The position numbers and the translations under genes were made by a program. This document shows, one piece after another, positions 1 through 64,000 of a stretch of 64,000 bases of DNA; within the stretch, counting starts at the first letter, position 1; each line of letters starts with the position of its first letter. The stretch covers positions 1 through 64,000 of the forward strand of contig JAJQIK010000045.1 in assembly GCA_021199255.1 (NCBI GenBank), given 5' to 3'. The DNA comes from Clostridiales bacterium. Lineage in GTDB: Bacteria; Bacillota; Clostridia; Lachnospirales; Lachnospiraceae. Below the pieces are notes generated by a model, which worked only from the letters and a program-made list of their open reading frames with translations, was not told the DNA's origin and made no database searches.

Positions 1-60
1 ATTCTTCTTGAATTTTCAGGGTTGCATTACTGTTTAGTTGTCAAGGTGCTGGGTTTTGCA
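1..60 (-). other. Probable rRNA operon leader (start of rrn leaving the window)
   Basis: On the minus strand this stretch reads through ACCTTGACAACTAAACAGTA, a sequence type I know from leaders and spacers of clostridial and bacillar rRNA operons. Two tandem promoters lie just upstream, at about 92-120 and 185-213. I infer that a 16S rRNA gene begins beyond the left edge and is transcribed leftward. No rRNA gene sequence is inside the window, so this is context only. Confidence 0.45.
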
Positions 61-91
61 TTTGTCTCTCGTTCAAACACGCAACGGTTAT

Positions 92-120
92 ATATTATCA
101 CGCATGTTTTATTTCGTCAA
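92..120 (-). promoter_or_regulatory. Promoter P2 of the putative rRNA operon
   Basis: The minus strand shows TTGACG, a 17-base spacer and TAATAT. The -35 matches the housekeeping consensus at five of six positions and the -10 at four. Tandem promoters in front of rRNA operons are usual. Confidence 0.45.
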
Positions 121-184
121 GACTTTTTTGCGATGATTTTAAGAGATATTCTGTAAAATACTCTTATCAATCGCGTGCTTTACT

Positions 185-213
185 AATTTACCTTATATTA
201 TTTCAAATGTCAA
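185..213 (-). promoter_or_regulatory. Promoter P1 of the putative rRNA operon
   Basis: The minus strand shows a perfect TTGACA, 17 bases, then TAAATT. It lies about 90 bases upstream of P2, in AT-rich DNA with no coding potential. Confidence 0.4.
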
Positions 214-357
214 TACTTAATTTTAATAGATTTTAAAAAATACAGACGCTCAGCCCACACCATTCACAAAGTATAAAAGAAGCGCTGAAAAAATAGCATT
301 AATAAAATCCTATCTTTTCAACACTTCTTTCTTGCGTAAAATCTTCCTTACATGAAA

Positions 358-445
358 CGGAGAAAGAGGGATTTGAACCCTCGCGCCGCGTGAGCGACCT
401 ACACCCTTAGCAGGGGCGCCTCTTCAGCCTCTTGAGTATTTCTCC
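358..445 (-). tRNA. tRNA-Ser (GCU anticodon)
   Basis: The acceptor stem GGAGAAA pairs with TTTCTCC and is followed by discriminator G. The anticodon loop carries GCT (complement at 409-411), and there is a long class II variable arm, as expected for serine. The T arm is GAGGG-TTCAAAT-CCCTC. The 88-nt length fits tRNA-Ser. The CCA end is not encoded. It reads AGC/AGU serine codons. Confidence 0.95.
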
Positions 446-501
446 ATAGCCTGAACCCTCTACCAAATATGAAGTTCCGCGTTTCCAACAACGCAAATGT
501 T

Positions 502-530
502 ATTATACCTAAGGCGTTTGTATTTGTCAA
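502..530 (-). promoter_or_regulatory. Consensus promoter of tRNA-Ser
   Basis: The minus strand shows TTGACA, exactly 17 bases, TATAAT, a perfect match to the housekeeping consensus. It lies about 57 bases upstream of the tRNA-Ser 5' end, as expected for a strong stable-RNA promoter. Confidence 0.85.
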
Positions 531-594
531 CGGTTTCCTGCAACGTTTTTCAGGACGAATTTTTCACAGCTTTCCCCAAACGAAAATATACTTC

Positions 595-1320
595 TCACTT
601 CAGCATTTCGCTCTCGCTGTGTTCTGCAATCGCTTCTTCAATTTTTGTTTTTACCAAAGCCGCGATTTCCGGTGTTTTCATATGACAATATTCTTCATAC
701 AGGATAGGCGGCAGATAGACAAGCTTTACCGTTAGCGGCTTTATCGACTTTTCATCAAACGGTTTATATGAATCAATTAAGGCGCAGGGTACAATCGGGC
801 ATCTTGCTTTTAGGGCGCTTTTAAAGCTTCCCCCTTTAAACTCTAATAACTGATTGCCGTTTTTACTTCTGGTTCCTTCCGCAAAAATAAGAAAGTTTTT
901 TCCATTCTTTACATCCGCAGCTACCTGCTGAATTACTTTCATGGACTGTTTCATATCGTCCCGGTCAATCGGATAAGAACCAAGCGCAGCAATAACCTGC
1001 TTTAATAAAATAGTTTTGCTCGCCTCTTTCTTAATAACAAAAGCAAACGGCGCCGGACAGGATTCCAGAAACACCAAAACATCAAAGAGCCCTTGATGAT
1101 TAGGGAAAAAAATAAATCCCGGCTCCTTCGGTATGTTCTCTATGCCGTATGATTTGACAGTGACTCTGCCTGCCTTATTTGCCGCTCTGGTAACCTTTTG
1201 GACAAACGCATAGGCTTTATCTCCGCTGATTCTTTTGTTCTTTCCGCACCACCAGATTCCAAACATATAATATGGTACTTTATACCACAATCTGACAACC
1301 ATTAAAATAATGCGATACAT
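595..1320 (-). CDS. plsC: 1-acyl-sn-glycerol-3-phosphate acyltransferase (PlsC family)
   Basis: This 241-residue protein transfers an acyl chain to the sn-2 position of lysophosphatidic acid, giving phosphatidic acid for membrane lipid synthesis at the cytoplasmic membrane. The family signature NHQGLFD (HX4D catalytic box) and the FAEGTR block (glycerophosphate binding) are both present, after a hydrophobic N-terminus (MYRIILMVVRLWYKV). I chose the ATG at 1320 because a GAAGAAGGA ribosome site sits about 9 bases upstream and it leaves a 22-base gap after the fumarase beta gene. A longer frame would overlap that gene. It is the last gene of a long minus-strand run. Family assignment is secure; substrate chain preference is unknown. 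Confidence 0.88.
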   Translation of the reverse strand: MYRIILMVVRLWYKVPYYMFGIWWCGKNKRISGDKAYAFVQKVTRAANKAGRVTVKSYGIENIPKEPGFIFFPNHQGLFDVLVFLESCPAPFAFVIKKEASKTILLKQVIAALGSYPIDRDDMKQSMKVIQQVAADVKNGKNFLIFAEGTRSKNGNQLLEFKGGSFKSALKARCPIVPCALIDSYKPFDEKSIKPLTVKLVYLPPILYEEYCHMKTPEIAALVKTKIEEAIAEHSESEMLK

Positions 1321-1342
1321 ATATTCATGTCCTTCTTCCGGC

Positions 1343-1900
1343 TCAGTTCTTTTCCATGTTATATTCCTGAACAGCCGTTTCGTAAAGGTTGTTGCCCTCG
1401 GAGTCAATAACAACGATTGCCGGGAAATTTTCAACCTCTAATTCCCGAATGGCTTCCGTACCCAAATCCTCATAAGCAATCACCTTCGATGTCTTAACAG
1501 CTCTGGACAACAATGCCCCCGCGCCGCCTACAGCTGCAAAATACACCGCGCCGTTTCTGACAATAGCCTTCCGAACCGCATCAGATCGTTTTCCCTTGCC
1601 AATCATACCAATCAATCCCATATCCAACAACGTCGGGGCATATTTATCCATACGGCTTGCCGTAGTGGGGCCTGCGGAGCCGATAGGACGCCCCTCCCTT
1701 GCAGGAGACGGCCCCATATAATAAATAATATTATTCATCATTTCCAGTGGCAAAGCCTCTCCCTTTTCCAACGCTTCACACATTCTTTTATGTGCGGCAT
1801 CTCTTGCCGTATATATAGTGCCGGAAATATAAACATAATCTCCCGCTTTTAACTTTGCTCCCTCTTCCCTGCTCATAGGCGCCTTAATATGCTGTTCCAT
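1343..1900 (-). CDS. fumB: Fumarate hydratase class I, beta subunit (C-terminal domain)
   Basis: This is the small subunit (185 residues) of an oxygen-sensitive [4Fe-4S] fumarase that interconverts fumarate and L-malate. Typical beta-domain blocks are visible: AGDYVYISGTIYTARDAAHKR near the start (residues about 19-39), GPTTASRMD and GKGKRSDAV in the middle, and a C-terminal FPAIVVIDSEGNN. The partner alpha gene lies 140 bases upstream. The start at 1900 (MEQHIK) follows GAAAGG with a longish 12-base spacer; an upstream alternative start has poorer support. Related tartrate dehydratase subunits share this fold, so L-tartrate is a possible alternative substrate. Fumarase is favoured because it is the common form in anaerobic clostridia. 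The symbol is used for the two-subunit system and does not mean orthology to E. coli FumB. Confidence 0.87.
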   Translation of the reverse strand: MEQHIKAPMSREEGAKLKAGDYVYISGTIYTARDAAHKRMCEALEKGEALPLEMMNNIIYYMGPSPAREGRPIGSAGPTTASRMDKYAPTLLDMGLIGMIGKGKRSDAVRKAIVRNGAVYFAAVGGAGALLSRAVKTSKVIAYEDLGTEAIRELEVENFPAIVVIDSEGNNLYETAVQEYNMEKN

Positions 1901-2040
1901 TCTGTATTGATACCTTTCTATGCTCCGCAAAAATAATAGATATTGTGCCTAAAATTTTCATAAATACTATATATACCATATCATTCACATTATATATAGA
2001 AGAAACACCTTCAAAGCTTTAGGCCATAACCGCCAAATTT

Positions 2041-2883
2041 CTACAAAATCCGTACCGAATGTCGATTCACGTGGCAGCAAATATTGACGCCTACGGGCAG
2101 TCCTGCAATATGCGTCGGATAGGTATTGATATTCACCGCCAACGCCGTCGTGACGCCCCCTAATCCACCCGGTCCGATACCGGTCTGATTGATCCGCTCA
2201 AGCATCTCTTCCTCCAGATCTTTTACATAAGGAATCTCCGAACGTTCGTCTACAGGCCGAGTCAGGGCTTTTTTCGCCATCAATGCACATTTTTCAAAGG
2301 TTCCTCCAATGCCCACGCCTACTACCATCGGAGGACAGGCGTTGGGGCCGGCGTCCCTGACCGCAGTCATAATTGCATTTTTGACTCCTTCGATCCCATC
2401 CGCCGGTTTCAGCATAAAAACCCGGCTCATATTTTCACTTCCGAACCCTTTCGGCGCAACGGTAATTTTTACCTGCTCTCCCGGTACTATCTCATAATGA
2501 ATAATCGCCGGGGTGTTATCTTTTGTATTCTCTCTGAGCAACGGGTCTTTTACCACTGATTTCCGCAGATATCCGTCTATATAACCCTGCCTGACGCCCT
2601 CATGGATCGCCTCCTCCAGAACGCCGTTCTGGAAATGTACATCCTGTCCAACCTCCATAAAAATCACCGCCATGCCGGTATCCTGGCAAATAGGAATCAT
2701 ATCTTCCCCTGCGATTTTAAGATTCTCCTGAAGCTGCCCCAGAATCTGTCTGCCAAGGGGCGCCTTTTCTTCCTCTGCGGCACAGCGCATTGCCCGAACC
2801 ATATCCTCTGTTAAAAAGTGATTGGCCTCAATACACATTTCTTTGATATTTTTCGTAATATCCGCTACATCTATTGTCCTCAT
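2041..2883 (-). CDS. fumA: Fumarate hydratase class I, alpha subunit (Fe-S catalytic domain)
   Basis: This 280-residue subunit carries the [4Fe-4S] cluster that polarises the substrate in class I fumarases. Cysteines that can ligate the cluster occur in ICQDTGMA, in NACPP or FEKCALMAKK, and near the C-terminus in NICCHVNRHS. The glycine-rich GVGIGGTFEKC block is characteristic. It starts with MRTIDV behind GAAAGGTATCATGACAGG, the same long-spaced ribosome site seen for the beta gene. It sits between the HIT gene (50 bases upstream) and the beta subunit gene. In a fermenting anaerobe the enzyme would serve the reductive or oxidative branch between malate and fumarate. The tartrate dehydratase alternative applies as for the beta subunit. 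Confidence 0.88.
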   Translation of the reverse strand: MRTIDVADITKNIKEMCIEANHFLTEDMVRAMRCAAEEEKAPLGRQILGQLQENLKIAGEDMIPICQDTGMAVIFMEVGQDVHFQNGVLEEAIHEGVRQGYIDGYLRKSVVKDPLLRENTKDNTPAIIHYEIVPGEQVKITVAPKGFGSENMSRVFMLKPADGIEGVKNAIMTAVRDAGPNACPPMVVGVGIGGTFEKCALMAKKALTRPVDERSEIPYVKDLEEEMLERINQTGIGPGGLGGVTTALAVNINTYPTHIAGLPVGVNICCHVNRHSVRIL

Positions 2884-2932
2884 CCTGTCATGATACCTTT
2901 CCGCAGATTAATGATATCTCAGCCGCTTCCGG

Positions 2933-3346
2933 CTATGCGCCCGTAATGCGATTCTTCACCTCTTCCAGTTCTTCCTGGGAAACCTCCTGGGGCTTCCAGC
3001 CGATGGTCTGCCCATCCGCCTGATAACGGGGAATCATATGCAGATGAAAATGAAAAACCGTCTGTCCCGCCAAATCGCCATTATTTTGCACCAGATTAAA
3101 TCCTTCGCACCCAAGCCCATCCGTAATCTTAATCATCATCTTTTTAGCCAGCTTCATCACATCGCCAGCGTCCTCTTCCGGCAATTCATAGAGATTGGGA
3201 TAATGATTCTTAGGAATAATCAGCGCATGTCCCTTGGTGGCCGGTCCCAAGTCTAAAATAACACGAAATCTTTCATCCTCATACAAGGTTTTTGATGGAA
3301 TCTCCCCATTCGCAATTTTACAAAAAATACAATTATCATCTTTCAT
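2933..3346 (-). CDS. HIT family nucleotide-binding hydrolase
   Basis: This 137-residue protein of the Hint branch hydrolyses phosphoramidates or acyl-adenylates of AMP. The histidine triad HFHLHMIPR is intact near residue 100. The N-terminal CIFCKIANGEIP carries the CxxC pair which, with downstream histidines, binds zinc in this branch. HNLV-like strands (FNLVQNNG) precede the triad. A clean GAGGAG ribosome site precedes the ATG. It lies between the flavodoxin-SCP2 gene and fumarase alpha in the same direction. The physiological substrate is not known for most bacterial members. Confidence 0.9.
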   Translation of the reverse strand: MKDDNCIFCKIANGEIPSKTLYEDERFRVILDLGPATKGHALIIPKNHYPNLYELPEEDAGDVMKLAKKMMIKITDGLGCEGFNLVQNNGDLAGQTVFHFHLHMIPRYQADGQTIGWKPQEVSQEELEEVKNRITGA

Positions 3347-3379
3347 TGGTTTTCTCCTCTATCAAATCAAATTTTAACG

Positions 3380-4396
3380 CTATGCCTCCGTTAATCCCGC
3401 GCCAAACACAAGCACCTGATCCAAAGCCCTTAACACCTTAAACTCTCCTTTCATCTTCATATCTCCTGTCATAAAAGAAGACTGGAAGGTATTTTTCCCC
3501 GCAATAATATTCTTAAGACATTCTCTGGTAAGCCGCATCTCTACATCTGCATGGCTTTCCTCCCCATAAAAGCAATGAAGCGTCCCTCCATTAATCTCCA
3601 GAATAAGCGGCGTTTTTTTCTCTTCTATAATAATCTTATAATTTGCCGCGAAGCCCGGCTGCGGCTTGAAATTATTCTGAATTTCCTCTATAAATTCCGC
3701 CACGTCTTCCTTTTCGCCCGTTCCCATCATATCTCTGAACAGGCTTGCCAGCTCCTGAATATCCGCTTTCTGCCTCTGCACATACGTATCGTCTGATACA
3801 TACTGGGAGAGCTGCTCGGATTCCTGTGGTGTAAAATTAATATTCTTGGTGATGGCAACCTTCTGTTTTACCGCCTGATTGCTGGCCGGCAGACAGGGCA
3901 TCTTCTGATTAATCGTGCGATACAGGTTCTCCGCCTTTTTCTCGATAATCCGAATATAATCCTGATTCTCTTCCAACATAGCCGTATCCGCAATATATCC
4001 GCATATGCCGCTGCAAGGGCGTCCGCCCAGAATTTCCCATGCCGTGGCCAGATTCAGCTTGCCTTCCCGCTCTCCATAGGTTGTGGACATCACAATCGGG
4101 CACATATAAATCTGGCTGATCCGTTCCTTGTCTCCATACAGCCAGCACGCGTCCAGAAACTGCTGCATATAGCCGCCGATACCATACCACTCTATTGTTG
4201 TCGCCAGAATTACGCCGTCCGCGTTTTTTAAGGTCTGCGGCAGCGTCGTAATCCCATTCTTCAACTCGTATAAATGAAAGCTCTCAACGGTAACCCGAAG
4301 CTCTTCCAGCACCTCTTTCATCTTATTAAGGACAAATAGTGTAGGATCATCCATTAATCCGCGCCCGCCATAATAAATATTAACTTTCATAGACAT
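3380..4396 (-). CDS. Flavodoxin-fold FMN reductase fused to a C-terminal SCP2-like domain
   Basis: This 338-residue protein has two recognisable parts. Residues 1 to about 175 form a flavodoxin-like fold of the NADPH-dependent FMN reductase/multimeric flavodoxin group. They include KVNIYYGGRGLMDDPT at the phosphate-binding loop position, GVILATTIEWYGIGGYMQQF at the flavin loop, and MSTTYGEREGK. Residues about 245-338 (ending MKGEFKVLRALDQVLVFG) resemble the SCP2 sterol-carrier fold, which binds hydrophobic ligands. The start at 4396 has GGAAAGG six bases upstream and overlaps the rhomboid stop by 17 bases, suggesting coupling. The function is unknown; a redox role on a lipophilic or quinone-like substrate is inference. 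Confidence 0.7.
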   Translation of the reverse strand: MSMKVNIYYGGRGLMDDPTLFVLNKMKEVLEELRVTVESFHLYELKNGITTLPQTLKNADGVILATTIEWYGIGGYMQQFLDACWLYGDKERISQIYMCPIVMSTTYGEREGKLNLATAWEILGGRPCSGICGYIADTAMLEENQDYIRIIEKKAENLYRTINQKMPCLPASNQAVKQKVAITKNINFTPQESEQLSQYVSDDTYVQRQKADIQELASLFRDMMGTGEKEDVAEFIEEIQNNFKPQPGFAANYKIIIEEKKTPLILEINGGTLHCFYGEESHADVEMRLTRECLKNIIAGKNTFQSSFMTGDMKMKGEFKVLRALDQVLVFGAGLTEA

Positions 4397-5447
4397 CTCT
4401 ATCCTTTCCTTTTCCGGCATGGGACAACAGCAGGCTGATGACTGCGGATACCGCAAATCCCATCATAACGCCTCCCACATGCGCCGCATTATTAATACCC
4501 GCGCTGGTAAAGCCACAATATAAAGAAAACGCAATAGCGAAAGCAACTCTGCCCGCCGTCATGGATTCAATTTTGCCGTGATGCAGCAGAATCAGGAGCA
4601 ACAACGCTCCCTCCACTCCGAAAACCGCCCCGCTGGCGCCCACTGAGCGGACATAGCTGCCTGTCAGAAGTTCATAACCCATGGAAAAGACGTCCCCCGC
4701 CATTCCTGACAGAAAATAAAGCGCTCCGTAGGGTATATGTCCAAGCCTGTCCTCCACCATTTCCCCCACGTAATACAGGACAATCATATTGCTGAACAGA
4801 TGCCCCACATCTGCATGTAAAAACATACACGTCAGCATACGGTAATATGCCTGATCTTCAATAATATCCATTACACTGAAAGCACCTTTATTATATAACA
4901 CATCACCTGTAAATGTACATATCAGAAATACTATGATATTTATAACCACAAGGCTGATTGTAACCCACGGAAGGTTCTTAATTCTCTTTGGCTTATCTCT
5001 ATCGTCAGACTTTGAAGCCATAGCGCCCTGCGGCTTCTCCTGCCGATAACTGATCTGAACCAGAAAATCTTCCAGCAGCCCTTTCCAGCCATAAAAATCC
5101 GATACCTGATTTTCATGAATAATCAGACGATTTGCCGCGGTATCAATCATCCAGCAAAAACGGTCTGTAACGCACAGCTTCTTCGCCTTATTAAAGTCGT
5201 CGCTCAAAATCAACGACATAATATGGATTTCCCGCTCTCCCTTCTCCTGAAAGAAAGCCTTAATTTTCTCTTTTAAATGATCATATTGATCCGTGGAAAT
5301 GTATAAACCATCTCTGTAGTCTATGACATGAAGGACATTAATTCCCTGATTTTCTCTATGAAAATAGATCGTAAACTCCGGCAGATTAGAAGGAATCTTA
5401 TCATATTCATTTAAGACAAACAGCTCTTCCAATTGTTCTAATGTCAT
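4380..5447 (-). CDS. Rhomboid family intramembrane serine protease
   Basis: This 355-residue membrane protein has an N-terminal cytosolic domain of about 165 residues, then the rhomboid core. Visible core features are HADVGHLFSNM (His and Asn of the oxyanion region), GASGAVFGVEG with the catalytic serine, and NAAHVGGVMMG with the catalytic histidine. These lie among about six hydrophobic segments. Rhomboids cut transmembrane helices of substrate proteins within the membrane. I chose the ATG at 5447 because GGGAGCGGAG lies directly upstream; a longer frame lacks such a site. It follows the FHA gene and lies downstream of the pilus genes, so a pilus or surface protein is a possible but unproven substrate. 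Confidence 0.85.
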   Translation of the reverse strand: MTLEQLEELFVLNEYDKIPSNLPEFTIYFHRENQGINVLHVIDYRDGLYISTDQYDHLKEKIKAFFQEKGEREIHIMSLILSDDFNKAKKLCVTDRFCWMIDTAANRLIIHENQVSDFYGWKGLLEDFLVQISYRQEKPQGAMASKSDDRDKPKRIKNLPWVTISLVVINIIVFLICTFTGDVLYNKGAFSVMDIIEDQAYYRMLTCMFLHADVGHLFSNMIVLYYVGEMVEDRLGHIPYGALYFLSGMAGDVFSMGYELLTGSYVRSVGASGAVFGVEGALLLLILLHHGKIESMTAGRVAFAIAFSLYCGFTSAGINNAAHVGGVMMGFAVSAVISLLLSHAGKGKDRDVYES

Positions 5448-5548
5448 GCTCCGCTCCCTGATAACCCGATAAAAGCAACTACTATTGAGGGTATCATTTT
5501 CACGGTAGCATGTCAAATCAAACGCCTTTGTATTCCGGCGATTTTATT

Positions 5549-6916
5549 TTATCGATAACAATAATTTAAATTGCCGAAACGAATCTCATCGCCGGGCTCA
5601 ATTTCCGTTGTCTCCTGAGGCTGCATTCTTAATCCATTCTTATAGGTTCCGTTCGTTGAATTCATATCCGTCAGCCAAATCCTGTCATTGCTCCTGTCGA
5701 ATTTTGCATGAATCCTACTGATAGAATCATCTGCAAGCACATAATCTACACAGCCCGCCATTTTACCGATGGTGCAGGGAAATTGTTTTAGTTCGATATG
5801 CTTTTTGTTTTTCCCATCTAACGCATACAGCTTATATTCCGCCATGCCGGAAGGGTCAAAAAAAACCGTATTTCCGTACTCTGTTTCTTCACCTGCGGGT
5901 TCCCTGTCCGTCTTGCTTTGCCCTGTGATATACAAATTCATATCTTTGCTTAACACTTGATCTAATGGTATGGGATTTTTCACTTCCTCATATAGTTCTT
6001 CACCTTCTTTATCCTGCAAAGATCCCTGCGCCAGCTTACTCCCGGAATTTCCTTTTCTATAATCCCGTATCATCGCGGCAATGCAGATCAACAGACAGAT
6101 TCCCATAACCGCCCCACAACCAGTCAGAAGTAAAGTTTCCTCCGCGGACAGCTCATAAAAATAATATACCATTACCGCGGCTGCCATTCCGCCCGCAGAC
6201 AGGATTGCAAATACAGGGAAAAACAGGCTCTTTCTTCCTGCAGATGTAGAAGGATTCGGTAAGAAAGGCCTCTCTTCCTCATAAGCATATAACGGTTTTT
6301 CCGATTCGTCTTTCTCAGATACTTCCGACATATAAGGAAAATTCGTTTCAGCCTCTGCCCCTTTTTCTTTTCCGCCGCACTGTTCCAGCAGACGCAATGC
6401 CTCTTCCATAGTAAAACAGGCTTCTTCTGACATTTCATAAATCCGATAGATACAATCGGCCAGTTGTTTATCCTCCGTATCAATATGATCCAATAGGAAG
6501 TCCATGAGCATCTCGTAAACATTCCCTGTCTCCAGATGATAATCCGGATAATAAAGCCCCATATATTTCCGCTCAGTCAGGTCATAATAAATACACTCCG
6601 GCAGAAGAACCAGTTTAACCTCTTCCATAAAAAAAGCCCCCAGCCTGTCGTAAATATAATGAATCTGCCTCAATAAATCCTGAACCTGTTCATAAGACAT
6701 CTTTTTACTCTGATAATAATTCTCCAAAGTTATCTTAGAACTGATGTCATAATAAAAGTAGGTCAGCCCGTTAATATGTCTGATCGAGCATTTGAGAAGC
6801 TCCCTGATTTTCCCTGATTCAAGAATTTTGTATTGATAGTTCCCGTTGATTTCTTCCTGTCTGCATTGTAATATCATATAGTTATGTTTATAATCTTTAT
6901 AGTATTTAGCTTCCAT
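5549..6916 (-). CDS. DUF6382-like protein with transmembrane segments and C-terminal FHA domain
   Basis: This protein has 455 residues. The N-terminal ~190 residues match what I know as the DUF6382 domain of Lachnospiraceae FHA proteins (start MEAKYYKDYKHNYM, core ISSKITLENYY). An acidic linker and two hydrophobic segments follow (about residues 233-252 and 262-283). The C-terminal ~90 residues form a forkhead-associated domain: CTIGKMAG, SISRIHAKF and NSTNGTYKNG give the Gly, Ser/Arg/His and Asn-Gly phosphothreonine-binding positions. FHA domains read Ser/Thr kinase phosphorylation. No kinase gene is in the window. Its place directly behind the TadE genes suggests a regulatory link to the pilus machine (inference). 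Confidence 0.78.
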   Translation of the reverse strand: MEAKYYKDYKHNYMILQCRQEEINGNYQYKILESGKIRELLKCSIRHINGLTYFYYDISSKITLENYYQSKKMSYEQVQDLLRQIHYIYDRLGAFFMEEVKLVLLPECIYYDLTERKYMGLYYPDYHLETGNVYEMLMDFLLDHIDTEDKQLADCIYRIYEMSEEACFTMEEALRLLEQCGGKEKGAEAETNFPYMSEVSEKDESEKPLYAYEEERPFLPNPSTSAGRKSLFFPVFAILSAGGMAAAVMVYYFYELSAEETLLLTGCGAVMGICLLICIAAMIRDYRKGNSGSKLAQGSLQDKEGEELYEEVKNPIPLDQVLSKDMNLYITGQSKTDREPAGEETEYGNTVFFDPSGMAEYKLYALDGKNKKHIELKQFPCTIGKMAGCVDYVLADDSISRIHAKFDRSNDRIWLTDMNSTNGTYKNGLRMQPQETTEIEPGDEIRFGNLNYCYR

Positions 6917-6958
6917 TATCCTTTTCTCCTGCCCTATCCTTCCTCCCTAATGAACAGA

Positions 6959-7399
6959 TCAAATAAGATTGCCAATCCATCTGCATTTCCGTATCACTCT
7001 GGTGGGATTAATAATCTGCGCCCTTGCCTCTGTGCTGATTTTCCATCCTGCTTTATCATACATCGTAAAAAGACTGCGGACAGGTATTTTCACCTGACAT
7101 TCCCCTATGACGCTCGTGGTATTCCCATTCTTATCTACCGTTCCATATACCTCTCCTACTCCAAAGTATTTCTTCCCAAACTGTTCCTGCATATGGGCGC
7201 TGATATAGGGCGCTATCTGATCCTCGTCTTTCTGGACGCTGCCCCGGAAACAAACCGCATAAGCGTCCTGAAACAATACGCATTTGTCATAAGCGTAAAA
7301 GGACAGATAAATCAGAAACACAAAGATAAATATTGTCCATGTAATAAGAAAAGACGCCTCTACCGACATGTAACCCTTTTTCATTTTCCTTATATCCAT
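6959..7399 (-). CDS. TadE-like pseudopilin (second copy)
   Basis: This 146-residue protein has the TadE-type N-terminus KKGYMSVEASFLITWTIFIF: a glycine-less short leader, the Glu after the hydrophobic start (VEASF), and one transmembrane helix. The rest is an extracytoplasmic domain with two cysteines. TadE/TadF pseudopilins are prepilin-like minor components of Tad pili. The first ATG (7399) follows GGGGGTGG and overlaps the peptidase stop by ten bases, so the two are probably translationally coupled. The next gene is the FHA protein. Sequence past the helix is not recognisable. Confidence 0.72.
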   Translation of the reverse strand: MDIRKMKKGYMSVEASFLITWTIFIFVFLIYLSFYAYDKCVLFQDAYAVCFRGSVQKDEDQIAPYISAHMQEQFGKKYFGVGEVYGTVDKNGNTTSVIGECQVKIPVRSLFTMYDKAGWKISTEARAQIINPTRVIRKCRWIGNLI

Positions 7400-7812
7400 G
7401 TCGCCACCCCCAATCCTGCTAGCAAAAAGGGCGCGAAGGGTATCTCCTTATCTCTTCCTACCCTTCGAAATGCCAGCAATACGAGCAAAACTACAGATTG
7501 TATTGCCAGACCCGCCAACAGAATCAAAACGCATTTGGAAATCCCCGCGAATGATCCTATCAGCAGGAGAACCCAGCCGTCCCCATACCCTACTTTTTCT
7601 TTCGTCAGAAAGCTGATCATCCAGAACATCACGCCTGGAAGAAGCGCCAGCCCCAGCGCCCTCCAGGGCTCTTCCCCCATCAGACCCGCCGCGCGCAATA
7701 TAACAGCGATCGCAATCCCTGTCCATACCACAATCAAAGGAATCTCCTTCTTTACGCTATCCCATAGGGCGCAGACCGTCAAAAAAAGAAACAATAAAAT
7801 TTCTATCCACAT
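7390..7812 (-). CDS. Type IV prepilin peptidase, A24 family (second copy)
   Basis: This 140-residue integral membrane aspartic protease processes prepilin leaders. Both catalytic aspartates are visible: ALWDSVKKEIP in the first loop and GYGDGW (GxGD motif) after the second or third helix. The N-terminal methylase domain of classical PilD is absent, as in Tad/archaeal-type peptidases. It is flanked by and overlaps the two TadE-like genes, which are likely substrates. A second A24 peptidase opens the locus (14820-15347), so the cluster carries two enzymes that may divide Flp pilin and pseudopilins between them (inference). Confidence 0.85.
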   Translation of the reverse strand: MWIEILLFLFLTVCALWDSVKKEIPLIVVWTGIAIAVILRAAGLMGEEPWRALGLALLPGVMFWMISFLTKEKVGYGDGWVLLLIGSFAGISKCVLILLAGLAIQSVVLLVLLAFRRVGRDKEIPFAPFLLAGLGVATWI

Positions 7813-8708
7813 TTAGAACACCTTCCTCTCCCGCCAACCTGCGATAACGGCACCGTATAAATCGTCCTCTTTAAGCCTGAACAATTAAGCTGCATATGGA
7901 ATCTATTGCCTTGAGAAGTAATATAAACCTCTCCCTGTTCCACATTTCCCCCGCATCTCTCGCACGCGTAATATTTACCCCCGGACTGATTTCTCCTGTC
8001 CGCCGCCTCCTCCACAGACACTGCTTCAACAGATGGATTCAAATAGACGCAATTCCGGTCTAAATGATACACGGTGCCTGTCTGCGTGATATAGACCATA
8101 GGATCTTCTTCCTGGGCATTACTGACCGATTGCGTCACATCATATCCTGTCCATGCCCTGCCATAATAGCGCTGCGCCATGGAAAACTGTTCGAAACCCA
8201 TCAACGGAATGAACGGCTTCACTCCATAAGACGCCTGGAGATCTATTATGTCCCCATCGCCCATCACCGAAGAACCGGCAAGCGATATCCCCCCTGACCC
8301 GTTTACCACACAAGACTGCTCCAGGTAACTGCTGCCCACATATTGGATAATCTGGCCTCTGGCATAAAGCTCTGTCAGTAAGACGCCGCTTATTTGCTCT
8401 GGCAGCGCGCTTTGCGCAACATACTCATAAGCATAGCCTGCAAACGCCATTTTATTTCCGGTCTGGTGCAGCGCCGCGTTGATCCGGCTCTGGGTTCCTA
8501 TCACATTAACCGCATATAAGACGTTGAGGATTGCAAAGAGAAAAAACGGCAGTACCAAGGCGGCCTCTAACGTCATGGAACCTCTTCCGCGGGAGATAAT
8601 AGAAGACGCCCTTTTTAGCAACCGCAAAAAGAATATTTTAAGATATGCCCGGAGAGAATGTGCTGTCGAATGATTTGATTGATGTTGTCGCGATTGTAAA
8701 AAGGACAT
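7803..8708 (-). CDS. TadE-like pseudopilin with duplicated C-terminal Cys/His modules
   Basis: This 301-residue protein has a basic N-terminus, then SMTLEAALVLPFFLFAILNV (residues about 44-63), a TadE-type prepilin helix with the conserved Glu. After a globular region, the C-terminus contains two related modules (residues about 205-255 and 261-301). Each begins VYIT..G...H, with a Cys a few residues later, and ends in CxxC (CERC, CSKC). The His-Cys...Cys-x-x-Cys spacing suggests a small metal-binding module. Usual TadE proteins lack this. Strong GGGAGGTGA precedes the ATG. It overlaps the following peptidase gene. It is likely a surface-exposed minor pilin or adhesin-like tip component (inference). 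Confidence 0.72.
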   Translation of the reverse strand: MSFLQSRQHQSNHSTAHSLRAYLKIFFLRLLKRASSIISRGRGSMTLEAALVLPFFLFAILNVLYAVNVIGTQSRINAALHQTGNKMAFAGYAYEYVAQSALPEQISGVLLTELYARGQIIQYVGSSYLEQSCVVNGSGGISLAGSSVMGDGDIIDLQASYGVKPFIPLMGFEQFSMAQRYYGRAWTGYDVTQSVSNAQEEDPMVYITQTGTVYHLDRNCVYLNPSVEAVSVEEAADRRNQSGGKYYACERCGGNVEQGEVYITSQGNRFHMQLNCSGLKRTIYTVPLSQVGGRGRCSKCG

Positions 8709-8726
8709 CTTTTATCACCTCCCGCC

Positions 8727-10160
8727 CTAATAAAAGCCATAACGCCTGGTCATTTCATAAGAATATCCGAAGCCGCTGGAGATAGAGAGATCCGCCTGAT
8801 AGGTATCAAAGCAGCCGTCCATTCTAAATCTCCCATTGCCCGGCGTCGTCCGTATATCCATCTCCATAATATCCATGGCCCGGTATGTCCTGTCCGTGCT
8901 GCCTTGCAAGAAAAGCATTATCTGCAAATATTCCTTGTAATTCAGTCCGCTTCCGCCGCTGTCGTCCGACAGACTGCCTCTTACATTTTTAATACTGTTT
9001 ATCCCTGTTTTCCAGTCCGCCGCCGTTTTCATAACAGGTACCCTGCCGCCGCTTAGTAAAGTTTTCACATCCTGCAGGCTCTCCACATAAGCCCATGCAA
9101 ACAAAATAGTATATTTGACCGGCTCCGCCAGCTCCGGGCAAAGCGCTACCGCTGTCAGCGCCAGCGCCATGGCCTTCGCTTCCGCAACCTTAGAGCTATC
9201 CGACAGAATATACAGGACATTGGCCGCCTCGCGCCACCTGAGAAGCCGTTTGGCTACCTGTTCCAGATTTTCCCAATCCGTATCCTCTCCTGCAAGTATA
9301 TATTCTATCTGATATTTCAGCAGCGATTTATCCAGCTCCTGCCCAAAATAACCGCACTTTTCAAATAAATACGCCTCGAACACCAATTCCGACGCTTCCC
9401 CCGAAATTTCCGCCGCTTCCTGGCACAGCCCGGTTCCCTGCATCACAAAACGATGAGAAATATAATCTTCCGGATTTATTTTTACTGCGGAAATTTGGGA
9501 AGAATCCTCCAACACCAGATTCAATACCCCGCTGCTCCTTGTCGCATTGGCGATATCCGCGGGATTATTAAGAGGCACCTCTTCATAAACTCCCTCTTCT
9601 ACCTCTTTCTCCGGCAACCCGATCTCGTCGATACGCGCCTCATATTTATGCCGTTCCTGTTCTATGTTTTTTGTGTCCAGACCAAACTGATTCAGTTGGT
9701 CTACTCCGGCGCTTATTTTCTCCAGCAATGCGCCCATGGAATAATCTGACATATAATCCGTAACCTGTCTCTTTAAAACCTCTCCCTCATTGTCTGAGGC
9801 AATGGAATATTCCTTAATGGACACTCTGCCCGGATACAGATTCAGAAAATCCCTCGCCGTCCAAACGCCGGTGTTTCGTTCAAATTGTAAATTATTCTGC
9901 AGATAGTTTCTCAGATGAGCCTCGGTATTGCTGATATCCGCGGTTCCGCCGCCGTAAGACATATCCACAAACAACAGGTCATACTGCTCTAACAGTTCCC
10001 GATGGTATTCCGCCAGCACGGAATTCAGCCCAATATCGGCCGCACACTCAAATTTCATGCGTATGGCACTGATCCGTGCCCCTTCTATTACGGTGAATAC
10101 AAGGGACAGGATCAAAGTAAGGGACAGTGCCAGAAATACCGTCATATACCCCTTTCTCAT
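8727..10160 (-). CDS. DUF5702-type Tad-locus membrane-anchored protein
   Basis: This 477-residue protein begins MRKGYMTVFLALSLTLILSL, a prepilin-like leader and helix, followed by EGARISAIRMKFECAADIGLNS and a large extracytoplasmic domain. Proteins of this type (DUF5702) accompany Flp pili in Lachnospiraceae, in the position of TadG or other large pseudopilins. The ATG overlaps the Flp pilin stop by four bases, so translation is probably coupled. A tyrosine-rich C-terminal stretch (GFGYSYEMTRRYGFY) is notable. No enzymatic motif is visible. Function is inferred from neighbourhood only. Confidence 0.68.
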   Translation of the reverse strand: MRKGYMTVFLALSLTLILSLVFTVIEGARISAIRMKFECAADIGLNSVLAEYHRELLEQYDLLFVDMSYGGGTADISNTEAHLRNYLQNNLQFERNTGVWTARDFLNLYPGRVSIKEYSIASDNEGEVLKRQVTDYMSDYSMGALLEKISAGVDQLNQFGLDTKNIEQERHKYEARIDEIGLPEKEVEEGVYEEVPLNNPADIANATRSSGVLNLVLEDSSQISAVKINPEDYISHRFVMQGTGLCQEAAEISGEASELVFEAYLFEKCGYFGQELDKSLLKYQIEYILAGEDTDWENLEQVAKRLLRWREAANVLYILSDSSKVAEAKAMALALTAVALCPELAEPVKYTILFAWAYVESLQDVKTLLSGGRVPVMKTAADWKTGINSIKNVRGSLSDDSGGSGLNYKEYLQIMLFLQGSTDRTYRAMDIMEMDIRTTPGNGRFRMDGCFDTYQADLSISSGFGYSYEMTRRYGFY

Positions 10161-10357
10161 GACATTACCGTATTGCTGTCCTGGGTGATCTTTTCAAAAA
10201 CCGTATTAACCAAAGACCGCAGTTGGGTTTTAAAAATAATGACCAAACCGATTAAAACCACGATAATCAATATGATCTCTACGGTTCCCATGCCTTCCTC
10301 TTCCTGTAGGAAGGTTCTGAATCCCTTTAATGTGCCCGTTTTCTTTTTCTTCTGCAT
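10157..10357 (-). CDS. Flp-type IVb pilin (major pilin candidate)
   Basis: This 66-residue pilin precursor has a basic leader (MQKKKKTGTLKGF...), then EEEGMGTVEIILIIVVLIGL. The cleavage glycine, the Glu at +5 and a long hydrophobic helix are the signatures of Flp1-type pilins. The ATG at 10357 has GGAGGAG eight bases upstream; an ATG at 10372 would overlap that site and is rejected. The pilin would be processed by an A24 peptidase of the cluster and polymerised by TadA/B/C. It is the only Flp-sized gene in the cluster. Confidence 0.85.
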   Translation of the reverse strand: MQKKKKTGTLKGFRTFLQEEEGMGTVEIILIIVVLIGLVIIFKTQLRSLVNTVFEKITQDSNTVMS

Positions 10358-10436
10358 TCTTTTCTCCTCCATTCTGTATTTGCCTTATACTGCCTTACCT
10401 GTCCATCCTGTTTTGCTGCCCTGTTTTTTCCTCATT

Positions 10437-11879
10437 TTATAAAAAAGAGAAATATGCGGGTATCATAATAATAACCATGACAACGCACAGCATTATCATC
10501 ATAGGCAAAAGCAGTTTCGTGCCGGCTTCCTCGCCCAGCTTTTTGGCCAGGCTTTTTCTTTCCGCAAAGGCGTTGTCCGCCTCCTGCCTTAACATTTGCA
10601 GCAGATCATTGCTGCCCTTTCTGATATTTTGTGACAAAAGCGCGCCCAGCTTTATATAGGACTGCACCTGACAGCGCTTTCCTAAATGGTCGTATGCCTC
10701 TGCTTCCGATCTTCCGCTTTGCAATTCATGGCAGACCATTGCAATTTCTTCATATACATATTTTCTTTTCCCATTACTCTGTTTCCGATAATCCTCGCTC
10801 ATCTTCAAAAAAGCGTTTCTGATGGTCATGCCCGCTCCCATATAGAGCGCCAGCTTATTAACAATCTCCGGGTAGTCCAGCAAAAGCTCCCTTTTTCTGC
10901 GATCCAGCTTCTGATCCAGCTCTCTGCCGCAGCTCCAATAAAGAACGCCTGCGGCAAATATGATAAATATCAGCAAATACCCGCTGCCGTCGTCTATGAT
11001 TTCCTTCCAGACGATTGCCTTATCCCCCAGATTTGCAGGCAATATCATCGTCTCGTCGTACTTTGTCTTTTCCGCCTGTATCTGAAGCAGCTCTTTCACA
11101 TGCTCGCGCAAAAGCTCCCGATTCGTATAAATGACCGGATTCACCTTCACGCAGAACTGCTCGTCCGCCGACCATTGCTTATATCGGAAATGCGCCGTAA
11201 GCGTAACGATTTCGCCCTCTGTCAGTTCCTGATTATTCACAGTTCCATCGGTATTGATAAGAGCGTAGCTGCTGCTTTCCCACGCAATTTCAAAGGGATA
11301 TCCTTCCAACCCGGTAACTAACTCCAAATCCTTCCACACATCCTCCAGACTCTGATTATCTCCAAGAACCGCGTCCGGCAAAATCTCCAATGCATTTTCA
11401 TACAACGCTTCTGTTTCTTCTTCCGTATATTGACGTTCCTCCACCAGATACTCAAAAATTTCCTCCTCCTCTCCTTCGATCCGGGCGGACAGTTCCACCG
11501 GCACTTCGCCGGAACCATAGGAATTTCTTCCTATGTAACTGCCGTCAATCAGCAGTGGGCTGCTATGGGCGCTGACCCATGCGCCCAGACAAAGTAAATC
11601 GCCTGAAAAGACCACGATCAATACGAGGCTATACTGTGTCAGATAATAATCCCTGACCTGTTTGCTGACCGCGATGGAAGGCTGCAGTCGTTTCAGCTTC
11701 TCTTCCAATTGACGCCTGCACAAATCCTTTTTCCAGTTATGCTTCCCCCTTTCTATGCGCTGCTGCCTGTATAATAAATAAGACGCTATCCTGCGAAAAG
11801 GCCCCTTTTCTTTCTCCCTGCAGGACAAAAGCCACAACAGGAAATATACCGCTAATATCATCAAATATAAGTAAATCAT
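10437..11879 (-). CDS. tadC: TadC-like inner-membrane platform protein with large extracytoplasmic insert
   Basis: This protein has 480 residues; family members usually have about 300. Order: TM 1-19; TM 81-103; an insert of about 195 residues (105-298); TM 300-317; a T2SSF-type helical domain about 335-455 (MGAGMTIRNAFLKM); and a terminal helix pair ending PMMIMLCVVMVIIMIP. The insert contains a segment (about 182-247) with W-x-S...INTDGTV...VTLTAHF and a terminal FCVKVNP. This resembles atypical bacterial Ig-like domains. T2SSF proteins form the membrane rotor or platform of the pilus. The gene overlaps tadB by four bases and precedes the pilin. Platform role: established for the family. 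Insert: inference. Confidence 0.8.
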   Translation of the reverse strand: MIYLYLMILAVYFLLWLLSCREKEKGPFRRIASYLLYRQQRIERGKHNWKKDLCRRQLEEKLKRLQPSIAVSKQVRDYYLTQYSLVLIVVFSGDLLCLGAWVSAHSSPLLIDGSYIGRNSYGSGEVPVELSARIEGEEEEIFEYLVEERQYTEEETEALYENALEILPDAVLGDNQSLEDVWKDLELVTGLEGYPFEIAWESSSYALINTDGTVNNQELTEGEIVTLTAHFRYKQWSADEQFCVKVNPVIYTNRELLREHVKELLQIQAEKTKYDETMILPANLGDKAIVWKEIIDDGSGYLLIFIIFAAGVLYWSCGRELDQKLDRRKRELLLDYPEIVNKLALYMGAGMTIRNAFLKMSEDYRKQSNGKRKYVYEEIAMVCHELQSGRSEAEAYDHLGKRCQVQSYIKLGALLSQNIRKGSNDLLQMLRQEADNAFAERKSLAKKLGEEAGTKLLLPMMIMLCVVMVIIMIPAYFSFL

Positions 11880-12634
11880 ACTTCAATCTCCACAATTCGC
11901 TTAGACAACAGATACGCCGCGCCATAGAATATCAGACATACGCTCATGATCGCAATGCCGATTCCGTTATGATACAACACATCAAAGAATCCCTTAGATG
12001 TAGTCCCCACATAGAAAATAATAAAAAAGGGCACCATATTCATAATTTTCTGTTCCATTTTTCTGGCGCTGACGATTAGCTGAATCTCTTTATCCGTTTC
12101 TATTTTCTGTTCAATAACCGCCGCCGTTTTTGCCAAAATATCGGTCATATTGCCGCCGCTTCTCTTGGCAATCATAAAGACGTCCGCAAACTGCATAATA
12201 TCCGGCTGATGGCTCCGCTGCCCCAGACTATATATCATTTTTTCCAGCACCGCGTTATTGTCCAATCCTGCTATAATGGTTCTTATTTCCTGACAAATGG
12301 GACTGTCCGCGCCATATAGCATCTCAATATCCCGATAGGATTCCCGAAACGCATTTTCCACGGAATATCCTGCCTTTTGGTTTGCCGATACGGACAAGAG
12401 CAAATCCTTGAACTGCACGCTTAACTCTCCCACTCTTTTTTCAGCCAGTTCCTTTTTCTTCTCTCTTATCCATAGGAATATAACCGGCGACAGGCACAGG
12501 AAAGCAATCCACGATTGATAGAAGAAATAAGCTATTGCCGCTGTCAGGACAACCGCCTCCAGAAAATAGAAAATCCTTTCCTTCCTGTCAAATCGGTATT
12601 CCGTATAATCCGGCAGATTGTAGCTTTTGGACAT
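11876..12634 (-). CDS. tadB: TadB-like pilus assembly platform protein (T2SSF domain)
   Basis: This is a 252-residue membrane protein. Two N-terminal helices (about residues 25-60), a central T2SSF domain (SANQKAGYSVENAFRES; AKRSGGNMTDIL) and two C-terminal helices are visible. The SGGNMTDIL block is typical of TadB/TadC. The start at 12634 carries AAAGGAGAG seven bases upstream and overlaps the end of tadA by 47 bases. With TadC it forms the inner-membrane platform driven by TadA. Confidence 0.85.
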   Translation of the reverse strand: MSKSYNLPDYTEYRFDRKERIFYFLEAVVLTAAIAYFFYQSWIAFLCLSPVIFLWIREKKKELAEKRVGELSVQFKDLLLSVSANQKAGYSVENAFRESYRDIEMLYGADSPICQEIRTIIAGLDNNAVLEKMIYSLGQRSHQPDIMQFADVFMIAKRSGGNMTDILAKTAAVIEQKIETDKEIQLIVSARKMEQKIMNMVPFFIIFYVGTTSKGFFDVLYHNGIGIAIMSVCLIFYGAAYLLSKRIVEIEV

Positions 12635-13820
12635 ACGATAACTCTCCTTTCTTTTGCAGAGCGCCCTGCACTCTTCCCTGGGAATCCTCTCCGGTTTCTT
12701 CAAATTGATACAACGGCTGCAATACAATCTCTCCCTCCCTGTAACCCGTGACCTCCACGATCTCCAACACTTTTCTGGACTTATCCCGAAGCCTTCCCAA
12801 ATGGATAATAATATCAATACCGGAAGCAATCTGCTGTTTGATCGCTGCTAAAGGTATTTCGATTCCCATCAGAATCATATTTTCCAAACGGCTCAGCATA
12901 TCTCTGGAGCTGTTGGCATGTCCCGTAGACATGGAACCGTCATGGCCTGTGTTCAAACACTGCATCATGTCAAACGCCTCTCCCCCGCGCACTTCGCCGA
13001 CGATAATTCTGTCGGGGCGCATACGAAGAGATGTCTTAATTAAATCTCGAATGGTAATCTCCTGACATCCTTCCACATTCGCGTTCCTGGTCTCCATTCG
13101 CACCAGATTGGGAATATTGCGAAGCTGTAATTCCGCGCTGTCCTCTATGGTGATAATTCTCTCTTCCGCAGGAATATAGTCGGACAGGGCGTTCAGAAAG
13201 GTGGTTTTTCCAGAGCCTGTTCCACCGCTGATAAAAATGTTATATTTTGCCCGCACCAGCCTTTGCAGCCATACACATATTTCCTCCGTAACGGAACCGC
13301 AGGCAATCAAATCCTTCATTGTAATAGGCTTATCCGGGAACCGCCGTATCGTCACAACCGGCCCGTTAAGGGCTACCGGATGCAGCACTACATTTACGCG
13401 GGCGCCATTGTAAAGTCTTGCGTCCACAATAGGAGACGCCTCGTTTACCACCCGGTTGCAGTCCGCTACTATCTGCTGTATCACATTAAGGAGCTTCTCC
13501 TCGCTGTCAAACTTCAATTCGCTTTGAAAAAGCCTGCCGTCCCGCTCCACAAAGATATGGTCAGGCCCGTTAATCATGATTTCCGTAATACGGGGCTCGT
13601 CCACCAATTCCTGCAAAATATCCAGCCTGCGAATAGCATAGAACAATTCTTTTCTGAGCCGTATTCTCTCTGATAAGTCCAACGGCGCCTCTCTGCTTTC
13701 CCGCACCAGCGTTTCATCGATCAGATCCTGTATTTCCTCGTCTGAATTTTCTCTGGAATAGTCGATGCTCTCCTCCAGTTTTTCCTGTAATTTTCTTTTC
13801 CGGTCTTTTTTATCTCCCAT
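12588..13820 (-). CDS. tadA: TadA/CpaF family pilus assembly ATPase
   Basis: This is a 410-residue secretion ATPase of the GspE/CpaF superfamily. Walker A GGTGSGKTT, the Asp box (TIEDSAEL), Walker B RIIVGEVRGGEAFDM and the His box (STGHANSSRDML) are all intact. The N-terminal domain includes the ITEIMINGPD strand typical of CpaF. It powers extension (and possibly retraction) of the Flp pilus from the cytoplasm. The start at 13820 follows GAAGAGGA and overlaps the CpaE-like gene by 11 bases. Confidence 0.93.
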   Translation of the reverse strand: MGDKKDRKRKLQEKLEESIDYSRENSDEEIQDLIDETLVRESREAPLDLSERIRLRKELFYAIRRLDILQELVDEPRITEIMINGPDHIFVERDGRLFQSELKFDSEEKLLNVIQQIVADCNRVVNEASPIVDARLYNGARVNVVLHPVALNGPVVTIRRFPDKPITMKDLIACGSVTEEICVWLQRLVRAKYNIFISGGTGSGKTTFLNALSDYIPAEERIITIEDSAELQLRNIPNLVRMETRNANVEGCQEITIRDLIKTSLRMRPDRIIVGEVRGGEAFDMMQCLNTGHDGSMSTGHANSSRDMLSRLENMILMGIEIPLAAIKQQIASGIDIIIHLGRLRDKSRKVLEIVEVTGYREGEIVLQPLYQFEETGEDSQGRVQGALQKKGELSYVQKLQSAGLYGIPI

Positions 13821-14823
13821 AAATATCCTCTTCCGCAATGGACCGGACATACTCCGCCAACTCTCCGTGCGTCATCATTTCCAGATTCTCCGGCAGGTTA
13901 TGAAAGATCGGGAAGCTGCATTTGACAGTCTTTTCCGCAATCTCTTCCAGTTGGTTCAGCCTTAATACCTGTTCATACTGATTCATCTTGGCAGCCGCAA
14001 AGCTGTCTTTTCCGGTAATCGTATAAATTTTGTAACACTGTCCTAAAAGCTCAAACAGTCCGTTGATCCCGTCATCCAGATCTAAAATAATGTATTCATA
14101 CTGCCCGATCTGCCCAATGTCCCTGCACAGCTTTACCCATTGTCCGCCATGTACCTCCCCCAGCGACAATGGCGACTGTATCGGAGGAATATAATCCAAG
14201 CCGTTAATATTCTGGAGAATAGACGGCAGCCGCATTGCCAGCTTTTCCTTTGCGCACTGGAAATAATACATAACGTCCATCATATCCGCCGAAAAATCCC
14301 TGCGGAGTAATTGCCCCAGCCCGGAATAATATTCAAAGTTCAGATATATGGTTTTATGCTTTTTGGCCAGCATCTGTCCCAGCGTCAGGGCGAAAGAGGT
14401 TTGCAGGCATCTTTTCACCGGAGAGTACATGCCGATCATTTTTGTCTCCCAGGTCACGGTCGCGTTCCCCAGCCCCCAGTCAGACAGCCCCTCCGCCGCT
14501 TCAAAAACCCTTTGCAGTATCAGATCCGGACTTTGATATTTGCTGATGCAGCACAAATCCTCCCGCTCCTGCGCCTCATTTTCCTGTAGGACAAACAATT
14601 GCAGTACCTTCTTCCTTACATATTCTTCCTTCATTCTCTTAAACGCGTTCTCCGCGATTAAAAGAATCGCTATCTCCTCCTGCTCCATCAAACAACGCAG
14701 CTGCTCCACCTCCGTAAACAAATGAAGCGCAAAGGGAAGCCGTCCTTTTTCTAACAGATACTCCGCTAAACGAAAGGCGTAAGCCTCCTCCGTGTCGCAA
14801 ATCGCCATAATTTTTTGCTTCAA
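13810..14823 (-). CDS. CpaE/TadZ-like localisation protein lacking a P-loop
   Basis: This 337-residue protein has a receiver-like N-terminal part (KQKIMAICDTEEAYAFRLAEY) and a MinD/ParA-like C-terminal fold (TIYLNFEYYSGLGQLL, then YEYIILDLDDGINGLF). In CpaE/TadZ these place the pilus machine in the cell. Where the deviant Walker A should be, the sequence is GMYSPVKRCLQTSFA, with no GKGGxGKS/T, so ATP hydrolysis is doubtful. The start is set at a TTG (14823): AGGAGGG lies five bases upstream, whereas the ATG at 14808 has no site at a proper distance. It overlaps the preceding peptidase gene by four bases. Confidence 0.72.
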   Translation of the reverse strand: MKQKIMAICDTEEAYAFRLAEYLLEKGRLPFALHLFTEVEQLRCLMEQEEIAILLIAENAFKRMKEEYVRKKVLQLFVLQENEAQEREDLCCISKYQSPDLILQRVFEAAEGLSDWGLGNATVTWETKMIGMYSPVKRCLQTSFALTLGQMLAKKHKTIYLNFEYYSGLGQLLRRDFSADMMDVMYYFQCAKEKLAMRLPSILQNINGLDYIPPIQSPLSLGEVHGGQWVKLCRDIGQIGQYEYIILDLDDGINGLFELLGQCYKIYTITGKDSFAAAKMNQYEQVLRLNQLEEIAEKTVKCSFPIFHNLPENLEMMTHGELAEYVRSIAEEDIYGR

Positions 14824-15347
14824 AAAATCCCTCCTGTTTTCAATACCACACTGCACAAAACCGGTACGGCAAAATGAATCTTATTGCTGCAGTACCTTCG
14901 ATAATCCTGTTGTAAATCCTCTCCATACAGCTTCCATTGCCCTGTCCGTATCACCTCTGACAAATAGGATAAAAAATACTGTACGCGCTCCCTGCCGTTA
15001 TGCTCCGCCAATAGCTTCAACCATGAAAAAACCGCCCCGGCCACAAAAGCGCCTGCTAAAACAGTCATAAAGTCTTTTATCCCACAAAAGCTTCCAACCA
15101 TCATCAAAAGCTTAACGTCTCCGGCTCCCAGAGCGCCGATTTTATAAACAGGATATAGCAGCAGAAACGCCAGAAGTATGGAACTGATCGTTCCACGCGG
15201 ATTTTGGCCAGCCCACAGACAGCCGGACATTCCCAGAATCATTCCCAGTAAAATAAAACCGTTGGGAATCCGATCTGTTTTCAAATCTGCCAGAGCGGCA
15301 AGCGATAGCAATAGAATTAATAGCGACTGGTAATAACCGACTCCAAT
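14820..15347 (-). CDS. Type IV prepilin peptidase, A24 family (first gene of the Tad operon; probable AUU start)
   Basis: This is an integral membrane aspartic peptidase of about 175 residues. Catalytic aspartates are in ALADLKTDRIPN and GALGAGDVKLLM (GxGD), the latter followed by the usual hydrophobic helices. The first in-frame ATG, GTG or TTG (TTG at 15311) would remove most of the first helix. An ATT at 15347 lies seven bases behind a near-perfect GGGAGGTGAT and restores the N-terminal helix GVGYYQSLLILLLSLAALAD. I therefore propose an AUU start. A sequencing error would be the alternative explanation. It opens the pilus operon behind the promoter at 15480-15508. Confidence 0.72.
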   Translation of the reverse strand: MGVGYYQSLLILLLSLAALADLKTDRIPNGFILLGMILGMSGCLWAGQNPRGTISSILLAFLLLYPVYKIGALGAGDVKLLMMVGSFCGIKDFMTVLAGAFVAGAVFSWLKLLAEHNGRERVQYFLSYLSEVIRTGQWKLYGEDLQQDYRRYCSNKIHFAVPVLCSVVLKTGGIF

Positions 15348-15356
15348 AAAATCACC

Positions 15357-15473
15357 TCCCTGTTTTAAATAATGCTATATCATATAGACTCAATGAAATA
15401 AGTGGGATGATTCTCCCGATGCCATGAGGCACTGAAATAAAGCGAAGCTTTATATAGAATTTCTTGAGTTGTG
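15357..15473 (-). promoter_or_regulatory. Structured 5' leader of the Tad operon (candidate regulatory RNA)
   Basis: Between the promoter and the first ribosome site, the minus-strand RNA can form an outer stem, CTCAAGAAAT with ATTTCATTGAG (one bulge). The stem encloses three hairpins: ATAAAGC-TTC-GCTTTAT (complement 15437-15453), TGCC-TCAT-GGCA, and GGGA-gaatca-TCCC. A further CTATA-TGA-TATAG hairpin competes for the end of the outer stem, just ahead of the ribosome site. This multibranch layout resembles a riboswitch or protein-binding leader. I do not recognise a known class; the conserved c-di-GMP-I or -II motifs are not visible. Confidence 0.45.
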
Positions 15474-15479
15474 CTTTGA

Positions 15480-15508
15480 ATTATATACACAACCCGCCGA
15501 CTTGTCTA
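15480..15508 (-). promoter_or_regulatory. Promoter of the Tad pilus operon
   Basis: The minus strand shows TAGACA, 17 bases, TATAAT: -35 five of six, -10 perfect. Transcription would start near 15473 and run through a leader of about 125 nt into the prepilin peptidase. An AT palindrome (15512-15529) between bofA and the promoter may end the bofA transcript. Confidence 0.75.
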
Positions 15509-15544
15509 CCCATATTTTTTAAAAAATATTTTTTTGTGAAAAAT

Positions 15545-15817
15545 CTACAACATTTTAAAAAAATTAATTCCGTAAAGAACGATAATCCCCGGAAATCCAA
15601 GGAATCCTGATGTCAAAACCGTAAGCGGATTAATCCCTACCGCCGCGGAAATATTCTGTATGGAGCAGAAATAATTTGCAAAATAAATCCCTACCACTCC
15701 CATAACCGCCCTTAAAATAAAGTTCACCAGCCATTCTACCTTTCTCCCCATCGCGCCAATCAGCAATACGATAACGCATACTCCCATAATTGCCGCCATT
15801 CCGCCTATATTTTCCAT
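15545..15817 (-). CDS. bofA: BofA-family protein (pro-sigma-K processing inhibitor family)
   Basis: This is a 90-residue, very hydrophobic protein with two to three transmembrane segments. The pattern GINPLTVLTSGFLGFPGIIVLYGI at the end (residues about 61-84) is the BofA family signature. In Bacillus, BofA holds the SpoIVFB protease inactive until forespore signalling. In clostridia the family is widespread and the role is less clear. A DUF2508 (YaaL-like) gene, a usual bofA neighbour, lies divergently at 16085. The ATG at 15817 has GGGGCGG upstream. Confidence 0.85.
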   Translation of the reverse strand: MENIGGMAAIMGVCVIVLLIGAMGRKVEWLVNFILRAVMGVVGIYFANYFCSIQNISAAVGINPLTVLTSGFLGFPGIIVLYGINFFKML

Positions 15818-16084
15818 CTGCCGCCCCGCCTGTACCTGTCTTATCTGCTTACATCATATGTAACAAAATTTTCCAATATTACATGAATATTTCTTTTTAT
15901 TTTACCTATACTTTCTATAAGTGGAAATATTTTACACCAAAGCGGGCGTGCTTCAAGAACAGAAAACGTGGAAAAGAAATGATCTCACAGTTGTGGAAAG
16001 GAATGATTCTGTATTATGAAGGTTTTTTTTCATCAAACCCCCTGTCTACCGACAGATAGCGACGTCATCGTCGAGAGAAACAAA

Positions 16085-16306
16085 ATGACCATACAGGATG
16101 AGCTTGCGCAGGCGAAATATGCCCTGGAAAACGCTTATTTAGGCTTCGACAATGTAACCGATCCGGATCTGATCGACTGTTACATTTATGAGCTGAACGC
16201 TGTCATGAAACGGTATAAATATTTACTGGAACAGGCAGCAGAAATGGAACTGCTGCCTGAAGAAAAACATGCGGAAGCCTACCGCGCACTGTCTCTGTAT
16301 TCATAG
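16085..16306 (+). CDS. DUF2508 (YaaL-like) small protein
   Basis: This 73-residue, mostly helical cytosolic protein starts MTIQDELAQAKYALENAY and contains DPDLIDCYIYELNAVMKRY, the hallmark of DUF2508. Length matches Bacillus YaaL. The function is unknown; in many Firmicutes it sits between recR and bofA. Here it diverges from bofA and ends two bases before the convergent fliS stop. A longer start at 16016 is possible (A-rich upstream, poor ribosome site). The preferred start has only a weak GAGAG ahead, so the exact N-terminus is uncertain. Confidence 0.75.
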   Translation: MTIQDELAQAKYALENAYLGFDNVTDPDLIDCYIYELNAVMKRYKYLLEQAAEMELLPEEKHAEAYRALSLYS

Positions 16307-16307
16307 G

Positions 16308-16784
16308 CTAAACGCAAAAGCCTCTGTTGGATGCGGGATCTGTAATACTTTCCGTAAGGGTATTTCTACCGTAGGTCAGTCCGGCATATACTGTCTGCGT
16401 ATTTCCCATAACAGATCCTGACGCATCCTGATCCTCTATCTTTTTATAGGCCTTCTGAAGCTCTCCGATCACCTTGCGGATATGCTCCAGATTCTCTGTA
16501 TCGTAGTGTACCGACGCCTGCACTAATTCCCTGTTTACATAGAGATAGAGCTGTAACAGCTTCTGCGCCAGGTCATATTCCAGATTCAGGGACGCCGTCA
16601 GTTCATCCATACAGCCCCGAATCTTACGGATCACGCTTTTATACTCTGTCCTGTGATCCCCAGACAGAGCCTCCTGCGCCTCGTCCAGATAGCTCAAAAC
16701 CATCTCGTACAGAATCGTAATCAACTGGGTCTTATTCGCCTGCGTAATCCGCAGTATATACTCCTGTTTTAATTCCTTGGTCAT
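16308..16784 (-). CDS. fliS: Flagellin export chaperone FliS
   Basis: This 158-residue cytosolic chaperone binds the C-terminus of unpolymerised flagellin and prevents premature assembly. The four-helix core is visible: TQLITILYEMVLSYLDEA (helix 1), then the IRGCMDELTASLN and LLQLYLYVNRELVQA segments that correspond to conserved FliS helices 2-3. It lies directly behind the flagellin gene (29-base gap) with GGAGG ahead of the ATG. A C-terminal extension of about 35 residues (VYAGLTYGRNTLTES...) exceeds the usual ~130 length. Confidence 0.85.
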   Translation of the reverse strand: MTKELKQEYILRITQANKTQLITILYEMVLSYLDEAQEALSGDHRTEYKSVIRKIRGCMDELTASLNLEYDLAQKLLQLYLYVNRELVQASVHYDTENLEHIRKVIGELQKAYKKIEDQDASGSVMGNTQTVYAGLTYGRNTLTESITDPASNRGFCV

Positions 16785-16813
16785 CGCAATTTATCCTCCA
16801 TCATCAAAGCAGC

Positions 16814-17974
16814 CTACTGCAATAATTGAAGAACCTGGGACGGTCTTTCATTGGCCTGCGCAAGCATGGAGGTCGCCGCCTGGGACACCACCTGCTCCGT
16901 TGTATAATTCGTCATTTCCTCTGCCATATCCACATCCATGATACGGGAATAGGACGCCGTCATATTCTCATTGGTAATATCCAGATTATTTACCGTATGC
17001 TCCAGACGGTTCTGATAAGCGCCTAATCTGCTTCGTACATCAGACACGTAAAGAATCGCCCCTTTGATATCGTTAATAGCGTCTTCACAGCTATCCTGCG
17101 TGGTCATTTCCGTCTCTTCGATGCCCAGCCTGCTCAGAGATATGGTAGGAATCCGAATCGCCAGCTGCTGCCCTTCATTGGCACCGATCTGGGTATCCAT
17201 GGCCCCGATTCCGGTGATATCCAGCACAATTGCGCCATCAGCCGTACAGTCCACAGTATTATATCCGGTAATCGTACCATCTGCGTCCTCTATCGGGTCA
17301 GGTTTGATGGTCAATGTAATTTCAAAATCCTGATTGCCGGTTAATACAAGCTTGTTCTGCCCTACCTCAGTCAGCTCCACGCCCGCCGGGAAGCCCTCCC
17401 CTAACGTCAGGCTGTTTGCCGTTTGCTCTAAATCAATGGTTCCGTCGTCGTTATAAAACACCGACAGCGCGTCAATGGTATACTCCTTCTCTTTGACTTC
17501 ATCGGAATAGTAATCCACCTTCACAAGCTGGGTATTGGTATAGCCCTTCAGGTCAAAGCTTCCGTCCAGAATGGTCTGTCCATTAAATTCAGTATCGGTA
17601 GCAACTCTTGTGATTTCTTCCTTTAACTGCTTTACCTCTTCGTTGATCATCTGACGGTCCGAGGTAGTCAGGGTACCTGTGGCGCCTTTAATCGCCAGCT
17701 CATTCATTCTTTGCAGCATATCCTGCACTTCCGACAGCGCGCCGTCTGCGGTCTCAATAATAGAGATTCCGTTATTTGCGCTCTGGGTCGCGGTAGTTAC
17801 CCCTGTAATCTGCGTATTCATTCTGCGCGCGATGGCGTAACCAGACGGATTATCCTTTGCTTCCGTCACCTTTAATCCGGAAGATAAACGCTCCAGGGAT
17901 TTCGATATTTTATTATCAGACACATTTAACGCATTGTTCGCGCGCATTGCCGCCGCATTGTAATTAATTTTCAT
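16814..17974 (-). CDS. fliC: Flagellin
   Basis: This 386-residue filament protein has the conserved N-terminal D0/D1 helices MKINYNAAAMRANNALN...RLSSGLKVTEAKDNPSGYAIA and a C-terminal D1/D0 helix ending in MLAQANERPSQVLQLLQ. The central region (about 140-280), acidic and beta-rich, is the variable surface domain. AAAGGAGG precedes the ATG. It lies 14 bases behind the DUF6240 gene, so it must share that transcript or use a promoter inside it. It is the only flagellin gene in the window; no hook, basal-body or motor genes are nearby. Confidence 0.96.
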   Translation of the reverse strand: MKINYNAAAMRANNALNVSDNKISKSLERLSSGLKVTEAKDNPSGYAIARRMNTQITGVTTATQSANNGISIIETADGALSEVQDMLQRMNELAIKGATGTLTTSDRQMINEEVKQLKEEITRVATDTEFNGQTILDGSFDLKGYTNTQLVKVDYYSDEVKEKEYTIDALSVFYNDDGTIDLEQTANSLTLGEGFPAGVELTEVGQNKLVLTGNQDFEITLTIKPDPIEDADGTITGYNTVDCTADGAIVLDITGIGAMDTQIGANEGQQLAIRIPTISLSRLGIEETEMTTQDSCEDAINDIKGAILYVSDVRSRLGAYQNRLEHTVNNLDITNENMTASYSRIMDVDMAEEMTNYTTEQVVSQAATSMLAQANERPSQVLQLLQ

Positions 17975-17988
17975 TCCATTTTCCTCCT

Positions 17989-20900
17989 TTATGCTGTAGC
18001 AGCCTCGATAAACGCTCTGGCAATCCGGTAAAGCGCTGCGGTCTCTACCTGCCCGTCATTCTCCAGATCCTCTCTGGAATAGCCCTCCACATTCATCTCC
18101 ACGCTATGTACAATTCCTATTGTGCCGACCTCTAACGGCTGCCCGCTTTCCGCCGTCGCTTTCATCAGCGCTTCCTTCAGGCTGTCTCCCTTTTGCTGTA
18201 GTTGATCCGTCCCATAGTCCGTATTACATGCAATATAGCCGGAAACCCTATGATTCCTGACGCTAAACTGTGCCGCCACCTGACCGTATTCCTCCGTCTG
18301 CATAAGGGCGCTGACCTTGCCGCCTTCACTTCCATGCAGAATCTTTAGATTAATAGCCGTCAGTTCCCCATGAATCTCTACCGGAATCTGATAATTCTCT
18401 TCCTGCGCCAGGCTGCCCGCGAGGCTTAGCTGCTTCTGACAGCTTTGCAGGGCGCGAAGATCAAGATAAGTAACCTCTCCCTCGTTCGCCTCCTCTATCA
18501 GTTCTTCAAAGGCTTCCTGCATTTCATCATAGGCGGCCGACGCGCTTTCCTGATCGGTCAAAGCCTCCGTCATATTGCTGACCGCATCTTTTACTTTATC
18601 GCTGCCCGCGGCGCGGTCTAAATCCTTCAGCTTCTGATAGAGCGCGCCCGGATTCTTCCGCATTTCCACAGCCGCCGTCAGATGATCTGCCGTTACTGCC
18701 TGCCGATAGGCGAGCAATTCACTGATTACCGCTTCCTCCACTGTGCCCAAATCTCTGTACTGTTGTAGCTGCTCCTGCCGGTAAGCGGCCTCCAACTGTG
18801 TATCCTGCTGCGTCCGATAAAGCTCCTCCGCCATTTGTTCGATTGTCATTTCCGGTTCCAGCGTCATCTGCGCAAGCATCTCCGGCTCCAGATAATCTGC
18901 GATTTCACCTGCCAGCCTGTTGTAGTACAGTGATTCCGCATCGGAAGCGCCCCCCTGACGTCCGCCCTGGCTCGGCTCCTCTCCGCCATCCCCGGCCAAA
19001 TCGGGAAATCCGCTGAGAATCTGATCGGTAATGGATTTGTTGAGAGATACTCCCTCCACGCCGTTAAACTGATCGTCCACCGTGTAGTCCATACCCTGTT
19101 TCTTCGTACTCCGCATGGCGGTAAGCAGATTCTGGAACGACAATTCCGCCCCTTCCTTCAGGAGGCTTCCCACAGCGGCATCATCTGTTTTCTCTAACTG
19201 TCTGAACATACGATATATGCCGATATACGCTTCCCTCTCCTGCTCCTCGATGGCATGATTATTTTCCAGCTTATATAAATACTTACTAAATTTCTCTTCC
19301 TTTGCGGCGCTCTGCTCTTTACTGCCGTCCAGATACTGGTTCAGATCTTCGATAGACATCGCCAGAGGATTCCTGCCGTCCCTGATGGTTTGCAGCGTAA
19401 CCGCAGGCGTCATTCTGCGGATCGTCTGACGAAGCTCCATGTCGTATTTCTTCACGGCATCCATATTCTCTTCCGTAATATCCATGCTGTTATAGCCTAA
19501 AATACGGACTGCCCTGCGGTTCTCTTCGGAGGTCTCCAATTCCATATCCTCCAATATGCTATCCACGTTGCGAAAGGCCTTGCGAATAGAATCGCCCATA
19601 TCCGCCCTGGGCGCGGTCATCAGCGTCTCATAGGATTCCTTAGCGGCCTCATAAGCATTTTTAAGCGCCGTACCGCGGGAATGTACGCTGTCTAAGGTAA
19701 AGGGCTCTTCCCCGGAAAGATAATCTGCTAATACCGCCGCAGGCAGGGACGGAATCTCCGCCGTCTTCTGCTGCACTTCCTCAAACAGCGAAGCCTTCTC
19801 AGCAGCGCGGACACTGTCTGTTTCCCCGAAAATACCCTGATTCTGCTCCTGTTCTATCTTCTTAAGCGCCGCTACCAATTCCTCTAATTCTGTGGTATCG
19901 ATGGAATAGCCGCTTTCCAACAGCTTCCTGTTCGCCTCTGTAGTCATCATCAGCCGGACTTCTTCCATCTGACGTCTGGCGCTGATCTGCTCCGGCGTCC
20001 CCTCTGCAACGCCTGCCCGCTGAATCTGCTCCTGCGCTTTTTCCAGATGGCGCAGCGTAAGCTCTTTGCCGTCGGCCGCCGTCTGATCCACGGCTTCCCC
20101 GCTGATTGCCGCGAAAGCTTCCACATAATCGGCGGCCCTTTCCCACTGGCTTCTGCCATCTGCCAGATTGGCGCTTCCCGCGCTTTTGCCGTCCGAGATA
20201 GCGGCTGCTATGGCTGATAAAAGCTGCTCCATATCCTGCGGCAAATCCACCTGCTCTATCTCATGCAATCTGCCCACCGTCTCGGCGGTAAGGGGAATCC
20301 CCGACTCAACCAACCAACCGGCTTCGGCAAGGGTATCCTCCGTGATCTCTATCCCCGCCTCCTCCAGCACCTTTTCCATCTGCGGCTTTAGTTGTTCCCA
20401 ATTATAATTCTCCGCCTTTCTGGCGTAATACCCGGTACTGTCCTCCGCGTAATATCCGCGGCTCTGACGGCCGTTGTCCGCAGCAGAGCTGTAATCCGCC
20501 AGATAGAAATTGTCAATCGTAGGCTCCATCTGGTTCTCTACCATATATTTTACGGCGCCCTCTTCCGGCGTTTTCATTCCCGCAGCCTTATCATACGCCT
20601 GTCTGGCAGCCGCCACATTTTCTTCCGTAACCGGAAGATCATGCTTCTCAAACTGCTTTACAAGCTCCCTCGCAAAGGCCTCGCTTCCCGTAATCTGTTG
20701 AAGCGTCTCCGTATCCAGATCGTCGGTATATCCCGCTACCTGAACGCCGCCTTTGATAAGCTCGGCTTTTATATGATCGACAATGGTAACAACCTCTTTA
20801 ATGTCCATGTCTCCCGGATGATAGCCCTCCTCCTGAAGCCTGCTAAAATCCTCCTCGGACATAGTATTAGACATCACTGTCATATAGTCTCTCTGCGCGG

Positions 20901-21105
20901 CCACGTCAATAAGCCCCGCATCCTGCATAACCTCTTCCGTGGTCTTTCCGTGACCCTTATAAGCGTTGTTATCCATAACTGTGCCAGAAATGTCTAATGC
21001 GTACTCGCTCATTCGTCCTGTCTTAGGCGTCTGAACGTTTCGATATGCTGTTGTTGCCCTGTCTACATTTTGGTTGGTACTGTTCTGATCAAACGTAATT
21101 TTCAT
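17989..21105 (-). CDS. Large DUF6240-type protein upstream of flagellin; C-terminus FliK-like
   Basis: This protein has 1038 residues, is rich in Glu, Ala and Gln, and has no signal peptide or membrane segment. It starts MKITFDQNSTNQNVDRATTA, with GGAG six bases upstream. The N-terminal two-thirds contains repeated, loosely similar ~90-residue units with LEEAGIEITEDTLAEAG / FEKHDLPVTEENVAAA / GYNSMDITEENMDA-type segments. The last ~130 residues (INLKILHGSEGGKVSALMQT; SVRNHRVSGYIACN; QPLEVGTIGI) resemble the C-terminal core of the hook-length control protein FliK in pattern. I know the family as DUF6240, found beside flagellin in Lachnospiraceae. A flagellar role is inferred from that location and the SigD-like promoter. 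Confidence 0.68.
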   Translation of the reverse strand: MKITFDQNSTNQNVDRATTAYRNVQTPKTGRMSEYALDISGTVMDNNAYKGHGKTTEEVMQDAGLIDVAAQRDYMTVMSNTMSEEDFSRLQEEGYHPGDMDIKEVVTIVDHIKAELIKGGVQVAGYTDDLDTETLQQITGSEAFARELVKQFEKHDLPVTEENVAAARQAYDKAAGMKTPEEGAVKYMVENQMEPTIDNFYLADYSSAADNGRQSRGYYAEDSTGYYARKAENYNWEQLKPQMEKVLEEAGIEITEDTLAEAGWLVESGIPLTAETVGRLHEIEQVDLPQDMEQLLSAIAAAISDGKSAGSANLADGRSQWERAADYVEAFAAISGEAVDQTAADGKELTLRHLEKAQEQIQRAGVAEGTPEQISARRQMEEVRLMMTTEANRKLLESGYSIDTTELEELVAALKKIEQEQNQGIFGETDSVRAAEKASLFEEVQQKTAEIPSLPAAVLADYLSGEEPFTLDSVHSRGTALKNAYEAAKESYETLMTAPRADMGDSIRKAFRNVDSILEDMELETSEENRRAVRILGYNSMDITEENMDAVKKYDMELRQTIRRMTPAVTLQTIRDGRNPLAMSIEDLNQYLDGSKEQSAAKEEKFSKYLYKLENNHAIEEQEREAYIGIYRMFRQLEKTDDAAVGSLLKEGAELSFQNLLTAMRSTKKQGMDYTVDDQFNGVEGVSLNKSITDQILSGFPDLAGDGGEEPSQGGRQGGASDAESLYYNRLAGEIADYLEPEMLAQMTLEPEMTIEQMAEELYRTQQDTQLEAAYRQEQLQQYRDLGTVEEAVISELLAYRQAVTADHLTAAVEMRKNPGALYQKLKDLDRAAGSDKVKDAVSNMTEALTDQESASAAYDEMQEAFEELIEEANEGEVTYLDLRALQSCQKQLSLAGSLAQEENYQIPVEIHGELTAINLKILHGSEGGKVSALMQTEEYGQVAAQFSVRNHRVSGYIACNTDYGTDQLQQKGDSLKEALMKATAESGQPLEVGTIGIVHSVEMNVEGYSREDLENDGQVETAALYRIARAFIEAATA

Positions 21106-21130
21106 ACACATCTCCAATGCAGACTTCCTA

Positions 21131-21173
21131 TTTTAAAAAAACAAAGGCGAATGATATTTCATCATTCACCCTT
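21131..21173 (-). terminator. Terminator behind glgB
   Basis: The minus-strand RNA folds AAAGGgtGAATGAT / ATCATTCgcCTTT and is followed by G and seven Ts: a clear intrinsic terminator about 32 bases past the glgB stop. Confidence 0.85.
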
Positions 21174-21174
21174 T

Positions 21175-21201
21175 ATTTCGGCATAGTTATCCACTTTCTT
21201 A
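21175..21201 (-). promoter_or_regulatory. Candidate SigD (sigma-28) flagellar promoter
   Basis: The minus strand shows TAAG, 15 bases, GCCGAAAT. The Bacillus SigD consensus is TAAA-N15-GCCGATAT, so 3/4 and 7/8 positions agree and the spacing is exact. It lies between the glgB stop and the glgB terminator, so the flagellar transcript would start inside the terminator hairpin. It would drive the DUF6240 gene, flagellin and fliS. Confidence 0.6.
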
Positions 21202-21205
21202 ACGC

Positions 21206-23131
21206 TTAAAAGACAAAAATTGCCGCGGTATATGGCGGAAGGTCAAAGGTAATATGGTAATCCTTATAATTACAGGTTCCCTTCACCGCGGTAAGCTCCG
21301 CGGGGATTTCATGCCCGTTACCGCCGAAACGCTTTTCATCACTGTTTAACAGCAACCTGTATTTTTTCTTCTTCGGTACGCCCACCTGATAATGCTCCCA
21401 CATCATCGGCGTCATATTCAATACGAACATAACGTTATTCCTGCCGGTTTCATCTTTGCGGAAAAAGCTGTATACGCTGTGATCCGCGTCGTCTGCGTTC
21501 AGCCACTCAAAGCCCTTCCAATCGTTATCAATAGCATACAACGCCGGATACTTATTATATAATCTTAATAATTCCTTTACATATTCATGCATACCCTTAT
21601 TCTGGTCTTCGCCCAGGAGATACCAGTCAAGCTCTCTCTTTTCGCTCCACTCTCTCTCCTGTCCGAAATCCTGCCCCATAAACAGAAGCTTCTTGCCGGA
21701 ATGACCGAACATATAGCTGTAGCCCACACGCAAATTGGCATATTTATCCACCATATATCCCGGCATCTTATTGACCATGGAGCATTTTAAATGCACCACT
21801 TCGTCATGAGACAAGGGCAGAATATAATTCTCACTGTTATGATATGTCATGGCAAAAGTCATCGCGTAATGATTATTTTTGCGAAAATATGGATCTAACT
21901 TCATATATTCGCAGAAATCATGCATCCAGCCCATATTCCATTTCAAACTGAATCCCAGACTGTCGGTGCCGATAGGTCCGGTTACATGGGGCCATGCGGT
22001 AGACTCCTCTGCAATGGTCAAAAAGCCCGGGTAAGTACCCCGCACAACGGAATTGAGATGCTTAAAGAACTCAATCGCCTCCAGATTTTCATTGCCGCCA
22101 TATTTATTGGGAACCCACTGTCCGTCCTGCTTACCGTAATCCAGATAAAGCATGGACGCTACGGCGTCTACCCGAATCCCGTCGATATGATACTCTTTAA
22201 TCCAGAACAGGGCGTTTGCAATCAGGAAGTTCTTCACTTCATTTTTACCGTAATTAAAAATCTTAGTTCCCCAGTCGGGGTGCTCGCCAATCCTGGGGTC
22301 TGGGTGTTCAAAAATGCACTGTCCGTCAAATCGCCCCAGTCCATGGGCGTCTGTGGCAAAATGTGCCGGCACCCAGTCCAGAATCACGCCGATCTTGTTG
22401 CGGTGCAGCGTATTAACCAGATACACAAAATCGTCCGGCGTGCCATGCCGGGATGTGGGCGCATAGTATCCTGTAACCTGATATCCCCATGAACCGTCGA
22501 AGGGATATTCCGCAATACCCATCAGCTCAATATGAGTATATTTCATCTCTTTTAAATATTCCACAATACGGTCGGCAAATTCTCTATAATTATAAAATCC
22601 TTCTTCCGTACCGTCAGGATGCTTCATCCAGGAACCGATATGGCACTCATAAATCGCTATCGGCTCCTTCATATAATCTTTGCCGTCCCGAGCGTTCATC
22701 CACGCGCTGTCAGACCACTTGAACTTACTGATATCATAAGTTTTAGAGGCATTGCCCGGACGCAGCTCCGCATAATTGGCAAAAGGATCCGCCTTATAAA
22801 GCTTCTCCCCCGCAGGCGTCCGAATCAGGAATTTGTACAGTTCGTTCTCGCCTACGCCCGGAATAAACAACTGATAAATACCGCCCGGTCCTAACTTCTC
22901 CATCTGGTGGATCTCTTCATTCCAGTTATTAAATGTGCCGATCACATTCACGCTGGCGGCGTTCGGCGCCCATACGCCGAAAAACATGCCCTTCACGCCA
23001 TCTTCCACAGAGGGATGCGCGCCCAGCTTCTTATAGATGTCGTAATGTGTGCCCTGTGCGAATACATACTGATCCGCCTCAGAAATAAATACCTTCTTTT
23101 CCTCTGCCGCCTCTTCTTTTTTAGCTGCCAT
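21206..23131 (-). CDS. glgB: 1,4-alpha-glucan branching enzyme
   Basis: This 641-residue GH13 enzyme makes alpha-1,6 branches in glycogen. It has an N-terminal CBM48-like domain (GVWAPNAASVNVIGTFNNWN) and the catalytic barrel: DWVPAHF, DGIRVDAVASML with the nucleophile Asp, IAEEST with the acid/base Glu, and LPLSHDEVVH with the third Asp. A beta-sandwich C-terminus ends PPYTAAIFVF. No other glycogen genes are in the window, so the pathway would be completed elsewhere. It follows the TPR/AAA-like gene by 15 bases and probably shares its transcript. Confidence 0.95.
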   Translation of the reverse strand: MAAKKEEAAEEKKVFISEADQYVFAQGTHYDIYKKLGAHPSVEDGVKGMFFGVWAPNAASVNVIGTFNNWNEEIHQMEKLGPGGIYQLFIPGVGENELYKFLIRTPAGEKLYKADPFANYAELRPGNASKTYDISKFKWSDSAWMNARDGKDYMKEPIAIYECHIGSWMKHPDGTEEGFYNYREFADRIVEYLKEMKYTHIELMGIAEYPFDGSWGYQVTGYYAPTSRHGTPDDFVYLVNTLHRNKIGVILDWVPAHFATDAHGLGRFDGQCIFEHPDPRIGEHPDWGTKIFNYGKNEVKNFLIANALFWIKEYHIDGIRVDAVASMLYLDYGKQDGQWVPNKYGGNENLEAIEFFKHLNSVVRGTYPGFLTIAEESTAWPHVTGPIGTDSLGFSLKWNMGWMHDFCEYMKLDPYFRKNNHYAMTFAMTYHNSENYILPLSHDEVVHLKCSMVNKMPGYMVDKYANLRVGYSYMFGHSGKKLLFMGQDFGQEREWSEKRELDWYLLGEDQNKGMHEYVKELLRLYNKYPALYAIDNDWKGFEWLNADDADHSVYSFFRKDETGRNNVMFVLNMTPMMWEHYQVGVPKKKKYRLLLNSDEKRFGGNGHEIPAELTAVKGTCNYKDYHITFDLPPYTAAIFVF

Positions 23132-23146
23132 GAATACCCGCCCCCA

Positions 23147-25633
23147 TTAATTTTTATAATGCATGAAGTCCTTCTCCCGTAATACAATCATGTCCTCTTC
23201 ATCATACCTCTTTGCAAACAAAATATCCATAAAGTGACCCGGCGTTTTTTTATTCGCATAATAAATCGCCTCGTCCACAAGCTCCCTGATCTCGGCAAGG
23301 CTTACCTCGTGGTCGCTGGTCTGTTTCTCGGAAATTCTCGTATGCAGCGCCAAAACGCCAAATTCATCAATGGAATATTCCATTTCCTCCGCATATTGCT
23401 TCGCATAGGCTACCAGCGCCTCGTCATCCAGCGGCTCAATATCCACGCGGAGATTGAAATTATTGGAAAGCGCCGTATGCTCCGCGAAAAGCTGGTTGAT
23501 CTTCTGCTTCGTATCCGTCATCAGAAGCAGCAGTCCCTTATTGTCCTGCTCTAAGACCTTCAGCATCCTGATAATCGTTCCGTCCTTCATGTCGGACGCC
23601 TTCTCAATAATCAGCGCGCCGTTATCCAGCTTGGCAAAGGTTGCCGCCACATCTTTCTTATTAAGCACCTGTCCGGATATTTTAGCGACCTTGCCGGAAA
23701 AATTATTATCATTATACTGCATCTCACGAATCAACGTCTTAGCCAGAGTCAGCGTCGTAACCTCTTCCTCGCCGGTAATCGCCACATTGCCCGTACAGGA
23801 CGCCAAACTCATATGATCCAGCGTATGTACAAGCTGCCGTCTGGACTTGCGATGATGGACAAACTGCCCGAAAAGCTCCTGCTCTTCTTCTGTTAATTCC
23901 CGTTCCTCTTCCGTGTCAGGGCTTCCTGTTTCTTCCGCTCCTGCTGCCTCCGGCGCCGCCGTTCCCTCCAAGGATTCCTTTTCCTGTACGGCATCCGCTT
24001 TCCCCGTCTCTTCTAACGCTTCTTCTGCCTCCTCCGCGGTATTCTTCTCAGGCTGCTCCGCATGGACAGGCTCTTTTGTATACTTTACGGCCGGCTTCTC
24101 AGCCTCCGGCACATCTTCCGGCAGAATCACCTTCTTAATCGCGGGTTTCTTGGATTCCTTCATGATTGCCGCCATGAACGCCTTTTCCAGTTCTTCCAGA
24201 AGACCGTTCTTGGTCGCTTCGTCAAAATTGGCAAATAAGCTTCCTGTCTGCGCAAGAATCCGCTGGCGGACATCCTCCATGCGCTTTTGCTCGTTAGTTT
24301 TCTTCATTTCCTCCCACTCAGCCATAATATCATCAATACTAAGCTGACCGGTAATCTGCTTCTCAACCCGTTCCGCATCAGGCACTACCAGACTGATCTG
24401 GCCGTCATATTCCTGTGCCAGAATGTTATCGTACGCGGACGGCTTAACCATTTCCTGCCGAATCTGCTGCATAATCTGCTGCGCGTCAAAGGCCGCCGTC
24501 TTTTCTCCCGGCGTCGCCGCCCCGATCTCTTCCAGCTCATCTGTCAGCGGCGGCTGCGGCGCTGCTTCTGCTTCCGGCGCTTCCTCTGGCTGTACAAAGG
24601 CTTCTTCCTGAACCGGGAAAGGTACAACCGGCGTTTCTTCCGGCGCCGTCTCCGGCTCCTCCAGCGGGGGAAGCTTCTCAGTTTCCTGCAATAAGGGAGC
24701 CATAAGAACCTCCGCAATAGACGGCTCTTCTTCCGCTTCTTCCTCCGGCTGCTCTTCCCCGGCGGATTCCTCCGCCAAAATTTCCTTCATACTCTCCGCA
24801 AGCGCCATCTGCAAATTAATAGTATTATACTGCCCCACGTCTACAGGCTTAACCTCCGGAAGCTCCGTTGTAGGCGCGTTTATAACATCCTCTTCCTCTG
24901 TCAGTTCTTCCTCGCCTGCCCGTCTGATGTCTCCCGCCACCTGTGTATCTTCCGGCAGAACCCCTTCTTCTTCCGCAGCTTCGCTTTCTTCCGTTTCCTC
25001 CTGCGTCTCCGCGTCCCTCTCCTGTATCCAGGCGTCATACTTCGCCTGCTGATCCGCGCTGAGAGGTTCATGCAGCGCCTTCAGCTCTAACGCCTTAATC
25101 ACATATTTACCTTCGCCAAACCAGAGGAACATCTCATCACATTCCTCCACGCATTTGGTAGACAATCCGATCCGGTGGTACAAATAGGCCAGCTCATACG
25201 CCCATTTTTCTCTATAATCACGTTTCTTAAATTCTTCCAGAACCGCGATCCGTTCTTCTAAGCTGACATCCTGCGCTTCATAAAGACGATATTGCAGAAT
25301 ATATCTTCCCGTATCCTTGGGCGCAATCTGTACAAATTCCTTATAATACTCTATTGCCTGCACATATTCTTCCATTTTAATGGAAAGCTCACACAGGGAA
25401 TAGACTATCAACCGTCCTGTCGGATGCTTCTCGTAAGCCAGCAGCAGGATATCCTTGCTCTCCTGATATCTTCTGTTAATCTTGTATAAATCGCTGACCG
25501 TACACAACATCATGACGCTTCTGACCCTCCGCCAGTCAATTGTGTCCGCTATTTTAACCGCTTCCGCAAATTCTCCCTCCGCTATCAATGCTTTCATCTC
25601 ATCGGCACGGACTTTATATTCATACTTATCCAA
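23147..25633 (-). CDS. TPR protein with acidic linker and degenerate AAA+ domain
   Basis: This protein has 828 residues. Part 1 (about 1-210) is TPR-like helical repeats (residues such as YSLCELSIKMEEYVQAIEYY). Part 2 (about 210-600) is a low-complexity Glu/Pro/Ala-rich acidic linker. Part 3 (about 610-828) follows the order of an SpoVK/CbbX-type AAA+ domain, but the expected Walker A is VAITGEEEVTTLTLAKTL (no GKT) and Walker B is GALIIEKASD (no DE), so it should not hydrolyse ATP. I set the start at the TTG (25633), which has GAGGTGA eight bases upstream; a GTG three codons earlier overlaps that site. It lies directly before glgB. Function unknown; a scaffold role is inference. Confidence 0.6.
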   Translation of the reverse strand: MDKYEYKVRADEMKALIAEGEFAEAVKIADTIDWRRVRSVMMLCTVSDLYKINRRYQESKDILLLAYEKHPTGRLIVYSLCELSIKMEEYVQAIEYYKEFVQIAPKDTGRYILQYRLYEAQDVSLEERIAVLEEFKKRDYREKWAYELAYLYHRIGLSTKCVEECDEMFLWFGEGKYVIKALELKALHEPLSADQQAKYDAWIQERDAETQEETEESEAAEEEGVLPEDTQVAGDIRRAGEEELTEEEDVINAPTTELPEVKPVDVGQYNTINLQMALAESMKEILAEESAGEEQPEEEAEEEPSIAEVLMAPLLQETEKLPPLEEPETAPEETPVVPFPVQEEAFVQPEEAPEAEAAPQPPLTDELEEIGAATPGEKTAAFDAQQIMQQIRQEMVKPSAYDNILAQEYDGQISLVVPDAERVEKQITGQLSIDDIMAEWEEMKKTNEQKRMEDVRQRILAQTGSLFANFDEATKNGLLEELEKAFMAAIMKESKKPAIKKVILPEDVPEAEKPAVKYTKEPVHAEQPEKNTAEEAEEALEETGKADAVQEKESLEGTAAPEAAGAEETGSPDTEEERELTEEEQELFGQFVHHRKSRRQLVHTLDHMSLASCTGNVAITGEEEVTTLTLAKTLIREMQYNDNNFSGKVAKISGQVLNKKDVAATFAKLDNGALIIEKASDMKDGTIIRMLKVLEQDNKGLLLLMTDTKQKINQLFAEHTALSNNFNLRVDIEPLDDEALVAYAKQYAEEMEYSIDEFGVLALHTRISEKQTSDHEVSLAEIRELVDEAIYYANKKTPGHFMDILFAKRYDEEDMIVLREKDFMHYKN

Positions 25634-25702
25634 GGCGCTCACCTCATTATTGTATTTTCATACTAGATTTTCTCTACATAGTAACCCTATTTTCACTGTT
25701 TT

Positions 25703-25731
25703 AGTTTACCATAGCCTCTTATCAATGTAAA
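25703..25731 (-). promoter_or_regulatory. Promoter of the TPR protein-glgB transcript
   Basis: The minus strand shows TTTACA, 17 bases, TAAACT (5/6 and 4/6 matches), 70 bases upstream of the TTG start and downstream of the ksgA terminator. Confidence 0.5.
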
Positions 25732-25742
25732 CAAAATCCGCA

Positions 25743-25800
25743 GAAAAAGCACCCCCGATTTGGTATATCAATCTTAAAATATACCAATATATGGAGATGC
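25743..25800 (-). terminator. Terminator behind ksgA
   Basis: The minus-strand RNA forms an outer stem, GCATCTCC with GGGGGTGC (G-U pairs), enclosing a perfect TTGGTATAT/ATATACCAA hairpin. A TTTTT run follows. It lies about 47 bases past the ksgA stop. Confidence 0.75.
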
Positions 25801-25846
25801 TTCAAGATACAAATCCTTTATATTGTATCTGTACAAATCTGCTTCC

Positions 25847-26716
25847 TTATGCTCTCTTTCTTCCCAGGCGATTGCTCAAGTCGGCAAACTGGCTTAATGT
25901 TAACGTTTCGCCGCGCACCATAGAGGGCAGTCCCATTTCCGCCAGCGTTTCCTCCACCGCCTGTCTGTTAACTCCCAGATTGCCCGCATTGGCCAGTCCG
26001 TTTGCCAGCGTTTTCCGTCTCTGGTTAAAGGAAGCGCGGATTACCGCGAATAAATATGTCTCGTCCTCCGCGTCTACGGGCGGCTCTTCATACCGCGTGA
26101 GACGGATTACCGTACTGTCCACATTAGGCCTTGGCATAAAGCAGGAGGCCGGCACACGGGTAATAATCTCCGGCTTCGCATAATACTGTACCGCAAGAGA
26201 GAGCGCGCCGTATTCCTTCGTCCCCGGTCCGACCAGCATCCGCTCCGCCACTTCCCTCTGCACCATAATCGTGACGCTTTCCAGCGGAATATGTCTTTCA
26301 AAAAGCGTCATAATAATGGGCGTTGTAATATAATATGGAAGGTTCGCCACCACCTTAACAGGCCTGCCCCCATTGTGCTCCCGTACAAGCTGATGAATAT
26401 CCGTCTTGAGAATGTCCCCATGAATAATCGTCACATTCGTATACGCGGAAAGGGTATCCCGTAAGATGGGAATTAAATTGTCATCGATCTCTACCGCCAC
26501 TACTTCCCCGGCTTCTTCCGCCAGATACTGGGTCATGGTTCCAATCCCCGGCCCGATTTCCAGCACACAGTCCTCCGGGGTAATCCGGGCGGATTCCACA
26601 ATCTTATCCAGAATATTTCCATCAATCAGAAAATTCTGTCCATACTTCTTCTGAAAATGAAACTGATATTTATGTAAAATCTCCGCCGTATTTTTGCTAT
26701 TTCCCAAAGCTGCCAT
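25847..26716 (-). CDS. rsmA: 16S rRNA (adenine(1518)-N(6)/adenine(1519)-N(6))-dimethyltransferase
   Basis: This 289-residue methyltransferase (KsgA) dimethylates two adenines in the 3'-terminal loop of 16S rRNA late in 30S assembly, using SAM. Visible motifs: KKYGQNFLID at the start, the SAM loop VLEIGPGIGTMTQYL, acidic EIDDNL, and the catalytic NLPYYITTPI (motif IV). The C-terminal helical domain includes RASFNQRRKTLANGL. The start at 26716 is chosen by alignment to the family; a longer frame would overlap tatD. TatD precedes it by 43 bases, a common pairing in Firmicutes. Confidence 0.95.
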   Translation of the reverse strand: MAALGNSKNTAEILHKYQFHFQKKYGQNFLIDGNILDKIVESARITPEDCVLEIGPGIGTMTQYLAEEAGEVVAVEIDDNLIPILRDTLSAYTNVTIIHGDILKTDIHQLVREHNGGRPVKVVANLPYYITTPIIMTLFERHIPLESVTIMVQREVAERMLVGPGTKEYGALSLAVQYYAKPEIITRVPASCFMPRPNVDSTVIRLTRYEEPPVDAEDETYLFAVIRASFNQRRKTLANGLANAGNLGVNRQAVEETLAEMGLPSMVRGETLTLSQFADLSNRLGRKRA

Positions 26717-26759
26717 TTTTCGATTCCCCTGTCCTCTGTTTGTTAATTTTCGTCCGCAC

Positions 26760-27545
26760 TCAGAGCATACCGCCCTGTCCCCCGATTCGGAACAGTCTCT
26801 CCGCATTTTGATGGGTCGCTGCGAGCACCTCTTCATAATCCATTCCCTTGACCGCCGCAATTTCCCTGGCCACATAAGGAAGATTCAAAGAACTGTTCCT
26901 TTGTCCGCGGTTCGGTTCCGGCGACAGATATGGGCTGTCCGTCTCCAACAATATTTTATCCATCGGAATATAAGCCGCGGCCTCCTTCAGCTTCTTAGCG
27001 TTTTTAAAGGTAATCACGCCGCCAATGCCGAAATAATAGTCCATATCCAGATATTCCCTGGCCATTTCTTTCGTATAGGAGAAACAATGCACAACGCCTC
27101 CCATTTGCTCCGCGTGAAGGCCGCGCATAATATCCAGCGTATCCTTTGCAGCGTCCCGGGAATGGATTACCACCGGAAGATTCACCTCCCCGGCCAGAAT
27201 TAACTGTCTCTCAAACCACCTTTTCTGAACGGACGGTTCCGGTTCCGGCCAGTGATAATCCAGACCGATCTCTCCTACCGCGACCACCTTGGGCAGGCTG
27301 CATTGTTCCCGGAGCCAAAGAAGGCTTTGCTCGTCCAGCTCCCCGGTACTGCCCGGATGTACGCCTATGGCTCCATAAACAAAGGAATATCTCTCCATAA
27401 GCGCAATCGTATCCCTACAGCTTTCCAGGCTTGCGCCGACGTTAATCACCGTATCAATCCCGTTTTCCGGCAGAGACCGAAGTAATTCGTCTCTGTCCCC
27501 GGCAAACGCTTCGTCGTCATAATGAGCGTGACTTTCAAATATCAT
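26760..27545 (-). CDS. tatD: TatD family metal-dependent DNase
   Basis: This 261-residue metallohydrolase has a TIM-barrel fold and 3'-5' exonuclease/deoxyribonuclease activity in the family. Metal-binding motifs: ESHAHYDDEAF, VAVGEIGLDYH, PVVIHSRDA, GGVVHCFSY and LLETDSPYLSP. The common first motif is D-x-H-x-H-D, with H-x-H kept here. The ATG at 27545 has GGAG six bases upstream; a start four codons earlier is possible. It is transcribed with rsmA from a promoter that overlaps that of tRNA-Lys. Confidence 0.93.
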   Translation of the reverse strand: MIFESHAHYDDEAFAGDRDELLRSLPENGIDTVINVGASLESCRDTIALMERYSFVYGAIGVHPGSTGELDEQSLLWLREQCSLPKVVAVGEIGLDYHWPEPEPSVQKRWFERQLILAGEVNLPVVIHSRDAAKDTLDIMRGLHAEQMGGVVHCFSYTKEMAREYLDMDYYFGIGGVITFKNAKKLKEAAAYIPMDKILLETDSPYLSPEPNRGQRNSSLNLPYVAREIAAVKGMDYEEVLAATHQNAERLFRIGGQGGML

Positions 27546-27620
27546 AAGAATCTCCATTTCTCCATGTCAAAGCAGATAAGCGTTATCGCAAAAAAATTGT
27601 TAAAAAATATAAAAAACCTC

Positions 27621-27666
27621 TTGCAAACCCCAAAACATTATACTATAATAACACTTGCGTTGTAAA
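27621..27666. promoter_or_regulatory. Face-to-face promoters for tRNA-Lys (+) and tatD-rsmA (-)
   Basis: Plus strand: TTGCAA (27621), 17 bases, TATAAT (27644-27649), leading to tRNA-Lys. Minus strand: TTTACA (27661-27666), 18 bases, TATAAT (27637-27642), leading to tatD. The two -10 boxes form the near-palindrome ATTATACTATAAT, so the polymerases compete for one site. Confidence 0.7.
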
Positions 27667-27697
27667 ACAGAATTATCACGACAGATAAATAAGTTAC

Positions 27698-27770
27698 GCG
27701 CGATTAGCTCAGTTGGTAGAGCACCTGACTCTTAATCAGGGTGTCCAGGGTTCGAGCCCCTGATCGCGCA
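27698..27770 (+). tRNA. tRNA-Lys (CUU anticodon)
   Basis: This is a 73-nt cloverleaf: acceptor GCGCGAT/ATCGCGC with discriminator A, D arm TAGCTCAGTTGGTAGAGC, anticodon loop CTCTTAA giving CTT, and T arm CCAGGGTTCGAGCCCCTG. CCA is not encoded. It reads AAG codons. Confidence 0.95.
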
Positions 27771-27775
27771 CTTAC

Positions 27776-27823
27776 GAGTACCATTTTTGAGGACATATGA
27801 GCCTTGGGGATGGTGCTTTTTTT
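27776..27823 (+). terminator. Terminator behind tRNA-Lys
   Basis: AGTACCATTTTTGAGG pairs with CCTTGGGGATGGTGCT (several G-U pairs) and is followed by seven Ts. Confidence 0.8.
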
Positions 27824-27881
27824 GTATTTATATTTTGTTAAATCGTTCTTTGAGAGATGTTAAAACGTTTTAAATAAGGGG

Positions 27882-27987
27882 TTGCGCAAACCCTTTTCGT
27901 GACATACAATGAACACAGACAACCCGACAGCCCGCGGAGGGCATTGGGGAACGAAAGTTCAAACGCGCTTTGAAATGAGGTTTTGAT
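27882..27987 (+). promoter_or_regulatory. Candidate promoter and structured leader of the UlaG-like gene
   Basis: TTGCGC, 17 bases, TACAAT (3/6 and 5/6) would start RNA near 27917. The leader of about 70 nt contains GCCC-gcgga-GGGC and GAAC-GAAA-GTTC (GNRA-type tetraloop) hairpins, then ATGAGG ahead of the ATG. A hairpin AAGGGGTT-GCGC-AAACCCTT overlaps the -35 and could instead be a terminator. A palindrome TTAAAACGTTTTAA lies at 27860-27873. Confidence 0.35.
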
Positions 27988-28764
27988 ATGAAAATCACCT
28001 GGTATGGTACGGCTTCTCTTTTAATCGAATACGCAAAAGACAGGATTTTGATCGATCCCTTTCTTACTTTAAAGGGCGCGGAAAACCACCCTTCGCTGTT
28101 ATCTTATATAAAAGAAGATTCTATCCTGATTACCCACGGCCACATCGATCACTTATCCAGCGTCCCCAAAATCATGAAAAATTCCGACGCCACCGTATAC
28201 TGCTCCGAAACGCCCGCGCATACGTTAGAGAAAAGAGGAATCGACGGTGACCAGCTCGTACTTGTCCGTCCGGGCGACAGTCTCCTTTTCGGTCAGATCC
28301 GGGTCAAGGTTCTGCAAGGCAGGCATATTAAATTTGACAAGGACTTAATCAAAAATACGCTGTTCAATCCCGGCATCTTCCGGCACTTTTTTAATTTTCT
28401 GTTTCTATGCGGAAATCATCTTCGATACAAGGAAGCCCAGGAGACTCTGGCCTATCAGATAGAAGCCGGAGGCAAAATTATTCTGGTGCTTGGAAGCCTT
28501 GCCTTAGACGCGCAGACAGAATATCCAAAATATGTGGACATGCTTGTGCTTCCCTATCAGGGCGCTTCTGATCTGATTACCCCGGCGCTTTCTATCATAA
28601 AGCAGATAGAACCCCGCACAGTGCTTTTGGATCATTTTGACAACGCTTTTCCGCCCCTCTCCGCCCAGATAGATACAAAGCCTCTCAAAAAAGCTCTCAC
28701 GGAGCATTTCCCGGAGCTGCCCGTAGTAAAGCCTACCGCCGGTAAAACCGTTACCTTACTGTAA
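27988..28764 (+). CDS. MBL-fold metallohydrolase (UlaG-like)
   Basis: This 258-residue cytosolic protein of the beta-lactamase fold starts MKITWYGTASLLIEY. The metal site is visible as ITHGHIDHLSS (HxHxDH) and later His/Asp residues (LGSLALDAQTEYP; LLDHFDNAFPP). The WYGTASL start and length are those of the UlaG/L-ascorbate-6-phosphate lactonase-like branch, but no ascorbate genes are near, so the substrate is unknown. It stands alone on the plus strand, convergent with the MFS gene 38 bases further on. Confidence 0.82.
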   Translation: MKITWYGTASLLIEYAKDRILIDPFLTLKGAENHPSLLSYIKEDSILITHGHIDHLSSVPKIMKNSDATVYCSETPAHTLEKRGIDGDQLVLVRPGDSLLFGQIRVKVLQGRHIKFDKDLIKNTLFNPGIFRHFFNFLFLCGNHLRYKEAQETLAYQIEAGGKIILVLGSLALDAQTEYPKYVDMLVLPYQGASDLITPALSIIKQIEPRTVLLDHFDNAFPPLSAQIDTKPLKKALTEHFPELPVVKPTAGKTVTLL

Positions 28765-28801
28765 TGCTCCGCCATACCCGAATAAGGTTCCAAAAATCCG
28801 G

Positions 28802-29983
28802 CTATTCTTTACACCGGTTTTTACATAGGAAGATTCCCGCCAGCAGCAGCGCGGGGAACAAAGTTCCCGCTAAAATTCCCATTTTCAGATGATCGCCCAT
28901 GACGCCCGACGCCAGCCCCACCACGGTGGGACCCGCGCAGCAGCCTAAATCGCCTGCAAGCGCAAGCAAAGCAAACAAAGCCGTTCCGCCCCGGGGCAGG
29001 GCTGCCGCCGCTTTACTGAACGAACCGGGCCACATAATTCCCACGGATAGTCCGCATAAAGCGCACCCTGCAAACCCAACGACCGGGCTGGGTACTAAAG
29101 AAATGCATAAATAGGCCAAAATACACAGCATACTGCTGCCCGCCATAAACCGGTCTAAATCGATCTTATCCCCATATTTTCCATAAAATGCCCTGGCGCT
29201 TCCCATCATGGCAGCAAACAGCATTGGCCCCGCCAGATCGCCTACGGCCTTGCCCACGCCAAGCCCCGACTCCGCAAAAGCAGACGCCCACTGGCTTACC
29301 GCCTGCTCGCTGGCTCCCGAACATACCATCATCAATATAAGGACCCAGAAGACCTTCCGCCGACACAGCGCCTGGATGCTCATTCCTTTCTCTCCCTCTT
29401 CGATCAGGGAAGCCATCGGAACTCTGGTAAAAAGTATCATATTGGCAAGAGGCACCACCGCCCATATCAACGCCATAAGCTTCCAGTTTTCTATCCCAAA
29501 CAACTGAAAAAAGACGGTAGAAACCAGCACCACCGCCACATGTCCCCAACAGTAGAAGGAATGAAGCATACTCATTGCCTTCTCCTTATTGTCCGTAGGA
29601 CAGGCCTCCACAACGGGACTGACCAGCACCTCCAATAATCCGCCGCCCACCGCATATACTGCAACGGCAATAAAAAGCCCCAGAAAAGCGCTGCCACACA
29701 GCTCCGGCAGCACCGTCAGCAGTATAAAACCCAAGACGGCGCAGATATGGGCGATCACCATAGAGGCTCGATATCCAATCCGATCCACAAAGGTAACCGA
29801 CAACAAGTCCATCACAAGCTGCAGGCCGAAATTAAAGGTAATCAACAGCGTAATCTGCGTCATGGGAATCCCATAGGTATTATGAAAGGTCAGAAACAAA
29901 AGCGGTACAAAATTATTCACAATCGCCTGCACAATATACCCTGTAAAGCAGGCCAGCAACGTTTTATGATAATCCTTTTCCAT
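28802..29983 (-). CDS. Major facilitator superfamily transporter
   Basis: This 393-residue membrane protein has about 12 hydrophobic segments. The first half ends near VSTVFFQLFG, followed by a charged central loop (VPMASLIEEGEKGMSIQALCRRK). The MFS loop 2-3 signature is visible as DRIGYRASM. Glycine-rich helix contacts occur in both halves (GGGLLEVLVSP; GLSVGIMWPGSFSKA), as in sugar-type FucP-like carriers. The substrate cannot be deduced. It lies 68 bases behind a metal exporter gene on the same strand. Confidence 0.85.
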   Translation of the reverse strand: MEKDYHKTLLACFTGYIVQAIVNNFVPLLFLTFHNTYGIPMTQITLLITFNFGLQLVMDLLSVTFVDRIGYRASMVIAHICAVLGFILLTVLPELCGSAFLGLFIAVAVYAVGGGLLEVLVSPVVEACPTDNKEKAMSMLHSFYCWGHVAVVLVSTVFFQLFGIENWKLMALIWAVVPLANMILFTRVPMASLIEEGEKGMSIQALCRRKVFWVLILMMVCSGASEQAVSQWASAFAESGLGVGKAVGDLAGPMLFAAMMGSARAFYGKYGDKIDLDRFMAGSSMLCILAYLCISLVPSPVVGFAGCALCGLSVGIMWPGSFSKAAAALPRGGTALFALLALAGDLGCCAGPTVVGLASGVMGDHLKMGILAGTLFPALLLAGIFLCKNRCKE

Positions 29984-30051
29984 TCTTCCAATGCCACTCC
30001 TTTTCGTTGCCCATGAACCTTTTCACAGGCCTCGTCCCCTCGCCGCAGCAG

Positions 30052-30897
30052 CTAAAAGGTAATCCCCGTCCACTCAAGCAGGATACCCGCCGCCACGCCA
30101 ATGACATAGAGAAGAAGTATGATCCGCAGGTTTTCTTTTCGGTTGTCATTAACCCGCAAAAGCACCAATACCCCTACTCCGCTGCCGGCAAACAGCCCTG
30201 CCATCATGGCCCCGGCGCTGATAACTCCCCGCAAATATAACTGCGTTATCATCACAGAAGCGGCGCAGTTTGGAATCAGCCCTACCAACCCCGCAATCAG
30301 CTCGCCGATTACCGGGCGGTTCAGAAGCAGGCTGCCCAGCACCTCTTCGCCAATCAATTCAATGACCAGATTCAGGACAAAAGAAATCAGCAGAATATAC
30401 AGGAAAATTTCAACCGTGTGATGCAGCGCGGATTTCCAGATTCCTTCCTCGCAATGACAGTGATGCTGCTCGCAGATGTGCCCAATCTGCATGTGCTTCT
30501 CCTGCTTCCGGAAAACCGCGTCGATAATAAATCCTGCAGCCATGGCTACAGCCACCTTCAGCGCCAAAATCTTCACAATCATTCCTATCCCCACATTTTC
30601 AGAGATCATAATCGGAAGCATTTCATCGGAGGTGGACAGATAAATCGCCATCAGCGTACCCAGGGTGATAATTCTTCCCGCGTAAAGATTCGACGCGGCC
30701 GCGGAAAACCCACATTGTGGAAACAGTCCCAGAATACCGCCTATCGCCGGGCCGCCTTTCCCGGACCTTCGAATCGCCTCCTGCATTTTCTCTCCCGCCT
30801 TATGCTCTAAGTACTCCATCGCCAGATAGGTCAGAAAGAGAAAAGGCAGGAGCTTTACGCCGTCTATTAAACTGTCTGATATTACATCTATGATCAT
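30052..30897 (-). CDS. Putative heavy-metal/arsenic-type efflux permease (10-TM exporter family)
   Basis: This 281-residue integral membrane protein is built from two similar halves. Each contains a G-L-x-P-x-C block: GILGLFPQCGFSAAASNLYAG in the first half and GLVGLIPNCAASVMITQLYLRG in the second. The central loop MQIGHICEQHHCHCEEG is rich in His and Cys and probably binds metal. Such proteins are annotated as putative manganese or arsenic exporters; the cargo is uncertain. No yybP-ykoY (Mn-sensing) leader is visible upstream. It is probably co-transcribed with the MFS gene. Confidence 0.7.
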   Translation of the reverse strand: MIIDVISDSLIDGVKLLPFLFLTYLAMEYLEHKAGEKMQEAIRRSGKGGPAIGGILGLFPQCGFSAAASNLYAGRIITLGTLMAIYLSTSDEMLPIMISENVGIGMIVKILALKVAVAMAAGFIIDAVFRKQEKHMQIGHICEQHHCHCEEGIWKSALHHTVEIFLYILLISFVLNLVIELIGEEVLGSLLLNRPVIGELIAGLVGLIPNCAASVMITQLYLRGVISAGAMMAGLFAGSGVGVLVLLRVNDNRKENLRIILLLYVIGVAAGILLEWTGITF

Positions 30898-31095
30898 ATT
30901 TTATCTCTCCGATTCTTTCATAAGCTTTTCAGGGCATATGCTTTTTGCAACATTAAACGCTATATTAGAATAACGTTTCTGTATAAAAAAAGCAAGTATC
31001 CTCTCGCTTTTAAAAAAATCATTGCTTATTTTGCCAAAATATATTAGCATAGAATGTGTATATTTGTCAGGAAATGACAAATAAGGGAGGTTCTG

Positions 31096-31365
31096 ATGGA
31101 AGGATTAAAGAATATCATGGAAGAGGCCGTAGAATATCAGTTAAATCAACTGCTGCCCAAAATGCCTAACGTGTGCTCCTGTGAAAACTGCAGGCTGGAC
31201 ATGGCGACCTATGCGTTAAACAGGCTTTCTCCCCAATATGTACGGACGGATACCGGCGCGCTCTTTAAGAAGCTGAACAATTCGTCCACCCAGGCCGAGG
31301 TAGAAATTCTCACCACCGTCATGTCAGCCATTAACACAATTGGCGCACACCCGCATCACGAATAA
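31096..31365 (+). CDS. comFB: ComFB-family protein
   Basis: This 89-residue protein has the late-competence ComFB fold. Its zinc-binding cysteines (VCSCENCRLD) and the DMATYALNRLSPQYV block match ComFB across Firmicutes. In cyanobacteria ComFB homologues bind cyclic dinucleotides; in Bacillus the gene sits in the comF operon but its role is unclear. GGGAGG lies seven bases before the ATG. It is isolated here, away from other competence genes, and convergent with carD. Confidence 0.85.
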   Translation: MEGLKNIMEEAVEYQLNQLLPKMPNVCSCENCRLDMATYALNRLSPQYVRTDTGALFKKLNNSSTQAEVEILTTVMSAINTIGAHPHHE

Positions 31366-31369
31366 AGGA

Positions 31370-31405
31370 AAAGAGAGCGCCGGGTATGACACTCTCTTTA
31401 TCTTT
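31370..31405. terminator. Bidirectional terminator between comFB and carD
   Basis: AAAGAGAG (31370-31377) pairs with CTCTCTTT (31392-31399). T-rich sequence follows on the plus strand (ATCTTTTC) and is weaker on the minus strand. Confidence 0.65.
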
Positions 31406-31406
31406 T

Positions 31407-31922
31407 CTACACAGCGCTGTTCTGTTTATTAACCGCCTGCGTAATATATTCTTCTACCTGTTCTTTCGGAATGGAAAGCGCCAGCGACATTTCACTGTAA
31501 AGAAGCTCCTCCGCCTTGCGCAGATACTGTTCATCGGAGGAAAGCACCTTTTTCCCCTCTTTTAAACGATTCTGCTTGCGCAGATACAGGGTTTTAATGA
31601 TCTGTACCAGGCTCTGGGAATCATAGGTGCGAATCGCTTCCTTATACATCTGTTCCCTGCGTTTCTCCTCCTGAATCCAGACCGTATCGATCATGGTGAT
31701 ATGATCAATCAACTCTTCGGCCTCTTCCTTATTCATGATCTTACGCATAATAATCTTCTGATTATCTACCGGCGTATAAATGGTACTGCTCTTCTCAAAA
31801 ACCGGCTCCAGCAGATAATACTTTCTCTTCCTGTCCAGTCGATCGATTGGATTTCCTACAATGTCAACAACGCGGCAGACACCGTGTCCGCCGCACATAA
31901 TTAACTCGCCCTTCTCAAACAT
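31407..31922 (-). CDS. CarD-family transcription regulator
   Basis: This is a 171-residue protein of the CarD/CdnL/TRCF-RID group. The N-terminal Tudor-like RNA polymerase interaction domain (KGELIMCGGHGVCRVVDI...YYLLEPV) is followed by a helical DNA-binding C-terminus (EQYLRKAEELLYSEMSLAL). These proteins bind the beta subunit and stabilise open complexes at promoters such as those of rRNA. The start at 31922 has GGAGGG four bases upstream. It is the only gene on its transcript, since a repeat element and then the CheC-like gene lie upstream. Confidence 0.88.
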   Translation of the reverse strand: MFEKGELIMCGGHGVCRVVDIVGNPIDRLDRKRKYYLLEPVFEKSSTIYTPVDNQKIIMRKIMNKEEAEELIDHITMIDTVWIQEEKRREQMYKEAIRTYDSQSLVQIIKTLYLRKQNRLKEGKKVLSSDEQYLRKAEELLYSEMSLALSIPKEQVEEYITQAVNKQNSAV

Positions 31923-32106
31923 AACACCCTCCAAATTTCTAACCCATATTACCGCAGATTATCCCTAACTATATATTAGTTTAACATCTTAGTCTTTGAT
32001 TTGTAAGGCTTTTTGGAGTTTTGCCCTTATTTTCAGCATATTGCCAACAATGTAAGGACAGTTTTTTGTGAAATATCACAAGCAGTTTTTGTCTTAATCC
32101 GCCATA

Positions 32107-32268
32107 TTAATCCCCATTTCTGAGCAACTTGTTGCGAAGCGGCGGCGAGAAATCCGCGAAGGCGGTTTCTCGTCTGCCATCAGGGCTATTTGCTTTCGCT
32201 CAGAAACAAATAGCCAAATCCACTTCCAGAGGATTGTGAAAAATCAGCACATCAGTGTGATTTTTCAT
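32107..32268 (-). repeat. Multi-hairpin intergenic repeat, copy A (behind the CheC-like gene)
   Basis: This ~162-base element reads, on the minus strand, almost identically to plus-strand 60858-61027. In this orientation it contains: an AAAAATCA/TGATTTTT hairpin, CCTCTGGAAG, a GGCTATTTG/CAAATAGCC hairpin, GAGAAACCGC/GCGGATTTCTC, and GCAAC-AA-GTTGC. It begins one base past the stop codon of the gene it follows. The loop of the GGCTATTTG hairpin (TTTCTGAGCGAAAG) is the reverse complement of that in copy B. The rest of 31923-32106 holds the carD promoter region and a palindrome at 32066-32081. Confidence 0.9.
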
Positions 32269-32269
32269 A

Positions 32270-32872
32270 CTATTTAATACTGAAATGATCGCAGATAAAA
32301 CGGGTCTCTTTCATAGGATAGATACGAATCATAATTCCCTTTAATAAGCCCGGCGATTCAAAATGGCACACCACAAGCGCCATCTCATCTCCCGCAAAGG
32401 GAAGAAAATCTATCCGGTCGATATCTTCCGGCTTCTGGACAAACGTAGTCTTAGGCGGATTGATATCCACTGTTTTATGTATCATCTCCGTGAGTACGAT
32501 TGCGGACGCGCCCATCATCTGATTCATTACCTCCGCCACGCAGGACAAATGCATTTCATTCAGCTCACCTTCCGCGGCCACGCCGACGCCGCCCATCATA
32601 AGATCCATGATAATCTTGATGTCGTTTTCTTTCATCATCAATAGATTATTGCCGTCAAAGTCATCTTTAAAATCTATCTGGACCGTCACGCCGCCCATGC
32701 CAAATGCCGTCAGAATATTCTTGATATCGGCGCTGTTTACTACCTTGACCATGGGTACATGAATCTTAATCTCCTTGCCGATCATCATATTCAGCGCAGT
32801 CGCGGAATGTGCCATACAGATCTGAGATACTTCCGCCATTTTATCCTGATCTTTCGGTGTCAATGCTCCCAT
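32270..32872 (-). CDS. CheC/FliY-type phosphatase-domain protein
   Basis: This 200-residue protein resembles the CheC-like N-terminal domain of FliY. CheC phosphatases have two E-x-x-N sites. Here the second is intact: SCVAEVMN, with the Pro about 22 residues on at INPP. In the first the Asn is replaced (MAEVSQICMAH). The C-terminal FliN surface-presentation domain and the N-terminal FliM-like CheY-binding peptide of FliY are absent. It may dephosphorylate CheY-P or act as a scaffold; no other chemotaxis genes are adjacent. It follows an ABC gene's upstream region and ends at repeat copy A. Confidence 0.72.
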   Translation of the reverse strand: MGALTPKDQDKMAEVSQICMAHSATALNMMIGKEIKIHVPMVKVVNSADIKNILTAFGMGGVTVQIDFKDDFDGNNLLMMKENDIKIIMDLMMGGVGVAAEGELNEMHLSCVAEVMNQMMGASAIVLTEMIHKTVDINPPKTTFVQKPEDIDRIDFLPFAGDEMALVVCHFESPGLLKGIMIRIYPMKETRFICDHFSIK

Positions 32873-32980
32873 ATTTTCTACGTCCCTTTTTAATTCCTGT
32901 CTACCCGGTTACTCTCTACTCTTTAACTATACCTTATACGTAACGCTTCACGCAATCCTTTATGACAAAATAAATTTTCC

Positions 32981-34747
32981 CTATTTCAATTCGTTGGCCG
33001 TTACGTAGAAATGATAATAGATACCGCCTAACGCAAGCAGGCTTTCATGGTTTCCCTCTTCTACGATCCCCTCCTCCGTCAGCACAAGGATACGGTCGGA
33101 ATTGCGAATACTGGAAAGACGGTGCGCAATGGTAATCGTCGTTCTTCCCCTGGCCAGCGCCTCCAGAGACTTGGCAACCTGAAACTCGCTTTCATTATCT
33201 AAGGCGGAGGTGGCTTCATCCATAATCAGAATGGGCGGATTTTTCAAAAAGACCCTGGCAATACTGATGCGCTGCTTCTGTCCGCCGGAAAGCTTCACGC
33301 CCCGCTCCCCCACATAGGTATCATAGCCGTCCTTAAGCGCCATAATAAATTCATGGGCGCCTGCCCGCTTCGCCGCCTCGATTACTTCCTCTTTCTTTGC
33401 ATACTCCTTGCCATAGGCGATATTCTCATATACCGTACCTGAAAACAAATAGACATCCTGCTGCACCATTCCGATATTCTGGCGCAGGCTTTTCAAAGTA
33501 TAATGGCGGATATTCTCCCCGTCTAACAGAATCTCGCCCTTATCAATATCATAAAACCTTGGGATCAGATTACACAGCGTAGTCTTGCCACCGCCGGAAG
33601 GCCCCACGATCGCAATCTTTTCTCCTGAATGGATATCCAGATTCAAATTCTTAAATACCATATTATGATCATCGGGATATTCAAAGCTTACATTCCGAAA
33701 AGAGAGATTCCCCTGGGGATTCACACAGGGCACCGCGTCCGGCTCATCAAAAATCTCAATATCGCTGTCCATAATCTGTACAAAGCGCTCAATCCCCGTC
33801 ATACCCCGCTGAAACTGCTCCGCAAATTCAATAATCCTTCGGATCGTCGCAATCAAGGTAGTCACATACATTACGTAGGCCACCAAATCGCCCGGCGCAA
33901 TCCTGCCCTTTACCATAAAAATCCCGCCCGCGACCAGAAGCACAAGATACATCAATCCGTCAAAGGCTCTCGTGGTGGTTTGAAACGCCGCCATAAACTT
34001 ATAGGTTTCCTTTTTTAAGGCAAAAAACTTCCTGTTGTCCTCCTCGAACTTTTCTTTTTCCTTCTCCTCGTTGGTAAATGCCTTTACAACCTTCTGCCCC
34101 AGCAGGCTGTCCTCAATACGCGCGTTCAACTCCCCGATCTGCACCCGCTGCCTGCGGAACGCCTCCCGCATACGCAGGTTAATAATAATACACGTTACCG
34201 CCATAACCGGCACTACCGCAAAGATAATCACCGTCAGCCCTAAGCTGATCCGCGCCAGAATTATAAAGGAAATCACCGCCTTCAGACCAGCGATAAAAAA
34301 CTCCTCCGGGCAATGATGGGAAAATTCTGTCACATCAAACAGATCGTTGGTGATACGTCCCATAATCTGCCCTACCTTCGTATTGTTATAATAGGTATCC
34401 GACAGCTTCTGTAAATGTGCGTAAGCGTCGCGGCGCATATCTGTCTCAATCCGGGTTCCCATCACATGGCCGGTGTATGCCATGTAAAAATTCGCCATAG
34501 TGTCCATAATCCGAAGACACAGATACAGCGCGCCCAGCCGAAGAATCACCGCTACGGTAAGAGACGCCAAATCATTCATTCCCGCATTGGTAATATAACG
34601 GATAATCATGGGAAGCACCAGCTCGCAGATTGTCGTCAGCCCCGCGCAAAAAAGATCGATTACTACAACCCTCCAGTATTTTCTATAGTAAGGGAGAAAC
34701 CGTTTCATCAGTTCCCCGGATTGGTAGGCTTTTTCCTTTTCCTGCAT
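32981..34747 (-). CDS. ABC exporter (fused permease and ATP-binding protein)
   Basis: This 588-residue half-transporter of the MsbA/LmrA type has a six-helix ABC_membrane domain (about 20-320). The nucleotide-binding domain has Walker A GPSGGGKTT, Q loop MVQQDVYLF, signature LSGGQKQR, Walker B ILIMDEATSALD and H loop IAHRLSS. It is likely a homodimer, since no partner gene adjoins. Cargo may be a lipid, peptide or drug and is unknown. AAAGGAG precedes the ATG. The ahcY gene lies 152 bases upstream. Confidence 0.9.
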   Translation of the reverse strand: MQEKEKAYQSGELMKRFLPYYRKYWRVVVIDLFCAGLTTICELVLPMIIRYITNAGMNDLASLTVAVILRLGALYLCLRIMDTMANFYMAYTGHVMGTRIETDMRRDAYAHLQKLSDTYYNNTKVGQIMGRITNDLFDVTEFSHHCPEEFFIAGLKAVISFIILARISLGLTVIIFAVVPVMAVTCIIINLRMREAFRRQRVQIGELNARIEDSLLGQKVVKAFTNEEKEKEKFEEDNRKFFALKKETYKFMAAFQTTTRAFDGLMYLVLLVAGGIFMVKGRIAPGDLVAYVMYVTTLIATIRRIIEFAEQFQRGMTGIERFVQIMDSDIEIFDEPDAVPCVNPQGNLSFRNVSFEYPDDHNMVFKNLNLDIHSGEKIAIVGPSGGGKTTLCNLIPRFYDIDKGEILLDGENIRHYTLKSLRQNIGMVQQDVYLFSGTVYENIAYGKEYAKKEEVIEAAKRAGAHEFIMALKDGYDTYVGERGVKLSGGQKQRISIARVFLKNPPILIMDEATSALDNESEFQVAKSLEALARGRTTITIAHRLSSIRNSDRILVLTEEGIVEEGNHESLLALGGIYYHFYVTANELK

Positions 34748-34762
34748 TGTAAAGATTCTCCT

Positions 34763-34909
34763 TTATTTCTTGATCACACGGCAAAGCCCTTCAAAAAGCC
34801 AGGCAGCCTGCGCATCATCAAACGGCGGGCGCTCCTCTCTGTAGGGTACGCCCGCCGTTTCTGTGATATCCGCTTTGCCAAAGTCCTGATAAAGCCTGCT
34901 ACAGCGCAT
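34763..34909 (-). CDS. Possible small ORF overlapping the ahcY stop (48 codons)
   Basis: A 48-residue frame begins at an ATG inside the ahcY stop region (start at 34909, 11 bases overlap) and ends at 34763, 15 bases before the ABC start. The composition is protein-like (…PPFDDAQAAWLFEG…), but no family is recognised and there is no clear ribosome site. The frame also spans a 12-base-pair perfect hairpin, which could simply be a structured intercistronic region. Confidence 0.25.
   Translation of the reverse strand: MRCSRLYQDFGKADITETAGVPYREERPPFDDAQAAWLFEGLCRVIKK
34820..34860. terminator. Strong hairpin between ahcY and the ABC gene
   Basis: AAACGGCGGGCG (34820-34831) is perfectly complementary to CGCCCGCCGTTT (34849-34860), with a 17-base loop. 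An outer GGCAAAGC/GCTTTGCC pair (34780-34787 and 34872-34879) encloses it. There is no long T run on the minus strand, so it may be a processing or partial termination site rather than a full terminator. Confidence 0.5.
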
Positions 34910-36146
34910 AGCTGTTTAAATATTTCTCCTGCTCCGGCGTCAGCACGTCGATTTCTTTACCCAAAAACGCCAGCTTCCGCTTCGCTACGTCCTTATCTAC
35001 CTCTTCCGGCACATCGATCAGCTTTTCTGTCAGTTCGCCTGCATGCTCCACTAAATACTTGGCGGACAGCGCCTGAATCGCAAAGCTCATATCCATAATC
35101 TCTGCGGGATGCCCGTCCCCTGCCGCCAGATTCACCAGACGCCCCTCCGCCAGCACGAAAATCCACTGTCCGGTGGGCAGCTTATATCCCATAATATTTT
35201 TACGCTGCTCTCTGGTTTCTACCGAATTTGCCTTAAGCCACGCCATATCAATCTCACAATCAAAATGCCCTGCGTTGCACAGAATCGCGCCTTCCTTCAT
35301 CTCCGCGAAATCTTCCCGATCGATAACGCCGTCGCAGCCCGTTACGGTGATAAAAAAGTCGCCCACTTTGGCAGCTTCCTTCATAGGCATAACGTCGAAT
35401 CCGTCCATAACCGCCTCGATTGCCTTAATCGGGTCGATCTCCGTTACGATAACTCTTGCGCCTAACCCCTTGGCTCTCATAGCGGTTCCCTTACCACACC
35501 AGCCATAACCGGCTATGACGACAATTTTACCCGCTACAATAAGGTTGGTCGTTCTATTGATGCCATCCCATACGGACTGGCCTGTGCCATATCTGTTGTC
35601 AAAGAAATGCTTACACGCCGCATTGTTGACACGCACCATGGGGAATTTCAACTCTCCCGCCTTATTCATGGCCTCCAGACGAATAATGCCGGTGGTAGTC
35701 TCTTCACAGCCTCCAATAATATTGGGAATCAGGTGCCGCATTTCTTTATGAACCATATTAACCAGATCGCCGCCATCGTCAATAATGATATTAGGCCCCG
35801 CCGCCAATACCGCGCGAATATGGTTCTCATACTCTTCCGGCGCGGCGTCATACCATGCATGCACCTCAAGCCCGGCTTTCACCAGAGCCGCCGCCACATC
35901 ATCTTGAGTGGATAACGGATTGGAGCCTGTCACATACATATCCGCGCCGCCTGCTGCCAGCACCAAGCATAAATAAGCGGTCTTAGCCTCCAGATGCACG
36001 GATAAAGTAATCTTCTTACCGGCAAAGGGTTTGCTCTCGGCAAACTCTTTCTCCAGAGTGCGCAGCAGATCGCAGTTCCTTTTCACCCACTCAATCTTTC
36101 TCTCGCCGGATTCGGCAAGATTAATGTCCCTGATTTCACTACTCAT
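34899..36146 (-). CDS. ahcY: Adenosylhomocysteinase
   Basis: This 415-residue NAD-dependent enzyme splits S-adenosylhomocysteine into adenosine and homocysteine, relieving inhibition of SAM-dependent methyltransferases. Visible are the substrate region HLEAKTAYLCL, GGCEETTTGI, the catalytic VNNAACKHFFDNRYGTGQS, the NAD loop VVIAGYGWCGKGTAMRAKG, and a C-terminal MDMSFAIQA. It is of the shorter bacterial/archaeal type. It follows the EAL/HDOD gene by 32 bases. The mtaD product one gene further upstream also uses SAH, so the neighbourhood handles SAM by-products. No SAH riboswitch is visible in the short upstream gap. Confidence 0.95.
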   Translation of the reverse strand: MSSEIRDINLAESGERKIEWVKRNCDLLRTLEKEFAESKPFAGKKITLSVHLEAKTAYLCLVLAAGGADMYVTGSNPLSTQDDVAAALVKAGLEVHAWYDAAPEEYENHIRAVLAAGPNIIIDDGGDLVNMVHKEMRHLIPNIIGGCEETTTGIIRLEAMNKAGELKFPMVRVNNAACKHFFDNRYGTGQSVWDGINRTTNLIVAGKIVVIAGYGWCGKGTAMRAKGLGARVIVTEIDPIKAIEAVMDGFDVMPMKEAAKVGDFFITVTGCDGVIDREDFAEMKEGAILCNAGHFDCEIDMAWLKANSVETREQRKNIMGYKLPTGQWIFVLAEGRLVNLAAGDGHPAEIMDMSFAIQALSAKYLVEHAGELTEKLIDVPEEVDKDVAKRKLAFLGKEIDVLTPEQEKYLNSYAL

Positions 36147-36178
36147 CTTCTATAAGTTCCTCTCTTTCCAGTCCGCTT

Positions 36179-37399
36179 TTAGAAAAACATATCCTTATAC
36201 CAGCACACCGTCTCCGTATACGCTTCATATACCGTGTTAACGCTGATATCCTTCACGATCAGCAAACGGCATACCTCCTGCCAGTCGGCATTCTCATAAG
36301 CCATCAGAAATTCATACAGCTCCGCAAATTCCCCTTTGCGGTAAATTAACGCGTCAGAAATCTCCTTGCACACGTTAACCTTCTTCAATGCCTCTTCCAT
36401 AGTCATATTCAGAATAATATCCAGCACAGAAAACAATCCCATCAGGAATAACTCCGACGACTTCATCGCCAAACCGAAGCTGGGTGCAAGACATTCCGCA
36501 AATTTCGCCCGCAGCAAAGAAAGTCTGGCAATTTCATTTGGTCTGTCCGCGCACAGTTCCTTGGTAATTACCGTATTAATCCATCTTTTCAGCTCCTTCT
36601 GCCCAAGAATCGCAGCAGCGTGCCGAATGGAAGTAACCTCTGAATTAACCGCAATGCGGTTTACCAGCTTTAACAGGTCTACCACCAATGCGGTATCACG
36701 GCCGATAATATCCGCAGCCTTGGTCAGCTCATAGTCCTGATCGTTAACAATATTCATTAACTCCAGATAGTTTATCTTTAAAGGCGAAACCTCCGTCTCT
36801 CCCTTTGTAATAGGAATACGATAGAATCTGCCCTCAAAAAAGCTATAGCTGTCGTCGTCCTTCAGGGCGTCGAACATCGCCTGATTGTCTATATTACCCA
36901 CGCAAAGCTTCATATCAGGATATAACTGATGGAAATAAATTCTCGCCTTTTTGACGTCCACCTTCTTGCAATCGAGAATCATATAATCCATCAACGCAAG
37001 AATCTCTTTATACTGCTCATAGGCGGCAACCGGAAGCCTGCGTATGGCAAGCTTATATCCTTCCTCCTTCAACTGCGCCAGACGCTTCTGATAGGCTTCG
37101 TCATTTTTAATCGCGTCATCCAGCAGCAGTACCAGTCTGCCCCGCATGGAACCGCTCTGCGCCTCGATATCCGAAAAAATCGCAATATGCCCCACCGTAA
37201 CAAACACATCCGTTCCCGGGGAAAGCGTATCGATACCGATCTTCTGTATAATATCCAGGCCGCTTACCGTAGCCGCGCCGTCATGCTTGGACGATCCCTG
37301 CAATACCGGATTCAATAAATAATTCTCCCTCTGGGAAAACAGAGAATACGCGCATACTTTCATATCTTTATCAAAAAAAGGCACTAATGTCGCTAACAT
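36179..37399 (-). CDS. YuxH-like protein with degenerate EAL and HDOD domains
   Basis: This 406-residue cytosolic protein has an N-terminal ~200 residues with the EAL-like fold (MKVCAYSLFSQRENYL; YMILDCKKVDVKKARIYF), but the catalytic E-x-L and DDFGTG motifs are missing, so c-di-GMP hydrolysis is unlikely. The C-terminal half is an HDOD output domain (LKLVNRIAVNSEVTSIRHAAAILGQKELKRWI). Such proteins act as signalling scaffolds in motility and development. An AAAGGAGG ribosome site precedes the ATG at 37399. It lies between mtaD and ahcY on one strand. Confidence 0.8.
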   Translation of the reverse strand: MLATLVPFFDKDMKVCAYSLFSQRENYLLNPVLQGSSKHDGAATVSGLDIIQKIGIDTLSPGTDVFVTVGHIAIFSDIEAQSGSMRGRLVLLLDDAIKNDEAYQKRLAQLKEEGYKLAIRRLPVAAYEQYKEILALMDYMILDCKKVDVKKARIYFHQLYPDMKLCVGNIDNQAMFDALKDDDSYSFFEGRFYRIPITKGETEVSPLKINYLELMNIVNDQDYELTKAADIIGRDTALVVDLLKLVNRIAVNSEVTSIRHAAAILGQKELKRWINTVITKELCADRPNEIARLSLLRAKFAECLAPSFGLAMKSSELFLMGLFSVLDIILNMTMEEALKKVNVCKEISDALIYRKGEFAELYEFLMAYENADWQEVCRLLIVKDISVNTVYEAYTETVCWYKDMFF

Positions 37400-37516
37400 A
37401 TCGCAATCCTCCTTTGCATATTTCTATTATAGTGTTAGTATATCAAATTTTATGCCCTTTTGCTATTACTAAATGCCCCAAAATTCTGGGAAATATGGTC
37501 TATTCCAAAAGAACCT

Positions 37517-38818
37517 CTAATACTGTCTTTTATCCAGTTCCATCCGCGTGATGATCTCCTGAATCTTACGATAAACAAGCGCTTCGTCCACTGTTAAAAT
37601 TCTGCGCCCCTCCATTGTAACGCGGCCGTCGATGATTACCGTATCCACCTCGGAGCCATTGGCGGAATAGGCTAAGCCTGCGAGAAGATTATTTCTGGGC
37701 GTAAAGGACGGGACATTTAGGTCGAGAACTGCCAAATCGGCTTTCTTGCCGATTTCAATAGAGCCGATTTCCTGTTCCAGCCCTAAAGCCCTCGCGCCGT
37801 TGATGGTAGCAATCCTGAAGCCCTCCTTCGCGCTGATACATTGCGGAGTTTTACCGGTTCCCTTATGAATAAGGGCAAGCAGATTCAGCTCATGAAACAT
37901 ATTCAGGGAATTATTGCTGGCAGCGCTGTCCGTGCCCAGACAGACATTTACGCCTTTCTCAAGCATTTTACTAATCGGCGCAAAACCGTTGCCAAGCTTC
38001 ATATTGCTTGCCGGATTGGTTACGACGCTGACCTTCTTCCTTTTGAGAATATCAATGTCCTCCTCCGTCGCCTGGGCGCAGTGCGCCACGATGGCAGGCA
38101 CATCAAAAATACCGCATTTCTCAGCCAGCGCAATAGGGGTACAGCCATACTTTTCCTGTATCTGCCGGACTTCGCTGACACTCTCGGACAGATGCGTATG
38201 AATCCCCATCTTCTCTTTCCTAGCCTCCGCCGCCACGATTTTCAGGAACTCCTCGTCGCAGGTGTAAGGCGCATGGGGTCCTAAGCGGAAAGTCAGCCTG
38301 TCGCAGTCCTTAGCGGCATCCCTTTCCTCGTAAGCCTGACGAAGACGCATCTGCCCCGCTTCGTCATTGCCGCTTCCTACCAGCCCTCTACAGATCACCG
38401 CCCGCATACCGGACTCTTTCACGGCTCTGGTGGTCTGATGAATATTCATCTGCATATCGTTAAAACAGGTAGTGCCGCTTTTCATCATTTCAATTATCGC
38501 AAGATTGGCGCTCCAATAGGCGTCTTCATCCGTCATCTGCTGTTCAATGGGGTCTATACTCCCAAACAGCCAGTCCATAAAGGAAAGATCATCAGCCACA
38601 TTTCTCATAAAAGACATATAAGAGTGGGTGTGGCAGTTAATCAGCCCCGGAATCACCAGTTTATCCCTGCCGTCGATAACCTTGTCCTGCACAAATCCAC
38701 CCGGCGCGTCGCCGATAGCCGTGATTCTGTCCTTTTCAATATAAATACTGGTTTCCTTAATTACATCTTCCGTGCCCTGGGGCAAAACTGCCAGCGCATT
38801 TTTAATTACGATTCCCAT
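37517..38818 (-). CDS. mtaD: 5-methylthioadenosine/S-adenosylhomocysteine deaminase (amidohydrolase)
   Basis: This 433-residue metal-dependent amidohydrolase converts SAH or 5'-methylthioadenosine to the inosyl product. Motifs: VIPGLINCHTHSYMS (HxH metal ligands), GPHAPYTC, GIHTHLSES, IVAHCAQ and CLGTDSAASNNSLNMF (final Asp). The start at 38818 follows AAAGGA with ten bases of spacing. Together with ahcY it gives two routes for SAH removal. Related cytosine/guanine deaminases look similar, but the SNNSLNM stretch and context favour this group. Confidence 0.85.
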   Translation of the reverse strand: MGIVIKNALAVLPQGTEDVIKETSIYIEKDRITAIGDAPGGFVQDKVIDGRDKLVIPGLINCHTHSYMSFMRNVADDLSFMDWLFGSIDPIEQQMTDEDAYWSANLAIIEMMKSGTTCFNDMQMNIHQTTRAVKESGMRAVICRGLVGSGNDEAGQMRLRQAYEERDAAKDCDRLTFRLGPHAPYTCDEEFLKIVAAEARKEKMGIHTHLSESVSEVRQIQEKYGCTPIALAEKCGIFDVPAIVAHCAQATEEDIDILKRKKVSVVTNPASNMKLGNGFAPISKMLEKGVNVCLGTDSAASNNSLNMFHELNLLALIHKGTGKTPQCISAKEGFRIATINGARALGLEQEIGSIEIGKKADLAVLDLNVPSFTPRNNLLAGLAYSANGSEVDTVIIDGRVTMEGRRILTVDEALVYRKIQEIITRMELDKRQY

Positions 38819-38897
38819 AACAACCGCTTCCTTTCTCTCCCGCCTCTTCACTTTTCATTAAAATATTTCCATTGCTAAGACCGTCAAAACCTGTCCA

Positions 38898-39857
38898 TCA
38901 TGGATTTACAAGATTTCTGTCCTGTCCCGCAAGAAAAGCCTCTATATTCTTCGCCACTTCCTCTACCAGACGGATTCTGGACTCCCTGCTCGTCCATGAC
39001 ATATGAGGGGTAACGATTAGCCTGTTACTGTCCTTAATACGGGCAAGCGGATCCTCCTTCGCCATAGGCTCTTTTTCCAGAACATCTAATCCCGCCGCGG
39101 CGATCCGCTCTTCCATCAGCGCCTCATAAAGATCCTGCGTATTGACCACCGGTCCTCTGGCCACATTAATCAGCACCGCTGTTTTTTTCATCTTCGCCAG
39201 GGCATCCTTGTTGATCAGGTTTCTCGTCCTGTCGCTGAGAGGGCAATGGAGAGACAGAATATCGGATTTCCGTAAAAGAGCGTCAAGCTCTACTCTCTCG
39301 TAATCCGTACAGGTACTGTTGCCGGAGGCGGAATAGAAAATCACCTTACACCCAAAAGCCTCCGCTAAAGAAGCCACCCGGCGGCCTATGGTACCCATGC
39401 CGACGATCCCCCAAACCTTTCCCTCCAGCTCATCAAAAGCTCTGTCCAGATGAGAAAACCTTTCCTGCGCACTGTACGCACCCGATTTTACATATTGGTC
39501 ATAATAAGCCAGCTTCTCCGTCAGCGCAAGCGCAAGCAAAATCGTGTGCTGTGCCACGGAGGAGGTACAGTAATTGACCACATTAGTCACTTTAATACCG
39601 CGGCTCTTGCAATACTCTAAATCTACATTATCAAAGCCCGTCGCGAACTGACAGATCAGCTTTACATTAGAAGCGTCCTTCAAGGTACTTTCGTTCAGCC
39701 GTACCTTATTTGCAATAATAATATCCGCGTCCTTTACCCGCTGCGCGGCATTTTCCGTCACCGTATTGGAATAACAGGTCACTTCTCCAAATTGCTCATA
39801 ACAGCTTACATCAATGTCTGTTCCCACGCTATCTCTCTCTAATACCACTAACTTCAT
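38898..39857 (-). CDS. D-isomer specific 2-hydroxyacid dehydrogenase
   Basis: This 319-residue NAD(P)-dependent reductase of 2-oxoacids has a catalytic domain split around the nucleotide-binding core. NAD loop GIVGMGTIGRRVASLA; catalytic Arg in LINVARGPVVN; Glu in AAGLDVLEKEP; catalytic His in VTPHMSWTS. HMSW rather than HxAW/HIGW places it near glycerate/hydroxypyruvate reductases, but the substrate is uncertain. The start at 39857 follows AAAGGA by ten bases; its promoter is at 39908-39936. Confidence 0.88.
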   Translation of the reverse strand: MKLVVLERDSVGTDIDVSCYEQFGEVTCYSNTVTENAAQRVKDADIIIANKVRLNESTLKDASNVKLICQFATGFDNVDLEYCKSRGIKVTNVVNYCTSSVAQHTILLALALTEKLAYYDQYVKSGAYSAQERFSHLDRAFDELEGKVWGIVGMGTIGRRVASLAEAFGCKVIFYSASGNSTCTDYERVELDALLRKSDILSLHCPLSDRTRNLINKDALAKMKKTAVLINVARGPVVNTQDLYEALMEERIAAAGLDVLEKEPMAKEDPLARIKDSNRLIVTPHMSWTSRESRIRLVEEVAKNIEAFLAGQDRNLVNP

Positions 39858-39907
39858 AATCACCATGTCCTTTCCGTACTCCAAATTCTGGCAGATGTAC
39901 TGGATTT

Positions 39908-39936
39908 ATTGTATCATGGCGGATAAGGGAATTCAA
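39908..39936 (-). promoter_or_regulatory. Promoter of the 2-hydroxyacid dehydrogenase gene
   Basis: The minus strand shows TTGAAT, 17 bases, TACAAT (4/6 and 5/6), between the rarA stop and the dehydrogenase start. Confidence 0.55.
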
Positions 39937-39964
39937 TTTGAATTACCAGCTCTGAATCGCATCT

Positions 39965-41287
39965 TTAAACATAATAATTTTTTAGTCTCTCTATTTCCTT
40001 AAGCCTCTCTCTTAGCATTTTCTCCTCGCCCTCGAGCGTAGGAGCATAATACCTTTTACCAATTAAAGACTCTGGAAGGCATGTCATATCTGTTACTTTA
40101 TTTACATTATCATGTGCATATTGATAACCTTTGCCATAATTAAGATCTTTCATAAGACCTGTGGTTGCATTCCTTAAATGCAAAGGTACAGGTTCAGCGA
40201 TATGATCCACTGCATCCCGTTTTGCTGTCTCATATGCCACATATAATGCATTGGACTTAGGCGCCAGTGACATATATACAACGGCCTCGGTCAAATGAAC
40301 GGTACACTCTGGCATTCCGATAAGATGACATGCCTGGTATGCAGCAATTGCAACTTCTAATGCTCTCGGATCAGCCAGCCCTACGTCTTCACTGGCAAAT
40401 CTTGTTACACGTCTTGCAACATAAATTGGATCTTCCCCAGATTCCAACATTCTCGCAAGCCAGTATACTGCAGCGTCAGGATCTGAATTTCTCATAGATT
40501 TATGAAGAGCCGATATAATATTATAATGTTCTTCCCCCTTCTTATCATAGAGAAGCGATTTCTTCATTGTACATTGCTCAAAGGTTTCCTTTGTAATTAT
40601 AATGCTGCCATCACTTTGGATATCCCCGTTCAGCACAATCATCTCCAGGGTAGAAAGTGCTGTTCTTGCATCCCCATCAGAAAATCCAGCGACTAATTCT
40701 AAAACATCCGGATCCATTTTAAGGTTCATATTTCCAAATCCATTTGGACTTTTAATGCACCGCTCAAGTAAATCTTTTATCTCATCTTCACTAAGTGCCT
40801 GTAACACAAACACCTTGCACCTTGATAAAAGAGCTCCGTTCACTTCAAAAGAAGGATTCTCTGTAGTTGCACCGATAAGAATAATACTTCCCTTTTCCAC
40901 ATAGGGTAAGAATGCATCCTGCTGGGCTTTATTAAATCTATGTATCTCATCTACAAACAGAACTGTGCGCTCACCATATCTACGACGATCCTCTGCCTGT
41001 TTCATGATTTCTTTTATCTCTTTAATGCCACTCGTCACCGCCGAAAATTCAACAAATTCTGCTTTAGTACGATTTGCAATAATTTTGGCAAGCGTTGTCT
41101 TTCCCACTCCTGGAGGTCCCCAGAAAATCATAGACGATATCTGATCGTTTTCTATTAATCTGCGAAGTACCTTCCCCTCACCGAGTAAATGCTTTTGTCC
41201 AACATATTCTTCTAAATTCGTAGGACGCATCTTCGCAGCCAGTGGCTGTGGTACTACTGCGTCAAATAAAGATATCTGTTCCATCAT
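39965..41287 (-). CDS. rarA: Replication-associated recombination protein A (MgsA/RarA AAA+ ATPase)
   Basis: This 440-residue clamp-loader-like AAA+ protein acts at stalled replication forks. Motifs: RPTNLEEYVGQKHLLG near the start, Walker A GPPGVGKTT, Walker B LFVDEIHRFNKAQQD, sensor 1 LIGATTENPSFEVN, Arg finger region LLSRCKV, and the C-terminal tetramerisation domain (MRNSDPDAAVYWLARM). The start is the ATG at 41287, with GAGGTG six bases upstream (a second ATG follows immediately). It sits next to the integration scar but is a normal housekeeping gene. Confidence 0.95.
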   Translation of the reverse strand: MMEQISLFDAVVPQPLAAKMRPTNLEEYVGQKHLLGEGKVLRRLIENDQISSMIFWGPPGVGKTTLAKIIANRTKAEFVEFSAVTSGIKEIKEIMKQAEDRRRYGERTVLFVDEIHRFNKAQQDAFLPYVEKGSIILIGATTENPSFEVNGALLSRCKVFVLQALSEDEIKDLLERCIKSPNGFGNMNLKMDPDVLELVAGFSDGDARTALSTLEMIVLNGDIQSDGSIIITKETFEQCTMKKSLLYDKKGEEHYNIISALHKSMRNSDPDAAVYWLARMLESGEDPIYVARRVTRFASEDVGLADPRALEVAIAAYQACHLIGMPECTVHLTEAVVYMSLAPKSNALYVAYETAKRDAVDHIAEPVPLHLRNATTGLMKDLNYGKGYQYAHDNVNKVTDMTCLPESLIGKRYYAPTLEGEEKMLRERLKEIERLKNYYV

Positions 41288-41473
41288 GCTTAACACCTCA
41301 TCACGCTTTTAGAATACTATCAAGTGCCTCAGTCAAATTCTGATACGTTCTAGCATACTTTCTAAGCTTTCAATCTCTTTATCTGAAAATATTAGGGGTT
41401 AACAAATTGCTAACCGGAACAATAAAAAAGCGAATCAGATTTTCACAAATCATCATTGCTTTCAGCGTTTCAC

Positions 41474-41506
41474 GGGGGAATCGAACCCTCAATTCGCCCT
41501 TAGGAG
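41474..41506 (-). repeat. Duplicated 3' portion of tRNA-Arg (attachment-site remnant)
   Basis: Thirty-three bases are identical to the anticodon-loop-to-T-stem part of the intact tRNA-Arg at 42077-42109, in the same orientation and about 600 bases away. Beyond the anticodon the sequence is unrelated. On the acceptor side only GTGAAAC remains, where AAGGAAC is needed. This is the pattern of the displaced tRNA 3' end left by integration of an element at a tRNA gene. Confidence 0.8.
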
Positions 41507-41627
41507 TCCACGTCTGGGATGTTCAATCCTATGCAGGAACACATCTATATGACCATCAAAGTCCTTATTTCACCAGCACTTTGAGGTTTTTATTTGTCCA
41601 TACAAGATCAGAAGAGATTATAAGAAA

Positions 41628-41750
41628 TTAATCAGATGTTTTTAGTCCATCTACTGCCTGTAAGCCGATTGCTGTATGCCAAGCATAACCTTTATCTCTT
41701 TTTCCTGGTTCTTTTTCTTCGATATATTCTTTAAATGGATCTCTTTCCAT
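41628..41750 (-). pseudogene. 5' stub of a Fic-family protein gene
   Basis: This 40-codon frame starts at 41750 with GGAG seven bases upstream and encodes MERDPFKEYIEEKEP...GYAWHTAIGLQAVDGLKTSD, then stop. The pattern YAW.TAIGLQAVDGLK.S is, to my knowledge, the conserved N-terminus of clostridial Fic-domain proteins of about 200 residues or more. Everything after this, including the HPFxxGNGR active site, is missing, so it is a truncated remnant. It lies between the tRNA-Arg duplicates with an operator array directly upstream. Confidence 0.6.
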
Positions 41751-41769
41751 GCCGCATCTCCATAATCAT

Positions 41770-41843
41770 AAAAGTAGATATTCAACCCAATATCTACTTT
41801 TGAATATCTACTTTTGAATGTCTACTTTTGAATGTCTACTTTT
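41770..41843. repeat. Operator-like array: one 13-bp inverted repeat and 14-bp tandem repeats
   Basis: AAAAGTAGATATT (41770-41782) is the perfect reverse complement of AATATCTACTTTT (41789-41801). From 41793 the unit TCTACTTTTGAAT(A/G) repeats three times in 14-base register, then TCTACTTTT once more (to 41843). It lies 20-90 bases upstream of the Fic stub start. The shared TAGATA/TATCTA half-sites suggest a regulator-binding array, for an autoregulated toxin-antitoxin or element gene. Confidence 0.7.
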
Positions 41844-41880
41844 TATTTTATCATCATTATAAAATCTGTGCTATTCTTTT

Positions 41881-41973
41881 CTAAATCTCCTTCTTATAAA
41901 ATGTATTCTCAAACAACTCAACATTTTTTTGACGATCCTCATCGATAATATGGCTATATACATCTGTAATCTG
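41881..41973 (-). pseudogene. 3' stub of a tyrosine recombinase/integrase gene
   Basis: Thirty codons read QITDVYSHIIDEDRQKNVE..., ending FYKKEI and stop. The T-DVYSHIIDEDR block carries the tyrosine position typical of phage or ICE integrase C-termini. A TGA closes the frame upstream, so the rest of the gene is gone. It lies about 96 bases from the 3' end of the intact tRNA-Arg, where integrases of tRNA-targeting elements are usually encoded. Confidence 0.65.
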
Positions 41974-42021
41974 CCCTCAGGGAACGGAGCATAAAGAAAT
42001 TACCAAGAATATTGCCAAAAA

Positions 42022-42062
42022 AGAAAAATTGCAGCAATGACTTATTCAATCATTGCTGCAAA
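42022..42062 (-). terminator. Terminator behind tRNA-Arg
   Basis: TTGCAGCAATGA (42029-42040 complement) pairs perfectly over 12 bases with TCATTGCTGCAA (42050-42061). The minus strand continues into TTTTTCTTTTTT. Confidence 0.9.
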
Positions 42063-42068
42063 AATGAA

Positions 42069-42140
42069 CGTTCCTTGGGGGAATCGAACCCTCAATTCGC
42101 CCTTAGGAGGGGCGTGTTATATCCATTTAACTAAAGGAAC
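42069..42140 (-). tRNA. tRNA-Arg (CCU anticodon)
   Basis: This is a 72-nt cloverleaf with acceptor GTTCCTT/AAGGAAC and discriminator G. The anticodon stem CGCCC/GGGCG has loop CTCCTAA, giving CCT. The T arm is GAGGG-TTCGATT-CCCCC, with one A-C mismatch. CCA is not encoded. It reads AGG. Its 3' half is duplicated at 41474-41506, marking it as an integration target. Confidence 0.93.
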
Positions 42141-42153
42141 CTATTTCAAACTA

Positions 42154-43044
42154 TTATCCCGGATAATTAATATATCCCTGCATCCAGATAATACCTTTAA
42201 ATCTTCTGCCGATCTGGGGTTCTCCATACAAATCCTGCTTATTGATACATATATCAAACAGCAGATCATTACAATTAAGGCGCATCACGTAAATTTCTTC
42301 CCCGGTGAGCCTATTGACCCGTAATGAAATATCCATAATTTCTCCCATCACCGAGTACTGATCACATTCAACCCCATAAGGCATAAAATACGTGTCTACC
42401 AGACTGAAAACATCTTCCGTCAAAATTTTCTTGGAAATAGCTGTGTAAGTATCCATATCCTCTAAAGTAAGACTTTCAATCGCTTCCTCATCACCCTTGC
42501 GGGCTGCGGCAATCAATTGATTTCTGTTCGTGGAAACTCTCTCTATTTTCCGCTTTTCTTTCTCGTTTTTACCAATCGGCAATATAATATTACCACAAAT
42601 TGACAATCCTGACAATGTAAGAGTTGTTCCTTTAATAGGAAGCATATCCGAATACTGCGCTTTCACATAGGGAACCATATTTTGCAGATAAAAGATCAGG
42701 CTGACTCCTACCTTAATATCATCACAGATTCCCGCATAGGACTCTTTTTCCGCATGGCGTTCCACGGACACATCTTCACAGGAGCTTATCCCGGTGCCGC
42801 GCAGATAGGGATAGAAATAATCGTATGTAAATTTATCCTCCGCATCAAATTCGCCACAGACAGCAATTCCCAAATCCTCGGCAAAATCTTCACAAAATTC
42901 TGCGATTATGGTTTCCTCTCCATTGGACGTATAGGAACGATGCGTTGCATTTACAATAATATCTGTAATCAGCTTCTGCTGCTCCCGCCTATCAGTCAAT
43001 TTGCTAAAACCAATAGCCCGCATAAACTTATGCAAAGATTTCAC
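42154..43044 (-). CDS. DUF3881-type protein of unknown function
   Basis: This 296-residue cytosolic protein has no signal peptide or helix. It starts MKSLHKFMRAIGFSKLTDRR and contains a CEDVSVERHAEKESYAGICDDIKVGVSLIFYLQ core. I know this type as DUF3881, found in Lachnospiraceae next to serS, as here (32-base gap). A region rich in charged residues (GKNEKEKRKIERV) separates two alpha/beta parts. No catalytic motif is seen. It probably shares the serS transcript; it ends 14 bases before the tRNA-Arg 5' end. Confidence 0.7.
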   Translation of the reverse strand: MKSLHKFMRAIGFSKLTDRREQQKLITDIIVNATHRSYTSNGEETIIAEFCEDFAEDLGIAVCGEFDAEDKFTYDYFYPYLRGTGISSCEDVSVERHAEKESYAGICDDIKVGVSLIFYLQNMVPYVKAQYSDMLPIKGTTLTLSGLSICGNIILPIGKNEKEKRKIERVSTNRNQLIAAARKGDEEAIESLTLEDMDTYTAISKKILTEDVFSLVDTYFMPYGVECDQYSVMGEIMDISLRVNRLTGEEIYVMRLNCNDLLFDICINKQDLYGEPQIGRRFKGIIWMQGYINYPG

Positions 43045-43075
43045 CTCCTCTGTGCAAAATATTTTTCTATTATAA

Positions 43076-44353
43076 TTATCTGATCTCTGTCATTCCGCCC
43101 ATATAAGGACGAAGTACTTCAGGAATACGGACAGAACCGTCAGCCTGTAAATTATTCTCTAAGAATGCGATTAACATTCTCGGCGGCGCAACTACCGTAT
43201 TATTTAAGGTATGCGCAAAATACTTGCCGTCCTTACCGCTTACGCGTATGCGAAGTCTTCTTGCCTGCGCGTCCCCTAGATTGGAACAGCTTCCCACTTC
43301 AAAATATTTCTTCTGTCTGGGAGACCACGCTTCAACATCATACGACTTCACCTTCAGATCCGCCAAGTCGCCGGAACAGCACTCGATCGTCCTGACGGGA
43401 ATATCCATAGAACGGAAGAGATCTACCGTATTCTGCCATAATTTATCAAACCACATAGGGGATTCTTCCGGCTTACAGACCACGATCATTTCCTGTTTTT
43501 CAAACTGATGAATACGATATACGCCTCTCTCCTCGATACCATGCGCGCCCTTCTCCTTACGGAAGCATGGAGAATAGCTGGTAAGAGTATGGGGAAGCTC
43601 TTCTTCCGGAATAATCGTATCAATAAATTTACCGATCATGGAATGTTCAGAAGTACCAATTAAGTATAAGTCTTCCCCTTCGATTTTATACATCATAGCG
43701 TCCATCTCGGCAAAACTCATAACGCCGTCTACCACCGCGCTTCTGATCATAAAAGGGGGCACGCAGTAGGTAAAGCCTCTGTTAATCATGAAATCTCTCG
43801 CATAGGCAAGTACCGCGGAATGAAGCCTTGCGATATCGCCCATCAGATAATAGAAGCCATTACCAGCGACGCGGCCTGCGGCATCCATATCGATTCCCTT
43901 AAACCTTTCCATAATCTCTGTATGATAAGGAATTTCAAAATCCGGAACCACCGGCTCTCCATATTTCTGAATCTCTACATTTTCAGAATCATCTTTACCG
44001 ATGGGGACGGAAGGGTCTATGATATTAGGAATCGTCATCATATCCTTTTTAATTTTTTCACGAAGATCATTTTCCTTCTCTTCTAATGCGGCAAGCCTTG
44101 CCGCATTGGCAGCCACCTCCGCTTTCTTGGCTTCCGCCTCTTCTTTCCTGCCCTGCCCCATCAATGCGCCGATTTCCTTGGAAATCTTATTCCTGTTGGC
44201 ACGGATTTCATCTGCTTCCTGCTGTGCTGCCCTGACCTCGGCGTCTAACGCGATGACTTCGTCTACCAGCCCAATCTTATTGTCCTGAAATTTCTTTCTG
44301 ATATTCTCCTTAACCGCTTCAGGATTCTCCCTTAAAAATTTAATGTCTATCAT
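43076..44353 (-). CDS. serS: Seryl-tRNA synthetase
   Basis: This 425-residue class II aminoacyl-tRNA synthetase charges tRNA-Ser. It has an N-terminal coiled-coil arm (about 25-100; AAQQEADEIRANRNKISKE), then the catalytic core: motif 1 near GFTYCVPPFM, TSEHSMIGKF, motif 2 YSPCFRKEKGAHGIEERGVYR, and motif 3 LNNTVVAPPRMLIAFLEN. The ATG at 44353 gives the canonical MIDIKFLREN start. Only 37 bases separate it from the HD-GYP stop, leaving no room for a T-box leader, so expression is driven from upstream genes. Confidence 0.97.
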   Translation of the reverse strand: MIDIKFLRENPEAVKENIRKKFQDNKIGLVDEVIALDAEVRAAQQEADEIRANRNKISKEIGALMGQGRKEEAEAKKAEVAANAARLAALEEKENDLREKIKKDMMTIPNIIDPSVPIGKDDSENVEIQKYGEPVVPDFEIPYHTEIMERFKGIDMDAAGRVAGNGFYYLMGDIARLHSAVLAYARDFMINRGFTYCVPPFMIRSAVVDGVMSFAEMDAMMYKIEGEDLYLIGTSEHSMIGKFIDTIIPEEELPHTLTSYSPCFRKEKGAHGIEERGVYRIHQFEKQEMIVVCKPEESPMWFDKLWQNTVDLFRSMDIPVRTIECCSGDLADLKVKSYDVEAWSPRQKKYFEVGSCSNLGDAQARRLRIRVSGKDGKYFAHTLNNTVVAPPRMLIAFLENNLQADGSVRIPEVLRPYMGGMTEIR

Positions 44354-44390
44354 GATAACCCTCTTTTCTGCGCACAGACGCAAATTGTTT

Positions 44391-45437
44391 TTACTCTATC
44401 ACTTCTTCTATAAAAATATTATTTACCTGAACCAGATCTTTAATGACGTCCGTTTTGTTTCCTTTTCTATCCTTGGTAATACGGATAACCGGCCTGTCAG
44501 GAAATTCCTTATTCTGATACAGGACAACCCCTGTTTCTCCCTCGTTCGTCCTGACGATTGAACCGGCAGGATATACCGCGGTAAATTCCAAAAAGATATC
44601 GACTATCTCTCCGTCAAATTTTATATTTTTATAGGTTTTGAGATATTCTATTGCCTCATATACCTTTGCGCGTTCACAACCTATCCCGCAAATCATTTCG
44701 TCAAAGGCGTCGCAAACCTGTATAATGCGGCACTCCTTGGGTATCTCTGTTGCCCGAAGCGGATAACCCGAACCGTCAAGGCGCTCATGGTGATATAATA
44801 TCATATTTTTACTGGCATTGGAAATCCAATTTTCACTGCGCAGCGCGGAATATCCATACACCGGATGTTTTTTATATTCTGCAAATTCCGTCTCGGACAG
44901 CTTGGACAAATTCTGGTTTTCATATTCAATGGTCAGATATCTCAGCCCCAGATCATGCAGCAGACAACTGACGCCAATATCATGTACCGTTTGCTGTGGA
45001 AGACCCATTTTTAAAGCTACGATAGTAGACAAACTACAAATACTGATTGAATGTTCATAGATATCTGAGCTTCTTCCTTTAATATCATATATTTTCTCTA
45101 CCACTCCATCTTCTTCCAAAATATTGGTAATAATATGATCTGCCGTCTGGCACAATTCAATCAGTTCTTCGTTATGGCTATAAGTATGCTTCTCCAAAAT
45201 ATTTCTGACTTTAGATTTAAAGGTTTCTTCTACTTCTTCCCTAAGGATTACAACCGTCTTAGTATCCGGCTCATCTTCTTTAATATACACATCTTTAATA
45301 TCCAGTTCCTTGAGCTTCTGAATATAATCCTGTTTCAGAGGAGTCCCTGTAGAAAGCAAAACCTGATATTCTGATGTGATAACATCTTTCGCCAGAATTT
45401 CGTTTCCTGTTAAGTCATCAACCTTACATATTTTCAT
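44391..45437 (-). CDS. HD-GYP domain protein (probable c-di-GMP phosphodiesterase)
   Basis: This is a 348-residue cytosolic protein. The first ~110 residues resemble the small N-terminal domain common to HD-GYP proteins (KICKVDDLTGNEILAKDV; LSTGTPLKQDYI). The catalytic domain has CLLHDLG (HD) and HHERLDGSGYP (the GYP loop), both intact. It would degrade cyclic di-GMP, a signal for the motility/pilus switch, and this genome segment also encodes Tad pili and flagellin. The C-terminus has a beta-rich extension (VRTNEGETGVVLYQN). Confidence 0.87.
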   Translation of the reverse strand: MKICKVDDLTGNEILAKDVITSEYQVLLSTGTPLKQDYIQKLKELDIKDVYIKEDEPDTKTVVILREEVEETFKSKVRNILEKHTYSHNEELIELCQTADHIITNILEEDGVVEKIYDIKGRSSDIYEHSISICSLSTIVALKMGLPQQTVHDIGVSCLLHDLGLRYLTIEYENQNLSKLSETEFAEYKKHPVYGYSALRSENWISNASKNMILYHHERLDGSGYPLRATEIPKECRIIQVCDAFDEMICGIGCERAKVYEAIEYLKTYKNIKFDGEIVDIFLEFTAVYPAGSIVRTNEGETGVVLYQNKEFPDRPVIRITKDRKGNKTDVIKDLVQVNNIFIEEVIE

Positions 45438-45460
45438 TTGTTTTCCCTATCACACTTCCA

Positions 45461-45979
45461 TTATTCTATCTCAATTCCCATAGCAATATCAAGTGCTTTC
45501 TTTTCCTCATCGCCCAGTGAGATATCACATAGTCCATTTTTGATCTCTTTTGTATAGGAATAACACCCTTCCGTACTATGTACTGAGTTTAAGATAAAAC
45601 CATTATCATTCTCATCTAACAGGGCAAGCGAAAAACTCAGCTGACCGCCCATCTGATTAAATGCGTCATACTTCACAATTCCAATTTTCTGATAGGCATT
45701 TTCAAATTTCTTATACAGAGTTTGAATATCCTTCCGGTTCTTCTCTATGGAAACCTTTACAAACTTATTATCTTCATAAAGTCCCATAATATCTTTCTCT
45801 AAACTCCTGGCATTCCTGCCCGACATGAATTTTTTATATTTCTTAGACAGCTTACCAAGTCTGACTGTCTGTATAATCATTAGTATGATTAGGAGCAAAA
45901 TAAAACCATAGGATATGATAAATAAATAGGTAAGATCTATATTTCCTAATCCCAATTGCTCTAATAAATTATAATTCAT
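45461..45979 (-). CDS. DUF4446 membrane protein
   Basis: This 172-residue protein has one N-terminal transmembrane helix (about 17-40, YLFIISYGFILLLIILMIIQ), a helical, probably coiled segment (45-90), and a C-terminal domain with GIVKYDAFNQMGGQLSFSLALLDENDNGF. That block defines DUF4446, a family of unknown function encoded next to parB in clostridia, as here (19-base gap). Topology suggests a cytosolic C-terminus anchored at the membrane. A role in chromosome segregation or envelope is unproven. Confidence 0.8.
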   Translation of the reverse strand: MNYNLLEQLGLGNIDLTYLFIISYGFILLLIILMIIQTVRLGKLSKKYKKFMSGRNARSLEKDIMGLYEDNKFVKVSIEKNRKDIQTLYKKFENAYQKIGIVKYDAFNQMGGQLSFSLALLDENDNGFILNSVHSTEGCYSYTKEIKNGLCDISLGDEEKKALDIAMGIEIE

Positions 45980-45998
45980 TTATCTTATGCCTTTCTAC

Positions 45999-46898
45999 TT
46001 ACTGTGAAAGTAATTCCGTAATTTTTTCCAAATCGTCATGATTATAAAATTCAATTTCAATCTTGCCAGCACCGTTTCCTTTAGAGGAAATAGCTACCTT
46101 AGTACCCAGAGACTGTTTTAATTTTTCTTCTATATCCTGATAAATAATATCAAGGCTCTTATCTTCTATGGTTTCTTTCTTAGGCTTCTCCGGCTTATTT
46201 AAACTCTTGACAAGCTTCTCCACATCACGCACGCTGAGTTTCTCGTCAAATACTCTCTGGGCAATCATGTACTGCTGTTCCGGGTCTTCAATGGAGATAA
46301 GAGCTCTGGCATGTCCCGTAGAAATCATATCGTCTATAATCATTTGCTGTACTTCATCGCATAATTTTAAAAGACGCATAGAATTTGTGACTGCCGTTCT
46401 GCTTTTCGATACTCTTTCCGCTATTTCGTCCTGTTTCAAATTAAACTCTGTCAAAAGCTTCTTATAAGCCTGCGCCTCTTCAATGGGATTCAAGTCCTCC
46501 CTCTGAATATTTTCAATCAAAGAAATTTCTACAATTTCCTGATCTGTATAATCGCGAATAATAACCGGAACCTCTTTCAATCCTGCAAGCTTAGCGGCGC
46601 GCCAGCGACGTTCACCGGCTATAATCTCATAATATGTTTTTCTATCCTGAACAAGAATAGGCTGCAATAATCCAAATTGTTTGATGGAATCAGCTAATTC
46701 CTGCAAAGCGTCTTCATCAAAATTTTTTCTCGGCTGTTCCCTGTTGGGTTCAACCATTGTAATTTTAACGATTGTCTCAGAACCCTTTTCATCATGGCCA
46801 TTGTTTGACTGTGCCTGATTAGAATCTGACTTTGGTGCTGCTATAGGAATTAATGAATCTAATCCTTTACCTAAACCCCTCGCTGTTTTTGCCGCCAT
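45999..46898 (-). CDS. parB: Chromosome partitioning protein ParB (Spo0J)
   Basis: This 299-residue CTPase and DNA-binding clamp loads at parS and spreads along the origin region. N-terminus ARGLGKGLDSLIP interacts with ParA. The CTP-binding ParB motif is AGERRWRAAK (GERRxRA); IENIQREDLNPIEEA is conserved. Helix-turn-helix is about 140-165 (QDEIAERVSKSRTAVTNSMRLLKL). A C-terminal dimerisation domain follows. It lies three bases behind parA. Two perfect parS sites are at 47893 and 47943. Only this single ParB-family gene is in the window (no noc). Confidence 0.96.
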   Translation of the reverse strand: MAAKTARGLGKGLDSLIPIAAPKSDSNQAQSNNGHDEKGSETIVKITMVEPNREQPRKNFDEDALQELADSIKQFGLLQPILVQDRKTYYEIIAGERRWRAAKLAGLKEVPVIIRDYTDQEIVEISLIENIQREDLNPIEEAQAYKKLLTEFNLKQDEIAERVSKSRTAVTNSMRLLKLCDEVQQMIIDDMISTGHARALISIEDPEQQYMIAQRVFDEKLSVRDVEKLVKSLNKPEKPKKETIEDKSLDIIYQDIEEKLKQSLGTKVAISSKGNGAGKIEIEFYNHDDLEKITELLSQ

Positions 46899-46901
46899 CT
46901 C

Positions 46902-47669
46902 CTATACATCCTTTCTATTAATTACTTCGTCCGCCAATGACATATATGCTTCCGCTCCCGCGGATTTTGGATCATACATATTAATAGGTATTCCGTAACT
47001 AGGTGCCTCCGCTAATCTGATATTTCTGGGTATTACCGTATTATATACATTTTGATTCAAATGATTCTTTACATTTTCCACAACCTGCATAGATAAATTT
47101 GTTCTGGAATCATACATAGTAAAGACTACGCCCTCCATATCGAGCTTGGGGTTTAATCTTTCTTTTACAAGATTTACAGTGTGAATTAACTGGCTTAATC
47201 CTTCCAGCGCGTAATATTCACACTGAATAGGCACCAGTACCGTATCCGCTGTTGTCATAGAGTTAATTGTCAAAAGATTTAATGACGGAGGACAATCAAT
47301 AATAATAAAATCATACTTATCCTTCACCCAGTCTACTTCATTCTTCAATATGTATTCTTTCTTATCGACACCTATTAACTCAATCTCTGCTGCCGCTAAA
47401 TTTACATTAGAGGGAATAATGGAAACTCCCGGAATCACATCATTTATAATACATTCATTAATAGAACATTCGCCTAATATCAATTCATAAATTGTATTTT
47501 CTAAATCATTCTTTTCAACACCAAAACCACTTGTCGTATTTCCCTGCGGATCAGTGTCAATTACCAGTACCCTTTTTCCCTTAGCTGCCAATGAAGCTGA
47601 TAAATTAATAGATGTTGTGGTTTTACCAACTCCACCTTTTTGGTTTGCAACCGCAATTGTTCTTCCCAT
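46902..47669 (-). CDS. parA: Chromosome partitioning ATPase ParA (Soj)
   Basis: This 255-residue ATPase starts MGRTIAVANQKGGVGKTTTS with an intact deviant Walker A (KGGVGKTT). Further motifs are VLVIDTDPQGNTT and the Walker B strand DFIIIDCPPSLN. It works with ParB to separate origins and, in Bacillus, regulates DnaA. It is the first gene of a minus-strand run parA-parB-DUF4446-HD-GYP-serS. Its upstream region carries the parS cluster. Confidence 0.97.
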   Translation of the reverse strand: MGRTIAVANQKGGVGKTTTSINLSASLAAKGKRVLVIDTDPQGNTTSGFGVEKNDLENTIYELILGECSINECIINDVIPGVSIIPSNVNLAAAEIELIGVDKKEYILKNEVDWVKDKYDFIIIDCPPSLNLLTINSMTTADTVLVPIQCEYYALEGLSQLIHTVNLVKERLNPKLDMEGVVFTMYDSRTNLSMQVVENVKNHLNQNVYNTVIPRNIRLAEAPSYGIPINMYDPKSAGAEAYMSLADEVINRKDV

Positions 47670-47823
47670 AATTTTTCTTACCTTTCGTTTTGTATTTCCG
47701 ACAAAACATTCTCCCAGAGAACATATTTTTCATTCTTTTTCCGTCCGTTTACGATTATAACACTAAACCCTTGGAGAATCTATACAAAACTTTTGGCAAT
47801 CATCTAATATTTATAATAAACAA

Positions 47824-47870
47824 TGTTTCACGGACTAAATTTTGTATTTTATTATGTTTCACGGAACTCT
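47824..47870. other. Two degenerate parS-like half-sites
   Basis: TGTTTCACGG occurs at 47824 and again at 47855, matching the left half of the parS sequence but not the right half. They precede the two perfect sites by 30-70 bases. They may be decayed parS copies or low-affinity ParB sites. Confidence 0.5.
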
Positions 47871-47892
47871 TTTACAAGATATTGGGTCGTTA

Positions 47893-47908
47893 TGTTTCAC
47901 GTGAAACA
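47893..47908. other. parS site 1
   Basis: TGTTTCACGTGAAACA is a perfect 16-base palindrome and matches the Firmicutes parS consensus. It lies about 225 bases upstream of parA. Confidence 0.97.
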
Positions 47909-47942
47909 TTATCTTGTGTTTCTATTTTATATTTCAAACCAA

Positions 47943-47958
47943 TGTTTCACGTGAAACA
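47943..47958. other. parS site 2
   Basis: This is a second perfect TGTTTCACGTGAAACA, 50 bases (centre to centre) from the first. It ends two bases before the response-regulator stop codon. Confidence 0.97.
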
Positions 47959-47960
47959 TA

Positions 47961-48605
47961 TCAAAAAAGCTTTATAATGTTATTTTTAATTGCAAATACT
48001 GCCGCCTGTGTCCTATCAGAAACATCAATCTTTTTAAAGATATTAGAAATATGATTTTTTACAGTTCTTTCACTGATACTCAAACTAGTAGCTATTTCTT
48101 TATTAGACATACCGTTGGCAACCTGAATCAATACCTCCAATTCTCTATTTGTGAGAGAATTAATTTTATCCTTATCAATATCCCTATTTACCAAACGGCT
48201 ATTCAGAGCAGGAATCAGACTGGACTGTATATAGTTTTCACCTTTACAGACTAATTGGATTGCCCTTTTTAATTCAGATGATTCGGAATCCTTTAATATA
48301 TAGCCATCTACTCCAATATCAACAGCCTTTAACAGATATTCCAATTCATTATGTACAGTTAATATGAGAACTTTCACCGCGGATTTTTTTTCTTTTAATT
48401 CCTGTAATACTTCTATTCCGTTTTTTTCCGGCATATTAATATCCAGCAATAATACGTCCGGCGAAAGAGTTTCCAGCTTTTCTAAACATTCCTTACCATT
48501 GGACGCCTCCGCGATTACTTCTATACTCCCATCAAATTCTAATAGCTGTTTGATTCCCTCACGTATCAAGCTGTGATCATCTGCTATCATTACCTGTATT
48601 TTCAT
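47961..48605 (-). CDS. NarL/LuxR-type response regulator
   Basis: This 214-residue DNA-binding regulator has a receiver domain with acidic pocket IADDH, phospho-acceptor LLLDINMP and LILTVHN. The LuxR-type helix-turn-helix is about 150-205 (LTNRELEVLIQVANGMSNKEIATSLSISERTVKNH). It resembles DegU in length and layout. It overlaps the histidine kinase gene by 29 bases, so the two form a pair. Targets are unknown. Its stop codon lies two bases from parS site 2. Confidence 0.9.
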   Translation of the reverse strand: MKIQVMIADDHSLIREGIKQLLEFDGSIEVIAEASNGKECLEKLETLSPDVLLLDINMPEKNGIEVLQELKEKKSAVKVLILTVHNELEYLLKAVDIGVDGYILKDSESSELKRAIQLVCKGENYIQSSLIPALNSRLVNRDIDKDKINSLTNRELEVLIQVANGMSNKEIATSLSISERTVKNHISNIFKKIDVSDRTQAAVFAIKNNIIKLF

Positions 48606-49320
48606 GAATCTCCTCCATAATCCGTGGAACTTCTATTTTAATAAAAGTTCCGTTTTCCGTATTTATTTCAATTTTACCATTTAAAAAGAATACTCTTTCT
48701 CTGATAACAGATAATCCAAAATGCTTATCCTTTTTTAAAGCTTTATCAATATCGAATCCAATTCCATTATCTTGAATCAATATTTCATATATATTTTCCT
48801 TACTTGTAAGGTTAACTTTTATTTCATCACCCTGGGAATGTTTTATGGAATTTTGCACACATTCCTGTATGATACGGTAAATAGCAATAAGTACGATTTC
48901 TACTTCAGGAGGATAAGAACTAAAATTGATATCCTCTATTTCCGCCGTGATTTTAAATTTTTGTTCCTGATTTAACATCAACAACATTTTTTCTATCGTT
49001 TCCTTTAATCCAAGATCATCAAAGGACATAGGTCTTAAATCAAAGATACTGTTTCTAATATTCTCAATTACTTTACGAAGATTCTTTTCAATCGTAGCCA
49101 ACTCTAATTTAGCCCTAATAGGATCTTTATCAATATAGAGAGAACATAACTCCGTCTTATGAATTAAATGAGTAAGGTCTTGTAAGGAGCTGTCATGTAA
49201 ATCTCTGGCAATCCTCTGTCTTTCTCTCTCCTGTACTTCCAAAACAGAGAGTTGTTTCACGTGCAACAAAAAGGAATCATCAGACATTTCTTTTAAAATC
49301 CTGCAATTTTTCTGATTCAT
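48577..49320 (-). CDS. Soluble DegS-like sensor histidine kinase
   Basis: This 247-residue kinase has no membrane segment. Its DHp-like dimerisation region RERQRIARDLHDSSLQDLTHL holds the phospho-accepting His (HisKA_3 type). The ATPase domain includes ECVQNSIKHSQ (N box), DNGIGFD (G1) and FGLSVIRERV (G2). It is shorter than DegS at the N-terminus and probably senses a cytosolic signal. The start at 49320 has TGGGG upstream. A one-mismatch parS sequence is embedded in its 5' coding region. Confidence 0.88.
   Translation of the reverse strand: MNQKNCRILKEMSDDSFLLHVKQLSVLEVQERERQRIARDLHDSSLQDLTHLIHKTELCSLYIDKDPIRAKLELATIEKNLRKVIENIRNSIFDLRPMSFDDLGLKETIEKMLLMLNQEQKFKITAEIEDINFSSYPPEVEIVLIAIYRIIQECVQNSIKHSQGDEIKVNLTSKENIYEILIQDNGIGFDIDKALKKDKHFGLSVIRERVFFLNGKIEINTENGTFIKIEVPRIMEEIHENTGNDSR
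49253..49268. other. parS-like site inside the histidine kinase gene
   Basis: TGTTTCACGTGCAACA matches parS at 15 of 16 positions. It encodes part of LLHVKQL. A single mismatch is tolerated in natural parS sites, so ParB may load here. It lies 1.3 kb from the perfect pair. Confidence 0.6.
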
Positions 49321-49472
49321 ACTACCCCATTTCTGAGCTAAAAACACCGATACGACCTATCATAACAGTTTACTACGAAGAAATAAATGCAAAGAAATTT
49401 TCTGCTTGCGCTCATTATATCATCATATACTGATTTTTTATAGGGGAATTTTGATAGAGCAAAAGGTTTTAT

Positions 49473-49501
49473 TTGTAATCGACTAAAATATCCCGTATAA
49501 T
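49473..49501 (+). promoter_or_regulatory. Promoter of the alpha/beta hydrolase gene
   Basis: TTGTAA, 17 bases, TATAAT (4/6 and perfect), 49 bases ahead of the ATG. Confidence 0.65.
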
Positions 49502-49550
49502 AAAAGTCATAAGGATACTTAAAACATTTACAGGAAAGGTATGTCTCTAT

Positions 49551-50495
49551 ATGAATAAAAAGATTACAACAACTGCCTTATTGGCAGGTTCTTCCATCGC
49601 CGCTATTCATATGATAAATCGTATCCATTCTTCTCTGTGCACTGTTAAAAATCTATTGAGCAATTCAGAGAATTATTTTTATGAATGGCGCTTCGGCAAT
49701 ATCAGATATCAGAAAAAGGGAAGCGGCAGCCCTCTCTTACTTGTACATGATTTGACAGTTGGCAGCTCCAACTATGAATACCACAGGATCATTAATAATC
49801 TGACTGCCAGGCACGAAGTATATTCCCTTGATCTGCTGGGCTATGGTTTATCCGATAAGCCATCTATAACATACACCAATAATCTATACGAACAGTTAAT
49901 CTGCGATTTTGTTAAAAATATTATTAAAAGGAAAACCTCTGTCATCGTAACAGGAGAGTCCGTACCCTTTATTATTATGGCATGCCATAATAATCCTGAA
50001 ATTTATAATAAAATTATATGTATCAATCCGCAAAATCTTTATTTGCAAAATCAGATTCCATCTAAACAGACGAGCTTATTAAAATTTTTATTTGAAACGC
50101 CTATTCTCGGAACCTTTATTTATCATATACTGGCAAATAAGCATACCATAGAAAAAGCCTTCAAGGAGGAATGGTTCTGCCGTCCGGAGGAAGTAAAGGA
50201 AAAATATATCTACAATTATCTGGAAGCCGCCCATCTTGGCAGATACAATGCAAAATACGCGTTTGCAAGCTATGTCGGTAAATACATGAACATGAATATT
50301 ATTCATGAGTTAAAGGAAATCAATAACAGTATTTTAATCATAGGCGGAGAAAAAGAACAGGATATAGAGATTATCATTGAAAATTATAAATATTATAATC
50401 CCGCGATTGAGGAGGTATTGATACCTAATACCAAACACCTTCCCCAATTAGAGTCACCGGACGATATCTTAGAACAGGTTCATATGTTTCTTTAA
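49551..50495 (+). CDS. Alpha/beta hydrolase with N-terminal anchor
   Basis: This 314-residue protein has a short hydrophobic N-terminus (TTTALLAGSSIAAIHMI), possibly a membrane anchor. The hydrolase core has oxyanion LLLVHDLTVGSSN, the nucleophile elbow VTGESVPF (G-x-S), LLGYGLSDKP, and a C-terminal TKHLPQLESP holding the catalytic His. It is similar to haloalkane dehalogenase/esterase-like enzymes; the substrate is unknown. It is one of the few plus-strand genes left of oriC and ends two bases before the convergent rsmG stop. Confidence 0.8.
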   Translation: MNKKITTTALLAGSSIAAIHMINRIHSSLCTVKNLLSNSENYFYEWRFGNIRYQKKGSGSPLLLVHDLTVGSSNYEYHRIINNLTARHEVYSLDLLGYGLSDKPSITYTNNLYEQLICDFVKNIIKRKTSVIVTGESVPFIIMACHNNPEIYNKIICINPQNLYLQNQIPSKQTSLLKFLFETPILGTFIYHILANKHTIEKAFKEEWFCRPEEVKEKYIYNYLEAAHLGRYNAKYAFASYVGKYMNMNIIHELKEINNSILIIGGEKEQDIEIIIENYKYYNPAIEEVLIPNTKHLPQLESPDDILEQVHMFL

Positions 50496-50497
50496 AA

Positions 50498-51241
50498 TTA
50501 TTTTAATGGGTCCTTTGCGGCAAGTCCTGCTTTGCGCGGGTACTGATTAGGAGTTTCCCTGCATTTCCGAATCACCAGCAGATTTCTGTAAATGTCGGAA
50601 TGAGGAATCATAAATTCAATAGAATCTTCTATCCTTCCGCCCAAAATAGAAACTGCGTGTTCCGCTGCCAATCTTTCTTCCGTAATTTTTTCTGATTTAT
50701 AAGAAATAAAAAGTCCTCCTGTTTTCACATAGGGAAGACAATATTCAGATAACGTAGAAAGATTGGCAACCGCCCTGGATACACATAAATCATACTTTTC
50801 TCTTAATCTTCCTTTTTTGGCGAAATCCTCCGCTCTGCCATGGATAGCCTCAATCTCCTCCAATGCAAGTTCTTCTATGACCCCCTGTAAAAAATGAACT
50901 CTTTTATTCAGGGAATCCAAAAGCGTCACCTTTAAATTTGGAAAAGCAATTTTCAGCGGAATACCGGGAAAACCCGCGCCCGTTCCAATATCGATCAGCA
51001 TCACGGGCTTTGTAACGTCATAGGCTTTTATCAGCGAAAGACTGTCGATAAAATGCTTCTTCAGCACTTCCTCAAAATCTGTAATCGCCGTCAGGTTCAT
51101 GACCTGATTCCACTGAACCAGCAACTCATAATAAATCATAAATTGTTTCATCTGCTTCTCACTGAGAGTAATTTGCAGTTCTTCCAGATCTTTGATAAAG
51201 GAATCCAGCAAATATTTTCCTAAATCGATATTTCTCATCAT
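50498..51241 (-). CDS. rsmG: 16S rRNA (guanine(527)-N(7))-methyltransferase
   Basis: This 247-residue SAM-dependent methyltransferase (GidB) modifies G527 in the 530 loop of 16S rRNA. Motifs: [21 protein letters not shown], the SAM loop [30 protein letters not shown] and [12 protein letters not shown]. The ATG at 51241 overlaps the mnmG stop by four bases and has AAGGA five bases upstream. The mnmE-mnmG-rsmG order is typical of origin regions. Confidence 0.96.
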
Positions 51242-53190
51242 TGATTTCCTTCCTGTTTCCAATGTTCCAAATAAACTAAAAGTACCGAAATATCAGCCGG
51301 GGATACGCCGGAAATCCGGGACGCCTGTCCCACCGATACAGGCTTGTAAGCAATAAGCTTCTGCCTTGCCTCCAAACGCAGGGAACTGACGTCATTATAA
51401 TCCAACTCAGGCGGTATACGTTTTCTCTCCATCTTTTTATACTGTTCTACCTGACGAAGCTGTCTTTCAATATAACCTTCATATTTAATCTCAATTTCTA
51501 CCTGTTCAACTACATCATTAGGAAAAGGTTTCCGCTTTGGATCGATTTCAGACAGTATTTCATAGGACAATTCCGGACGACACATTAATTCCGCCAAATT
51601 TGTGCCTGTTTTAAGAGCCGCGCTTCCATGAGCAGTCAAAAATTCCTGATTTTCTCTGGCCGCCCCGATCACCGTATTCTTTAAACGCTCAATTTCCTGA
51701 TCAATCGCTTTCTTTTTACGAATAGTGGCCTCATACAACTGGTCGGAAACAAGCCCAACCTCATGACCGATTCGGCGAAGCCTCAAATCCGCATTATCCT
51801 GACGGAGTAAAAGTCTGTATTCAGCTCTGGAAGTCATCATTCGATAGGGTTCAAAATTTTCCTTAGTTACCAGATCATCGATTAAAACACCGATATAAGC
51901 CTGAGAACGATCTAATATAACAGGCTCCTTTCCTAAAATAGAAAGCGCCGCATTAATACCGGCAATTAATCCCTGAGCCGCCGCTTCTTCATAACCGCTG
52001 CTGCCGTTAAACTGTCCGCCGCTGAAAAGCCCTTTGATATTTTTAAACTCCAAAGAAGGATATAATTGTCTCGGATTAATACAGTCATATTCAATGGCGT
52101 AAGCGTTTCTCACAATCTTACAGTTTTCCAGTCCCGGCACCGTTCGATACATGGCGAGCTGAACGTCTTCCGGGAGAGAAGAGGACATACCTCCTACATA
52201 CATTTCATTGGTATGTAATCCCTCCGGTTCAATAAAAACCTGATGTCTCTTCTTATCTGCAAACTTTACCACCTTATCTTCAATCGAGGGACAATATCTT
52301 GGTCCCGTTCCCTCTATAATTCCCGCGTAAATAGGGGAACGGTCAAGATTAGCCCGAATAATCTCATGAGTTTTCTCATTCGTATAGGTAAGCCAGCAGG
52401 AAGCCTGGTCGATCTGTACGTCCTCCGGATTTGTAGAAAAGGAGAAAGGAACTATCCTCTCATCGCCAAACTGTTCTTCCATCTTAGTAAAATCAATGGA
52501 GCGTTTATCCATTCTCGCCGGGGTTCCCGTCTTAAATCTTCTCATTTCAACTCCCAGGCTAAGAAGGGAATCCGTTAAATGATTGGCAGGCTGCAATCCG
52601 TTAGGTCCGGTATAGGTAATGGCCTCTCCGCAAAGACATCTTGCCTTCAGATAAGTTCCCGTACAGAGAATTACCGCTTTACATTCATAAATTGTCCCGG
52701 TAAAGGTTTTGACGCCTGTTATTTTTCTGGCGGCAAGACCAGAATCAGAACGATCCTCCTTTCGGCTCCCTTCTGAAACAGAAATCCCATAATCCTCAGT
52801 CAGAAGCTCACAAACCTCCGCCTGCTTTATCGTCAAATGCTCTTGATTTTCCAAAACCTTACGCATGGCTCTGGAATACTCCGCTTTATCCGCCTGAGCA
52901 CGCAGGGAATGAACAGCCGGCCCTTTAGACCGGTTCAACATCTTGGACTGTATAAAGGTTTTATCAATATTTTTCCCCATTTCACCGCCAAGAGCGTCTA
53001 TTTCACGCACCAAATGTCCCTTGGAAGTCCCGCCCACATTGGGATTACAGGGCATCATCGCTATACTGTCTATACTGACCGTAAAAATTACGGTCTCTAA
53101 TCCAAGCCGCGCGCACGCCAGCGCGGCTTCACACCCCGCATGACCCGCGCCTACCACACATACGTCTACCTTTTCTCTTACTTCCGACAT
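51238..53190 (-). CDS. mnmG: tRNA uridine-5-carboxymethylaminomethyl modification enzyme MnmG
   Basis: This 650-residue FAD enzyme (GidA) works with MnmE to put the cmnm group on U34 of certain tRNAs. Signatures: FAD loop [70 protein letters not shown] and the C-terminal helical MnmE-binding domain. The second of two adjacent ATGs (53190) has better spacing to GAGG. It lies 54 bases behind mnmE. Confidence 0.97.
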
Positions 53191-53243
53191 CATAACCTCA
53201 TTTCCGAGCGGCTATCGTAAATCTGTCCACCCTCACCACTTTA

Positions 53244-54653
53244 TTATTTACCCATACAAAATTTAGAGAAAATCTCATTAATCAAATCTTCTCCCACTTC
53301 TTCTCCTATAATAGTACCAAGAGACGCATAAGCGCTCATCAAATCTATGGAATAAAAATCCTCCGGCATATTCCTTTCCAGACTTATCCTGACCTGAAGC
53401 ATACTGTTTACAGCGTCGCGGATTGCTTCCTTATGCCGTATACTTGTAATATAAACTTCATCATTATAGGATATTTTTCCATGAAAAAACATATCCTTAA
53501 TCAATTCCGTTAAAACGCTTATTCCACTTTCCTCTTTTGTGGAAGTCTTTATCACCTTTCCATTTTTTATAAAAGGCTGTCCTGAAACAGTATGAATCAT
53601 CTGATATAACTTTTCTTCACTTACAACCTCGTTCAGATCTGATTTATTAAGAAGGATAATTACATTTTTATCCTGAATCATCTTGATAATCTGCCTGTCG
53701 CTCTCATCTAAATTTACGGAAGAATCTACCACATATAGAATTAAATCTGCGTCTTTTGTAATACTCTTTGCCTTCTCCACGCCGATTTTTTCTACCAAAT
53801 CCTCCGTATCCCTGATACCGGCAGTATCAATCATATTTAGAGTAATTCCGTCAAGGGATATGGTTTCCTCCAGAGTATCTCTTGTAGTTCCGGCAACCTC
53901 CGTCACAATAGCCCTCTCTTCACCCATCAATCTATTTAATAAGGAAGATTTTCCCGCGTTGGGCTTGCCCACAATTACCGTATGAATACCTTCCTTTAAC
54001 ATTCTTCCGTTATCAGCGGAGTCTAATAACTGATTCAATTCTTGGATGATAGAATCTGTCTTAGCGGATAATCTGCTATGATAACCGTCCAGACTAATAT
54101 GCTCCGGGTCGTCCAAGGCGGATTCAATAAAGGCGATTTCATATAAAATTTCTTCTCTTAAGCCTTTTATTTTATCGGATACGGAGCCTTTTAACTGCTG
54201 CACGGAGGATTGCAGGGCAAATTCATTCTTTGCGTGAATAATATCCATCACAGCTTCCGCCTTTGCCAAATCAATTCTCCCATTTAGAAAAGCGCGTTTG
54301 GTAAATTCCCCCGGCTCGGCAATCCTTGCCCCTGAAGCTGCCACGGCGGAAAGTATCTCCCGCATCATAAGAACTCCCCCATGACAGTTAATCTCCACAG
54401 TATCCTCTCTGGTATAACTCTTTGGTTTTTTCATCACGGAAACCATAACTTCATCAAGAACAGATTCATCATCTTTCACAATCAATCCATAATGAATCGT
54501 ATGAGACTTATATTCTGATAAAACCCTTTGACGCTTCACGTTTCTATATATTTTATCCACAATATCGATTGCGTCGTCTCCGCTGACTCTGATAATCCCT
54601 ATACCGGAATCAGACATCGCGGTTGCAATCGCGGCGATCGTATCTGTTTTCAT
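53244..54653 (-). CDS. mnmE: tRNA modification GTPase MnmE
   Basis: This 469-residue GTPase is the partner of MnmG. It has an N-terminal folate-binding domain (MKTDTIAAIATAMSDSGIGIIRVSG), helical arms, and the inserted G domain: G1 GKPNAGKSSLLN, G3 DTAGIRDTED, G4 NKSD. It ends in FCMGK, the conserved C-terminal CxGK catalytic motif. The start at 54653 follows AGAAGG. Jag lies upstream behind a hairpin. Confidence 0.97.
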   Translation of the reverse strand: MKTDTIAAIATAMSDSGIGIIRVSGDDAIDIVDKIYRNVKRQRVLSEYKSHTIHYGLIVKDDESVLDEVMVSVMKKPKSYTREDTVEINCHGGVLMMREILSAVAASGARIAEPGEFTKRAFLNGRIDLAKAEAVMDIIHAKNEFALQSSVQQLKGSVSDKIKGLREEILYEIAFIESALDDPEHISLDGYHSRLSAKTDSIIQELNQLLDSADNGRMLKEGIHTVIVGKPNAGKSSLLNRLMGEERAIVTEVAGTTRDTLEETISLDGITLNMIDTAGIRDTEDLVEKIGVEKAKSITKDADLILYVVDSSVNLDESDRQIIKMIQDKNVIILLNKSDLNEVVSEEKLYQMIHTVSGQPFIKNGKVIKTSTKEESGISVLTELIKDMFFHGKISYNDEVYITSIRHKEAIRDAVNSMLQVRISLERNMPEDFYSIDLMSAYASLGTIIGEEVGEDLINEIFSKFCMGK

Positions 54654-54772
54654 ATAAAATAACCTTCTCACATATTTAAAAAATAATTTCTATAGGCAGG
54701 TACAAAACCTATCTTTTATATTACAATCATTTTCTATAACAATCCAGTCATATCTTCAAATTTTATAAACAG

Positions 54773-54813
54773 GAAACGACAGGAATCTTTCTCATACAGA
54801 TTCCTGCCGTTTC
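54773..54813 (-). terminator. Hairpin between jag and mnmE
   Basis: On the minus strand GAAACGGCAGGAATCT pairs with AGATTCCTGTCGTTTC (about 15 of 16 pairs, loop of about nine bases). A moderately T-rich CCTGTTTATAAAATTT follows, so termination may be partial. Confidence 0.65.
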
Positions 54814-54845
54814 ATTTTAATCAAATATATTCTCTCTCAATACAA

Positions 54846-55520
54846 TCAATCTGAAATTTTATCAAAATTCCTGTCCGTTCTTCTCTCTCCCTTATCGTAC
54901 TTCTTTAACGCAACCACCACATGTCTGAAGGGTTCGTCTCCCTCGCTGTAGGTCGTAACATATTTATCATTTTGAAGAGCGGAATGAATGATTCTTCTTT
55001 CATACGGATTCATAGGCTCTAAAGAAACTGATCTCTTTGTTCTTTTTACCTTATAAGAAATATTTTTAGCCAGATTCTCCAAAGTTTCTCTTCTTCTCTG
55101 GCGATAATTTTCCGTATCAACCTTGACTCTGATATAATTTTCCACATTCTTATTTACTACTAAAGATACCAGATACTGCAAGGAATCCAAGGTCTGTCCT
55201 CTTTTTCCAATTAATACGCCCATCTCGTCGCCGTTTAAATCGATATCCATGGAATAATTGTCTTCATCATATTTTACATCAACTACCACGGTAAGATTCA
55301 TTGCCTCAAATACATCTTTTAAGAAATCCTTAGCGGTATCTTCTACGGAAGACTTTACCCTCGCCTTAATAACGGCGGGTTTAGAACCGATTCCCAAAAA
55401 TCCTGAAGAACCCTCCTCTACTACTTCATATTCTAATTTATCGCTTGTCACGGTTAATCTCTGACATGCTTCCGTGATCGCATCGTTAACGGTTTTAGCT
55501 GATACTTCTATAAATTCCAT
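54846..55520 (-). CDS. jag: Jag/KhpB RNA-binding protein
   Basis: This 224-residue cytosolic protein has three parts: Jag N-terminal domain (1-50, MEFIEVSAKTVNDAI...SSGFLGIGSKPA), a KH domain with GVLIGKRGQTLDSLQYL, and a C-terminal R3H domain (MNPYERRIIHSALQ...GDEPFRHVVVAL). KhpB pairs with KhpA to bind many RNAs and affects cell division in Gram-positives. It lies 15 bases behind yidC. Confidence 0.95.
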   Translation of the reverse strand: MEFIEVSAKTVNDAITEACQRLTVTSDKLEYEVVEEGSSGFLGIGSKPAVIKARVKSSVEDTAKDFLKDVFEAMNLTVVVDVKYDEDNYSMDIDLNGDEMGVLIGKRGQTLDSLQYLVSLVVNKNVENYIRVKVDTENYRQRRRETLENLAKNISYKVKRTKRSVSLEPMNPYERRIIHSALQNDKYVTTYSEGDEPFRHVVVALKKYDKGERRTDRNFDKISD

Positions 55521-55535
55521 TTTTTCTTCCTCCTA

Positions 55536-56861
55536 TTATTTCTTATTATTCTTTTCATTGTACTGTCTCACCATATTAGCCTTAGACATCATACTGCCCG
55601 GCTTTGCATTTTGATTATAATATTCCGTAGATTTCCTGATTTCTTCTTCTCTCTCTTCACGGGTCATGGAAGGCTTAGAAGAAGTATTGGAAGCAGAATT
55701 TACTTTCTTGGTATTCATATTGGCATAAGAAGACATCTGCGCCGCTTTAACGCCTGCCTTTTCCATTTTTTTCTTAGCCTTGGCTTCGTTCTTCTTAATA
55801 ACCTCATCTAAATCCATCTTATCGATATGTCTGTTAATCAACACCTGCTGTATACTTCTGACGATTGCGCCTGCCACCCAGTAAAGACCCATACCTGCCG
55901 GCAATGTAAAACAGAAAATTGCCGACATAATTGGCATCATCATATTCATGGTTTTCATGGACTGCATCATGGCCGCCTGACTATCGTTTGCGTTAGCGTT
56001 ATTCTGCTGGGTTTCCTGCTGCGGCATTAATTTAACATTAATCCACTGCGTAACGGCAGATAAAACAGGAATAATAAGCGCCGCCAGCATCATTCCATAA
56101 GAACCGGAATGATAGGATTCACTCATGGTAAAAAAGGGTGAATTGGAAATATTTAAACCCAGAAAATTATTATATTGATCTAATAAGCTAAGGGTATGAT
56201 CCACATCGGCGGACAGGGAAGAAAACTGTTCCTTAAGGCTGAGCCATTCCGTAGTCGAAGCCTTATTTAACACATCAATATAAGTATTCTGGATATAAGT
56301 AGTAACGCCGCTTACAAAGTTCTCATTACTAAACTGCTTCGCGTAAGCGCTGGCGCTGGAAAAAGTCTGTAAAAACTCAGCGCTTCCCTCCTGCTCAATC
56401 AGCTTGTCTACCAAAGGAAAAAACGCTTCCTTAATCTTGCCTACATAGGCGGGCATATTATAAATAACCCGATATAAAGCAAACAAAATAGGCATCTGAA
56501 TCAATAACTGAATACAGCTTCCGGAAGGAGATACGCCGTACTTGGCATAAACAGCTTTCGTCTCCATATTCATAGCCATCATGGAATCATTGTCTTTTTT
56601 ATTCTTGTACTTATTCTGAATCGCCTGAATCTCCGGATTCATTTTAGCAGATAACTTAGAAAATTTCTGCTGTCTGATTGTAAGAGGCATCAAAAGAAGA
56701 TATATTACAATTGTAAATAAAATAATGGCAAGCCCGGTATTAGGAATACCGATCTTATCCAATACATAGAAGATGCCCTCCATAATATAACCCAGAAGCT
56801 TTGCAATAGGCCCAAGAATTTTGCCGGACTCCTGAGTCAATAAAATATATGACACTATCAT
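55536..56861 (-). CDS. yidC: Membrane protein insertase YidC (Oxa1 family)
   Basis: This 441-residue insertase places proteins into the cytoplasmic membrane alone or with SecYEG. Core: LAIILFTIVIYLLLMPLTIRQ with the conserved Arg, a cytosolic coiled loop (KMNPEIQAIQNKYKNKKD), SPSGSCIQLLIQMPILFALYRVIYN, and late helices (FCFTLPAGMGLYWVAGAI). An extracytoplasmic loop of about 100 residues and a basic C-terminal tail of about 70 residues are longer than in Bacillus SpoIIIJ. GGAGG is only three bases before the ATG; a GTG two codons on has better spacing. Confidence 0.96.
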   Translation of the reverse strand: MIVSYILLTQESGKILGPIAKLLGYIMEGIFYVLDKIGIPNTGLAIILFTIVIYLLLMPLTIRQQKFSKLSAKMNPEIQAIQNKYKNKKDNDSMMAMNMETKAVYAKYGVSPSGSCIQLLIQMPILFALYRVIYNMPAYVGKIKEAFFPLVDKLIEQEGSAEFLQTFSSASAYAKQFSNENFVSGVTTYIQNTYIDVLNKASTTEWLSLKEQFSSLSADVDHTLSLLDQYNNFLGLNISNSPFFTMSESYHSGSYGMMLAALIIPVLSAVTQWINVKLMPQQETQQNNANANDSQAAMMQSMKTMNMMMPIMSAIFCFTLPAGMGLYWVAGAIVRSIQQVLINRHIDKMDLDEVIKKNEAKAKKKMEKAGVKAAQMSSYANMNTKKVNSASNTSSKPSMTREEREEEIRKSTEYYNQNAKPGSMMSKANMVRQYNEKNNKK

Positions 56862-56895
56862 TTACCTCCTTAAAACTATGCTTCCCTGATCCCTG

Positions 56896-57105
56896 TCAGG
56901 GAACCGGATCATAACCGCCTTTTGAAAAAGGATTACATCTGCATATTCTCCAGGCGGCGAGCATACCGCCCTTTAAGGCTCCGTATTTCTCTACCGCTTC
57001 CAGCCCATATTCTGAACAGCTTGGGTAATAAGGGCACTTTGTACTTTTCATAGGAGAAATATACTTTTTGTAGAATTTAATAAGACAAATCAGTAACTTT
57101 TTCAT
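56896..57105 (-). CDS. yidD: Membrane protein insertion efficiency factor YidD
   Basis: This 69-residue amphipathic protein has the full family signature: [33 protein letters not shown] (three Cys) and [18 protein letters not shown]. It supports YidC-dependent insertion at the membrane. It starts eight bases past the rnpA stop and precedes yidC by 34 bases. Confidence 0.96.
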
Positions 57106-57113
57106 ATCAATTT

Positions 57114-57473
57114 CTAATGTTCCTCACCATAACAATCAATTTGAGTAATATGATGAAGCTTTGAAAGATGTAACAACGCGCTTTCTATTTCCGCATATCT
57201 TACGAAAGCCGCGCTTTTTCTCGCAACGACTACTATATCTAAACCACTATTAAATATATTTTCATGTAGTCGGTAACTCTCTCTCACCAGTCTGGCAAAC
57301 CTGTGTCTTACCACGCTGTTGCCTACTTTTTTACTGGCGGATATTCCCAGTCTGTTTCTATTCGTGTTGTTTTCCAAGACATACATTACTAAATATTTGT
57401 TGGCATAGCTTTTGCCGTTTCTATAAACATTCTGGAAATCACAATTTTTTTTCAGGGATTCCGAAAATATCAT
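57114..57473 (-). CDS. rnpA: Ribonuclease P protein component
   Basis: This 119-residue basic protein of RNase P helps the catalytic RNA remove tRNA 5' leaders. Signature: [26 protein letters not shown] and [27 protein letters not shown] (RNR motif region with an extra Phe). The ATG at 57473 (MIFSESL) fits the family; its ribosome site AAAGG is 12 bases upstream. It follows rpmH and a hairpin that may attenuate read-through. Confidence 0.94.
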
Positions 57474-57539
57474 TTTTAAACCGTACCTTTCCAACAGGTC
57501 TATTTACTGTAAAAAGTAAATTTCAATATTTACGGAGAA

Positions 57540-57564
57540 AAAAAGGCCACATAAATGCGGCCTA
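57540..57564 (-). terminator. Hairpin overlapping the rpmH stop (attenuator before rnpA)
   Basis: On the minus strand AGGCCGCAT-TT-ATGTGGCCT is followed by TTTTTTT. It overlaps the rpmH stop codon and would partly end transcription, giving more L34 than RnpA. Confidence 0.8.
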
Positions 57565-57696
57565 TGCTGATAATTTCTTTCTTCCTTTCGCACGTCTTGC
57601 GGCTAAAACCTTTCTTCCTCCCGGAGTACTCATTCTAGCTCTGAAGCCATGAACCTTAGATCTCTGCCTCTTTTTAGGCTGATAAGTCATTTTCAT
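57562..57696 (-). CDS. rpmH: 50S ribosomal protein L34
   Basis: This 44-residue protein reads [18 protein letters not shown], then [21 protein letters not shown] and a short LSA end: the universal L34 pattern. GGAGGTGC lies eight bases before the ATG (57696). It is the first gene of the rpmH-rnpA-yidD-yidC-jag-mnmE-mnmG-rsmG run and has its own strong promoter. Confidence 0.98.
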
Positions 57697-57777
57697 TCCG
57701 ATGCACCTCCTTCATACGAACCTTAACACTTATATAAGGTAAACATATTTTATTCATTTTGGGAAAACAACAGTTTG

Positions 57778-57806
57778 ATTATATATAATTAGGAAAGAAA
57801 CGTCAA
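57778..57806 (-). promoter_or_regulatory. rpmH: Promoter of the rpmH operon
   Basis: The minus strand shows TTGACG, 17 bases, TATAAT (5/6 and perfect), 82 bases upstream of the rpmH ATG. Confidence 0.85.
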
Positions 57807-57876
57807 GTAAATCCTCTCATTTTTTCCCGCAAAAAAGGCTAAAAAATCAAAAACTACTTATCCGCTTTACATAAAT

Positions 57877-58060
57877 ATATCCACAAAATGTGTATAACTT
57901 GTAGATAACTCCTTAATAAGATGTTTATAAAATCATTTTTTACCATAAATATCAATATTGTTAATGTTAATCATTCATTACGAAAGTTATGCACATTGAT
58001 AAAAAACAGAAAAAAAGATATGTAAACCTGTTGATAACTTATGTGAATCCATGTGGACAA
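57877..58060. other. oriC: oriC, dnaA-upstream DnaA-box cluster
   Basis: Within the AT-rich 459-base gap between rpmH and dnaA, boxes matching TTATNCACA occur on both strands. Perfect ones are TGTGTATAA (57889-57897) and TTATGCACA (57987-57995). One-mismatch boxes are ATATCCACA (57877), TGTAGATAA (57900), TGTTGATAA (58029) and TGTGGACAA (58052). Together with boxes behind dnaA this gives the bipartite origin layout known from Bacillus. The exact unwinding element was not determined. Confidence 0.88.
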
Positions 58061-58068
58061 CTTATGAA

Positions 58069-58097
58069 TTGAATTTTTAGAATATTTATATTATTAT
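58069..58097 (+). promoter_or_regulatory. Candidate dnaA promoter
   Basis: TTGAAT, 17 bases, TATTAT (4/6 and 5/6), 59 bases before the dnaA ATG and directly behind the DnaA-box cluster, which would allow autorepression. Confidence 0.5.
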
Positions 58098-58155
58098 ATA
58101 TGGTAGGATATTTTCGACGGATACGTTATATTAAGAAAATGAGGTTCTGGAGTAA

Positions 58156-59514
58156 ATGGATTCTATCAAAGAAAACTGGAATTTAATCAAAGAAACGCTG
58201 CGGAAGGAATATGAGCTTTCCGATATTTCCTATTCCACATGGATAGAACCATTGGGATTTTATCAGGTCAAGGATAATGTCGTAACTATTTTAATCCCTT
58301 CCGACCAGGCTCATGCCCTTAATTATATTTCTTCTAAATATAAAAGCTTCTTCCAGGTTACCATTTCCGAAATGATGAACCATACCTATGATATTACTTT
58401 CATTTTGGAAAAAGACGTTAATCAAGCTACATCTGAGCATACGGCGTCTTCTAATCCTGCTTATACTATGAAGTATGAAAACGCCAACCTGAATCCTAAA
58501 TATAAATTCGATACTTTTGTAGTAGGAAGTAATAATAAGCTGGCACATTCCGCTTCTCTGGCGGTAGCGGAATCTCCCGGACAGGTATATAATCCTCTCT
58601 ATATATATGGAGGAGCCGGCCTTGGCAAAACCCACCTGATGCATTCCATCGGGCATTTTATTCTGGAACAAAATTCCGATATGAAGGTGCTATACGTTAC
58701 CTCCGAAAATTTTACCAACGAAGTAATCGACTGTATCAGGAGCGGAGACGCTATCAAAATGAACAAATTCAGAGAGAAATACAGAACGGTGGACGTGCTT
58801 CTGATCGACGACGTACAATTTATCATCGGCAAGGAAAGCACCCAGGAAGAGTTTTTCCATACCTTCAATACCCTTCATTCCGCGGGAAAACAGATTATTC
58901 TTTCTTCCGATAAACCGCCGAAAGATATGGAAACTCTGGAGGAAAGATTCCGTTCCCGGTTCGAATGGGGACTGATTGCAGATATACAGCCGCCTGATTA
59001 TGAAACCAGAATGGCAATTCTTAAGAAAAATGCGGAAATCTACCAGAAAGAGATCGACGACGAAGTATTAAAATATATTGCCGAAAATATTAAATCTAAT
59101 ATCAGGGAATTAGAGGGAGCTTTTAATAAAATCATAGCCTTCTCTAAATTAAATAAGGTAGACATTACTCTTTCCTACGCGGAAGAAGCCCTTAAGGACG
59201 TCATTTATCCGGACAAGCCCAAGGAAATCACTCCTTCTCTTATTATAGATGTGGTGGCGGAACACTTTGGCGTTAAAGCCGAGGATATTACCTCCAAAAA
59301 GAGAAACTCGGAATTTGTGCTGCCAAGACAGGTCGTTATGTTTTTATGCAGAGAGCTTACCGCAACCTCTCTTGCCAATATAGGCAGACTTCTTGGTAAG
59401 AAAGACCATACTACCGTTATCCACGGTATTAATAAAATAACGGAAGAAATGGCTTCCAATGAAGAACTCAGGAATAAGATAGAAATTATTAAAAAGAAAA
59501 TCAATCCTGCCTGA
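58156..59514 (+). CDS. dnaA: Chromosomal replication initiator protein DnaA
   Basis: This 452-residue initiator has domain I about 1-85 (ENWNLIKETLRKEYELSDISYSTWIEPL), a linker 85-115, and a AAA+ domain III with Walker A YGGAGLGKTHLMHSIG, Walker B VDVLLIDDVQFI and sensor residues (SDKPPKDMETLEERFRSRFEWG). Domain IV binds DNA: VMFLCRELTATSLANIGRLLGKKDHTTVIHG. It unwinds oriC and controls its own gene. Confidence 0.99.
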   Translation: MDSIKENWNLIKETLRKEYELSDISYSTWIEPLGFYQVKDNVVTILIPSDQAHALNYISSKYKSFFQVTISEMMNHTYDITFILEKDVNQATSEHTASSNPAYTMKYENANLNPKYKFDTFVVGSNNKLAHSASLAVAESPGQVYNPLYIYGGAGLGKTHLMHSIGHFILEQNSDMKVLYVTSENFTNEVIDCIRSGDAIKMNKFREKYRTVDVLLIDDVQFIIGKESTQEEFFHTFNTLHSAGKQIILSSDKPPKDMETLEERFRSRFEWGLIADIQPPDYETRMAILKKNAEIYQKEIDDEVLKYIAENIKSNIRELEGAFNKIIAFSKLNKVDITLSYAEEALKDVIYPDKPKEITPSLIIDVVAEHFGVKAEDITSKKRNSEFVLPRQVVMFLCRELTATSLANIGRLLGKKDHTTVIHGINKITEEMASNEELRNKIEIIKKKINPA

Positions 59515-59719
59515 TGTTGATAAATCAAAAGTTATTATGAAGTTATCCTGAGTTTTTCACATGTTAAACGTTTTCTTTTTTATTGAAAAATAGTATAATA
59601 AATAGGGTTATACACATATCAACACCTATTATTATGATGATTACTAAATTATTATTAAATAAATAACTGATATGGCTGCCCAACATGGTTCATTATGGAA
59701 GAAAGGAATTTATACACAT
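59515..59719. other. oriC second part: dnaA-dnaN intergenic DnaA boxes and AT-rich DNA
   Basis: Perfect TTATACACA boxes lie at 59608-59616 and at 59710-59718; the second ends one base before the dnaN ATG. TGTTGATAA at 59516 has one mismatch. Between the boxes lies an AT-rich run (59635-59670: ATTACTAAATTATTATTAAA) that could be the unwinding region. Bipartite origins of Bacillus type have the unwinding element on this side. Confidence 0.7.
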
Positions 59720-60829
59720 ATGAAAATTGTATGTACAAAATCAAATCTCTTAAATGGCGTACAGATTGTATCCAAGGCTGTTCCGAATAAAACGACAATG
59801 TCTATTTTAGAGTGTATTCTTGTAGATACCAGAAATGGCGAGATTAAACTGACCGCCAACGACATGGAGCTGGGAATCGAGACAAAGATCGACGGAGAGA
59901 TTATCAGCAAGGGAATGATTGCCCTGGACGCCAAAATTTTTCTCGAAATTGTGAGGAAGCTTCCCGATAATGATATTACCATAGAGACGGACGATACCTG
60001 TAAGACGACGATTACCTGTGAAAAAGCCAAGTTTAATATTATCGGTAAGTCGGGAGAGGATTTTTCCTATCTTCCTGATATTGAAAAAAATGAGTCCGTT
60101 GTAGTTTCACAGTTTACGTTAAAGGAAGTGATCAGGCAGACTATTTTTTCGATTGCCGATAATGATAATAATAAGCTGATGACAGGAGAACTGTTTGATA
60201 TTAACGACGATACCTTAAAGCTGGTATCTCTGGACGGCCATAGGATATCAATCAGAAAGATTTCCCTGAAGGATCGTTACGAAAATATCAAAGTAGTGGT
60301 TCCCGGCAAAACGCTTAGCGAGGTAAGTAAAATTCTTCCGGGGGATATGGATAAGGACGTCAATATTTTCTTTACGGATAAACATATTTTGTTTGAGTTT
60401 GACAATACGGTTGTCGTTTCCAGATTAATCGAAGGGGAGTATTTTAAAATCGATCAAATGCTTTCCAGCGATTATGAGACGAAAGTTAAAATTAATAAAA
60501 AAGAGCTGTTAAATTGTATTGACAGGGCGACGCTTCTGGTAAAGGAAGGAGATAAAAAGCCTGTTATTATCAATATCACGGACGCTTCCATGGAGCTTAA
60601 AATGAATTCTACGGTTGGAAGTATGGACGAGGAAATCGATATTGATAAAGAGGGCAAGGATCTGATGATCGGATTTAATCCTAAATTTTTAATTGACGCT
60701 CTTCGCGTAATCGATGACGAAGAGGTGGATTTGTATATGGTGAATCCGAAGGCTCCCTGTTTTATCAGAAACGCGGAAGAAAGTTATATTTATCTTATTT
60801 TACCGGTTAATTTTACGACGGTGAATTAA
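59720..60829 (+). CDS. dnaN: DNA polymerase III beta subunit (sliding clamp)
   Basis: This 369-residue, ring-forming clamp holds polymerase on DNA. Family blocks: MKIVCTKSNLLNGVQIVSKAVPNKTTMSILE, LTANDMELGIETKI, YLPDI, SLDGHRISIRK, and a C-terminal ending YLILPVNF (usual YLILPVR). The start at 59720 has AAAGGA 13 bases upstream and a DnaA box just before the ATG; a start 16 codons earlier is less likely. The gap behind it holds repeat copy B. Confidence 0.98.
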   Translation: MKIVCTKSNLLNGVQIVSKAVPNKTTMSILECILVDTRNGEIKLTANDMELGIETKIDGEIISKGMIALDAKIFLEIVRKLPDNDITIETDDTCKTTITCEKAKFNIIGKSGEDFSYLPDIEKNESVVVSQFTLKEVIRQTIFSIADNDNNKLMTGELFDINDDTLKLVSLDGHRISIRKISLKDRYENIKVVVPGKTLSEVSKILPGDMDKDVNIFFTDKHILFEFDNTVVVSRLIEGEYFKIDQMLSSDYETKVKINKKELLNCIDRATLLVKEGDKKPVIINITDASMELKMNSTVGSMDEEIDIDKEGKDLMIGFNPKFLIDALRVIDDEEVDLYMVNPKAPCFIRNAEESYIYLILPVNFTTVN

Positions 60830-60857
60830 AAGATTCTATAACGCTATTAATGATATT

Positions 60858-61027
60858 TAGTGTTAAAAATCACATTGATATGCTGATTTTTAACAATCCT
60901 CTGGAAGAGGATTTGGCTATTTGTTGCTTTCGCTCAGAAACAAATAGCCCTGATGGCAGACGAGAAACCGCCTGCGCGGATTTCTCGCCGCCGCTTCGTA
61001 ACAAGTTGCTCAGAAATGGTGATTAAA
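60858..61027 (+). repeat. Multi-hairpin intergenic repeat, copy B (behind dnaN)
   Basis: This ~170-base element is nearly identical to the minus strand of 32107-32268. Hairpins in order: TTAAAAATCA/TGATTTTTAA; AATCCTCT-gga-AGAGGATT; GGCTATTTG/CAAATAGCC; GAGAAACCGC/GCGGATTTCTC; and a TAAC/GTTGC-containing end with GCTCAGAAATGG. It starts 28 bases past the dnaN stop and ends 32 bases before the S4-protein ATG, so it lies in dnaN sense. The third hairpin's loop (TTGCTTTCGCTCAGAAA) is inverted relative to copy A. It fills the whole 230-base gap. Confidence 0.92.
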
Positions 61028-61059
61028 ATGTGAAAAATAAGGAATAAGATTGGAATATT

Positions 61060-61268
61060 ATGGAAATCATAACAATACGGGACGAATTTATCAAGCTTGG
61101 CCAGGCAATAAAATTAGCGGGACTTGTTGAATCGGGCGTGGACGCGAAGATCAGGATTCAGGAAGGTTTCGTGAAGGTGAACGGCGAAGTGGAATTGCAG
61201 CGCGGTAAAAAGATTTATCCGGGTGATGTAATAGAATTTGACGGACAACAGGTTAAGGTAGAAAACTG

Positions 61269-61269
<1 letters not shown>
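61060..61269 (+). CDS. yaaA: S4-domain RNA-binding protein (YaaA/RlbA family)
   Basis: This 69-residue protein is a single S4 fold: FIKLGQAIKLAGLVESG and GFVKVNGEVELQRGKKIYPGDVIEF. In Bacillus the yaaA gene lies between dnaN and recF, as here. It probably binds ribosomal RNA and is linked to 50S assembly in some reports. Its stop overlaps the recF ATG by one base (TGATG). Confidence 0.94.

Positions 61270-64000
<2,731 letters not shown>

Follow-up and report, generated by a model that had tools for sequence, protein, structure and literature searches.

A family of small modular repeats of Lachnospiraceae that probably occupies translation-initiation regions, between the SD and the start codon

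The window analysed here is a stretch of 64,000 nucleotides of a genome of Lachnospiraceae (contig JAJQIK010000045.1). It carries two copies of a hairpin-rich repeat, copy A on the minus strand and copy B on the plus strand. Copy A starts where a CheC-like gene ends, at its stop codon; a CarD-like gene lies about 170 nt further on. The sequence directly after its right end is ATG GCG GAT TAA. Copy B is flanked by a DNA polymerase III beta gene and by an S4-domain gene, which is followed by a RecF/RecN/SMC-type gene. The left triplet of this copy is GTT, and the start of the following gene is 34 nt away. Three tRNA genes (RF00005) are also present in the window, at 358-445, 27698-27770 and 42069-42140. 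The parts of the two copies are as follows.

32105..32272, minus strand: copy A, whole element (covariance-model ends 32108-32272)
32266..32268, minus strand: left NTG of copy A, an ATG; the TAG directly 5' of it terminates the CheC-like gene
32235..32269, minus strand: hairpin H1 of copy A, from structure and covariation
32217..32235, minus strand: hairpin H2 of copy A, optional, many copies of the family being without it
32184..32215, minus strand: hairpin H3 of copy A, with the loop in the usual orientation of the family
32198..32206, minus strand: loop strand of the predicted long-range pairing of copy A, UUUCUGAGC
32141..32178, minus strand: hairpin H4 of copy A, from structure and covariation
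32124..32135, minus strand: hairpin H5 of copy A, from structure and covariation
32117..32125, minus strand: right-end strand of the predicted long-range pairing of copy A, GCUCAGAAA
32112..32115, minus strand: putative element-borne Shine-Dalgarno sequence (SD) of copy A, GGGG within GGGGATTA, from the sequence and its position relative to starts
60858..61027, plus strand: copy B, whole element (covariance-model ends 60858-61025)
60861..60895, plus strand: hairpin H1 of copy B; pairs near its foot are altered on both sides relative to copy A
60895..60913, plus strand: hairpin H2 of copy B
60915..60949, plus strand: hairpin H3 of copy B, inverted and with an additional TTG, the sole inverted loop in 142 copies
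60955..60992, plus strand: hairpin H4 of copy B
60998..61009, plus strand: hairpin H5 of copy B
61018..61021, plus strand: weakened putative SD of copy B, GGTG (GGGG in copy A); the next gene starts at 61060

The initial annotation had described a two-copy repeat in which the central hairpin is flipped while its flanks stayed in register. The alignment of the two copies confirms the flip. To the left of the central hairpin they align over 57 nt without a gap, and to the right over 79 nt with a single gap at the extreme end. Without the TTG, H3 of copy B (35 nt) is the exact reverse complement of H3 of copy A (32 nt), and removal of any three bases never makes the two identical in the same orientation. 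With copy B as the query, BLAST recovered copy A at E = 1.2e-59, which excludes chance as the source of the match.

The repeat is not confined to these two copies. BLAST with copy B gave 77 matches in the 3.08 Mb source genome, many of which hit the same copies again, in antisense or in part. A typed pattern of the left hairpin, allowing up to three mismatches, gave 45 matches there, and its reversed control gave none. A covariance model was built from 18 copies, nine from the source genome and nine from other genomes. With 150 of 1175 first-look candidates scored, it found 80 matches in the source genome at E ≤ 0.01. Of these, 73 reached E ≤ 1e-3, and one or more of the 73 is antisense to another copy. 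The description as a two-copy repeat is thus true inside the window alone, since the genome has dozens of copies.

Within the genus, 59 of 77 genomes, the source genome included, have a model match at E ≤ 0.001; at most 40 candidates were scored per genome, so the per-genome counts are lower bounds. A family-wide draw gave matches in 28 of 200 genomes at E ≤ 1e-5 (at most 15 candidates scored in each). In a class-wide draw, three of 391 genomes matched at E ≤ 1e-6 (at most eight scored), namely the source genome, one genome of the same genus and one of the same family. At least 111 public genome stretches contain the 27-mer of the left hairpin. Among the 80 matches listed for it, most are titled Lachnospiraceae and some Acetatifactor, Roseburia, Clostridium or others; three are Bacillus sp. 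from one bin. The exact 27-mer of H1 had no match in viral contigs, and a distant blastn search with one copy as the query had none in plasmids and phages. Rfam release 15 gave no match over the element at the gathering score, either in the window with both copies or in nine divergent loci, and the matches obtained in five loci of the source genome at E up to 5 were all far below the gathering scores. A literature search found no paper on the repeat family; its coverage was partial, which makes this weak evidence of absence. Copies A and B apparently belong to a large and undescribed family of mobile repeats of gut Lachnospiraceae.

The element is modular and interspersed and is typically about 135-165 nt long. 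Read from 5' to 3', it consists of TAGTRTGAAAAATCA...TGATTTTTCA (H1), an optional AATCCTC..GAGGATT (H2) and H3, which occurs with alternative sequences. This is followed by TGATGGCAGA leading into H4, by H5, and finally by GCTCAGAAATGGGGATTA or a counterpart, where the SD is located. Modules are exchanged between copies. By eye, the left end reads TAGTRTGAAAA and the right end GGRGATTA. No terminal inverted repeats were seen by eye, and neither the bases nor the spacing are the same at the two junctions. No target-site duplication is evident at the empty sites that were read. The left triplet of 184 copies is GTG in 94, TTG in 44 and ATG in 25 (163 of 184 together), CTG in none and TAG in two, the remaining triplets being partly misregister of the search pattern. 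The two copies with TAG rather than NTG (L232 and L281) have a matching CTA in H1; the structure is kept there without a start codon, and NTG is therefore not indispensable. Copies also occur in tandem or beside remnants of others: in 26 of 184, the sequence to the left looks like another copy's right end.

The hairpins were compared across copies. In an alignment of 18 sequences, 95.0% of cells are paired and both sides have changed in 20 of 51 pairs, compared with 1 to 4 in slid controls. With 87 distinct sequences, the paired fraction is 96.7% of cells (35-47% in slid controls). Stem covariation had been proposed as a check on the hairpins, and it was found: compensatory changes on both sides occur in 40 of 44 pairs of this larger alignment, which was made to the covariance model and leans towards the structure, against a mean of 20.7 in shuffles and 9 to 22 in slid controls.

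RNAalifold, unprompted, pairs the loop of H3 with the strand just upstream of the SD. Over 114 distinct combinations, the longest complement between loop and right end has a mean of 7.28, compared with 5.53 (sd 0.14) for permuted right ends; none of 5000 permutations was as high. The test used a distance filter, and one of 137 elements was dropped because it has no hairpin. A first test had given a mean of 5.51 against 4.45 for cross-pairs, the weaker result being due to right ends that were misplaced in several copies. Examples of loops matched to their own partners are CUGAGCGA with UCGCUCAG, CCGGAGCGU with ACGCUCCGG, GUCAGAGC with GCUCUGAC and GAGAACGC with GCGUUCUC. Pairing is poor (4 or less) in 15 of the 114 combinations, some of which stem from misplaced right ends. 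The long-range pairing replaces H3 in the minimum-energy folds of L184 and L002, and covers most of the SD as well in L002; it is not used in the minimum-energy folds of L022, copy A and copy B. These comparisons clearly support the predicted fold and SD-adjacent pairing as maintained by compensatory change.

Against this background, the inverted hairpin of copy B could be examined in the family as a whole. Loop orientation was counted in 142 distinct copies of the fetched loci, anchored on H1 and on the core of H4. The script flagged one further copy as reverse (L220), seven as both and 14 as neither. The H2 module accounts for the reverse flag and the seven flags of both orientations, and reading the flagged rows by eye revealed no second inversion among the 142 copies. 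A reverse row from another genome in an earlier, narrower count was L130 read antisense. The initial annotation had proposed that the hairpin might invert in living cells and serve as a switch, and the exact inversion in copy B speaks for this idea. With both orientations sought, the inverted loop was found in copy B alone; a single orientation in all other copies is what the initial annotation had named as evidence against a switch. Moreover, the conserved pairing is lost in the inverted form, the longest complement between loop and right end being 10.5 in copy A and 4.0 in copy B. We regard a living switch as extremely improbable. The part of the proposal that fits is its account of the origin, a past inversion or template switch across the 9-nt arms. 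The inversion in copy B is a single past event that abolished the loop pairing, and it is history, not a switch.

The position of the element relative to genes is strikingly regular. Of 46 right ends in the source genome, one of them misplaced, 26 are followed by an ORF of at least 50 aa that starts exactly 2 nt after GGRGATTA; in one of these 26 cases the ORF is the leader of a tandem copy. We then considered the best model hit in 29 other genomes, taken from the 58 with a match. An ORF starts 1-3 nt behind it in 26 of 29 and at most 5 nt behind it in 28 of 29; the remaining one has an ATG at 2 nt and no ORF by script. Several of these hits are themselves among the sequences behind the model, but the model has no start codon. 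Model hits in 80 listed public contigs gave an ORF (at least 60 aa, shorter where the sequence ended) at 0-6 nt in 65 of 82, with 46 at exactly 2 nt, compared with 3 of 82 in a mirror control. The 82 are what is left of 88 hits once four cut at a contig end and two antisense hits are removed, and the 65 include at least one leader ORF that belongs to a tandem copy (L269). The downstream ORFs, read by eye, are of many kinds. No ORF starts close behind 17 of the 82 hits and 20 of the 46 right ends of the source genome. Copies A and B are in this class and look like decayed or displaced members of the family; in copy B, the GTT triplet, the GGTG and the distant gene start are further signs of decay.

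Of 158 solitary copies, 119 have an SD-like tetramer in the window expected before the left end, compared with 21-30 in four windows further upstream, and its spacing peaks at 4-6 nt. A filled and an empty site can be compared directly at dxr. The site is filled in G039 and empty in the sister species G017; the flanks match at 95% and 89%, and 145 bases in the one stand against 10 in the other. A second comparison is provided by L011 and the homologous L205. The two are alike as far as AAGGAGGA and become alike again at the ATG, so that the SD is retained at the left side and the start codon at the right side. The position of the ORFs, the host SD at the left end and the filled and empty dxr sites together indicate that the element lodges between SD and start codon, splitting the two, and would supply a new SD at a usable spacing.

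Other sites were compared with relatives. For eight host genes of the source genome, including the neighbour of copy B, 40 upstream regions were retrieved from eight relatives, and wherever the gene could be located we read the 130 nt before it. None of the relatives read has element-like sequence in this stretch at six of the eight sites. The region upstream of the S4-domain gene, at the site of copy B, is without the element in five of five relatives read. There is a divergent stretch of the same style before gatB in G045, and a related hairpin stretch before rlmD in G039 and G017. The 153 elements in the fetched loci, which are a sample of loci and not a whole-genome comparison, include three pairs with similar downstream proteins in which both members carry the element. 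One is an asnB pair, and another, nearly identical, comes from G039 and G017. The third is gltB-like; its members share the old SD but differ in the sequence further upstream. At the start of the gene that we take to be asnB, the element is found in two species, at L190 (G036) and at L059/L081 (the source genome). In the source genome, the gene has GTG as its start codon and is preceded by two elements in tandem. The asnB elements are possibly independent insertions at the same gene.

Strong covariation, a pairing next to the SD and a fixed place before start codons would all suit an ordinary cis-regulatory RNA leader, riboswitch-like or protein-binding, that controls a regulon. Translational control leaders such as riboswitches are structured 5' leaders with pairing beside the SD, and the element resembles them in both respects. 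It differs from them in being present or absent between sister species, in preceding many unrelated genes and in forming tandem copies. The many kinds of downstream ORFs, the relatives without the element at six of eight sites and the sister species without the dxr copy argue against a regulon, and at the sites compared, conservation before orthologous genes across species was not observed. The count of just three pairs among 153 elements also points this way, though weakly because loci were sampled and not genomes. We consider a regulatory leader of this kind unlikely.

The old SD and the NTG at the left end raise another question, whether the element is a translational attenuator. Translation from the old SD would then yield a leader peptide, coupled to the gene, as the essential part. 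The old SD is indeed present, the left triplets are mostly start codons with CTG absent, and the leader frame stops at -1 or +4 from the gene start in 28 of 110 copies. In 61 of 110 copies, frame 0 stays open at least as far as the gene start, compared with 0 and 1 for the other frames, a large difference that arises because fixed stops lie inside H1. The fairer test is made past H1, where the leader frame is open in just 70 of 138 copies and the others in 45 and 52. The leader frame is thus weakly favoured, and on these numbers the leader peptide was rejected as a conserved function. The commonest loop in the source genome, TTTCTGAGCGAAAG (14 of 34 scored), brings in an in-frame TGA, as in copy A, and a conserved peptide is not visible. 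An attenuator built on a leader peptide appears quite unlikely to us.

We also searched for an enzyme that could move the element and found none. Y1 transposase had no match in the source genome, which has about 70 copies of the element, and a match in 30 of the 77 genus genomes. It is present in one (G076) of the eight genomes with more than 30 element matches. RRXRR (PF14239) had no match in the source genome and was matched in four of the 77 genomes, three of them over the cut-off. Y1 transposase and IscB/IsrB were both rejected as the mobiliser, since neither matched in the source genome. An autonomous copy with a gene between its ends was not seen by eye among 181 H1 hits. The 40 of these without the core motif nearby are, by eye, divergent, truncated or contig-edge copies. 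REP and PATE repeats are palindromic, non-coding and interspersed, and are mobilised by Y1 transposases. The element is likewise palindromic, non-coding and interspersed. It differs from REP and PATE in the lack of a Y1 match in the genome, in its several hairpins in fixed order, in its long-range pairing and in its fixed relation to SD and start.

A related possibility is a non-autonomous derivative of IS200/IS605 type or of IscB/IsrB (HEARO), with NTG as the target-adjacent motif. The element is rich in hairpins, lacks inverted termini and has NTG at both junctions. The Rfam library that was scanned presumably includes HEARO, and the element has no match in it. Neither Y1 nor RRXRR was matched in the source genome, and RRXRR is found in four of 77 genomes though the repeat is in 59. 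Start codons explain the NTG at both ends equally well as a HEARO-type motif, and the motif alone cannot account for the restriction to start codons. Recognition of NTG-type motifs by IsrB enzymes, as described in one study (PMC9581776), favours such a derivative; on balance, we find it very unlikely. The element is like HEARO/IsrB RNAs in being a structured RNA in mobile DNA, and the NTG near its insertion may correspond to their NTG-type motif. It is unlike them in having no Rfam match, no RRXRR match in the genome and a restriction to start codons, and it is shorter than the IsrB RNA (roughly 300 nt; PMC9581776).

The nearest known kind in style are the BOX elements of Streptococcus pneumoniae. 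Both are small modular repeats with predicted stem-loops, many copies and combinations of modules, clustered or nested in places (PMC3049150). The present element is short, dispersed and found in dozens of copies, as MITE/BOX-like elements are. BOX elements are described there as having terminal inverted repeats and target duplications, as over-represented between convergent genes and as parasitic (PMC3049150). Compared by description alone, the element is unlike BOX in lying 5' of start codons, supplying an SD, showing no evident target duplication and having a long-range pairing backed by covariation.

We propose that the repeats probably form one family of small, modular and interspersed elements of Lachnospiraceae, whose place is the translation-initiation region, in the gap between SD and start codon. 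The proposal builds on what was observed of the number of copies, their structure, the covarying loop pairing, the position and the empty sites. The right end (consensus GGRGATTA) would serve as the new SD, in most cases two bases ahead of the old start codon, and the left end would give the old SD an NTG (GTG, TTG or ATG) at normal spacing. The transcript is predicted to fold into H1, the optional H2, H3, H4 and H5, with the loop of H3 pairing with the strand immediately 5' of the new SD. We infer that the family is mobile, though probably not autonomous, and has spread by transposition or some other form of copying, and that the element may survive because each insertion restores a ribosome-binding site. 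The pairing of loop and right end may tune access to the new SD, and ribosomes that start at the old SD may carry translation into the element and then re-initiate.

The 2-nt peak and the SD on the left speak for insertion that is directed at the gap; selection for SD spacing gives much the same picture. A bolder form of the proposal, which we hold tentatively and with some doubt, is a mobile element that inserts specifically between SD and start codon. It would be transparent to translation as introns are to splicing, and the pseudoknot would govern the hand-over. Such insertion would be tolerated since the old SD gains a start codon and the old start codon gains a new SD.

In gut Lachnospiraceae, this one repeat family appears to have rebuilt the translation start of dozens of genes per genome. 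If insertion is truly directed at the gap between SD and start codon, mobile elements would have a targeting principle that is new. Should insertion only be tolerated there, the filled and empty start sites would form a natural set for measuring the effects of the leader and of re-initiation on protein output. Gene calling may also be misled by the family, through short leader ORFs and wrong starts.

Some copies depart from the usual architecture. Four short derivatives (L142, L279, L284 and L304) have little beyond H1 and the right end with its SD, with ATG directly after, and a single hairpin plus an SD may form the minimal unit. Upstream of an rlmD-like gene in G039 and G017 (L113 and L120), we observed a different hairpin stretch, TTGAAAAATCAGAGATTTTTCAACC with a GCAAGTTTGTGC..GCACAAACTCGC hairpin, which is perhaps a cousin family. 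A group II intron (RF02005) lies at L218:5974-6195, in the same fetched stretch as one copy of the element.
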